The notes under the pieces are model-generated. The model ran no database searches. It was not told the DNA's origin and saw nothing but the letters and a program-made list of their open reading frames with translations. Both the position numbers and the translations under genes were made by a program. Shown here piece after piece: positions 1 to 38,474 of a stretch of 38,474 bases of DNA; the first letter of the stretch is position 1, and each line of letters opens with the position of its first letter. This DNA is from Pectinatus brassicae (lineage in GTDB: Bacteria > Bacillota > Negativicutes > Selenomonadales > Selenomonadaceae). The stretch lies in contig NZ_JACHFH010000027.1 in NCBI RefSeq assembly GCF_014201835.1, positions 1 to 38,474 on the forward strand, given 5' to 3'.

Positions 1-350
1 ACGCTGTACTATCCAGCAATGCTGATAGACTATGCCACGGCTTAAGGTTCATTATAAAATCTTTAGATTTCTGTCTTGACAAGTGAGCCATTATAAAGTG
101 TCCAAAAAACATTATGAAAAATAGTAAAAAAACATGTATATTTAAAAGTAGGCCACCATAATCTTTCTAGTTTTTTGGCAAAAAAATTGAATAAATTAGT
201 TGAATATTTCTCATTATAAAAATATCCTGCTACAAAAAAGAAAAGCACCAAATGATATAGTGAAACAAAATATCCTAAAATACCAATATGTCCTAAAACA
301 ACGGCTATTATCCCTAGTGCTTTAATAATATCCCAATATTTATCTCTCAT
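1..350 (-). pseudogene. Acyltransferase 3 family membrane protein, frameshifted and cut by window edge
   Basis: The readable 95-residue N-terminal part (63-350) has the opening of OafA/WbbJ-like acyltransferase-3 proteins: a first membrane helix ending in VVLGHIG, with the family's conserved His, then LFFFVAGYFY. Family members have about 330-380 residues and roughly 10 membrane helices, and they O-acetylate surface sugars. Here the frame stops at 63-65. A +1 shift near 62-80 continues without a stop to base 1 (reading KDFIMNL and then WHSLSALLD, plausible for the family), so I read this as a frameshifted gene or a sequencing slip rather than a natural end. Its ATG overlaps the stop of the upstream glycosyltransferase by 4 bases (ATGA), so it is the last visible gene of the polysaccharide operon. 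The family call is fairly sure, the frameshift less so. Confidence 0.6.
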
Positions 351-3300
351 TTTTCACTCCCATTTTTTACAATAGCACTATGTTTTAATAAAATTTCATT
401 ACGATCATTAGATAATTTTATTAAAAGATTTAAGCACTCTTCCGTACTATTTTTATCAATAACCCAACCGCTATTCATTTTTTTTATACGTTCTGCCGGA
501 GCGCCTATATTAAAGGAAATTATAGGATATCCAGAATATAAAGCTTCACTAGCTGTATAAGAATATGTTTCTGGCCAAATAGAAGGTATCAATACCACTG
601 CTGTACGATATTTAGCTAATAAATCAGATACATTAGTATTATCATATGGACCAGTTATTTCTAAAATACCATCTTTACTTTTATACGGCTTATTATGTAA
701 ATTGGTAATACCTATAACTTTTATATTAATTGGTAATTTATTTTTACGAATTAATTCTTCTAATTCATATATAATATTAGAACCCTTGTTTTCACCGATT
801 GCTCCTAATACCGTTATAGTTAAAATTTCATCTTCCAATACATCAGCATTAAAAGTCTGATGCACATATGAAGGTACCTCATGCTCTTTAACTGTAATTT
901 TTACATCACCATAATAACTATTAACTATTTGTGCTGTTGAATTACTTGGCGCTAAAACTTCTTTAGCTCCTAACAAAAATTCATGAAATACAGAACGCCA
1001 TTTCCCTATATCTTTACTTACATCATTATGTAGTGCCCTTAAACATTCATTACAACATTTCTCTTGTTTTTCATTATTACAATATAATTTTTTTTCATTT
1101 AACAATGTATATTCAGGACAAACTGCATAAAAATCATGCAGGAAAAAAATATATTCGCATTCAGCTGCTTTTATAAATTCTATAATTTTTTCAATTGGAT
1201 ACGTTACCAATTGGTTGATATATATCAAATTTATACTAAACGCATTTATTAATTTTTTAAACTCATTAGGTTTCATTAATTTCAAATCAAAATAAAATTG
1301 TTTTTCGTTTCCATCATTGTATACTTTCCACAAAAGTGTTTTACAGTCAGGTAACAATTCCATTACATGTATTCTTTTCGTAGTTTTCCATTTATCTATC
1401 AAATTATCTTGATAAACTTTTGTTCCTCCACCACTAGAATGATTTACAAACAATACTCCTTGCATTGATGATTTTTCTTTTTCTTGTTGAATATATTCAA
1501 CAAATTCACGAATATACTTCACAGGATCTCTTGCAATATAAGTGTCAACTAATCTTGTATATTCTGGATACCGTTCATTTAGTACTGCTAAATTTTCTTG
1601 TATTCGCTGCTCTTTACCTTTATCATGATGCTCGCCAAAGCTAACGCCATGTTTATGATATACAAATAAATTAGTTACCATAACATTATGATAGCCTTTT
1701 TGCATAGCCCTCATACACCAATCATTTTCTTCACAATAACCTTTTCCATAAACAGTATCCAATACACCTATTTCTGTTATGCATTTACGATTCAGCAGCA
1801 TACAAAATCCCACACCAGTAGGAATATCAAAAACTTTAGTGCCACCATATTCTTCAAATAGTTTATCGAGTTTTTCCACCGACCAATTGTCTGGTAATTC
1901 ATTGTCCTCACAAAAATGGGGATAAGAACAGATTGTAGCACTATTAGAAAACGGTGTAATTGAAGCAATTTTATTATCTCTTAATATTGGTAAATATAAT
2001 CTTTGCAGCCAATTTGGAGTCACTTCTGTATCTGTATTTAATAATACCGTATTATTTTCAGCTATTTTTAATGCACTATTAACACTCTCGATAAATCCCT
2101 TGTTTTCCTCGTTATTCATTATGGTTAACTTTTGTAAAAAAACAGGATATTCTTTTTGTTTTAATTCCAGTAAAAATTTTTCAATGTTATGGTCAGTGCT
2201 GCAATCATTAACTAAATACAAATTATAATTAACTGTAGTATTATTATATACAGTTTCAAGACATTTTTTTAAATATTCAAATGCATTATAAATAGGAATA
2301 ACAATATCTACTACTGTCCCTGCCGGTAATTCAACTGGCTCACTTGTAATATTATTATTCAGATATTTTTTTTCTAATTCGCCTGTAACTTCTTTGATAG
2401 CATCTGCATTCATTTTACTGTCTAATTTAACTAAAAATTGATGTAGTCCACCATAACGTAGTATTTTTATGGATTTTTTTATATTATTATAGTTTATCAC
2501 TTGATATGTTTTTTTATTTAAAATTTTTAATATAAATTTTATACAAAGACGTCTAGTAGAATTTACAGGCAAAAATTTATCTCTTACCTTATAATATTTT
2601 AGTAATACTCTATAGCCACGAGATTCTATTATTTTATTATATTCATTTTCTAATATATTATATTCATTTTCTAATATATTATATTCATTTTCTAATATAT
2701 TATATTCATTTTCTAATATATTATATTCATTTTCTAATATGTGATATTTTTTCTCTTCCTGTTTTCTTTTTTGATCTATATCATCAAAAAAATTTACAAT
2801 GGTTTTTTCATATTTTTTATTAGGAAATTGTAAAACTTCATCATAAAATTCTCTTTCTTTTTCAATATATTTAGGAGGTATATCAAAGAAATTTTTTTTA
2901 TATATTTTTGTCTGATACAATACTTTCTTAAATTTTTCTTTTCTTTCAATAAATCCTTCTAATGCCCTATATAATACAAATTTTTTAGGAATATTTGTAT
3001 ACAACCATTCATAATCTATAATCTTATATGAATTATTTGTTAAGATTATATTATCAAAGCTTAAATCAATATTCGTATTTCTACTTTCCTCACTAGCATT
3101 TCTCAAAAAAAACTCTTTATTATCTAATATCTCACCATGCAATATATCTGCTTCATAAAATTTCATCAATTTATCAAATTTATTAAAATTATTGCTATCT
3201 AACACTTCAACAATTTTATCTGCTAATGACATGCCTTCAACATACTCTATCTTTATAGTATAGTCATTTATTATATCGCAGGCAGCAATATGATTTTTCC

Positions 3301-3472
3301 CATATATTTTTGATAAAATTTTATAATTTTCATATATTGCTTTTATGTGTTTTTTTGCATCATTATTTAATGCTGTTTTTTTTATAAATGTGTTTTTTTC
3401 TTCTTGCCATATACTAGTTTCTATTTTATAATTTTGTTTTCTTTCATCAGAAAACTTAACATATTTTAACAT
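347..3472 (-). CDS. Multidomain protein: kinase-like domain, heptad-repeat coiled coil, GT2 and GT4 glycosyltransferases
   Basis: This cytoplasmic protein of 1041 residues probably finishes and extends a surface polysaccharide. Residues 1-235 look like an APH/protein-kinase-like fold: hinge-like IEYVEG (75-80), catalytic-loop-like IDLSFDN (135-141) and a metal-loop-like IDYEW (152-156). Residues 236-300 are predicted coiled coil and contain five perfect ILENEYN heptads (245-279). A GT2 domain starts near 388 (VDIVIPIYNAFEY, VNDCSTD, LNTDTEV). A GT4 domain fills about 690-1041 (GENKGS; PETYSYTASEAL with the E-x7-E pattern). AGGAG lies 7 bases before the ATG. It follows the methyltransferase by 4 bases and overlaps the acyltransferase by 4. 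Methyltransferase plus kinase plus coiled coil beside Wzm/Wzt recalls the chain terminator WbdD, here split. The glycosyltransferase calls are firm; the kinase and ruler roles are inference. Confidence 0.85.
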   Translation of the reverse strand: MLKYVKFSDERKQNYKIETSIWQEEKNTFIKKTALNNDAKKHIKAIYENYKILSKIYGKNHIAACDIINDYTIKIEYVEGMSLADKIVEVLDSNNFNKFDKLMKFYEADILHGEILDNKEFFLRNASEESRNTNIDLSFDNIILTNNSYKIIDYEWLYTNIPKKFVLYRALEGFIERKEKFKKVLYQTKIYKKNFFDIPPKYIEKEREFYDEVLQFPNKKYEKTIVNFFDDIDQKRKQEEKKYHILENEYNILENEYNILENEYNILENEYNILENEYNKIIESRGYRVLLKYYKVRDKFLPVNSTRRLCIKFILKILNKKTYQVINYNNIKKSIKILRYGGLHQFLVKLDSKMNADAIKEVTGELEKKYLNNNITSEPVELPAGTVVDIVIPIYNAFEYLKKCLETVYNNTTVNYNLYLVNDCSTDHNIEKFLLELKQKEYPVFLQKLTIMNNEENKGFIESVNSALKIAENNTVLLNTDTEVTPNWLQRLYLPILRDNKIASITPFSNSATICSYPHFCEDNELPDNWSVEKLDKLFEEYGGTKVFDIPTGVGFCMLLNRKCITEIGVLDTVYGKGYCEENDWCMRAMQKGYHNVMVTNLFVYHKHGVSFGEHHDKGKEQRIQENLAVLNERYPEYTRLVDTYIARDPVKYIREFVEYIQQEKEKSSMQGVLFVNHSSGGGTKVYQDNLIDKWKTTKRIHVMELLPDCKTLLWKVYNDGNEKQFYFDLKLMKPNEFKKLINAFSINLIYINQLVTYPIEKIIEFIKAAECEYIFFLHDFYAVCPEYTLLNEKKLYCNNEKQEKCCNECLRALHNDVSKDIGKWRSVFHEFLLGAKEVLAPSNSTAQIVNSYYGDVKITVKEHEVPSYVHQTFNADVLEDEILTITVLGAIGENKGSNIIYELEELIRKNKLPINIKVIGITNLHNKPYKSKDGILEITGPYDNTNVSDLLAKYRTAVVLIPSIWPETYSYTASEALYSGYPIISFNIGAPAERIKKMNSGWVIDKNSTEECLNLLIKLSNDRNEILLKHSAIVKNGSEK
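2636..2740 (-). repeat. Five tandem 21-bp repeats encoding ILENEYN heptads
   Basis: Five head-to-tail copies of a 21-bp unit (on the plus strand ATTATATTCATTTTCTAATAT with slight variation at the edges) encode residues 245-279 of the multidomain glycosyltransferase. Each copy adds exactly seven residues, so gain or loss of a copy keeps the frame and changes the coiled coil by one heptad. Near-identity at the DNA level suggests recent slippage or recombination. Confidence 0.9.
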
Positions 3473-3476
3473 TGTA

Positions 3477-4379
3477 TTACTCCTGTTTACAAATCACTAA
3501 AAATGAATTGGAAAAATCTGTAAAATTACCACTATCTGCAATAGACTGCAAAGCTTTTTTTTCATTGAAAAAAGCTACTCTATCTTTATCATAAGTGACT
3601 ATGTTTTCATATAGCCAGTCAGCTGTTGGCAAAAAATCATCAGAAAAAATCTGACGAGGAAACTTATAATCAGGGTATGGATAATACCACTGTAAATTTT
3701 TAAAACCATTATCCCATAAAATTTTCTCTAATTCTTTTTTAGAAAAAGTCCTAACATGGCTGTTTTCTTGATAATTTTCTATTCCTTCAAATAAATTACC
3801 TGTATGATCTTCTGTTGCACCTGCCCAATATTTTATTCCTAATCTATTTTCTATTGCAATTAATAATGTTCCATTTACAGCTAACAGAGATCTACATTTA
3901 TTAAGAAATAAGTCAAATGGATTTTCACTTTTTATAAACATTGGTGCATATTCTAAAACCCCAATAGTCGTAATATAATTATATTTTTCATTACAATGAA
4001 CATCCATAAAATCGCCAACATTTATTGATAAGTTTTCATATTTTTTATTTCTATATGCAGCTATTTCTGCACGGCGCTTAGAACTTTCAATTCCATGAAC
4101 AACTAAATTTTTTTCACAAAAAAGTTCTGTTATTGCACCACACCCACTACCAATTTCCAATATTCTTGATTTAGCTTCAAATGGAAACCATCTTAAAATA
4201 TTTTTTCGTGCTTCTGAAAAGTGATATAAAATAGGCCATCTATTATCTTTATCTAATACTTCTTTTTGTTTATTATCCTTTACGATCGTTAATAATTCAT
4301 TCTCAATATTCCCATCACTATAAATATCCTTATCATCAAAATATTTATCAAAATTTAAAGTAACCTTTCCTATTTTCAT
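3477..4379 (-). CDS. SAM-dependent class I methyltransferase of the polysaccharide operon
   Basis: A soluble protein of 300 residues with a Rossmann methyltransferase core in the middle. The SAM-binding motif I is ILEIGSGCGAITELF (about residues 90-105), followed by an acidic end of strand 2 (VHGIES) and a motif IV-like stretch (YNYITTIGVLEYA). The C-terminal part, with HVRTFSKKELEKIL and a YPYPDYKFP stretch, is typical of methyltransferases in sugar clusters. It lies 18 bases after the Wzt ATPase gene and 4 bases before the kinase-like/GT protein. A methyltransferase next to a kinase-like domain and a Wzt with sugar-binding domain suggests methylation of the non-reducing end of the exported chain, as in WbdD systems. 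The enzyme class is secure; the acceptor is unknown. Confidence 0.85.
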   Translation of the reverse strand: MKIGKVTLNFDKYFDDKDIYSDGNIENELLTIVKDNKQKEVLDKDNRWPILYHFSEARKNILRWFPFEAKSRILEIGSGCGAITELFCEKNLVVHGIESSKRRAEIAAYRNKKYENLSINVGDFMDVHCNEKYNYITTIGVLEYAPMFIKSENPFDLFLNKCRSLLAVNGTLLIAIENRLGIKYWAGATEDHTGNLFEGIENYQENSHVRTFSKKELEKILWDNGFKNLQWYYPYPDYKFPRQIFSDDFLPTADWLYENIVTYDKDRVAFFNEKKALQSIADSGNFTDFSNSFLVICKQE

Positions 4380-4397
4380 TCTTATTTTCCTTATCCA

Positions 4398-5669
4398 TTA
4401 AATTTTATCTAAATTGATCTCAGTATTAACGTTGAAAAGGCCACAAACTGGTTTTACTGACATTATTTTCACTAAAACCATATCATATAATCTATGATAT
4501 ATTGTCAACTCATCACCATTATGCTTTGTGCAACCAAATGAAAGAGTATAGTCCCCTCCACATAATGACAATTTTTGTTTAAATACTATCTCATAGAAAT
4601 CATTTTTTTGTAATCCGTCAGTATTTACTCCCTCAACAAACGTATTTGATCCTATTAACTCAGTCCCTTTTATATCCTTAATTGAGTATGCAAAAATTGG
4701 TGAATCAATTTTCTCATTCATTTTTATTCTTATCTTTATTTTTGTATACTCATCACTACTAACAATTGAAGTTATCTCATTTTTTTCATTTTCTAATGCA
4801 AAATCAATAATTTCAATTTTTTTATTGCCATATTCAAGAAAATTTTTGTTTAAATTTAATAGCCCTTTCCAATTATTATATTTATTTTTATTATCAGTAA
4901 TCTTTTCTTTTATATCGTTTTTAGCAGTACTTCCCCCACTTATCATTTTCTTGTATAAATCCACAACCGTTTTTGATGTACCACTTCCTACTAAATTTCC
5001 TTGCTTTAATAAAAAGCTTCTATTGCAATATTTCAATATGGAATTTATATCATGTGTCACAAAAATAATTGTTTTATTTTCATTTTTTAAATCATTAAAT
5101 TTTCTATAGCATTTATTCTGAAATTCTAAATCGCCCACACTTAGGGCTTCATCAACTATTAAAATATCTGGGTCTACAAATGCATTAACAGCAAAAGCCA
5201 ATCGCGCAAACATACCACTTGAATACATCTTCACAGGTTGATTTATAAAATCACCGATATCAGCAAATTCAATAATATCATTAAGTTTTCCATCCATTTC
5301 TTCTTTGCTATATCCCATTACAGTACCATTAAGATATATATTTTCTATGCCAGTCATTTCAGGATTAAATCCAGCTCCTAATTCAAGTAAGGAAGCAACT
5401 CTCCCATTTACTTGAATTGTTCCTGCACTGGGAGTCAAAACACCTGTTAATATCTTTAAAAGTGTAGATTTGCCTGCACCATTTTTCCCAATGATACCAA
5501 TTGTTTCACCCTTTTTAATTTCAAAAGAAACATCATTTAGTGCATAAAAATCTCTGCTATATCTCTTATGAAATGGGTTTAGTGATTCTTTTACACGATC
5601 TATTGGTTTATCAAATATCTTATATACTTTGGACAAATGTTCTACTTTTATTGCTATTTCCGTACTCAT
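4398..5669 (-). CDS. Polysaccharide ABC transporter ATPase with C-terminal Wzt-like domain
   Basis: This is the ATPase that energises export of a finished polysaccharide across the inner membrane. Residues 1-240 form the nucleotide-binding domain: Walker A GKNGAGKST, signature YSSGMFARLAF, Walker B ILIVDEALSVGD and switch His in FVTHD. From about residue 285 to the end is a beta-rich domain like the carbohydrate-binding C-terminus of Wzt, which recognises the modified chain end. I place the start at 5669 (MSTEIAIKV) because GAGG lies 8 bases upstream; a longer frame reaches 5699 but would overlap the permease and lacks a better ribosome site. The permease gene ends 13 bases upstream. Total length (about 423 residues) fits Wzt proteins with a sugar-binding domain. 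Confidence 0.92.
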   Translation of the reverse strand: MSTEIAIKVEHLSKVYKIFDKPIDRVKESLNPFHKRYSRDFYALNDVSFEIKKGETIGIIGKNGAGKSTLLKILTGVLTPSAGTIQVNGRVASLLELGAGFNPEMTGIENIYLNGTVMGYSKEEMDGKLNDIIEFADIGDFINQPVKMYSSGMFARLAFAVNAFVDPDILIVDEALSVGDLEFQNKCYRKFNDLKNENKTIIFVTHDINSILKYCNRSFLLKQGNLVGSGTSKTVVDLYKKMISGGSTAKNDIKEKITDNKNKYNNWKGLLNLNKNFLEYGNKKIEIIDFALENEKNEITSIVSSDEYTKIKIRIKMNEKIDSPIFAYSIKDIKGTELIGSNTFVEGVNTDGLQKNDFYEIVFKQKLSLCGGDYTLSFGCTKHNGDELTIYHRLYDMVLVKIMSVKPVCGLFNVNTEINLDKI

Positions 5670-5682
5670 CTTAAACCTCACA

Positions 5683-6492
5683 TTATAAAACATCCGCAAA
5701 ATGGGGACGTAATTTTCTAAATAAAAACATTCCTATTAATAAAATAATTATAGTTTCCAACCAAAAACTATAGTTAGTATATCCCAGCTGCCAAAACCAT
5801 TTATGATAAATAAATGTATCGCGATATCCTTCGACGATGTAATACAGCGGATTTAATTTTAAAAAGACTTGGTATTTAGCTGGCAGCATATGTAAATTCC
5901 AGAAAATAGGCGTTCCCCAAAAACCAAATTGTAAGCACATTGCTACCAACTGCCCCACATCTTTTAGAAAAATAATCAGTGATGATGTAATAAGTGCTAA
6001 GCCAAAGGTTATGCATATTAATGCGAAAAGATAATATAGTACCTGCAAATTATATATACTCGGCATATATCCATACAATGCAAACATAATAAAAAGTACT
6101 ATAATAAAAAAAACATGGACAATGAGTGCTGATATTATTTGAATAATTGGTAATAAACTGACACGAAATACCACTTTTTTTACTAAAAAACTATTGGCAA
6201 TTATTGAGTTAGTGGCACTACTCAATCCCTCACTAAAGAAAAACCAAGGAAACATTCCACATACAAGCCATAAAACAAAAGGAAAATTTTCTACCGGCAT
6301 TGATTTAAAACCAACCTGAAAAACAAACCAAAATATAAACACTGTTATTGTTGGCTGTATAAACGCCCATAATACACCTAGATAGGAACCTAAATATCTC
6401 TGTTTAAAATCCTTTTTCGTAAGATCCCATAATAATCTCTTGTTTTTATAAATGTCTAAAACAAATGAACATATCAATTTTAAATAATTCAA
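5683..6492 (-). CDS. ABC-2 type polysaccharide export permease (Wzm-like)
   Basis: Membrane component of the exporter. The N-terminal LLWDLTKKDFKQRYLGSYLG is the classic start of ABC-2 polysaccharide permeases, followed by six hydrophobic segments and the conserved C-terminal PLYYIVEGYRD region. The open frame extends to a GTG at 6573, which would overlap the upstream glycosyltransferase by 67 bases and has no ribosome site. A TTG at 6492 is preceded by GGAG at a 7-base gap, lies just after the glycosyltransferase stop, and gives the usual length (about 269 residues), so I prefer it; an ATG at 6558 is a third option. It works with the ATPase encoded immediately downstream. Confidence 0.88.
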   Translation of the reverse strand: MNYLKLICSFVLDIYKNKRLLWDLTKKDFKQRYLGSYLGVLWAFIQPTITVFIFWFVFQVGFKSMPVENFPFVLWLVCGMFPWFFFSEGLSSATNSIIANSFLVKKVVFRVSLLPIIQIISALIVHVFFIIVLFIMFALYGYMPSIYNLQVLYYLFALICITFGLALITSSLIIFLKDVGQLVAMCLQFGFWGTPIFWNLHMLPAKYQVFLKLNPLYYIVEGYRDTFIYHKWFWQLGYTNYSFWLETIIILLIGMFLFRKLRPHFADVL

Positions 6493-6506
6493 AAATAACG
6501 CTCCAA

Positions 6507-7448
6507 TCAAGTATTGTTCTTTTCTGCTTTGCTCCAATAGTTCGTCATCATACCGCATTGTCGCTGCACCCACAATGGCAGTATTTTATAATGCAAACCC
6601 ATTTTATTGCCAATCAGCTTGGCTGCACATTCGATTATGTAATATCCCGCTTCATAAAACCTATGTTCTTTTAATAACCTTCCTAATATAAACTTTACCA
6701 TCTTTATACCTTCACCAGTAATTGCTACATTGGTGAAATATTTTTTATATAAAACAAGATAAGCTCCAACATCAAAATTCCTACTTAACTGCTGCCATAA
6801 GGTATAGTTATGCGAATGAATGACTTTTGCTTCTGCTGCATAGGCAATACTATAGCCAGCATAAATAAGTTTTGCTGCCATAATCATATCCTCGCCCACT
6901 GGTATAGGATATGGAAAACCGCCTACTTCTTCATATTCTTTTCGCCGATATGCTGAGCATACATCAGATACAAAAAATGTTTTTATTCCATATTGATGAA
7001 TATCTTTTTTACTGCGGACAAAATCCTGCTCCGGGTAATTAAAATATCTTGTCAGTTTTTCTGTATAACGAGTATCTTCTCTAGGATATTGTCTCCCAGA
7101 TACCATTGGTATATCTTTTTGTTGCAATGGTTTTATTAGATTTTCTATATAATATTTATCAGCAGGTATTGCATCCTGTGTCATAAACAATAAATAATCA
7201 CCTATAGCTTGTTTTGCCGCAACAGTACGGGTTTTCCCATGATCAAATTCATCTCTTGGTATATTTATAAATTTTACTCGATCAATATTTTCACATATTT
7301 CTCTTGTATTATCTATAGAAGAAGAATCAATAATTATTATCTCATCAGGTATTATGGTCTGATTTAATAATGCCTTCAATATTGTATCTATTTCTTTTTC
7401 TGCATTTAGTGTAGGAATTATAATGCTTATTTTTTTTCTCTCTGACAT
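6507..7448 (-). CDS. GT2 family glycosyltransferase, rhamnosyltransferase-like
   Basis: An enzyme of 313 residues with a GT-A fold at the N-terminus: KISIIIPTLNAEKEID, the nucleotide-binding IIIIDSSSIDNT, and MTQDAIP as the DxD-equivalent. The pattern FDHGKTRTVAAKQA followed by VSDVCSAYRRKEYEEVGGFP matches bacterial rhamnosyltransferase-like GT2 proteins that add an early sugar to a lipid-linked oligosaccharide at the cytoplasmic face. It lies between the initiating sugar-phosphate transferase (23-base gap) and the export permease, which fits transfer of the second sugar or adaptor. The sugar donor cannot be told from sequence. Confidence 0.85.
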   Translation of the reverse strand: MSERKKISIIIPTLNAEKEIDTILKALLNQTIIPDEIIIIDSSSIDNTREICENIDRVKFINIPRDEFDHGKTRTVAAKQAIGDYLLFMTQDAIPADKYYIENLIKPLQQKDIPMVSGRQYPREDTRYTEKLTRYFNYPEQDFVRSKKDIHQYGIKTFFVSDVCSAYRRKEYEEVGGFPYPIPVGEDMIMAAKLIYAGYSIAYAAEAKVIHSHNYTLWQQLSRNFDVGAYLVLYKKYFTNVAITGEGIKMVKFILGRLLKEHRFYEAGYYIIECAAKLIGNKMGLHYKILPLWVQRQCGMMTNYWSKAEKNNT

Positions 7449-7471
7449 ATCTCGTTCTTAACTCCCTTCTT

Positions 7472-8935
7472 TTAATAAGCACCATTTTTATTTAATACTA
7501 TAAATATCGTTTTATATAGCAACACTACATCTATCCATACTGACCAATTTTGGATATACCATGCATCCATCTTTAGTCTATCAGAAAAGGTTATCTCATT
7601 TCTGCCGCGTATTTGCCAAAGACCCGTTATTCCAGGTAAGGTATTAGTTATTATATTTAAATAAGTTCCCATTTCATTTTTTTCTTTTGGTAAATATGGT
7701 CTTGGCCCCACCAAGCTCATATTCCCTGTTAATACGTTTAATATCTGGGGTAATTCATCAAGACTATAACGTCTAAGCCAAATACCAACCTTTGTCACAC
7801 GTGGGTCATATCCCTTTATCTTCCTAAAAATACGCCATTCATCAGCTGCCTTTTTATTATTTGCTAAATAATTTTCTAAGATTTTATCTGAATCATTATA
7901 CATTGTTCGAAACTTGTAACAGGTAAATTCTACATTGTTTTTTCCAATTCTTTTGGCATTAAAAAATATTGAACCCTCAGAGTCTATTTTTATGGCAATT
8001 GCAATTAATATTAAAATAGGAGCGATTGGTATAAATATAATAACCCCAACTATTGTATCAAATATCTTTTTCAATATCCGATTATATCTTCGTGATAAAT
8101 TATTCTTTATCTTTAATAATATCAGTTGTGAATCATATAATCTTTCTATCTGCATATTACCAACAGGTGCACCAATAAGGTCGGGTATAAATGCTAAATT
8201 TTTAACCAATGGTTGTATCAAATTAACCAGCTTTAGTAATTCATTTTTCTTTAATCCTGGAGCCGCTATAAGTACTGTCTTGACCTTTGTTTTTTTTATC
8301 ACTTCTTCTGTTTCATCAAATGTTCCTAGTATAGGGTATTCTTGTGGTAATACTTTAGATATGGGATCATCATCGATAAAACCAAGTATGTTTACCCCTA
8401 AGCCGATATCATTTTTAAATTCATTGATAATAAGCTCTGCTGTTTTTCCTGCTCCAATTATAATTACTGGTTCTAAAAACATATTACATTTTATTAAAAT
8501 TTTCTTTAAAAAATATCGAAAACTACATAAAAATCCAAATGCCCATATAGCTAATAGACAAACATATATCCGTGAAATACCACCAGCTATATGTCCAAAA
8601 TACATTAATACAATTGATACCATCACACTATAAATAACTGCATAAAATATTCTTTGAATTACTTCCCAAAACGGAAGACGTGTAACGTAAATTTGTGAAT
8701 TATATAAAAATATAAGGAAAATAGCAGGAACTAATATATAGAAATACAAATTTGGAATATTGGGCATAAAATTATACGTAGAAAGGACAGCAATATTTTG
8801 CCTTAAACATATTGCTGTCCTTTCTGCCAATAAAATAGCTAAATAATCAACTATTATGAATAATATAGGCATTATATATGAAGCATTATAATCTAATTTT
8901 TTTGCTTTTATTTTTTTACATTCCATTGTCATCAA
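7472..8935 (-). CDS. Polyprenyl-phosphate sugar-1-phosphate transferase (WbaP/WcaJ type)
   Basis: The enzyme that starts the polysaccharide by moving a sugar phosphate from a UDP-sugar to undecaprenyl phosphate. It has 487 residues, close to WbaP. The N-terminal half has about four or five membrane helices and a CoA-binding-like Rossmann domain (VIIIGAGKTAELIINEF). A further hydrophobic segment (VGVIIFIPIAPILILIA) precedes the C-terminal catalytic domain, with YKFRTM, DPRVTKVGIWLRRYSLDELPQ, MSLVGPRPY and PGITGLWQIRGR. The frame opens with TTG-ATG-ACA-ATG; a weak GTGGG lies before these, so the true start may be 8935, 8932 or 8926. It is the first gene of the operon; the 176-base gap upstream holds a long hairpin that insulates it from the next gene. 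Confidence 0.92.
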   Translation of the reverse strand: MMTMECKKIKAKKLDYNASYIMPILFIIVDYLAILLAERTAICLRQNIAVLSTYNFMPNIPNLYFYILVPAIFLIFLYNSQIYVTRLPFWEVIQRIFYAVIYSVMVSIVLMYFGHIAGGISRIYVCLLAIWAFGFLCSFRYFLKKILIKCNMFLEPVIIIGAGKTAELIINEFKNDIGLGVNILGFIDDDPISKVLPQEYPILGTFDETEEVIKKTKVKTVLIAAPGLKKNELLKLVNLIQPLVKNLAFIPDLIGAPVGNMQIERLYDSQLILLKIKNNLSRRYNRILKKIFDTIVGVIIFIPIAPILILIAIAIKIDSEGSIFFNAKRIGKNNVEFTCYKFRTMYNDSDKILENYLANNKKAADEWRIFRKIKGYDPRVTKVGIWLRRYSLDELPQILNVLTGNMSLVGPRPYLPKEKNEMGTYLNIITNTLPGITGLWQIRGRNEITFSDRLKMDAWYIQNWSVWIDVVLLYKTIFIVLNKNGAY

Positions 8936-9034
8936 CCCACGATTTTTATAAATTTATTTATTGCAAATAGTATAACTGTAAAATATGACAAATTATTGTT
9001 TTTATAAAAATTTACACTATTAATATTTTAAATT

Positions 9035-9077
9035 AAGTATAGTAAACTTATTCTTTCTATAAAAGTTTACTATACTT
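9035..9077. terminator. Perfect 15-bp hairpin between the polysaccharide operon and the DUF4127 gene
   Basis: AAGTATAGTAAACTT at 9035-9049 pairs perfectly with 9063-9077 across a 13-base loop. It lies 35 bases beyond the DUF4127 stop. The tail is U-rich only in part in either direction, so it is a probable terminator of the DUF4127 transcript but not a textbook one. Confidence 0.6.
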
Positions 9078-9111
9078 TTATTATGCACACAAGCAACGAT
9101 TATAATATTTA

Positions 9112-10755
9112 TTACTTATTTTTTTCTGGCACAATAACATCTGCTTCAAATAAACGATGCCACGGAAAGCTTACCTGCAATTTATCCCAATTATAATTAT
9201 TAAATATCTTGGCAAAATCGTATTTTTCTACTGCTTTATTCATTAGTGATTCAGCATAATTTTGTGCCTGAGCTGTTCTGCTCATGGTATCGCCATAATT
9301 ACCTTGTCCGCTAAAGCTATCCATTTTATTGGCTACCTGCTGACGGATATTTGCCTGATAAAACCAATCATCAAGATAACGTGGTACAATCATCTTCATT
9401 GTTTCTTCTTTATTGGCATAAGAAGACAACATTCCCATGCCAATGGTATAGCCACTGCTGTTAGTCGGTGTATTCCAACCGGCATAGGCCTTTAACTGCG
9501 ATAAGTAGTTTTTCTGCCACAGCATATTCATTAATGCATTATCGGAGCCATTGCCAAAGTCAATATCGGCAATACCAACATTTTTGTCTTGCATGATATA
9601 TTTTCCTGCCATATCAACAAAGCTAGCAGTATTTTCATGTGGTGTAATTGTATTATTCAGCTCATTAGCTGCATATGTTTTACCATATTTATCTGTATTT
9701 ACCAGTAATACAAAATCCGCTCTTTTATCATTAGGGATTTCAATACCACCGGCCATTTTTATATGAGTTTTAACTGAGGCAGATATTTTTTCATTGGAAT
9801 AAGCCGGTACTGTATCGCCGCCTGTTCCTTCAGCATAATGTACGCTAATAAACGGTATATCACCTTTCATCTGATTTACTGCTCGTGTCATCATAAGTAA
9901 TGCCAATTCATCGAGGCCTGCTACAGATTGATAGTTTTCACCATTTATGTCACCTGCATATGTATCGAGCAGACGACGTTCTCTATCTGTTTGAGAATAC
10001 TCGGCATTGTCATCACAACCCAAAATCAAATAAGATATATCTTTATTTTTTACTAAATCCACTAAATATTTATTAACTGTAAAATTACCTGCCCTGCGCA
10101 ACATCCAGTCCTGCAAATCTTTAGCCGGAATTTGTGCTTTTAAAGTTTTTAGCTCTTTTTCTTCTTTACCTGTTAAACCGTCTTTTTCCTGTTTATCCAG
10201 CAGTGCCGTATAGCGCGCAATACTCGTACCATATACACGATAATATTCTGGTTCTTCAGACGAAGCTGCGCTAGTTTGCGGTGTACGCATTATCGAACTG
10301 AATACATATATCGGCAAATATGGATATTTTTGATGTAATTCATCGAAAGCATTTTGCGCTCTTTTTTGACATGTAGCAATTGTTAAATCATGCTTGCGTG
10401 ATGCCACAAGACTACCATAAACTAACGCATCTGATGATAATACAGCATAGTCTGCTTTATAAGCATTTTTAAGAACCCAATCGGCTAGTTCTTCCGGATG
10501 TCCTAAATCATCGCGATTGCCGATTAAATTTTCTGGCGGCGTGATTACATTATAACCAAGCGCACGAATATTATCGACCGTTTGATGGAACGATATCGGA
10601 CGATTATCATGCGGCACAAACAAAATTGTCTTTTTAAATTGGGCAAATGCAGTATTGGTCAGTAAAAAAACTGCCAACACAGCTAATAATATGTAATTTA
10701 TTATATATTTCAAGATATTATCACTTCTTTCAAAAAATAATGATTCTCCATCCAT
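9112..10755 (-). CDS. Secreted DUF4127 family protein
   Basis: A protein of about 547 residues of the DUF4127 family, recognised from the opening after the signal peptide (ILFVPHDNRPIS), then LSSDALVYGSLVASR, with a long alpha/beta body containing YLILGCDDNAEYSQT and the late FPWHRLFE stretch. An N-terminal hydrophobic segment (YIINYILLAVLAVFLL, ending NTAFA) is a probable signal peptide, so the protein acts outside the inner membrane. The ATG at 10755 has no clear ribosome site. A TTG at 10713, directly before the signal peptide, is an equally good start. TATAAT lies about 15 bases before the ATG, so the gene probably has its own promoter. The biochemical role of the family is not known to me; the conserved DNRP and D/H residues suggest an enzyme. 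Confidence 0.8.
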   Translation of the reverse strand: MDGESLFFERSDNILKYIINYILLAVLAVFLLTNTAFAQFKKTILFVPHDNRPISFHQTVDNIRALGYNVITPPENLIGNRDDLGHPEELADWVLKNAYKADYAVLSSDALVYGSLVASRKHDLTIATCQKRAQNAFDELHQKYPYLPIYVFSSIMRTPQTSAASSEEPEYYRVYGTSIARYTALLDKQEKDGLTGKEEKELKTLKAQIPAKDLQDWMLRRAGNFTVNKYLVDLVKNKDISYLILGCDDNAEYSQTDRERRLLDTYAGDINGENYQSVAGLDELALLMMTRAVNQMKGDIPFISVHYAEGTGGDTVPAYSNEKISASVKTHIKMAGGIEIPNDKRADFVLLVNTDKYGKTYAANELNNTITPHENTASFVDMAGKYIMQDKNVGIADIDFGNGSDNALMNMLWQKNYLSQLKAYAGWNTPTNSSGYTIGMGMLSSYANKEETMKMIVPRYLDDWFYQANIRQQVANKMDSFSGQGNYGDTMSRTAQAQNYAESLMNKAVEKYDFAKIFNNYNWDKLQVSFPWHRLFEADVIVPEKNK

Positions 10756-10851
10756 GTAGTATGAACAATTATAAGATATTCTACTTTAAGTAATTCTATT
10801 CCTTCCAAAACAGCAATATTTATTTATACAATAGAAAAAGAGTCATACCAA

Positions 10852-10899
10852 AACCCTTCCGTCACTGCTTCGCAGTGCCACCTTCCCTGAAGGGACGGC
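10852..10899 (+). repeat. Palindromic repeat unit 1: solo module A
   Basis: A lone module A: AACCCTTCCGTC, hairpin CACTGC/GCAGTG, CCACC, hairpin TTCCCT/AGGGA, closed by GACGG pairing with CCGTC. No module B follows. It sits in the gap between the DUF4127 gene and the terminator of the glycerophosphodiesterase gene. The stem reads CACTGC/GCAGTG instead of the usual CATTGC/GCAATG, a compensated change. Confidence 0.85.
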
Positions 10900-10910
10900 T
10901 TTAAATATAC

Positions 10911-10959
10911 TAAAAAGAGTCTGGCGCACATATTTCTCAATATGCGCCAGACCCATTTT
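10911..10959. terminator. Bidirectional terminator after the glycerophosphodiesterase gene
   Basis: GTCTGGCGCA (10919-10928) pairs with TGCGCCAGAC (10943-10952). In the minus direction the stem is followed by a T-run (complement of 10911-10917), as expected for the end of the glycerophosphodiesterase transcript, which stops at 10977. A T-run also follows in the plus direction. Confidence 0.85.
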
Positions 10960-10976
10960 TACCTTTAATTCACTTT

Positions 10977-12125
10977 TTAGTATGCGGCATCATTACCATT
11001 GCTTTTTATCATTGGTGCAATTTCTTTATGATTTTGATCCATATGATAGGGACTATTCACATTAACTACAGGATTATGCAATTTGATATTTCTTTTCTCC
11101 AATACCTTACGCAATAACCATGGTTTATCTGATATAATTCCATCCACGCCCATATCAAGAAGCATATTCATATCACTTTCGCTATTTACTGTCCATGGTA
11201 CTACTTTCATCCCTAATGAATGTGCTTCATCAACATCTTGTTTTGATATTTCCATAAAATACGGTGATACTATATCCACACCAATGGCATGTGCAGCTTT
11301 AACGGGATCACCATTATAATTTTTAATATCCAGACCACCAAGCCATGGAGATTTTTCTTTTTCATAGCGGCGTAATGATTCAGAATCACGTCCCCATGAT
11401 GGCTGTTCCTGCCACAAGGCTGATAAGCTTATATTAGGATTTAATTTTTTCATTTCCACCAGTGTGTTCCAGTCAAAAGATTGCAGTACAACTCTGTTTT
11501 CCATATGATATTTTTTTACTAAATCATTAAATACTTTTACGAATTTTTTTGCATCAGCGTTATTTTTATAAGCTGCACTGGCCGGATCCGGATAGGATTT
11601 GGTTTCTATATTTAATACTACATCTTTATCGCCATACGCTTGAATTAATTTAAGTAAATCCTCTAATGTAGGAATTTTGGCATCATGAGTTATCTGCGTT
11701 TTTCCATGCAGGTCATAATATTCTCCGCAGTTTGGATTCATAACGCCTACATCAAAATTACGCAGTTGGGCAACCGTCATTGTTCTTATGTCATATTTGC
11801 CTTTTTCTACATAATTGCCGGATTTATCACGAGTTACATCTGGATTTAATATAGGATTATGACTCATTACTATTTGTCCATCTTTTGTGAGCTGCATATC
11901 ACATTCAATTGAGGTAGCTCCCATTTCCATAGCGTACGCATATGAATACAAGGTATTTTCTGGTCTGGCATCACGACCACCGCGGTGTGCTTCAAAATCG
12001 AATACATCATAAGCCACTTTAGCATGTGCTACATTAGTGTAGGATATTCCCATTCCCATATAAAGGCTCACTGCGGCAAGCCCTGCTGCCAAAATATTTT
12101 TCTTTTTCCATGTTTTTTGCTTCAT
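10977..12125 (-). CDS. Secreted glycerophosphodiester phosphodiesterase (GlpQ/GDPD family)
   Basis: Hydrolyses glycerophosphodiesters to sn-glycerol 3-phosphate and an alcohol outside the inner membrane. The 382-residue protein starts with a signal peptide (KKKNILAAGLAAVSLYMGMGIS, ending NVAHA). The catalytic site of the GDPD TIM barrel is intact: EAHRGG (HR pair), ARPENT (EN), IECDMQLTKDG (ExD) and SHNP (second His), then LNIETKS, VVLQSFDW and the C-terminal VVPWTVNS and GVDGIISDKP. Length and order match GlpQ-like enzymes. The next gene upstream on the same strand is a GlpT-like transporter, a natural partner that would import the product, although 740 bases of repeats separate them. The class is secure; the exact substrate (lipid head groups or teichoic-type polymers) is not. 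Confidence 0.92.
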   Translation of the reverse strand: MKQKTWKKKNILAAGLAAVSLYMGMGISYTNVAHAKVAYDVFDFEAHRGGRDARPENTLYSYAYAMEMGATSIECDMQLTKDGQIVMSHNPILNPDVTRDKSGNYVEKGKYDIRTMTVAQLRNFDVGVMNPNCGEYYDLHGKTQITHDAKIPTLEDLLKLIQAYGDKDVVLNIETKSYPDPASAAYKNNADAKKFVKVFNDLVKKYHMENRVVLQSFDWNTLVEMKKLNPNISLSALWQEQPSWGRDSESLRRYEKEKSPWLGGLDIKNYNGDPVKAAHAIGVDIVSPYFMEISKQDVDEAHSLGMKVVPWTVNSESDMNMLLDMGVDGIISDKPWLLRKVLEKRNIKLHNPVVNVNSPYHMDQNHKEIAPMIKSNGNDAAY

Positions 12126-12180
12126 ATTACTCTAACTGCTCCCTCATAATAAATTTTATTTTTATCAATGTCAAAAACAT

Positions 12181-12373
12181 AACCCTTCCGTCATTGCTTA
12201 CGCAATGCCACCTTCCCTATGCTGTAGTTCTTAGTGCTTTAGCACTTAGAAATATAGTACCCACAGTGCAAGGGACGGCATTGGAACCACAGAAAAAATT
12301 AAAAGTTCTAAAAATATTAATGGTTGTATGGCTCCCATGCAGGGGAGCTGGCGGCGAAGCCGTCTGAGGGGTT
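12181..12373 (+). repeat. Palindromic repeat unit 2 (A with C insert, spacer, B)
   Basis: Module A (12181-12278) carries a module C hairpin (TTAGTGCTTTAGCACTTAG core) in the loop of its TTCCCT/AGGGA stem. A spacer of about 50 bp follows, then module B (12330-12373) with stems CTCCC/GGGAG and CGGC/GCCG. It begins AACCCTTCCG and ends CTGAGGGGTT. The whole gap 12126-12867 contains only units 2-4 and a terminator; short open frames here are repeat sequence, not genes. Confidence 0.9.
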
Positions 12374-12397
12374 ATTAATAATATAAGGTAAAAGAAT

Positions 12398-12631
12398 AAC
12401 CCTTCCGTCATTGCTACGCAATGCCACCTTCCCTAGAGGGACGGCAATAAAACCACAGAAAAAATTAAAAGTTCTAAAATATTAATGGTTATAAGGCTCC
12501 CCTATATGCTGTAGGTCTTAGTGCTTTAGCACTTATGCTACAGTTCTTTGCACTTCAGTGCTTAGAAATGTAGTAGGCAAGAGATACAATACACACCGTG
12601 TGGAGCTGGCAGCAAAGCTGTCTGAGGGGGT
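12398..12631 (+). repeat. Palindromic repeat unit 3 (A, spacer, B with nested C inserts)
   Basis: Module A is plain here, whereas module B is split at the tip of its CTCCC/GGGAG hairpin by a long C-type insert that itself contains a second C hairpin. The spacer is nearly identical to that of unit 2. A linker of 24 bp containing GGTAAAAGA separates it from unit 2. Confidence 0.85.
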
Positions 12632-12652
12632 ATTTAATAATAGTAGATAAAA

Positions 12653-12701
12653 TACCCCTTCCGACTTGACTTCGTCAAGCCACCTTCCCTAAAGGGACGG
12701 C
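12653..12701 (+). repeat. Palindromic repeat unit 4: solo module A
   Basis: Module A only, 21 bases after unit 3. Its first hairpin is CTTGAC/GTCAAG instead of CATTGC/GCAATG: the sequence changes but the pairing is kept. The following 125 bases are AT-rich with no feature I can support. Confidence 0.85.
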
Positions 12702-12827
12702 TTTAAAACCATTATTTTCTAAAGCATACAGCTTTACTGCATTAAGTATATTCTTTTTTAATAAAATTTTGTTTGTTTTTTATTAATTTTTAGTAAATTT
12801 TGTCATTTTTAAGTAAAAAATTATTAT

Positions 12828-12858
12828 AAAAAGACGAGGGGGATAATCTCGTCTTTTT
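12828..12858. terminator. Bidirectional terminator after the GlpT-like gene
   Basis: AAAAAGACGAG (12828-12838) pairs with CTCGTCTTTTT (12848-12858), giving a stem with A-run and T-run on both sides. It lies 9 bases beyond the stop of the minus-strand transporter gene. Confidence 0.9.
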
Positions 12859-12867
12859 ATATTTATA

Positions 12868-14217
12868 TTATTCTTTAACTTTTACATTCCATACAAGAAG
12901 TGCTAATACACATGATACTACAGCCGCACCAACCCAGAAGACAGAAGCAGCATGAAAATCATAGACAGCATGACCATTAACCATTGTTTTTCCGCAATTT
13001 ATAAGATAACCGCTTACTTTTTCCTGTAATGATGCACCAATATAGCTAAATAATCCAATCATACCCATTGCCGCACCAGTAGCACGTTTTGGGCATATAT
13101 CTACAGCCATAAGTCCACCCAAATAGCATACAAGAGATCCCATGGTAAATCCATATACACACATGCTTACCCAGTTAATCCAGTCATATTCTTTTGGTCC
13201 CCAAACAAATGCGGCAACCGAAAGAGCATAAAATATACCAAAAATCAAACAAGGAACATTTCTTTTATGTTTAAAGAATTTATCGGAAATAAGACCGCAC
13301 AGGCAGGTACCAAATATACCAGCAAATTGCATAGTAGTTAAAAGCGAGCTGGCACCAAGCATTGTATAACCTTTTTCTGCTGTTAAAAATACTATGCCCC
13401 AGCTTTCTATAGCATAGCGAGTAACATAGCAGCAAGCACTGGAAAGGCCCAGTATCCATACTGCTGGATTTTTTATAACAGTCCATTGCAATGAGCCAAC
13501 ACTTTTATCTTTTGTTTCGATAGTTGGATCTTTTTCGCCATTTAATTCATATGGCGTTGGCAGTCCACAAGCTTTTGGTCTATCAGACATAAATTTAAAC
13601 ATCAATATCGAAGCAATCAGGCACAACATACCAGGCATCCAAAAGCCTGCGCGCCAGCCGTAATGAAGTACAACAACGGATGTGATAAGATAAGTAAGAC
13701 CAGCACCGATATTATGGCTGGCGAACCAAACACCATAATACGTACCACGTTTTTTACCTGTTACCCATTGATTGAGTGCAATAATACTTGGTCCAGCACC
13801 AAATGACTGAAACCAGCCAACCATGCCCCAGAATAATACCATTAATACATAATGAAGACCTACACCCATAAAAATGGAAATTACTGATACCATAAATAAG
13901 CCAAATGGCATAAAGCGTTTAATATTACATCTGTCAGCAATAAAACTATTAGTGAATTTACCAATAGCATATGTAAAGAAGAATACCATGCCCATGGTAC
14001 CAATCTGGTTGGCATCAAGAATGCCAGCATCCATCAATGGTTTTTTTACAACAGAAAAGTTCAAGCGGCATACATAAAAGAATGCATAGCCTAATGTTAT
14101 TGATATAAATAAAGAGCGTTGTTTGGAGTTGAAAAGAGCTTTCGCTTTCTCCATATTATCAGTTATCAGTGGTTTATCTGGTCCAGCCTTAAAAAAATTC
14201 AGTATTGCTGAAAACAA
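12868..14217 (-). CDS. glpT: Glycerol-3-phosphate (organophosphate) antiporter, GlpT/UhpT family
   Basis: Major-facilitator transporter that exchanges organophosphate for phosphate across the inner membrane. The N-terminal FKAGPDKP resembles the FKPAPH start of GlpT, and the first helix region GYAFFYVCRLNFSVVKKPLM is the family signature, with the Arg thought to bind phosphate. About 12 hydrophobic segments fill the rest. An open frame reaches 14265, but I place the start at the TTG at 14217: GAGG lies 8 bases before it and the resulting 449 residues match GlpT. Upstream, ATGACG and TATAAC spaced by 17 bases could be a promoter. A secreted glycerophosphodiesterase gene lies downstream on the same strand, which favours glycerol 3-phosphate as the substrate over hexose phosphate. 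Confidence 0.87.
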   Translation of the reverse strand: MFSAILNFFKAGPDKPLITDNMEKAKALFNSKQRSLFISITLGYAFFYVCRLNFSVVKKPLMDAGILDANQIGTMGMVFFFTYAIGKFTNSFIADRCNIKRFMPFGLFMVSVISIFMGVGLHYVLMVLFWGMVGWFQSFGAGPSIIALNQWVTGKKRGTYYGVWFASHNIGAGLTYLITSVVVLHYGWRAGFWMPGMLCLIASILMFKFMSDRPKACGLPTPYELNGEKDPTIETKDKSVGSLQWTVIKNPAVWILGLSSACCYVTRYAIESWGIVFLTAEKGYTMLGASSLLTTMQFAGIFGTCLCGLISDKFFKHKRNVPCLIFGIFYALSVAAFVWGPKEYDWINWVSMCVYGFTMGSLVCYLGGLMAVDICPKRATGAAMGMIGLFSYIGASLQEKVSGYLINCGKTMVNGHAVYDFHAASVFWVGAAVVSCVLALLVWNVKVKE

Positions 14218-14390
14218 TTCTCTCACCTCGTATTTTGTTATAATAGTGCTTATAAATGACGTCATCTTTATGTTACTATTATTTCATAATGAGGTTTATT
14301 TTTGTATCAGAGATATTCTGAAAAAATGTAAGAATTTTTGGAAGTTTACATTTTAATTAATTCTGTTAATATTATTAGTAAAAGATTAAT

Positions 14391-14551
14391 AACCCCTCAG
14401 ACGGCTTCGCCGCCAGCTCCCCTACATGGGAGCCTTAGACCATAACTATATTTATAACAATTATAAAAAAACCATGCCTTTATTAATATTCATGGTTCCA
14501 AAGCCGTCCCTTCAGGGAAGGTGGCATTGCGTAAGCAATGACGGAAGGGTT
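14391..14551 (-). repeat. Palindromic repeat unit 5 (inverted, upstream of DUF559 copy 1)
   Basis: In plus orientation this reads module B (AACCCCTCAGACGG...), spacer, then module A ending GGAAGGGTT, so the unit lies inverted relative to most others. It has no C insert. It ends 38 bases before the ATG of the first DUF559 gene and is joined to it by GGGTTATCTTTAC, the same sequence (in reverse) that begins the linker between ordinary units. Confidence 0.9.
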
Positions 14552-14589
14552 ATCTTTACTTGCTTATTATTTTAACGAGGTTATATAAC

Positions 14590-14985
14590 ATGTTATATTA
14601 TAATTCTCATAATAATCATTTGGCCAATAATTTACGAAAAAACATGACCAAAGAAGAACGCCATCTATGGTATGATTTTTTACGAAATTATCCTATAAAA
14701 TTTTATCGACAAAAACAAATTGGAAACTACATTGCTGATTTTTATTGCCACAAGGCTAAGCTTATTATCGAACTTGACGGCAGCCAACATTATGAAAAAG
14801 ATAACCAACATGCTGATAAAAAACGCTCAGCTTATTTTAATCGTTATAATTTGTACGTTATGCGTTTTTCTAATCTTGATATACATCAACATTTTTCTGA
14901 AGTATGTATTTCAATAGATGAATATATAAAAAATAACAACCCCTCAGACGGCTTCGCCGCCAGCTCCCCTACAGGGGAGCCTTAG
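14590..14985 (+). CDS. DUF559 endonuclease-like protein, copy 1
   Basis: A small protein of 131 residues of the DUF559 family, related to very-short-patch-repair-like PD-(D/E)XK nucleases. Visible are the N-terminal LRKNMTKEERHLWYDFLR helix region, KFYRQKQIGNYIADFYC with the first acidic residue, IIELDGSQHYE (E-x-D-G-x2-H) and the closing YVMRFSN strand. The ATG at 14590 has GAGG 9 bases upstream; a longer frame opens at 14560 without a ribosome site. The last 15 codons (NPSDGFAASSPTGEP) and the stop lie inside palindromic module B, so the tail is repeat-encoded. Its location inside an array of palindromes suggests a role in their spread or maintenance, which is inference; no activity can be shown from sequence. 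Confidence 0.85.
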   Translation: MLYYNSHNNHLANNLRKNMTKEERHLWYDFLRNYPIKFYRQKQIGNYIADFYCHKAKLIIELDGSQHYEKDNQHADKKRSAYFNRYNLYVMRFSNLDIHQHFSEVCISIDEYIKNNNPSDGFAASSPTGEP

Positions 14986-15147
14986 AACATTTCTATATTT
15001 ATAGCAATTATAAAAATATAGCTTTTATTATAATATTCATGGTTCCAAAGCCGTCCCTCTCACTGTGTGTACTATATTTCTAAGCGCTAAAGCGCAAAGA
15101 ACTATAGCAAGGGAAGGTGGCATTGCGTAAGCAATGACGGAAGGGTT
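14938..15147 (-). repeat. Palindromic repeat unit 6 (inverted, between the two DUF559 genes)
   Basis: Module B overlaps the 3' end of DUF559 copy 1, including its stop codon. The spacer is almost identical, as the reverse complement, to that of unit 11 at 28475-28747, 13 kb away. Module A contains a C insert in its CCCT/AGGG loop (core GCGCTAAAGCGC). Confidence 0.9.
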
Positions 15148-15185
15148 ATCTTTACTTGCTTATTATTTTAACGAGGTTATATAAC

Positions 15186-15581
15186 ATGTTATATTATAAT
15201 TCTCATAATAATCATTTGGCCAATAATTTACGAAAAAACATGACCAAAGAAGAACGCCATCTATGGTATGATTTTTTACGAAATTATCCTATAAAATTTT
15301 ATCGACAAAAACAAATTGGAAACTACATTGCTGATTTTTATTGCCACAAGGCTAAGCTTATTATCGAACTTGACGGCAGCCAACATTATGAAAAAGATAA
15401 CCAACATGCTGATAAAAAACGCTCAGCTTATTTTAATCGTTATAATTTGTACGTTATGCGTTTTTCTAATCTTGATATACATCAACATTTTTCTGAAGTA
15501 TGTATTTCAATAGATGAATATATAAAAAATAACAACCCCTCAGACGGCTTCGCCGCCAGCTCCCCTACAGGGGAGCCTTAG
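15186..15581 (+). CDS. DUF559 endonuclease-like protein, copy 2
   Basis: Identical in sequence to the copy at 14590-14985, 596 bases further on: 131 residues, with the acidic residue in IADFYC and the IELDGSQH motif of PD-(D/E)XK-like nucleases intact, and with GAGG 9 bases before the ATG. It too ends inside a module B (stop at 15579-15581). Perfect identity over the whole frame points to a very recent duplication or to gene conversion. The next gene (PhnD-like) begins 24 bases after the following palindromic unit, so transcription from here could run into the two-component operon. Confidence 0.85.
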   Translation: MLYYNSHNNHLANNLRKNMTKEERHLWYDFLRNYPIKFYRQKQIGNYIADFYCHKAKLIIELDGSQHYEKDNQHADKKRSAYFNRYNLYVMRFSNLDIHQHFSEVCISIDEYIKNNNPSDGFAASSPTGEP

Positions 15582-15743
15582 AACATTTCTATATTTATAG
15601 CAATTATAAAAATATAGCTTTTATTATAATATTCATGCTTCCAAAGCCGTCCCTTTCACTGTGTGTACTATATTTCTAATCGCTAAAGCGCAAAGAACTA
15701 TAGCAAGGGAAGGTGGCATTGCATAAGCAATGACGGAAGGGTT
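15534..15743 (-). repeat. Palindromic repeat unit 7 (inverted, after DUF559 copy 2)
   Basis: A near copy of unit 6, differing at a few positions towards the module A end (for example CATGCTTCC for CATGGTTCC, and GCATAAGC for GCGTAAGC in the hairpin loop). It includes a C insert in module A. It abuts the ribosome-binding region of the PhnD-like gene. Confidence 0.9.
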
Positions 15744-15766
15744 AAAATTCTAAACACGAGGTTTTT

Positions 15767-16729
15767 ATGATTAATAACTTTCATTTTAAAAACAAATACC
15801 CTATTTTCATTATCTTGCTATTATGTATTTTGTTTATAATCTTTAATTATCCTGAGCCTGAGCAATACAGCGGGCACATCGATTTTTCTCAAGGTGCACC
15901 ACTTGTCCACACTAAGGATAATTCTTTTAATTCCAATGAGCGTCCATTACGCATAGTAATTTCGACTGTTATTTCCCCTAATGTAACGATTGAAGACTGG
16001 CGGGCTTTTGCCGATTATATCAGCAATAAGCTGGGACGTCCTACTGTACTTATCCAACGCCGCAGTTATAAAGAAATTGACCAGCTTTTATCCAATGGCG
16101 ATGCTGATATGTCCTTTATGTCCACCGGTGCTTTTTGCTCATATCATGGTATTAATAAATTAGATGTTCTCGCCATGGTATTTTATCAAGGCAGCCTGAC
16201 TTATAAAAGCTACCTTATAACTTCAACCACCCGCAATGATATTAACAGCATTGATAACCTACGCGGCAAAAAGATGGCATTTTCTGATCCACTCAGTTAT
16301 TCTGGTCATATAGCCGTTGTAAATGAGTTAAATACCAATTTACACACTTCGCCCAACCGTTTTTTCAGCAATTATATTTACACAGGCAGCCACGACCGTT
16401 CTATTTGGGCAGTAAAAAACAAAATAGTAGATGCAGCCTGTGTTGACAGTCTCGTCTATGATTTATTAAAAAAGGACCGCCCAGAAGATATAAGCGGTAC
16501 CAAAATATTCGCAGTAATTAATGATATCCCCATTGGTCCGATTGTTGTCCGCAGTGATATCCCCGAAGAACAGAAAAAACGACTGCAGGAAATACTCTTA
16601 TCAATGCATAAAGATCCTCAAATGGCAAAATCTCTGCAAAATATAATGACTGATAAATTTGTTCCGCCAGAACCAAATCTTTATATTCCCTGCAAAGAAA
16701 TTTATGATAAGGTGATGACAGACTCATGA
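15767..16729 (+). CDS. PhnD-like periplasmic binding protein of a two-component operon
   Basis: A 320-residue protein with an N-terminal hydrophobic segment (YPIFIILLLCILFIIFNY) that anchors it in or exports it across the inner membrane. The rest is a PhnD/phosphate-phosphonate-type solute-binding domain: PLRIVISTVISPNVTIEDW, the central LSNGDADMSFMSTGAF, LRGKKMAFSDPLSYSGH and VVRSDIPEEQKKRLQEILLSM are hallmarks. The ATG has GAGG 5 bases upstream. It overlaps the histidine kinase gene by 4 bases (ATGA), and no ABC permease or ATPase gene is near, so it is more likely a ligand sensor for the kinase than a transporter subunit. This resembles TtrS, where a PhnD-like domain is fused to the kinase, but split. 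The ligand is unknown. Confidence 0.85.
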   Translation: MINNFHFKNKYPIFIILLLCILFIIFNYPEPEQYSGHIDFSQGAPLVHTKDNSFNSNERPLRIVISTVISPNVTIEDWRAFADYISNKLGRPTVLIQRRSYKEIDQLLSNGDADMSFMSTGAFCSYHGINKLDVLAMVFYQGSLTYKSYLITSTTRNDINSIDNLRGKKMAFSDPLSYSGHIAVVNELNTNLHTSPNRFFSNYIYTGSHDRSIWAVKNKIVDAACVDSLVYDLLKKDRPEDISGTKIFAVINDIPIGPIVVRSDIPEEQKKRLQEILLSMHKDPQMAKSLQNIMTDKFVPPEPNLYIPCKEIYDKVMTDS

Positions 16730-18153
16730 AACAGCAAACAGGCTTATATACAAAAATATTGACCATTGTCATCATCAGCTTATTAAGTGTAATAACACTT
16801 TTACTTTTTTTTGTTTATACAGGGCTGCGACAGACTTTACATATTCAGCTTGCCAATCGTGGCAGTGAAATCACATCATATATCTCTACATTAGGCAGTG
16901 AAGATATATTATTAGAAAATGATTATGCCCTTTTGCAACTGATAAACAAAGTCAAAAAAAGCAACAATGATGTAAGATATATCATTGTTGCCGATTATAA
17001 AGGACGTATTCTCGCTCATACCTTTAGTGCCCAATATCCGCTTGCCATGCCAAAAAAAATAACCAGTGCCTCTAATTCTCCCGATGTTAAATTATTCCGC
17101 AGCAACGAAGGAACTATTCATCAAATAATAACTCCTCTTGATAATGGGAAAATCGGTTTTATCTGCATAGGATTATCTGATAAAAGTACGCAGAAATTAT
17201 TATTATCAATAATAACAAATTTTTCGTTAACTGGCATTATTATAACTATATTAGCAGTTTTTACCATCGGTCTGCTATTAGCTAAAATTCTTGCACCAAT
17301 AAGATTTTTATCCTTGGCCGCTGAAAAGATTAAGAATAATAATTATAAGGTAAAAGTATATTATCAGGGCAACGATGAGCTTGGCACGCTTACCCAGACT
17401 TTTAATGAAATGACTCAGGATCTAGCACAAAAAGCCAGTGACAATAAAAAATTATTGACTGAACTAAAAGAAAAGGATCACAGTCGTGATATACTTATTC
17501 ACAAATTATTCTCTGCTCAGGAAGACGAGCGGAAACGCATTTCCCGCGAGCTGCACGATGGTATTGGACAATCTGTAACTTCAATACTGGCTTATCTGCG
17601 CATTTTATTAAATAATGAAACCAATGCTCGTCAGCAAAAATTAATACAGTCAACACGCACAATAATAGCTTCTGTCTTAGATGAATTACGGGAAATGGCA
17701 GTAAATTTGCGACCGCCCAGTCTCGATGATATTGATATTATCACTATTTTTCGCCAGCATGTATATGATACAGCCAAGCACAATGGCCTTATTGCTGAAT
17801 TTGAAGCTGACGAATCCATAAAAGACATAGAACTTTCGGATAATATTCGTCTGGCTTTATACAGGATTTTACAGGAAGCCTGTACCAATATTGTATACCA
17901 TGCCCATGCTATAAATATAAAAGTAACGCTGGCATTATCTGACAGCAATATTATTATGCAAATCGCCGATGACGGTTGCGGTTTTTCTGAGGAAGTTTTA
18001 CAAACGGCCAGAGAAAAGCGTCATTTAGGATTATATGGCATGCAGGAACGTGTTGAATTACTTGACGGCAATTTTAAAATAAAATCACAGCCAGATAAAG
18101 GCACGACAATTATTATTTCTATTCCATTTGAAAAGAGGGTTTCCCATGAATAA
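16726..18153 (+). CDS. Membrane sensor histidine kinase, NarL-partner type (HisKA_3)
   Basis: The 475-residue sensor kinase has a first membrane helix at 10-32, a periplasmic domain of about 120 residues, a second helix near 158-186, HAMP (187-240) and a short coiled coil. The dimerisation domain carries the phospho-acceptor in ERKRISRELHDGIGQS (His277). The C-terminal ATPase has an N-box (QEACTNIVYHA), a G1 box (DDGCGF) and a G2 box (HLGLYGM). This subtype pairs with LuxR-type regulators, and one follows with an 8-base overlap; the PhnD-like gene precedes with a 4-base overlap, so all three are translated together. The periplasmic part probably contacts the PhnD-like protein. The class is certain, the signal is not. 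Confidence 0.93.
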   Translation: MKQQTGLYTKILTIVIISLLSVITLLLFFVYTGLRQTLHIQLANRGSEITSYISTLGSEDILLENDYALLQLINKVKKSNNDVRYIIVADYKGRILAHTFSAQYPLAMPKKITSASNSPDVKLFRSNEGTIHQIITPLDNGKIGFICIGLSDKSTQKLLLSIITNFSLTGIIITILAVFTIGLLLAKILAPIRFLSLAAEKIKNNNYKVKVYYQGNDELGTLTQTFNEMTQDLAQKASDNKKLLTELKEKDHSRDILIHKLFSAQEDERKRISRELHDGIGQSVTSILAYLRILLNNETNARQQKLIQSTRTIIASVLDELREMAVNLRPPSLDDIDIITIFRQHVYDTAKHNGLIAEFEADESIKDIELSDNIRLALYRILQEACTNIVYHAHAINIKVTLALSDSNIIMQIADDGCGFSEEVLQTAREKRHLGLYGMQERVELLDGNFKIKSQPDKGTTIIISIPFEKRVSHE

Positions 18154-18802
18154 GATAAAAATCATTTTAGCTGATGACCATGCTATTTTACGAGCCGGAC
18201 TTAAGCTATTGCTGGAAGCTGAGGATGATATTGAAATAGTTGGTGAAGCCTGTGACGGTGAGGACTTACTTAACCAGCTGGAAAAACTGACAGCTGACCT
18301 TATTATTCTTGATTTATCCATGCCTAAAGTCAATGGCATAAATATCCTGCGCCAACTAAAAAATAATAAAAAATTCTGTAAAATACGTGTACTCATTTTA
18401 ACAATGCACACCGAAGAAGAGTATATACGCGAATCTTTAGCTGCCGGTGCTGACGGCTATGTTGAGAAAAGTGCTTTTGATACTGAATTATTAACGGCTC
18501 TGCATACTGTTATGCGTGGTGAAGTATATTTAAGCAGTAAAAATGCTGTATCAATGCTAAGTACCATGCTCAAAAATGAAAATGAAGATAATCCGTATAG
18601 CTTGTTAAGCAAGCGCGAACTTGAAGTGCTGCGTTATCTGGCACGCGGCTATTCCCTGTCTGAAATAGGTGAGCAGCTGCATCTTAGCCTTAAAACCATC
18701 GATACTTACAAAACACGTGTTTTTAATAAATTAAATATCAGTAAAAAAAGTGAACTTGTTGATTATGCTCTGCAATATAATTTACTGGATTTACCACAAT
18801 AA
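18146..18802 (+). CDS. NarL/FixJ family response regulator
   Basis: DNA-binding partner of the kinase encoded just upstream. From the ATG at 18146 (GAGGG 6 bases before it; a longer frame from 18128 starts at a poor TTG) it has 218 residues. The receiver domain has the acidic pair in ILADDHA, phospho-acceptor Asp56 in LIILDLSMP, a switch Thr in LILTMHT and Lys in YVEKSAF. The LuxR-type helix-turn-helix is at about 150-205 (LSKRELEVLRYLARGYSLSEIGEQL, then LKTIDTYKTRVFNKL). It overlaps the kinase gene by 8 bases. Its targets are unknown; no obvious binding site is repeated upstream of the operon. Confidence 0.93.
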   Translation: MNKIKIILADDHAILRAGLKLLLEAEDDIEIVGEACDGEDLLNQLEKLTADLIILDLSMPKVNGINILRQLKNNKKFCKIRVLILTMHTEEEYIRESLAAGADGYVEKSAFDTELLTALHTVMRGEVYLSSKNAVSMLSTMLKNENEDNPYSLLSKRELEVLRYLARGYSLSEIGEQLHLSLKTIDTYKTRVFNKLNISKKSELVDYALQYNLLDLPQ

Positions 18803-18864
18803 TATATCAATTTTCTGACATAAAAATAACCTATATATTAATAGATTTACGATTTTCTTTATGC

Positions 18865-18870
18865 TATAAT
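18865..18870 (+). promoter_or_regulatory. Extended -10 promoter of type I toxin copy 1
   Basis: TGCTATAAT (TATAAT at 18865-18870, TG one base before) is an extended -10 element. No good -35 is visible. Transcription would start near 18878-18881, exactly at the GGATAGTTGATG arm that begins the folded toxin mRNA. Confidence 0.65.
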
Positions 18871-18880
18871 TATTTCCACT

Positions 18881-19096
18881 GGATAGTTGATGTTTCGGTT
18901 TTCCTCTTCGGAGGAGGTGGTGCTTTGAGTACATTTCAGGTCTTGTCATTAATGATAAGCTTTGGTTTACTTATAGTAGCCATTATTTCATGCACTAAAA
19001 TGAAATAAACCGACTCACGTATGTAAGCCGGCTTTCTTTTCAAAACACTAATCACAATCAGGAAAGCCGAGCTACGACGCATCAACTATCCTTTTT
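18881..19096 (+). ncRNA. Type I toxin mRNA, structured, copy 1
   Basis: The predicted transcript is about 216 nt. Its 5' arm GGATAGTTGATG (18881-18892) pairs perfectly with CATCAACTATCC (19080-19091), which is followed by five T residues, so the closing stem also acts as terminator. Inside, TCCTC-TTCG-GAGGA (18902-18915) puts the Shine-Dalgarno sequence in a stem capped by a UUCG tetraloop, and CGGCTTTC pairs with GAAAGCCG near the 3' end. Such 5'-3' closure and hiding of the ribosome site are known from BsrG/TxpA-like type I toxin mRNAs. The same architecture recurs at 30693-30908. Confidence 0.75.
18925..19008 (+). CDS. Small hydrophobic toxin peptide, type I toxin-antitoxin (holin-like toxin type), copy 1
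   Basis: A 27-residue peptide starting at TTG: MSTFQVLSLMIS, then a hydrophobic run to IISC and a basic end (TKMK). The opening followed by a single membrane-spanning segment and a short Lys-rich tail matches the holin-like toxins of Firmicutes (TxpA/BsrG/YonT relatives), which damage or depolarise the membrane when overproduced. GAGGAGG lies 7 bases before the TTG but is locked in a hairpin. The almost identical peptide at 30738-30821 differs at only three residues, with the start codon GTG in place of TTG. I am confident it is expressed as a peptide; the toxin assignment rests on family likeness and the RNA context. Confidence 0.75.
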   Translation: MSTFQVLSLMISFGLLIVAIISCTKMK

Positions 19097-19105
19097 CTAT
19101 GTTCA

Positions 19106-19133
19106 ATTATATCATATAAGAATAAAATATCAA
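19106..19133 (-). promoter_or_regulatory. Promoter of the probable antitoxin RNA, copy 1
   Basis: On the minus strand TTGATA (19128-19133) and TATAAT (19106-19111) are 16 bases apart. Transcription would start near 19099 and run leftward across the 3' arm, the CGGCTTTC/GAAAGCCG stem and the toxin coding region. It lies between the end of the efflux gene and the toxin 3' end, so it serves no protein gene. An antisense RNA to the toxin mRNA is the natural reading. Confidence 0.65.
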
Positions 19134-19135
19134 TA

Positions 19136-20686
19136 TTATCTGGCTTTTATTTCTTCTTTATGCGGTGGATTTTTTGGCATAAACAATGCAAGCACCGCCA
19201 ATATTAATAATATCGTTCCTACTAAATCATAGGCATCACGAAATGCTAAAATACTGGACTGAGTAACTAGTTCCTGATAAATATGTCCCAGTGCACTGGT
19301 CTGCGCCTGTGCCCCGACTACTCCCAAATTATTTATAGTATGTGTATAGTTAACAAGTGCATCACGATAACCAGTACTATCCGTGGTAAGTTTACTTACC
19401 AAATGAGCCTGTTCTATTTGCTTGCAATTAGTAAGATAGCTTGATACCAGTGATATACCAATACTTCCGCCCAGATTTCGCATCAATGATACAATCGCTG
19501 AAGCATTATTACTGTCTGCTTCACTTATACGTGAAAACGCCAATGTGCTTGCCGGCACAAATAAAAACGGCATTCCCATTATCTGCACAATACGTACCAA
19601 AACAAATGTAGTATAATCGGTCTGCGGCGTTATAAACCCTGTTAAAAACATTCCAATGCCATTTATAAACATACCAAATGCAATTAAATATTTTGCATGC
19701 ACTTTGCCAACCAGCTTACCAACAATAGGCAGCATTATGATTACAGCCAGTCCTGCCGGCGATAAGACAAGACCTGATAAGGTTGCATCATAGCCAAAAT
19801 CCGACTGTACCAGCATCGGTAATAATGCCGAACTGGAATAAATAGCAAAACCTACAAAAAACAGCATAATGCACGGCATCGAAAAACTTCGTAATTTAAA
19901 TAACTGCAATTTAATTATTGGCTGTTTTTGCTTTGATATCCAATATATCGCGCCAAGAATTCCCATAACAGCTATAATAGCAAATATTATTATAAAACTG
20001 CTGTCAAACCAGTCGTTTTGTTCACCTTTATCAAGAAAAATCTGTAAAGCTCCCAGCCCCAGTGTGACTAATCCCAAACCAATATAATCAATAGAAGCAG
20101 TCTTGCTTTTCTTAGCAAAGGATGAATCATATACTAAAAATTTAACCAAAATAACTGCTATTATTCCAACCGGAACATTCATAAAGAATATCCAACGCCA
20201 GCTAAAATTATCAGTAATATATCCACCTAATGTTGGCCCGATAATTGGAGCCAATACAGCAGTGGCTCCGGTAATAGCAAAGGCCATACCTAATTTTTTT
20301 GCTGGAAAACTATCTTTTATTATCGCCTGCTGACTCGGCTGCAGACCACCGCCGGCAATTCCCTGAAATAACCTGCAAACAATAAGCATTGGTAGGGATG
20401 TCGATATTCCACACAAAAACGATGCCACAGTAAAACCTATTATACAGGCAATAAAGAATTTTTTTCGCCCCATTAATGATGACAGCCAGCCTGACAAAGG
20501 TAGTACTATCCCATTGGATACAAGATAAGATGTCAAAACCCAGGTACTTTCATCCGTTCCGGCACCAAGTGAACCAGCAATATGTGCCAATGCAACATTG
20601 ACAATAGTCGTATCCAATATTTCCATAAATGTGGCAATACTCACGGCAACCGATACTAAATATGGATTTTTTTGCTGCGGCATCAT
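19136..20686 (-). CDS. emrB: EmrB/QacA family drug efflux permease (DHA2, 14 helices)
   Basis: Proton-driven multidrug exporter of the inner membrane, 516 residues with about 14 hydrophobic segments. DHA2 signatures are present: MEILDTTIVNVALAHIAGSL in helix 1 (motif D1), then the loop GRKKF (motif A) and GGGLQPSQQAII (motif B/C region). The ATG at 20686 overlaps the stop of the upstream membrane-fusion gene, so the two are translated together as in emrAB. No TolC-like gene is in this window. The substrate cannot be predicted. Confidence 0.92.
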   Translation of the reverse strand: MMPQQKNPYLVSVAVSIATFMEILDTTIVNVALAHIAGSLGAGTDESTWVLTSYLVSNGIVLPLSGWLSSLMGRKKFFIACIIGFTVASFLCGISTSLPMLIVCRLFQGIAGGGLQPSQQAIIKDSFPAKKLGMAFAITGATAVLAPIIGPTLGGYITDNFSWRWIFFMNVPVGIIAVILVKFLVYDSSFAKKSKTASIDYIGLGLVTLGLGALQIFLDKGEQNDWFDSSFIIIFAIIAVMGILGAIYWISKQKQPIIKLQLFKLRSFSMPCIMLFFVGFAIYSSSALLPMLVQSDFGYDATLSGLVLSPAGLAVIIMLPIVGKLVGKVHAKYLIAFGMFINGIGMFLTGFITPQTDYTTFVLVRIVQIMGMPFLFVPASTLAFSRISEADSNNASAIVSLMRNLGGSIGISLVSSYLTNCKQIEQAHLVSKLTTDSTGYRDALVNYTHTINNLGVVGAQAQTSALGHIYQELVTQSSILAFRDAYDLVGTILLILAVLALFMPKNPPHKEEIKAR

Positions 20687-21735
20687 TTTGCTGCTCCATT
20701 TGTATATACAGTTGGTACAACTGACATTCCCGGTCCTAAGAGCTGCATCTGCTGCTCAGTTAATTTATCAAAAATTATTTTTATCGGCACTCTTTGTACA
20801 ATTTTTACATAATTACCAGTAGCATTTTCGGCTGGAAACAATGAAAAATATGAGCCGGTACCAGCCTGGAAACTATCTACTTTCCCGGTTAAATTCATAC
20901 TGGGGAATGCATCAACTGCTATTTTTACTTTTTCGCCTGGACGAATATGATCCAGCTGGTTTTCTTTAAAATTAGCTGTTACCCACAAATCAAAACTTAC
21001 TAATGAGCAAATTTTAGTACCAGCTTGTAAATAAGCCCCTTTATTTACACTTTTTTTAGTTATGCGGCCATCCATTGGTGCAACAATTTTCGTATTGCGT
21101 AAATTTTCCTGAGCCTGCGCAAGATCAGCCTGTGCTTTTTCTACTTGCGCCTGCAATTGTTCTACCTTATTTTTAGCACTATCAATTACTTCCGGTGCCG
21201 CACTTGCTGATGCCACACTGGCTTTCATCTGCGCCAGATTAGCCCGTGCTGATTTTTCTGCTGCTACGGCTTGATCATACTCCTGCTGAGAACAAGCACC
21301 AGTTTTTATCAACATGGCCATACGATTTCTATCAGCTAAATCTTTTTCCCACGTTGCCTGTGCTGCCTGCACCTGCCTATTAGCTGTATCTACACCAGCC
21401 GGCTGGGTTATCATCGTAGCTGATGCATCATTTTTAGCTGCGGCTAATGCTGCCATATCAGCACTTAATGTTGCTTTGGCCGCTTGTACCTGCAGCTCAT
21501 AATCTTTGGGATCTATCTGCAGTATAACATCACCAGCTTTTACTTTTTGGTTATCCTTAACATATATCTCTTTTATATAGCCTGCTACTTTGGGACTTAT
21601 ATCCACAGTTTTCCCATCAATAGCAGCATCGTCTGTTGATACTTCACTGCTATGCATAAAATAATAAATAGCTGCTCCGGCAATTACCAGTAATAAAATA
21701 ATGCCTGCTTTTATCATCTTTGAAGTAAGTTTCAT
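20683..21735 (-). CDS. emrA: EmrA-like membrane fusion protein (HlyD family)
   Basis: Periplasmic adaptor linking the EmrB-like permease to an outer-membrane channel. From the ATG at 21735 (AGGGGG 4-5 bases upstream; a longer frame from a TTG at 21771 lacks a ribosome site) it has 350 residues: a membrane helix (IKAGIILLLVIAGAAIYYFM), the first half of a lipoyl domain (VSTDDAAIDGKTVDISPKVAGYI), a long Ala-rich alpha-hairpin (about 75-200), the second lipoyl half (IVAPMDGRITKKSVNKGAYL) and a beta-barrel region (FKENQLDHIRPGEKVKI). It is the first gene of the pair, with a clear promoter upstream. Confidence 0.92.
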   Translation of the reverse strand: MKLTSKMIKAGIILLLVIAGAAIYYFMHSSEVSTDDAAIDGKTVDISPKVAGYIKEIYVKDNQKVKAGDVILQIDPKDYELQVQAAKATLSADMAALAAAKNDASATMITQPAGVDTANRQVQAAQATWEKDLADRNRMAMLIKTGACSQQEYDQAVAAEKSARANLAQMKASVASASAAPEVIDSAKNKVEQLQAQVEKAQADLAQAQENLRNTKIVAPMDGRITKKSVNKGAYLQAGTKICSLVSFDLWVTANFKENQLDHIRPGEKVKIAVDAFPSMNLTGKVDSFQAGTGSYFSLFPAENATGNYVKIVQRVPIKIIFDKLTEQQMQLLGPGMSVVPTVYTNGAAK

Positions 21736-21793
21736 AATGCCCCCTATAAATATTTTTTCATTTTCTTTCAATAATGTATTATTCTATTTACAT

Positions 21794-21822
21794 AGTATGG
21801 CAGTTGAATTTATTATTGTCAA
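21794..21822 (-). promoter_or_regulatory. Promoter of the emrAB-like operon
   Basis: On the minus strand a perfect TTGACA (21817-21822) is 17 bases from CATACT (21794-21799). The start point would be about 55 bases before the emrA-like ATG. Confidence 0.65.
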
Positions 21823-21875
21823 ACAATGATTTTCTGGTATAAACTATTGAAAATATATCACTTTTTTATTAACGT

Positions 21876-21904
21876 GCGACAGTCTTATTTTTTCATGTTA
21901 TAAT
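21876..21904 (+). promoter_or_regulatory. Promoter of the tex gene
   Basis: GCGACA (21876-21881) and TATAAT (21899-21904) are spaced by 17 bases, with an extended TG before the -10. The start point would be some 30 bases before the TTG start codon of tex. Confidence 0.65.
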
Positions 21905-21939
21905 AGCTACTAAAGTATTTAATGAAATGAGGTAATCTT

Positions 21940-24123
21940 TTGCTCGAACAAAATATCAACTCTAGTATTGCCAAACAATTGCATATAGCTGTAAAACAGG
22001 TTGATTCAGCTATAAAGCTTATTGACGAGGGAAATACTATTCCATTTATCGCTCGTTACCGCAAGGAAGTAACCGGTGAACTGAAAGAAGAACAACTGCG
22101 TGATTTATCCGAATCACTTATTTATCTGCGTAATCTGGTAAAACGTCAGGATGAAATACTTAAAAGTATTGACGAACAAGGCAAACTTACAGAAGAACTG
22201 AAGGCAAGTATCACTAAAGCCGAAAAATTACAGGAATTAGAAGATATTTATCTTCCATATAAACAGAAAAAACGTACCCGTGCCATGATAGCCCGTGAAA
22301 AAGGTTTAGAACCATTAGCACAAATCATCATTGAGCAAAAAAATACTAATTCAACTATTGAAGAAATCGCCCAAGATTTTATTAATGACGAACTTGAAGT
22401 TATTACAACCGAAGATGCCATAAATGGTGCTATGGATATAATAGCTGAAAGTGAAACAGAAAAAGCCGATGTCCGCGCAGCACTGCGTAAAACCTTATGG
22501 AATGAAGGTATTATCGAAACTGTTCGCGATGAAGAAAAAGACCCTGAACAAGCCTTTTTGATGTATAGCGAATACAGCGAACCTATCCGTACACTGCCAT
22601 CACATCGCATTTTAGCGATAAATCGCGGTGAAAAAAAAGCAGCATTAAAAGTTAAGCTAAATGCCAATCATGAAAAAAACATTCAAAAACTTTGTGATAG
22701 AGTAATAAAAAATCATTCGATTTTTTCTGATATTATTACAGATGCTTTAAATGATGGCTATAAACGCCTATTATTCCCAGCATTAGAGCGTGAAATTCGC
22801 TCATTATTATCGGAAAATGCCGAAAAACAGGCAATTGATATCTTTGGTGCAAATCTTAAGCAGCTTTTGCTGCAGGCTCCACTTGCCGGCCATGTTGTAA
22901 TGGGCCTTGATCCTGGCTATCGTACCGGCTGTAAAATGGCTATTGTTGATGCTACTGGTCAAATTCTCGACCACGGTGTACTTTACGTAACCATGAGCGA
23001 AGATGCCAAGAAAAAATCGGCACAAACTGTATTAAATCTTATAAAAAAACATCATGTTACCTTAATCTCCATTGGTAATGGTACTGCCTCTTTTGAAACA
23101 GAAGAATTCACTGCTAATCTTATCAAGGAAAACAACCTAGATGTGCATTACCTTATTACCAGTGAAGCTGGTGCCTCTGTATATTCAGCCTCAAAGCTAG
23201 CTGTAGAAGAACTGCCTGATTATGATGTCACTATAAGAGGTGCTGTTTCTATTGCCCGCCGCATTCAAGATCCGTTGGCTGAACTGGTAAAAATTGACCC
23301 TAAAGCGATAGGTGTCGGTCAATATCAGCATGATGTCAATCAAAAAGAACTCAGCACTACGCTTGATACCGTTATCGAATCAGCCGTAAACCATGTTGGT
23401 GTTACTTTAAATACTGCTTCGGCCGCACTTTTAAAACATATAGCCGGCATAAATGCTTCAGTTGCCAAAAACATTATCGCCTACCGTGATGAAAACGGCG
23501 AATTTACCAGCCGCAAAGAACTTTTAAAAGTAAAGCGCCTAGGGCAGACTGCCTTTACCCAATGTGCTGGATTTTTACGCATAAATAATGGCAACAGCCC
23601 GCTTGATAATACGCCTGTCCATCCCGAATCATATACGCTGGCTGAACAAATTCTTGGTAAACTCGGCTTTTCTCTAACAGATTTGGCTGATAAAGAGCAA
23701 TTAGATTTCTTAAAAGCAAAACTAAAACTTATACCAGCTGAACAAATTGCCCAGGAACTAAATGCTGGTGTACCTACTGTACGTGATATTCTCGATGCCT
23801 TAGTAAAACCGGGACGTGATCCGCGTGAGGATTTACCTGCTCCGCTTACAAGAAAAGCTATTGTTAAGCTCGATGAAATAAAAGTTGGTACAATCATGCG
23901 TGGTACAGTTAGAAACATCACTGATTTCGGTGTTTTTGTCGATATTGGCATAAAGACTGCCGGCTTAATTCACATATCAGAACTTAGCCATAAACGTGTC
24001 AAACATCCGCTGGATGTGGTATCTGTTGGAGATATTCTAGATGTAATGGTAATAAATGTCGATGCTGTACGCAACCGCATCGGATTAAGTTTAAAACAAG
24101 TGCCCAAGGAAAAAAATGCCTGA
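21940..24123 (+). CDS. tex: Tex family RNA-binding protein
   Basis: Cytoplasmic nucleic-acid-binding protein related to eukaryotic Spt6, thought to act in transcription and RNA metabolism. The 727 residues show the full Tex order: N-terminal helical region (IPFIARYRKEVTGEL, LEDIYLPYKQKKRTRA), a YqgF/RNase-H-like domain (VVMGLDPGYRTGCKMAIVD), a long helix-hairpin-helix part (ASAALLKHIAGINASVAKNI, FTSRKELLKVKRLG) and a C-terminal S1 domain (VGTIMRGTVRNITDFGVFVDIG). The start is TTG, with GAGG 7 bases upstream. Its stop TGA overlaps the ATG of the next gene (TGATG), so the cobT-like gene is co-translated, an unexpected partner. Confidence 0.95.
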   Translation: MLEQNINSSIAKQLHIAVKQVDSAIKLIDEGNTIPFIARYRKEVTGELKEEQLRDLSESLIYLRNLVKRQDEILKSIDEQGKLTEELKASITKAEKLQELEDIYLPYKQKKRTRAMIAREKGLEPLAQIIIEQKNTNSTIEEIAQDFINDELEVITTEDAINGAMDIIAESETEKADVRAALRKTLWNEGIIETVRDEEKDPEQAFLMYSEYSEPIRTLPSHRILAINRGEKKAALKVKLNANHEKNIQKLCDRVIKNHSIFSDIITDALNDGYKRLLFPALEREIRSLLSENAEKQAIDIFGANLKQLLLQAPLAGHVVMGLDPGYRTGCKMAIVDATGQILDHGVLYVTMSEDAKKKSAQTVLNLIKKHHVTLISIGNGTASFETEEFTANLIKENNLDVHYLITSEAGASVYSASKLAVEELPDYDVTIRGAVSIARRIQDPLAELVKIDPKAIGVGQYQHDVNQKELSTTLDTVIESAVNHVGVTLNTASAALLKHIAGINASVAKNIIAYRDENGEFTSRKELLKVKRLGQTAFTQCAGFLRINNGNSPLDNTPVHPESYTLAEQILGKLGFSLTDLADKEQLDFLKAKLKLIPAEQIAQELNAGVPTVRDILDALVKPGRDPREDLPAPLTRKAIVKLDEIKVGTIMRGTVRNITDFGVFVDIGIKTAGLIHISELSHKRVKHPLDVVSVGDILDVMVINVDAVRNRIGLSLKQVPKEKNA

Positions 24124-25532
24124 TGACATTATTAAAAACTACGATAAATAATATAAAAACTATACAAAAACAATATAATAAAGCTGTTGCCAGCAAATTA
24201 CAAGGCTGCGGCAGCCTTATTGATATCCTTAGTGATTACATGGCAATAAAAAATACCTGTACCCCGGAAAAATTGAAAAAAGCTGCAATAATAACCTGCG
24301 CTGATCATGGTGTTGCTGCATTGAATGTCAGTGCTTATCCGCAAAAAGCCACAATGGATATGACTCGCAATTACCTTATCAGTAAGGGCGCCGTTGCCAA
24401 TGCCATGACCAATTTTTCCTGTGCTGATATGTCTGTCGTTGATATGGGCATTGCTGGTGATATGTCCGATGTCCCAAATTTACTCAATAAAAAAATCGCT
24501 TTAGGTACTAATAATTTTACTACTGGTCCGGCTATGACCCATGAGCAGGCCATACAAGCTTTGGAGACAGGTATTACTATGGCCGAGGAAGCAATTGCTA
24601 ATGGCTATAACTGCTTTTTATTAGGGGAAATGGGTATTGGCAATACTACTGCCAGTGCGGCTATTGCCTCCTGCATCTGTAATATCTCACCAGAAAAAGC
24701 TACTGGACGCGGTACCAACATTTCCGATAAACGACTGGAAAATAAAATTGCCATTGTAAAAAAAGCCCTTGCAGTTAATGCCCCTGATTCTAATGATGGT
24801 ATTGATATCTTAAGTAAAATCGGTGGCTTTGAGTTTGGCTGTCTGTCCGGTATTATTTTGGGAGCTGCCAGCCATAGTTGCCTAGTCATATTAGATGGAT
24901 TTAACACAGCCGCCGCGGCCCTCATTGCCCAAGCACTTTGTCCCGCATCTACTCACTATCTTATGCCATCACATTTGGCTGGTGAACCAGCTCATAAAGC
25001 TTCCCTGCAAAAGCTTGGACTAGAACCTTATATTGACCTTAAACTTCAGCTCAGTGAAACGGCTGGTTCTTCGGTAATTGCCCGCTTTATTGACTTATCT
25101 ATTGATTTATTTACTCAGGATCAGCCTATTAATATTGATTCTGATTACCAAAATAATAAGTTAGCTTCTAACAATATCACGCTTAATAAAAATATAATGG
25201 AACTTTGCCAAAAACGTCTGGATAATCTTACCAAGCCGGTAAATTCACTGGGTAAATTTGAAGAAATTGCTTTATATCTATCTGGCGCACTAGATAAAGT
25301 GCAACCAACATTTGCTGATGTTAAAATAAATAAAATCAAATTATTGCCCTATATATTAAATATCAGCCACTGCCTGAAAAAACCTATCGAAAATATTTCT
25401 ATTGCCGAGCAAGTTGGTCTTATATTAATCGATGGTTCTTTACATATGCTGAATGATATGAAAACATTTGCCGAGGCAGCCGTTGCTATTGCCAATGATG
25501 GTCCCGGTGCGCAAAAACAAAATTATAATTAA
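24123..25532 (+). CDS. cobT: CobT-like nicotinate-nucleotide:base phosphoribosyltransferase with C-terminal extension
   Basis: Makes the alpha-ribotide of the lower cobamide ligand from nicotinate mononucleotide. Residues 1-350 are a full CobT: TCADHGVAALNVSAYPQ (about 58-74), GEMGIGNTTASAA, GRGTN, DGIDILSKIGGFE, MPSHLAGEPAH and the catalytic Glu region LQLSETAGSS (Glu near 311). At 469 residues it is about 110 longer than usual. The extra C-terminus begins with a good copy of the motif normally found at the CobT N-terminus (LDNLTKPVNSLGKFEEIAL, about 365-383), while the real N-terminus keeps only a degenerate version (GCGSL). This looks like a partial internal duplication, or a remnant of a second CobT as in ArsAB pairs. 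It is coupled to tex by a TGATG overlap. Confidence 0.9.
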   Translation: MTLLKTTINNIKTIQKQYNKAVASKLQGCGSLIDILSDYMAIKNTCTPEKLKKAAIITCADHGVAALNVSAYPQKATMDMTRNYLISKGAVANAMTNFSCADMSVVDMGIAGDMSDVPNLLNKKIALGTNNFTTGPAMTHEQAIQALETGITMAEEAIANGYNCFLLGEMGIGNTTASAAIASCICNISPEKATGRGTNISDKRLENKIAIVKKALAVNAPDSNDGIDILSKIGGFEFGCLSGIILGAASHSCLVILDGFNTAAAALIAQALCPASTHYLMPSHLAGEPAHKASLQKLGLEPYIDLKLQLSETAGSSVIARFIDLSIDLFTQDQPINIDSDYQNNKLASNNITLNKNIMELCQKRLDNLTKPVNSLGKFEEIALYLSGALDKVQPTFADVKINKIKLLPYILNISHCLKKPIENISIAEQVGLILIDGSLHMLNDMKTFAEAAVAIANDGPGAQKQNYN

Positions 25533-25540
25533 TTTTTTAA

Positions 25541-25572
25541 AGAGCATTTTTGTATATAAATGCTCTTTTTTT
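25541..25572 (+). terminator. Intrinsic terminator after cobT
   Basis: AGAGCATTT (25541-25549) pairs with AAATGCTCT (25558-25566), followed by a run of T to 25572. It ends the tex-cobT transcript. Confidence 0.92.
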
Positions 25573-25639
25573 ACAAAAACTTTACATATAAAATTTTATT
25601 TTACATATAAGTCCTTCATTATTAGATACAAGGTAATAT

Positions 25640-25668
25640 TTGACAAGTATTAGCGCTTCTTTTATACT
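25640..25668 (+). promoter_or_regulatory. Promoter of the chemoreceptor gene
   Basis: A perfect TTGACA (25640-25645), a 17-base spacer and TATACT (25663-25668) lie 40 bases before the ATG. This is the best housekeeping-type promoter in the window. Confidence 0.8.
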
Positions 25669-25707
25669 TATTTCGGTATTTATAATATAAAAATTTTGGA
25701 GGAAAGT

Positions 25708-27684
25708 ATGGGAATCAAAAAAAAGTTTTTGGCACTTGCCGGATGTATTTGTCTTATAGTATTTATTATTTCATGTATCAGCTATTATATTGCTCATAAA
25801 AATCTCGAAGCGAGTGTAGAAAAAGAGCTTTTAAACTCTGTTAACACTCAGGAAATTTCTTTAAACAGCTGGCTAATGGAAAAAGCTAAACCTGGCTTAT
25901 CAGCAGCTGCTTTATTCAGCCGCATTGACGGAACTGTTGATAATAACAGAATGATTGATATGCTAAGCCTTGGCAGCAATGATAAGGAAATATTAAATCT
26001 CAGTAATGGTAATGAAGATGGTGTTTTTGTATCTTTTGCCGGCGGCGATGTTACTGGCAAAAAAGATTCACGCCAACGTCCTTGGTATAAGGATGCCAAA
26101 AAAGCTGGAAAACTCGTTTTCACCGATGCTTATAAAGATGCAACTTTTCCTGATACCATGGTAATTTCCGCGGCTATTCCTTACAATGATAAAAATGGCC
26201 AGTTCCGTGGTGCTATCTGCGATGATATATCACTTAAAACCCTGGAAAAAGTCGTTTCCACCATAAAATATGAAGGACACGGCCAGGGCTTTATTATCGA
26301 ACGTACGGGTAAAATCTTAGCTTCTGCAAATAAAAAAGAAAATTTTACTGAAGTCAAGGATAATGCATTATTAAAAGATCAATTTAATAATATGCTGCAA
26401 AATAAAACAGGCTATTTCTTAGCAACTGCTAATGGCGAAAAAGTCGTAGTTGCCTATACCACAGTGCGCTCGACTAATTGGCTTGTTGGTATTTCAGTAC
26501 CAGAAGCAATTGTTTTTGGTAAGGTTGCTTCTCTAAAATGGATATATGGTGGCTTAGGATTACTTGCCCTTATAATTCTCGTATTTATCAGTCTGCGTTT
26601 TTCCGCACAAATAACCGGCAATGTTATTCGCTTAAAAAAACATGCCGATGAACTGTCTAATGGTAATTTTAAGATAGACGATCTTGCCGTTACTTCTACT
26701 GATGAATTTGCCGATCTTACCAATGCTTTTAACAGCATGAGCCATAATATCCGCAGCCTGATAAAAAATATTAATGCTGCTTCTGACCAGGTATCTACCG
26801 CCTCTACTGATTTGTCACATAATGCCCAGCAGTCTGCTGAAGCTGCCAATAATGTTGCCGAAACAGTAACGCATATTGCCAACAATATGGAAACACAAAT
26901 TGCTAATGTTAATACAGCGAAAAATGAAGTTGATACTGTATTTCTCGATATAACTAAAGTTACAGAAAAAACCAATGCAATAGAAAAAACTTCTGCCAAG
27001 TCAGCTGATGCTGCCCAACAAGGCAAGACTTTAATGGAAAATGCTGTCGGCAAGATGGAAAACATCGAAAAAAGCGTTCTGCATCTAGCTGATATAGTAC
27101 AAAAACTTGGTGATAATTCCAGTGAAATTGGACAAATAATTGATACTATCTCAGCTATTGCTGACCAAACAAATCTATTGGCACTTAACGCTGCTATTGA
27201 AGCTGCTCGTGCTGGTGAACATGGCAAAGGCTTTGCTGTAGTTGCTGAAGAGGTAAGAAAGCTTGCTGCTGAATCGCAGGAAGCTGCTGAAAAAATTAAA
27301 GACCATATTTCTTCTATTCAGCAAGATACCAGCAGTGCTGTTAGTGCTATGGAAACAGGCACCAAAGAAGTTCAGGAAGGTACTTCTACTATTCGTGATG
27401 TTGGCAGCCAATTTGTTAATATCATGAAAATGGTTAACGAAATAAAGACCCAGATTGATGATATAAGTACTTCTGTTACTTCCGTATCTAATGGTGCCAC
27501 TAACATTGTCCGCTCAGTAAATCATATTGATGAGGACAGCCATAAAACGTCTGACTATACCCAGACCATTGCGGCTGCGGCTGAAGAACAATCTGCTTCT
27601 ACTGAAGAAATTGCTTCTGCTGCACGTACACTTTCTGATATGGCAGAAAAACTGCATGCTACTACTAAACAGTTTAAAATTTAA
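25708..27684 (+). CDS. Methyl-accepting chemotaxis protein with dCache-type sensor
   Basis: A chemoreceptor of 658 residues. The ATG at 25708 has GGAGG 5 bases upstream; a longer frame from 25696 begins at a TTG inside the ribosome site. A membrane helix ([20 protein letters not shown]) is followed by an extracytoplasmic domain of about 240 residues with dCache features ([21 protein letters not shown], then [25 protein letters not shown]). A second helix (about 273-295), HAMP and a long signalling coiled coil follow, with the conserved hairpin tip [20 protein letters not shown] and [15 protein letters not shown]. It has its own promoter and terminators on both sides. dCache receptors often bind amino acids or organic acids; the ligand here is unknown. 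The presence of a receptor implies a motile or taxis-capable organism. Confidence 0.95.
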
Positions 27685-27703
27685 TATAAATTCCTAACAC
27701 GTA

Positions 27704-27750
27704 AAGAAAGAGCAGATTTGGCTATTTATTAGCTGAATCTGCTCTTTCTT
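27704..27750. terminator. Terminator after the chemoreceptor gene
   Basis: AAGAAAGAGCAGATT (27704-27718) pairs perfectly with AATCTGCTCTTTCTT (27736-27750), extended by GGCTA/TAGCT inside. The T-rich 3' arm ends transcription of the chemoreceptor gene. Confidence 0.85.
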
Positions 27751-27769
27751 GTTAACTTTATAACGCTTT

Positions 27770-28030
27770 AACCCTTCCGTCATTGCTTACACAATGACAC
27801 CTTCCCTTGCTGTAGTTCTTAGTGCTTTAGCACTTTATGCTACATTTCTTTGCACTTTAGTGCTTAGAAATGTAGTAGGCAAAGCAGAAATACAGTACAC
27901 ACCGTGAAAGGGACGGCTTTGGAACCATGAATATTAAAAAGTCATATATTTTTACTAACCTACTATAAATAATAATAGTTATCTAAGGCTCCCCTTTAGG
28001 GGAGCTGGCGGTGAAGCCGTCTGAGGGGTT
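27770..28030 (+). repeat. Palindromic repeat unit 8 (A with double C insert, spacer, B)
   Basis: Module A holds a C insert that itself contains another C insert (two TTAGTGC-type hairpins), so it is about 95 bases longer than a plain A. The TTCCCT/AGGGA arms are still present on both sides of the insert. Module B is plain. This unit opens the array 27770-28747, which fills the gap between the chemoreceptor and nitroreductase genes; I see no gene in that gap. Confidence 0.9.
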
Positions 28031-28052
28031 ACTATATTACTAGGTAAAAGAT

Positions 28053-28263
28053 AACCCTTCCGTCATTGCTTTGCAATGCCACCTTCCCTATGCTGTAGTT
28101 CTTAGTGCTTTAGCACTTTAGAAATACAGTACACACAGTGCAGGGACGGCTATAGAACCATAACTATTAATAAAAGTGATATGTTTTACTAACCTGTTGA
28201 AAATATATGCATGCTTAAAGGCTCCCCTTTAGGGGAGCTGGCGGCACAGCCGTCTGAGGGGTT
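28053..28263 (+). repeat. Palindromic repeat unit 9
   Basis: Module A has one C insert, then spacer, then plain module B ending CTGAGGGGTT. It is joined to unit 8 by a 22-base linker containing GGTAAAAGAT. Confidence 0.9.
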
Positions 28264-28286
28264 ACTAATATACCATGTAAAAGAAT

Positions 28287-28452
28287 AACCCTTCCGACTC
28301 AGCTTCGCTGAGCCACCTTCCCTAGAGGGACGGCTGTAAAACCGTAAAAACTAATAAAAGTAACCTTTTTTTCTATACAACCTGCTAAGTATTTAGTTAT
28401 GGTTCAAAGGCTCCCCTGTAGGGGAGCTGGCGGCGAAGCCGTCTGAGGAGTT
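28287..28452 (+). repeat. Palindromic repeat unit 10
   Basis: The plainest full unit on this side: no C insert, 166 bases. The first hairpin of module A is CTCAGC/GCTGAG, a fully compensated change from CATTGC/GCAATG. A 23-base linker separates it from unit 9. Confidence 0.9.
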
Positions 28453-28474
28453 ATTATATTAATAGGTAAAAGAT

Positions 28475-28747
28475 AACCCTTCCGTCATTGCTTATGCAAT
28501 GCCACCTTCCCTATGCTGTAGTTCTTAGTGCTTTAGCACTTTAGAAATACAGTACACACAGTGCAGGGACGGCTTTGGAACCATGAATATTATAATAAAA
28601 GCTATATTTTTATAATTGCTATAAATATAGTTATGGTCTAAGGCTCCCATATATGCTGTAGGTCTTAGTGCTTAGAAATGTAGTAGGCAAAGCAGAGATA
28701 CAGTACACACCGTGAAGGGAGCTGGCGGCGCAGCCACCTGAGGACTT
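28475..28747 (+). repeat. Palindromic repeat unit 11 (C inserts in both A and B)
   Basis: C inserts sit in the hairpin loops of both module A and module B. The spacer is nearly identical to the reverse complement of that in unit 6 beside the DUF559 gene. Module B ends imperfectly (CCACCTGAGGACTT), suggesting decay at the array edge. Confidence 0.88.
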
Positions 28748-28775
28748 ACTAAAGAGATGGCTTTTGACAGCATAA

Positions 28776-28829
28776 AAAAATGGAGGCTATCGTACACAAT
28801 TATTAATGTGTGCGATAGCCTCCATTTTT
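28776..28829. terminator. Strong bidirectional terminator after the nitroreductase gene
   Basis: AAAAATGGAGGCTATCG (from 28776) pairs with CGATAGCCTCCATTTTT (28813-28829), and the stem extends further to ACACA/TGTGT with one mismatch. It lies 8 bases past the minus-strand nitroreductase stop. Confidence 0.92.
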
Positions 28830-28836
28830 AGTTTAA

Positions 28837-29403
28837 TTATAATATTAAATCTGCCAATTTTCTTTTAGGTACATGGTGTGCATCATTTTCATCACGCCAA
28901 TATTTAATATCTCCATCTATTGATATTTCATCGATAATTACCGTTTCTTTAGGATAACCTACAGCAACAACAAGTGTTATTTCATATTTTTCGTTTAACT
29001 GCAGCTCTTTTTGCAGATTTTTACGATTAATATTAGCAATCATACAACCGCCCATACTTTTTTCTACTGCTCCCAATAATATGCTTTGGGCTGCAATTCC
29101 CTCATCCTGCGGTGTACCCTTTCCATTGGTTATATCTTTGACTATCACTATATAAGCACTTGGTTTTTCTCCCTCTATTGGACCAGCCCAATCTGTATAA
29201 TAACCGGCCCAAAATACATTCTCATCAATTGCCTTATATTTTTCGCTTTCATTGGCTAATATAAACCGTAGATTTTGCTTATTGGCACCACATGCTGATA
29301 AACGCGCTAGATCAACTAATTCTCTTAGGGTTTCAATTAATACCTTCTTTTCTTGATAAAAACGACGATATGAGCGATTCTTTTTTACTAAATCTTTTAA
29401 CAT
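28837..29403 (-). CDS. Nitroreductase family flavoprotein
   Basis: A 188-residue FMN-dependent nitroreductase-fold protein. The N-terminal KNRSYRRFYQEK (the family's R-S-x-R-x-F FMN-phosphate site), ARLSACGANKQNLRFIL and the C-terminal half with DEGIAAQSILLGAVEKSMGGCMIANINR and VVAVGYPKE are typical. Members reduce nitro compounds, quinones or other small electrophiles with NAD(P)H; the in vivo substrate is unknown. It is the second gene after an MFS permease, 27 bases downstream of it, so the two are probably one transcript ended by the strong hairpin at 28776. Confidence 0.88.
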   Translation of the reverse strand: MLKDLVKKNRSYRRFYQEKKVLIETLRELVDLARLSACGANKQNLRFILANESEKYKAIDENVFWAGYYTDWAGPIEGEKPSAYIVIVKDITNGKGTPQDEGIAAQSILLGAVEKSMGGCMIANINRKNLQKELQLNEKYEITLVVAVGYPKETVIIDEISIDGDIKYWRDENDAHHVPKRKLADLIL

Positions 29404-29430
29404 AATCCTTCACTCCCACATATTATAAAT

Positions 29431-30621
29431 TTATTTACTAAAATTTTCTTCTATTGCTATTATTTTTCTGCGATATATATAAGTAACTGCCATTGCCATA
29501 ATTAACGGTATCGTCATAATATGCCACATCATTACATACCCCAGTTGTTCAGCTATCGCTCCGGCTATAACCGGTCCCAGTAATACACCAATATCCATAC
29601 CTATACAATTAGTGCTGCCACCAACTCCACGCCGCTCGCTTGGCACACATTTCATCGCCAGTGACTGCACTACCGGCTGACAGGCACCAAAACCAAAAGC
29701 TGATATAAAAGCTGCCAATAAAAACGGCAGTAATGTCTGGGCATTCCCTATTATAAAAAATGCTATTACATCACATAATAATGATGGTATAAAAATCCTT
29801 ACCAAACCATATTTATCAGTTAATTTTCCAACTAAAGGACGACTAAAGACCATTGTTGCCGCTGAAATTATAAAAAACAAGCCAATATGACTCACTGCAT
29901 TTTTATGGGCAAATATTATAAGAAAAGAATTTATAACATAAAAGGACATCATTATAAAAACTTCTAAAACAGCTGGCAAAAGTGCTTCTTTAGCAAAGAT
30001 GTTATTCCATGTTATCTTAAATTTTCTGGTTCTCTTGAAATCATATTTTATTCTATAGCCTAGCATCGCTGCTACAAGCATAATAAACGCATTAATTAAA
30101 AATGTTAGATTATACCCCACTAAGTGCATTAACCATAACCCCAGCGTTGGACCAGCCGCCTGCGACACCACCTGTGTAAGTGAATAATAGCCCATTCCCA
30201 CGCCATATTTTTCCTTAGGCAAAAATTCTGCCACCATAGCCAGACAGCAGACATTACCAAAAGCCTGACCGCAGCCCTGCAATATGCGAAATAACATCAG
30301 CAATTCTACACTATGTGACAAACTATAGCCAATTGATGATATCGTCATTATTATCATTGACATAAAAAACAGATTTTTTTTATTATATGTATCGATGGCT
30401 GGTGCTGAAATTACCTTAAACAATAATGCAGAAACAGCAAATATGCTCATAAGCACACCTATAATAGTCGTACCTATTCCCAGCGAATCTGCATAAAGTG
30501 CTAAAATAGCATTGCTCATAGCCTTTGATAAATTCATCGCCATATTGGCAAAAAAGATGCTGATAAATAACCAGCTGAAAATCGGTGCTGAATTTTCTTG
30601 TTTTTTTATTATCTCCTGCAA
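29431..30621 (-). CDS. Major facilitator superfamily transporter, drug-efflux-like
   Basis: A 396-residue permease with 12 hydrophobic segments of the DHA1-like type: FFANMAMNLSKAMSNAILALYADSLG in helix 1, a mid-chain repeat of the half-structure (VFSRPLVGKLTDKYGLVR is motif A of the second half) and GFGACQPVVQSLAMKCVPSERRG near the end. It may export a toxic compound or take up a small metabolite; the sequence does not decide. It leads the two-gene unit with the nitroreductase. The short region upstream of its start (30622-30692) also contains the promoter of toxin copy 2 on the opposite strand. Confidence 0.85.
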   Translation of the reverse strand: MQEIIKKQENSAPIFSWLFISIFFANMAMNLSKAMSNAILALYADSLGIGTTIIGVLMSIFAVSALLFKVISAPAIDTYNKKNLFFMSMIIMTISSIGYSLSHSVELLMLFRILQGCGQAFGNVCCLAMVAEFLPKEKYGVGMGYYSLTQVVSQAAGPTLGLWLMHLVGYNLTFLINAFIMLVAAMLGYRIKYDFKRTRKFKITWNNIFAKEALLPAVLEVFIMMSFYVINSFLIIFAHKNAVSHIGLFFIISAATMVFSRPLVGKLTDKYGLVRIFIPSLLCDVIAFFIIGNAQTLLPFLLAAFISAFGFGACQPVVQSLAMKCVPSERRGVGGSTNCIGMDIGVLLGPVIAGAIAEQLGYVMMWHIMTIPLIMAMAVTYIYRRKIIAIEENFSK

Positions 30622-30677
30622 TAAAATACTTCCTATTCCTTTATTCTCCCAATATAGCCATTGATGCTTTATTATGA

Positions 30678-30683
30678 TATATT
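30678..30683 (+). promoter_or_regulatory. Extended -10 promoter of type I toxin copy 2
   Basis: TATATT at 30678-30683 preceded by TG one base before, at the same distance from the 5' arm (GGGTAGTTGATG) as the promoter of copy 1. Confidence 0.55.
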
Positions 30684-30692
30684 AATTTTCAC

Positions 30693-30908
30693 GGGTAGTT
30701 GATGTTTCGGTTCTTCCTCGACAGAGGAGGTGGTGCTGTGAATACATTTCAGGTCTTATCTCTAATGATAAGCTTTGATATTCTTATAGTTGCCATTATT
30801 TCATGTACTAAAATGAAATAGACCGACTCACACATGTAAGCCGGCTTTCTTCCAAACACATTCATTATATGAGGAAAGCCGAGCTTGCAGGCATCAGCTA
30901 TCCTTTTA
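30693..30908 (+). ncRNA. Type I toxin mRNA, structured, copy 2
   Basis: Second copy of the module at 18881-19096. The 5' arm GGGTAGTTGATG (30693-30704) pairs with CATCAGCTATCC (30892-30903); relative to copy 1 each arm has one change and both produce G-U pairs, so the stem is conserved while the sequence drifts. The Shine-Dalgarno hairpin keeps its five pairs (TCCTC/GAGGA, 30715-30728) while the loop changes from TTCG to GACA. A CGGCTTTC/GAAAGCCG stem and a T-run at the end are also present. Confidence 0.75.
30738..30821 (+). CDS. Small hydrophobic toxin peptide, type I toxin-antitoxin, copy 2
   Basis: A 27-residue peptide from a GTG start, MNTFQVLSLMIS, then DILIVAIISC and TKMK. It differs from copy 1 at residues 2, 14 and 15 (N for S, D and I for G and L). 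GAGGAGG lies 7 bases before the start, inside a hairpin. An Asp in the membrane segment is unusual and might weaken toxicity. Conservation of the peptide between two loci 12 kb apart, while the loop sequence around it varies, argues that it is a real gene. Confidence 0.75.
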   Translation: MNTFQVLSLMISFDILIVAIISCTKMK

Positions 30909-30916
30909 TTGCTTTT

Positions 30917-30945
30917 ATAGTAACATAATCTTTCATATTATGCAA
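30917..30945 (-). promoter_or_regulatory. Promoter of the probable antitoxin RNA, copy 2
   Basis: On the minus strand TTGCAT (30940-30945) and TACTAT (30917-30922) are 17 bases apart, directed leftward over the 3' end of toxin copy 2. The position relative to the toxin 3' arm matches copy 1, although the promoter sequence itself is unrelated. Confidence 0.5.
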
Positions 30946-30962
30946 TAAAGTAAAACAACTAG

Positions 30963-30996
30963 CTGTCGATGAAATTGTAAATTATTTCATCGACAG
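30963..30996. terminator. Hairpin after the amidohydrolase gene
   Basis: CTGTCGATGAAAT (30963-30975) pairs perfectly with ATTTCATCGACAG (30984-30996) across an 8-base loop. It lies 20 bases past the stop of the minus-strand amidohydrolase gene; the T-rich tail is weak in that direction. Confidence 0.7.
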
Positions 30997-31016
30997 TTTC
31001 TTTATAGTCTTTTTAT

Positions 31017-32282
31017 TTATTCATTAACTACTTTTTCGGTCATACGTAGAAAAGCTGCTATAGCTAGTTCCAAATCTTTGTCAGGAGTATCTTCTTCCTT
31101 GCAATGTGATAATCCATTGGTGGACATCGCAAACATCATAATGGATGGTACAAATTTCGCAATTTCAGCAGCATCATGCAATGGGCCGGAATACATGGAA
31201 GTGCGTTCACCGGTTTCTTCTTTTACGGCATCTTTGCAAAGCTCTGCTAAATGTTCATCAAAAATTGTCGGTGGTATGCTCCATACTGATTCAAATTCCA
31301 CTTCTACATTATTGTCTTTTGCTGCTGTATGGCAGGCATCGATTGCTTCTTGATACATTTTCTTTAATGTATCACCATCGATACAGCGCTGGTCAAGTGA
31401 AATTGTGCATTTACCAGGGAAAATAGTTACAATATCCGGTTCTACTTTTACCTTACCTACTGTGCAATATGCTTCGTATTTTTTGGCAATTTCGCGGAAA
31501 GCAAGTGAAGCCTGAGCAGCCGCCAAAAATGCATCACGACGCATATAAATAGGTGAGCCGGAATGGGCTGGCTGACCGGTAAAGGTGATATACTGACGTT
31601 CACAGCCGGTTATACCATATACACAGGCTACTGATTTACCTTGACTTTCAAGTACCGGAGCCTGTTCAATATGTATCTCCAAATAGCTTTTAATATTTCT
31701 TGCCAAAAATTCTTCGCGCGCTTTAGGAAAGTCTTTAATATCCAGATTATATCTGCCAATTGCTTCTAAGAAAGAAACACCATCATTATCTTTTAATTTG
31801 GCTGCTTCATCGATATCAAGTGCCCCGCTTACAGCCGAAGAACCGATACAGCTTCTGCCAAAGCGAGCTCCTTCTTCATCCGCCCAGCTTACAATATATA
31901 AGGTTTTCTTAGGTTTTTTACCATTTTTGCCATAGCGTTTAAGTGCTCCCATGCCGGATACAACGCCTAGCGCCCCATCAAGCCAGCCACCATTTGGTAC
32001 ACAGTCAAGATGACTGCCGATTACTACAGCTTCATCAGTTTCTCCTTCAATTTTAGCCCATACACTATTAGCGGAATCGACTATTATTTCTGCACCTTCT
32101 GCTTTCATCTTTGCTTTAAACCATTCCTGTGCTTTATCCCAAACTGGTGTCCAAGCTACACGATGAGCACCATCTTTATCTGATGTCAGGCTGGCTAATT
32201 CTCTTAAATCAGCAATAACATCTTTTGCTGATTCTTTCCATGTTAATTCTGCTTTTGTAAGTATTTCTGTTGATTGAGCCAT
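31017..32282 (-). CDS. Zn-dependent N-carbamoyl amidohydrolase (M20 family), probable beta-ureidopropionase
   Basis: A cytoplasmic dimetal hydrolase of 421 residues in the HyuC/AllC branch of peptidase family M20. Metal-site motifs are IGSHLDCVPNGGWLDGALGV, WADEEGARFGRSCIGS and EIHIEQAPVLE; the dimerisation/substrate loop is FTGQPAHSGSPIYMRRDA; the last metal ligand lies in STNGLSHCKEE. Sequence alone does not separate allantoate amidohydrolase, N-carbamoyl-L-amino-acid hydrolase and beta-ureidopropionase. Because PreA, PreT and a dihydropyrimidinase are encoded just upstream on the same strand, hydrolysis of N-carbamoyl-beta-alanine to beta-alanine, ammonia and CO2 is the best call. GAGG precedes the ATG by 8 bases. 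About 660 bases of palindromic repeats separate it from preA, so it may need its own promoter. Confidence 0.88.
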   Translation of the reverse strand: MAQSTEILTKAELTWKESAKDVIADLRELASLTSDKDGAHRVAWTPVWDKAQEWFKAKMKAEGAEIIVDSANSVWAKIEGETDEAVVIGSHLDCVPNGGWLDGALGVVSGMGALKRYGKNGKKPKKTLYIVSWADEEGARFGRSCIGSSAVSGALDIDEAAKLKDNDGVSFLEAIGRYNLDIKDFPKAREEFLARNIKSYLEIHIEQAPVLESQGKSVACVYGITGCERQYITFTGQPAHSGSPIYMRRDAFLAAAQASLAFREIAKKYEAYCTVGKVKVEPDIVTIFPGKCTISLDQRCIDGDTLKKMYQEAIDACHTAAKDNNVEVEFESVWSIPPTIFDEHLAELCKDAVKEETGERTSMYSGPLHDAAEIAKFVPSIMMFAMSTNGLSHCKEEDTPDKDLELAIAAFLRMTEKVVNE

Positions 32283-32329
32283 TTTTATTACCTCTTTCTA
32301 TTTCAATATACAAGTATTTATTATTTTTT

Positions 32330-32495
32330 AACCCTTCCGTCATTGCTTCGCAATGCCACCTTCCCTAAAGGGACGGCTTAAAGGATACACCAGTTTTAAC
32401 TAACACAATACGAATTATTATATAACTCACAATATATACTTCTGGTCTAAAGGCTCCCCTCTAGGGGAGCTGGCGGCACAGCCGTCTGAGGGGTT
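32330..32495 (+). repeat. Palindromic repeat unit 12
   Basis: A plain full unit of 166 bases without C insert, starting 48 bases before the amidohydrolase start. With units 13 and 14 it fills the gap 32283-32942 between preA and the amidohydrolase gene; short open frames in this gap read repeat sequence and are not genes. Confidence 0.9.
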
Positions 32496-32518
32496 ATCTC
32501 TATACCATGCAAAAGAAT

Positions 32519-32709
32519 AACCCTTCCGACTCAGCTTTGCTGAGCCACCTTCCCTTGCTATAGTTCTTTGCGCTTTAGCGCTTAGAAATATAGTACACAC
32601 AGTGAAAGGGACGGCTAAAAAACCAGCAAAATGGAAAATATATATTTATATGTTCATGGTTCAATGGCTCCCCTCTAGGGGAGCTGGCGGCACAGCCGTC
32701 TGAGGGGTT
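32519..32709 (+). repeat. Palindromic repeat unit 13
   Basis: Module A carries a C insert (core GCGCTTTAGCGC), then spacer and plain module B. Together with the linker it is repeated almost without change at 32733, with a period of 214 bases. Confidence 0.9.
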
Positions 32710-32732
32710 ATCTCTATACCATGCAAAAGAAT

Positions 32733-32923
32733 AACCCTTCCGACTCAGCTTTGCTGAGCCACCTTCCCTTGCTATAGTTCTTTGCGCTTTAGCGCTTAGA
32801 AATATAGTACACACAGTGAAAGGGACGGCTAAAAAACCAGCAAAATGGAAAATATATATTTATATGTTCATGGTTCAATGGCTCCCCTCTAGGGGAGCTG
32901 GCGGCGCAGCCGTCTGAGGGGTT
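32733..32923 (+). repeat. Palindromic repeat unit 14 (tandem copy of unit 13)
   Basis: A near-perfect copy of unit 13, 214 bases further on; the visible difference is GGCGCAGCC for GGCACAGCC in module B. It ends 20 bases before the preA stop codon. Confidence 0.9.
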
Positions 32924-32942
32924 AATTCTTTTACATACTCTC

Positions 32943-34154
32943 TCATACTGCTTTTTTCTGACGCTGGCTAATGCCAATAGCTTCGGTAGGACAAACAAGC
33001 CGACACAGATGACAACCTACACATTTATCTGTAATTAACGAAGGCTGTCTTTTTTTATGTTCCCAATCAATAGCCTGATGTCCGGCATCCTGACAAGCAA
33101 TATAACAGCGACCACAGCCCACGCATTTTTCACTAGCAAAATATGGATAAACTATGCTGTCCCTTTCCAGCTCCTGACTGGAAACAAGATTCACAAGTGA
33201 TGCCCCTACCAACTCATTAAGTGCATTTATATTATTTTCCCGCATATATTCAGCTAAGCCGTCAATCATATCTTCGACAATTCTATAGCCATATTGCATA
33301 ACACTTGTCGTGACCTGAACCGTTTGTGAACCCAATAAAATAAATTCCAGGGCATCCTGCCATGTTTCAATACCGCCAATGCCGCTTATTGGCACATTTT
33401 TTAACTGTAGGCAATTAGCCATATCACTGACAAATCTAAGGGCAATTGGTTTTACCGCTTTACCCGAATATCCTGAGATACACGATTTTCCAGCAACACT
33501 TGGCAATATTTTTTTCTTATAATCTATATTGGTTATACTTTTTATAGTATTTATTGCCGCCAAGCCATCTGCGCCATTTTGTATCGCCGCTATTGCCGGA
33601 ATTGTCATATCGGTTATATTAGGAGTCATTTTTGCCAAAATCGGCAGCTTTGTTCCCCGTCGTGTCGCAGCACAATATTTGGCAACTAGCTCTGGATTTA
33701 CGCCAACATCAGCGCCCATTGCTTCTGCCGCCATCTGGGGACAGGAAAAATTACACTCAATAATATCGACACCGACTGCTTCTGATAAGCGGGCTAATTC
33801 CTGCCATTCCTGTTCTGACTGTCCCATAATTGATGAAATTATCACCTTATTGGGAAAACGTTTTTTTAAATTTTTTAATGCCGTTAAATTTTCTTCAAGG
33901 CTATGATCAGATATCTGCTCTAAATTCCTAAAACCAATAAATGATGTTGCTTCCTTATCTACTATGTCAAAACGCGGTGATACTTCTTCGGGATGGTAAA
34001 AACCAATTGTCTTAAAAACAAGTCCTGCCCAACCAGACTGCAGGGCTCGTGCTGACATTTCCTCGTTACCGACAATACAGGAAGAAGATAATAAGAATGG
34101 ATTTTCACAGTGTATGCCGCAAAAATCAATAGATAAATCTATCTTTTTATTCAT
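32943..34154 (-). CDS. preA: Dihydropyrimidine dehydrogenase catalytic subunit PreA
   Basis: Reduces uracil and thymine to the 5,6-dihydro forms. The 403 residues consist of an FMN-binding TIM barrel like dihydroorotate dehydrogenase ([21 protein letters not shown] at the start, catalytic Cys in CNFSCPQM, phosphate site [15 protein letters not shown]) and a C-terminal ferredoxin domain with two 4Fe-4S motifs ([13 protein letters not shown] and [12 protein letters not shown]). All key residues seem present. Its ATG overlaps the preT stop (ATGA), as expected for subunits of one enzyme. Neighbouring permease and dihydropyrimidinase genes confirm the pyrimidine role. Confidence 0.94.
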
Positions 34155-34924
34155 ACGACTTCCTCCCTTCCCAACAAATATTTACAAACAGCCTGCGCTG
34201 TCTGTCGTCCTTTTTTTACAGCAAAGGCATCATTATCCGGCCCGGTTAATAATTCACCTGTTACGAAAGACGCCATATTCTTATCATTTTTTTGCAGCCA
34301 TTTAGAATATTCTTTTGACGCGATTATACAGGCATCTATATCATCATTGGCAATATTGTCAATTTCATTCATCGTTATTTGTTTAAATTCTATACCAAAT
34401 TTGTTCACTAAATTATAAGCCTGCTGCATATACTTGCTATCTGCCCGCCGCAGTGATGCTAAATTAATATTCTGCTCAATCTGCGGTGTTTTAAAATGAT
34501 ATATCGTTACCGCTATTCCCTGCTGCTGCAAATAAACGGCCGCAGCCAGACCAGCTGTATTACCGCCAAAAATAATAACGTTTTTACCAACGGTTTCATT
34601 TTTTTCCGGCAGATATTCCATTTGTTCAACCAACTGTGACAAATACTGCTGAATAAGTGGAATATTTACTGGTTTATCTATTTTTTTTCTGATACAGGCT
34701 CCTTGACAATAAGCATGTTCAGCACAGCTTTGAGCACAAATACCTGATAATAGATTAGCATCAAGCATCAGCTTGGCTGCGCCTCTTTTATTTTGAAAAT
34801 AAAGTGCCCTGATAAATTTATCTGGTCTGTTGGCAGCAGGGCAAGCCTTGCTGCATGGTGCATCATAACATAGCAGGCATCTGCTAACTTCTTCTTTTAT
34901 TGTAATATCCAATATATCCTGCAT
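34151..34924 (-). CDS. preT: Shortened PreT-like dihydropyrimidine dehydrogenase subunit
   Basis: The partner that feeds electrons from NAD(P)H to PreA. The N-terminal cluster domain is intact: [15 protein letters not shown] (16-30) and [15 protein letters not shown] (63-77). A flavoprotein-like part follows, but at 257 residues the protein is about 150 shorter than usual PreT (about 410): the NAD(P)H-binding domain is missing or reduced to a stub, and the FAD fingerprint reads GGNTAG (120-125) instead of GxGxxG, with His where the ribose-binding Glu normally is. The C-terminal end ([25 protein letters not shown]) still matches the FAD-binding tail. No frameshift is visible and the overlap with preA is exact, so this looks like a trimmed working form rather than a pseudogene. 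The electron donor may then differ. Confidence 0.8.
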
Positions 34925-34945
34925 ATGAATTTCTCCTAATTTCTT

Positions 34946-36316
34946 TTAAGCAATTGGACGCGGCTGACATTTAATAAATTTACCAAAACCAGCCTCACCT
35001 ATAAACTTACCGTCTTTAAAGACCTGCTGACCACGAACATATGTTGCTGTAATATAACCTTGTAATTTTGTTCCTTCCCATATCGTATAATCACAATCAG
35101 AATGCATCTTGGCATTGGTAATAGTGAAATCAATATTAGGATCATAAATAGCAATATCAGCATCTTTACCAACTTCAACCGCACCTTTTTCCGTACAGCC
35201 AAATATACGAGCCGGATTTTCAGCGCATAATTCTACGGCTTTTTGGAATGAAATAATTCCCTTATTTGCTTGGCTGAGCATATATGGATAAAGATTTTCT
35301 ACTCCCATACAGCCATTAGGAATTTTAGTGAAATCATCTTTGCCCCAGTCTTTTTGTTCCTGTTTAAATGGACAATGGTCAGTAGCCACCGTATCAATAT
35401 AACCTTCTTCAATTCCCTGCCATAAGGCTATCTGGCTTTCTTTGCCTTTTATTGGCGGTGAGCAGACAAAATTACGTCCATCTTCACGTTTATAAACATC
35501 ACTGGTAAAATTTAAATACTGTGGACACGTTTCGGCATATATTTCATAGCCTTCATTTACTGCATCTTTTACTGCCTGCATTCCCTGTGCATTAGCCAAA
35601 TGAACTATATATAAAGGTGCATCCAATGTTTTTGCCCAATGAATTGCCCGTATGTCAGCTTCAGCTTCTACAGCTTCCGGACGACTTAAGTAATGATACC
35701 AAGGTGATAGTTTACCTTCTTTCTTGAATTTATCAATATTTAAATCTATTACATCAGGATTTTCGGCATGAACAGCAATCAATGTACCGGTTTCTTTGGA
35801 GCGCTGTAATGCTTTATAAATATCAGCATCATTCATCATCAATCCATCTTTTTTATAAACCATGAATAATTTATAGCTGGGTAATCCTGCATCAGCAGCA
35901 GTACTAAATTCTTCCAGTACATCATCGGTTAAATCCGTTAATGCCACATGAAAGGAATAATCTACACAGGCTTTAGGTGCACATAAATCATTGCGTGGTT
36001 TTACTGCTTCCCTGATGCCCTGACCTTTTTTCTGGGTAACAAAGTCAAAAACAGTTGTTACCCCGCCACAGGCAGCGGCTCTTGTGCCGGCAAAATAATC
36101 ATCTGCTGACATTGTACCGTTAAAGGGAAATTCCAAATGGGTATGGGCATCAATTGCTCCCGGTAAAATATATTTCCCGCTGGCATCTATTATCTTAATG
36201 CCATCATCCGGCAAATTCTTGCCAATAGCTGCTATTTTTCCATCTTTTACATATACATCAGCTGCATAGCTGCTTGTTGATGTTATTATTGTTCCGCCTT
36301 TTATAATAAATTCCAT
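34946..36316 (-). CDS. hydA: Dihydropyrimidinase (D-hydantoinase)
   Basis: Opens the dihydrouracil or dihydrothymine ring to N-carbamoyl-beta-amino acids. The 456-residue protein is a cyclic amidohydrolase with all metal ligands visible: DAHTHLEFPF (HxH), SYKLFMVYK (carboxylated Lys near 150), AVHAEN, IVHLANAQG and the catalytic Asp in ATDHCPF. NGCMGVENLYPYM is the substrate-loop signature of the dihydropyrimidinase/hydantoinase group. It lies 14 bases after the permease gene and 21 before preT, within a single operon. Allantoinase is less likely because no other allantoin gene is present. Confidence 0.93.
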   Translation of the reverse strand: MEFIIKGGTIITSTSSYAADVYVKDGKIAAIGKNLPDDGIKIIDASGKYILPGAIDAHTHLEFPFNGTMSADDYFAGTRAAACGGVTTVFDFVTQKKGQGIREAVKPRNDLCAPKACVDYSFHVALTDLTDDVLEEFSTAADAGLPSYKLFMVYKKDGLMMNDADIYKALQRSKETGTLIAVHAENPDVIDLNIDKFKKEGKLSPWYHYLSRPEAVEAEADIRAIHWAKTLDAPLYIVHLANAQGMQAVKDAVNEGYEIYAETCPQYLNFTSDVYKREDGRNFVCSPPIKGKESQIALWQGIEEGYIDTVATDHCPFKQEQKDWGKDDFTKIPNGCMGVENLYPYMLSQANKGIISFQKAVELCAENPARIFGCTEKGAVEVGKDADIAIYDPNIDFTITNAKMHSDCDYTIWEGTKLQGYITATYVRGQQVFKDGKFIGEAGFGKFIKCQPRPIA

Positions 36317-36330
36317 AAGTTAGTAATCCC

Positions 36331-37908
36331 TCATTTCTTTAATACAGTTGACCCGGCTGGTTCTTCTAAAACAGCTGTGCTTTCACTATCTGCCGCTAAT
36401 ATTATAGGTTCAGCCAGCTCAGTAATTATTTCATTTTCTTCATCACTAAGTAAGGATTTATTTTCGCCCTGCATAACTATCGGATAAAGAATCAACGCAA
36501 TGACAAAACCTAAAATCCAGCCAATATTCGATAATAATGAAATTGCCGGAATAACTTTTCCCAGTAATGCCGGTGCAAAGGCTATCACCCAAACCAATAC
36601 TGCTTTCCAGTTTACGCCATTTGTATACCAATAGCGGCTGTTGGAATTGTCTTCATATAAAGATAAAACATCTATTTTCATTTTTCTGTGCATATAATAA
36701 TCAGCGATAAATATACCGGCTAACGGTCCAAGAATCATGCCATAAGTACCAAGCCAGCCAAATACATAAGCTCCGGCACTCGATAATAACTGCCATGGCA
36801 TAATGATTACACCTAATGCGCCTGTTATCAGTGAGGACCGTCTAAAAGATAATTTACGTGGATTAATATTAGAAATATCATTGCTGGTAGCAACAGCATT
36901 AGCCGCTATATTGGTAGTAAGTGTAGCAATTACTATTCCAACAGCACCTAAAATTATCATGGCTGAATTACCTGAATTAGTTATTACCTGTACCGGATCC
37001 CAAATGAGTTTGCCGGTAGTAACAAAGGTAGCACCTGTTACAATTGTTCCTAATACAGCCATACCGAACATTGCCGGCACAAGTCCAATCATTTGACCTT
37101 TTATCTGTGATGACTGATTTTTAGCATAGCGGCTAAAATCAGGAATGTTTAACGCCAATGTAGCCCAAAAAGAAATATTTGCCATAAGTCCGCTTAAAAA
37201 GGTTGGCCAAAATGCATCCGGTGTAATAGTTGATGGCATACTGGCTAAGATATCAGGAATACCTTTTCCTACACTAAATACACTGCCTACTGACCAAATA
37301 AATAACCCAATGCAAAGTACAATAAGCAACGGAGAACCCCATGATTCCATAAATTTTATAACTTCCGGTCCGCGATATACTATATAGACATTAGCGCCCC
37401 AAAATATAGCAAAAGCAATTGCTGAACTATAATCCCAGCTAGCCCAAGATGTACTCATTGCTGCCAATATACTGTTTAAGGCTTCACTGCCCAGCCAGCA
37501 ATTTATACCAAACCAGCCAGCTCCGGTAATTGCCCTGGCAATAGCTGCTATATTAGAACCCTTTACACCAAAAGCCAGCCGCGCAAAAACCGGAAATGGA
37601 ATACCATATTTTGTACCGGCATGGGCATTAAGTATTATTGGCAGTAATACTACTACATTCCCCAGCGTCACCGTCAAAATAGCCTGCCACCAGGAAAATC
37701 CCACGGCTACCAAGCTCGATGGCAGCATATATGATGCTGTACAAATACTCATACCAATCCAAATTGAAGCCATATTATAAGTATTCCATGTTCTCTTTTT
37801 TACCTGCGTTGGTGCCAAATCCTCATTATAATAACGACTGTTTTTTATACTCTCCGATGCATCAGCATTTAATTCATATAATGAATCAATTTTTCTCTGC
37901 GTTTTCAC
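36331..37908 (-). CDS. NCS1 family nucleobase permease, probable uracil or hydantoin importer
   Basis: A cation-coupled inner-membrane importer of 525 residues with about 12 hydrophobic segments. The N-terminal RYYNEDLAPT followed by RTWNTYNMASIWIGMSICTASYM is the NCS1 start, ARAITGAGWFGINCWLGSEAL resembles the substrate-binding third helix of the Mhp1-like group, and NIAANAVATSNDISNI is the conserved helix-8 region. The start is GTG at 37908 with GGGGG 7 bases upstream. It is the first gene of the pyrimidine operon, so uracil, thymine or a dihydropyrimidine is the likely substrate. The leader carries an intrinsic terminator and the upstream region a long inverted repeat. Confidence 0.9.
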   Translation of the reverse strand: MKTQRKIDSLYELNADASESIKNSRYYNEDLAPTQVKKRTWNTYNMASIWIGMSICTASYMLPSSLVAVGFSWWQAILTVTLGNVVVLLPIILNAHAGTKYGIPFPVFARLAFGVKGSNIAAIARAITGAGWFGINCWLGSEALNSILAAMSTSWASWDYSSAIAFAIFWGANVYIVYRGPEVIKFMESWGSPLLIVLCIGLFIWSVGSVFSVGKGIPDILASMPSTITPDAFWPTFLSGLMANISFWATLALNIPDFSRYAKNQSSQIKGQMIGLVPAMFGMAVLGTIVTGATFVTTGKLIWDPVQVITNSGNSAMIILGAVGIVIATLTTNIAANAVATSNDISNINPRKLSFRRSSLITGALGVIIMPWQLLSSAGAYVFGWLGTYGMILGPLAGIFIADYYMHRKMKIDVLSLYEDNSNSRYWYTNGVNWKAVLVWVIAFAPALLGKVIPAISLLSNIGWILGFVIALILYPIVMQGENKSLLSDEENEIITELAEPIILAADSESTAVLEEPAGSTVLKK

Positions 37909-37930
37909 TATAATTCCCCCTTAAAACAAC

Positions 37931-37970
37931 AAAAAAAGGCTCAGCAAATATTATTTATATCTGCCAAGCC
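37931..37970 (-). terminator. Intrinsic terminator inside the leader of the pyrimidine operon
   Basis: On the minus strand a 14-bp stem (37957-37970 with 37938-37951, three G-U pairs, 5-base loop) is followed directly by seven T residues (complement of 37931-37937). It ends 23 bases before the GTG of the permease gene. No second promoter fits between it and the gene, so it should act as an attenuator rather than as the end of an upstream transcript. Confidence 0.75.
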
Positions 37971-38004
37971 CCTTCGCTTTACTTACTATTTGATTATGTG
38001 CTTT

Positions 38005-38010
38005 AGTATA
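38005..38010 (-). promoter_or_regulatory. Probable -10 of the pyrimidine operon promoter
   Basis: TATACT on the minus strand, about 97 bases before the GTG. No good -35 lies 17 bases upstream, which would fit an activator-dependent promoter. This would give a leader of about 90 nt containing the terminator hairpin. Confidence 0.45.
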
Positions 38011-38040
38011 CTGGATGATTTTATCTTTGTATATGTACAA

Positions 38041-38074
38041 ATTTCACAAAAGGATGTTTGCTGTTTTGTGAAAT
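38041..38074. promoter_or_regulatory. Inverted repeat upstream of the pyrimidine operon, possible operator
   Basis: ATTTCACAAAA (38041-38051) and TTTTGTGAAAT (38064-38074) form a perfect 11-bp inverted repeat around a 12-base centre. A smaller palindrome (CACATTTGTG) follows at 38078-38087. The centre lies about 50 bases upstream of the -10, where an activator of the CRP/FNR sort could sit. It could alternatively be the hairpin ending the gene fragment at 38096, but it has no T-run. Confidence 0.45.
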
Positions 38075-38095
38075 CGCACATTTGTGATTATTATT

Positions 38096-38383
38096 TTATG
38101 GCATAATTTTAAAGATTTTTAATATAAATCCTAAAACTCTTTCTGTAAAAGAATTTGGCTGAACTAATAACCGTGAAATTTCACGAATTTCACGGTACTT
38201 GCGGATATCTTCATTAATGCGATATGAGCTAAAAAAATTACTAAGCCCTAACTGTGCTGCTGTTTCAGTGCCATGGTCATTTACCAGCCAAATAACTTCC
38301 CAACGAGCCTTTACTGTGCAGTTACCCTTTTCGGGAAAAAGATCAGCAATATCTTTTATTAGTAAATTAGCTAATAAAGACTG
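38096..38383 (-). pseudogene. 3' remnant of an unknown gene interrupted by an IS200/IS605 element
   Basis: An open frame of about 95 codons ends at TAA (38096-38098) and is open back into the right end of the insertion element, but it has no ATG, GTG or TTG start anywhere except a Met three residues from the end. The protein-like sequence (FPEKGNCTVKARWEVIWLVN, then LGLSNFFSSYRINEDI, ending KIFKIMP) has normal codon use. I do not recognise the family. The simplest reading is a gene whose 5' part was separated by insertion of the TnpB element at about 38383. Confidence 0.6.
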
Positions 38384-38474
38384 AACCTCCCACGACTAAA
38401 GTCGCGGGGTTCCTGCTTCACAGATAGTTGCGCAAAAAACACGTCTTACATTATCTCCACAGGCTATCCCCGTA
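38381..38474 (-). mobile_element. Right end of an IS200/IS605-family element with TnpB (ISDra2-like)
   Basis: On the minus strand the tnpB 3' end is followed by the hairpin CCGCGACTTTAGTCGTGGG and then AGGTTCAG. This hairpin plus GGTTCA is very close to the right end of ISDra2, which is also the 3' part of the omega-RNA that guides TnpB. The element boundary would be near 38381-38383, and the next 16-20 bases leftward (TCTTTATTAGCTAATTTACT) would be the guide. The left end is outside the window. Confidence 0.75.
38396..38473 (-). CDS. tnpB: TnpB (IS605 OrfB) C-terminal end, partial
   Basis: Only the last 25 codons are in the window, cut by the right edge. They read GIACGDNVRR, then EAGTPRL and a stop at 38396-38398. 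The ACGDxVR stretch followed by a variable tail with EAG is typical of the C-terminus of RNA-guided nuclease TnpB of IS200/IS605 elements. The stop lies within the right-end hairpin, as usual in this family. The catalytic RuvC part lies beyond the window, so I cannot say whether the protein is intact. Confidence 0.72.
   Translation of the reverse strand, partial: TGIACGDNVRRVFCATICEAGTPRL

Follow-up and report, generated by a model that had tools for sequence, protein, structure and literature searches.

A DUF559 nuclease gene between palindromic modules in Pectinatus brassicae: a candidate mobile element of about 0.5 kb

Does a small gene that lies within an array of palindromic repeats encode the enzyme that moves them? 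The question is raised by a DUF559 gene of Pectinatus brassicae, situated on a contig (G000:C27) that was analysed whole and is called the window here (38,474 nucleotides). A reading made from the sequence alone had placed this gene between a module A and a module B, where other copies have only a linker, and had taken it for the candidate mobilising enzyme of a full element, A-gene-B. The placement stands, the other copies having an AT-rich linker at this position, but the reading described a single gene and two identical copies are present.

The locus and its predicted nuclease

Across positions 14391-15743 the order is B-sp-A-gene-B-sp-A-gene-B-sp-A (sp, spacer; Table 1). The first ORF (P0001), which encodes 131 residues from an ATG at 14590, stands between the A module at 14503-14552 and the B module at 14938-14981, and its last 15 codons and stop (14938-14985) fall in module B, as had been claimed. 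Module A has the layout GCCGTCCC..GGGAAGGTGGC-stem-GACGGAAGGGTTA and module B the layout AACCCCTCAGAC-stem-CAGCTCCCC..GGGAGCC; the module starts read across the analysis are CCCTCAG, CCCTTCCG or CCTCATCCG. An Rfam search of the window gave zero matches at the gathering threshold. The two tandem units of 596 bp differ at one position in the spacer (15042), at two in the insert at the tip of module A2 (15059 and 15084) and at none in the gene. A tandem duplication also occurs in another genome, where a second DUF559 gene copy begins after the first cassette (L021, G087:C166). Other repeats were noted in the window: positions 18901-19095 and 30714-30907 share a repeat of 152 nt (86%) and, after it, one of 39 nt (85%) with AGGAAAGCCGAGC, a similar string being present in contig C24, and a 21-bp tandem repeat of 5.4 copies (2635-2748) lies within a long minus-strand ORF (347-3472).

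Table 1. Genes, modules and arrays of the window
Feature	Position	Strand	Basis
Solo A module	10851..10899	-	pattern search, sequence reading
Gene-less array A'-sp-B'-linker-A'-sp-B'-linker-A'	12180..12701	-	direct repeats, pattern search
Module B1, right-end type: hairpin stem + CAGCTCCC palindrome + GGGAGCC	14391..14434	+	sequence reading, pattern search
Module A1, left-end type: GCCGTCCC palindrome + variable hairpin + CGGAAGGGTTA; left end of element 1	14503..14552	+	sequence reading, pattern search
Tandem unit 1 (A1 end + gene 1 + B2 + spacer + A2 start)	14514..15109	+	direct repeat, spacing 596
DUF559 (predicted Vsr-like PD-(D/E)XK) nuclease gene, copy 1, 131 aa	14590..14985	+	PF04480 E 1.8e-27, translation, structure model
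Module B2, right end of element 1; codes for last protein residues	14938..14981	+	sequence reading, pattern search
Module A2, left end of element 2; ~50-nt hairpin inserted at palindrome tip	15050..15148	+	pattern search
Tandem unit 2	15110..15705	+	direct repeat, 3 mismatches to unit 1
DUF559 nuclease gene, copy 2, sequence identical to copy 1	15186..15581	+	second match in contig, sequence comparison
Module B3, right end of element 2	15534..15577	+	pattern search
Module A3 with tip insert	15646..15744	+	pattern search
Gene-less array, four A'-sp-B' + three linkers	27769..28752	-	pattern search, sequence reading
Gene-less array, three A'-sp-B' + two linkers	32329..32928	-	pattern search, sequence reading
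Tip-hairpin places (also on contigs C24, C38)	12248, 12580, 15066, 15662, 27886, 28120, 28543, 28694, 32584, 32798		

The window protein matches PF04480 (DUF559) at 95.8 bits against a curated cut-off of 20.6 (model positions 4-106 of 109, E 1.8e-27), and DUF559 is the only Pfam family above cut-off. Fifteen columns are invariant among 59 aligned homologues, including D50, E61, D63, G64 and H67, which bears out the earlier claim that the PD-(D/E)XK-like residues are kept. The predicted structure (mean pLDDT 89.6) retrieves 3hrl (E 6e-6) and I-Bth0305I (E 7e-4) in Foldseek, and in VIA-align it superposes on 3hrl with Z 15.1 (rmsd 1.0, 91 aligned), on I-Bth0305I with Z 12.1 (rmsd 2.8, 96 aligned) and on Vsr with Z 10.8 (rmsd 2.1, 100 aligned), the closest fold outside DUF559 being that of the homing endonuclease I-Bth0305I. 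The structure 3hrl is NGO0050, a DUF559 protein of N. gonorrhoeae, where the DUF559 gene (L293) lies, by eye, between two palindromic-repeat copies. A likeness to TnsA was considered and set aside as weak (Foldseek E 0.97; VIA-align Z 7, in the range that the tool calls common). By the fold of the model and the conserved acidic and histidine residues, the window protein is predicted to be a Vsr-like PD-(D/E)XK nuclease.

Two DUF559 proteins have been treated before, in papers of which parts were available. E. coli YcjD, like the window protein, is a predicted PD-(D/E)XK nuclease, placed in that superfamily near Vsr (PMC1189080). The DUF559-domain protein VsrA of C. crescentus has been connected with cytosine methylation and with DNA damage; the available text of that study points to mismatch repair as the function of the Caulobacter protein, which counts against the reading as an element (PMC12907096).

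The cassette in relatives and at other sites

Relatives are encoded by at least 565 of 592 stretches scanned, and the best 80, mostly from Clostridia and Negativicutes and many of them metagenome-assembled genomes, were kept. Modules were scored by a strict token, CA[CG]C plus a pyrimidine palindrome. At 81 loci, the first token met upstream, within 400 bp, is left-type at 51, right-type at 9 and absent at 21, and the first one downstream within the same distance is right-type at 52, left-type at 13 and absent at 16; token density is 0.21 per kb far from the gene and 0.015 per kb in shuffled sequence. Within 200 bp, across 108 loci (112 less 4 duplicates), tokens stand in left-right order at 40, in right-left order at 7, as the same type on both sides at 6, on one side at 48 and nowhere at 7, as compared with 1, 0, 0, 42 and 266, respectively, for 309 mechanical control ORFs of the same loci. 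Modules thus bound DUF559 genes elsewhere on at least one side at 101 of 108 loci (43 of 309 control ORFs), and the same cassette recurs in different flanks, so that the proposal of A-gene-B as the full element is well supported. The reversed (7/108), same-type (6/108) and single-sided (48/108) loci count against it.

Homologues without modules would, according to the sequence-only reading, speak against the element. Two of the seven loci that lack a strict token are cut by contig ends and five have degenerate modules by eye; a long DUF559 protein of 1542 residues in the same genome (L003) gave no token when searched, and by eye no module was seen beside the Thermoactinomyces homologue (L164). 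The part of this test that concerns the C-terminal tail is circular, since module B supplies the codons of that tail. At 24 of the 108 loci the right module contains or adjoins the stop codon.

The two ends of a cassette also resemble each other. Left and right palindromes of one locus match with a mean of 0.927 versus 0.799 in shuffles (sd 0.014), and the match is exact at 15 of 40 loci versus a shuffled mean of 3.2 and a maximum of 7 in 300 shuffles. Ten cassettes (L056, L060, L064, L071, L077, L079, L089, L092, L093 and L096) are 82-98% identical and differ in their wider flanks; in pairs with L064, similarity breaks off about 53-61 bp upstream of the ATG and 8-30 bp downstream of the stop, close to where the modules end. 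L079 and L089, which form the closest pair, are 97.7% identical over 516 bp, with some 30-40 bp more, promoter-like, common to both on each side. A promoter-like repeat with TGTCGAA motifs, which we take to be 0A-box-like, flanks cassettes L079, L089, L093, L060 and L077.

At the level of sequence, the cassette recurs at different sites and in different phyla with the same two-ended layout, which by token count covers Bacillota and by eye was seen in single loci of Pseudomonadota, Deinococcota and Cyanobacteriota. It stands between two transhydrogenase genes on a Sphingomonas plasmid and between paaD and paaZ in Deinococcus, and in the Deinococcus hpa operon the element occupies two different gene junctions in two species. 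At the other loci viewed by eye, palindromic repeats adjoin the DUF559 gene in all but Thermoactinomyces, those of E. coli and Photobacterium on the 3' side only. A further dispersed family, with repeats some 160 bp long and unlike the modules, was noted at L061:4074-4232 (about 100 copies among the places listed, in genus g21, mostly 70-83% identical).

Orthologous sites were compared among related genomes. Upstream of a gene that is presumably comF-like, a full cassette stands in G080, a gene-less remnant in G073 and G087, and no element in G109, G063 and G021; the remnant consists of the left module and only the end of the right module, joined near the ATGGG of the start codon. Seven sites yielded no clean empty site or target duplication, their flanks being too divergent or complex. 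In the Sphingobium carboxylase operon, which lacks the element in a relative, the site that holds it differs further by a duplicated junction and an additional gene; at Azospirillum prfA no empty site came to light, since 99-100% of the query is contained in each of the seven records with at least 80% cover. A tRNA/T-box site is filled in G080 and G109 and bare in G021, with flanks too divergent to compare. Site L233 has a module in G073, G109 and G063 and an altered one in G080; at site L229, where the stretch fails to align, G021, G080 and G063 have no module, and site L225 gave partial matches only.

Gene-less copies, changing stems and module number

By pattern search the whole genome holds 58 A and 47 B modules, with none for a reversed-pattern control. 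In the window, an A-pattern match at 9162 falls within a gene and was left out of account. Twenty module loci on 18 contigs were fetched, 14 chosen for A and B matches together and six for one listed match only, and five of the latter six proved to have the partner module. An A-linker-B unit is present at 19 of the 20, two of them with an altered A that the pattern missed, and the remaining locus (L291) has an A module without adjoining B. By eye, these dispersed units share arms outside the modules, which makes them a MITE-like family; the "spacers" of the arrays are probably adjoining arms. The sequences thus support gene-less A-short linker-B copies that are dispersed like MITEs.

The linkers, said earlier to measure 22-24 bp, are 26-28 nt between GGG and CCC in the six cases of the window arrays, and are TTAA or TTTAA in 12 of the 19 dispersed units; five of the remaining seven start with TTA and end with TAA. 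The resemblance of the gene's 5' edge to linker edges was confirmed (GGGTTATCTTTAC compared with, for example, GGTAAAAGATAACCC): the summed alignment score is 137 versus a shuffled mean of 105.5 (sd 6.6, maximum 125 of 200) for 13 pattern matches, of which two are probably not linkers and the array copies are not independent. The 3' edge hardly aligns (scores 0-3). The view of linkers as internal-deletion remnants accordingly holds in part, with one orthologous site that has the full element in one genome and a remnant in others in its favour, and linkers that match the 5' edge only, many being just TTAA, against it. In the direction of the gene, the window arrays start with B and end with A in three of four cases, which simple tandem insertion of A-gene-B alone does not explain and recombination between repeats could.

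Each module combines a conserved GC-rich palindrome with a second hairpin whose stem is free to vary in sequence yet stays self-complementary. In 78% of 427 distinct modules, taken from the fetched loci with plasmid and E. coli records left out, the palindrome is immediately preceded by a perfect stem of 4 bp or more, versus 8% when shuffled, and 181 different stem-loops occur among 334. At eight sites common to sister species, compared by eye, the stem is kept in six and replaced yet self-complementary in two (L221/L239 and L233/L257/L258); this small sample would fit conversion from other copies. A hairpin of about 50 nt (..TGTGTACTRTATTTCT..) is found only at the outer-palindrome tip of A or B modules and in one orientation, in 35 of 35 copies from the window, C24, C38 and 18 module loci (22 of 22 in the window, C24 and C38 alone), where a module half was required within 30 nt upstream with 1-2 mismatches allowed. 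This hairpin resembles an element whose insertion targets are the tips of hairpins.

If the gene has a part in the spread of modules, their numbers may be expected to differ between genomes with and without it. One module type was counted in 151 genomes of the family, 48 of them with a strong short DUF559 match (E 1e-20 or lower; G067, with two fragments, and G005, with a weaker match, were counted as without). It is present in 35 of these 48 and in 29 of the other 103, with medians of 6 and 0 (Fisher 3.8e-7; reversed control 0). A genus-stratified permutation, in which the mixed genera contribute 44 versus 54 genomes, gave p 5e-5, the floor of the test, and 1e-4 after two modules per gene were subtracted. 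In these sequence counts, gene presence goes with a higher number of cognate modules. Thirteen of the 48 gene-bearing genomes, that of the window included, do not have the one module type counted family-wide, and the 29 of 103 genomes with modules but no strong match count against the element. Within the window's genus, its own genome has the A and B modules given above, G054 with an intact gene has 0 A and 8 B, and 0 A and 0 B were found in G034 (no match), G067 (two fragments) and G005 (E 3.4e-10, a 250-aa frame).

In E. coli, at least 80% of ycjD with its modules is covered in 3364 of 5426 genomes. As in Pectinatus, palindromic modules adjoin the gene, and one module occurs at a median of 18 places per genome (range 1-32, among 5375). 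Unlike the window gene, ycjD occupies one locus in the records listed, between sapF and fabI, with clear modules, by eye, on the 3' side only. Among 60 records taken down the ranking, less one of 232 kb that was dropped, the number of places is 13-29 in the 37 that have ycjD and 1-21 (median 4.5) in the 22 chromosomes that lack it; module number follows ycjD, the same trend as within genera, and is confounded by lineage. Two strains without ycjD have an efflux operon after sapF and so offer no empty site at the locus. Module-free alleles exist at yihR-yihS but differ by more than an insertion, and at zntA-tusA the neighbours vary beside the module.

Proposed movement of the modules: known systems and alternatives

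The sequence-only reading had compared the locus with RAYT/REP and with autonomous/MITE pairs, and the arrangement bears this out. As in REP/RAYT systems (TnpA-REP, REPtrons, REPINs), a nuclease gene is flanked by inverted palindromic repeats of a family that is also dispersed without the gene, in solo and paired forms and mostly between genes. Membership among RAYTs does not follow, because the defining HUH tyrosine (Y1) transposase is absent: DUF559 is the only Pfam family of the predicted enzyme, and its best structures are Vsr-like nucleases of the PD-(D/E)XK type. The modules also differ in having two hairpins in about 45 bp with a hypervariable stem, and the gene cassette itself appears to move. 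Autonomous IS/MITE pairs likewise consist of complete copies and of internally deleted ones that keep the same ends, and terminal inverted repeats are present here, the left and right modules being alike in reverse complement and the dispersed units having, by eye, arms beyond them. Unlike an IS, the unit has no second gene and hence no DDE, serine or tyrosine recombinase, and no target duplication was seen at the seven sites, with their divergent or complex flanks. The DUF559 element may thus work like REP/RAYT or IS/MITE pairs, by analogy of arrangement.

The three loci L293-L295 contain no GTCATTCCC, which we take to be the motif of CGTC-tagged REPs. On this count and on their published shape (a stem of 8-9 bp, a loop of 4-5 nt, a CGTC tag and a CCA-like tail; PMC3733652, in the text available), the modules were rejected as members of that superfamily. 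The likeness is one of distribution, in that both are dispersed palindromes, present in some of the same groups (alphaproteobacteria, Neisseria), and the accessible part of the description states that CGTC-tagged REPs "apparently lack a dedicated transposase" (Di Nocera et al. 2013; PMC3733652).

We judge it somewhat more probable than not that the gene and its two modules constitute a mobile element of about 0.5 kb, left module-DUF559 nuclease gene-right module, which spreads by homing-like, nuclease-driven copying of modules. That the nuclease moves the modules is what we infer from these patterns. The Vsr-like enzyme would recognise the module as a duplex, a cruciform or a single-strand hairpin and would nick or cut at or beside it. 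Host repair would then fill the break from another copy, taking over a module or the entire cassette, in a kind of homing by copy-and-paste that needs no integrase. Where the gene between two modules is lost, gene-less units would result, and A-short linker-B units and solo modules would be the non-autonomous partners.

The element so proposed has its nearest counterpart in catalytic fold among the EDxHD/Vsr-like homing endonucleases, which, so far as known, occur in introns or as free-standing phage genes. The model shares the fold of I-Bth0305I (3r3p; Z 12.1), and in both the gene would be copied by repair of its own cut; we know of no such endonuclease gene with palindromic ends of its own. 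A pure homing gene is the alternative to be weighed first. Here the modules would be older and spread by other means, and the DUF559 gene would encode an endonuclease that cleaves paired modules at their linker, so that the gene and its flanks are copied in. The fold of the model and the position of the gene in the place of the linker agree with this, and co-conversion would also end similarity at the module edges. We hold it to be rather unlikely, since it makes no prediction that the number of modules should rise with the gene inside genera, and for cassettes within metabolic operons an older module pair has to be assumed.

Still less likely, in our estimation, is a host Vsr-like repair nuclease carried passively by recombination between repeats that another enzyme, for example an HUH transposase, mobilises. 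Such a passenger would be in keeping with the tie of C. crescentus VsrA, in the text available, to cytosine methylation and DNA damage (PMC12907096) and with the single locus of ycjD in the E. coli records listed and its presence in 3364 of 5426 genomes; against it stand the recurrence of the two-ended layout, by token count in Bacillota and by eye in Pseudomonadota, Deinococcota and Cyanobacteriota, and the prediction of module number by gene presence within genera. That the palindromes are ordinary bidirectional transcription terminators, near which small genes find safe places, is very improbable, for although A runs precede and short T runs follow the outer palindromes at several loci, the control ORFs of the same loci do not have the pattern (both sides at 1 of 309), the second hairpin changes in sequence (78% of 427 modules versus 8% shuffled) and the dispersed A-B units have common arms.

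With the nuclease-driven element as the preferred reading, a wider and more tentative one suggests itself, in which hairpin elements would form a class that spans the bacteria and has the DUF559 genes as its autonomous members, moved by a single Vsr-like nuclease that acts on hairpins and by host repair, with no transposase or integrase. Such action on hairpins would also account for stems that change wholesale yet remain self-complementary and for the presence of the second, inserted hairpin only at module-hairpin tips. In the open-access literature, so far as its text was available, none of 14 papers that mention DUF559 gave a link between the family and repeats, and the matches listed there for module strings look unrelated. 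For REPs, dispersed palindromic repeats that have no known mover are named as an unsolved problem (PMC3733652, in the text available). The DUF559 family is common, E. coli being among its carriers, and has no known function; if the nuclease drives the modules, the family would gain a function and bacteria a new and very small route of DNA mobility.
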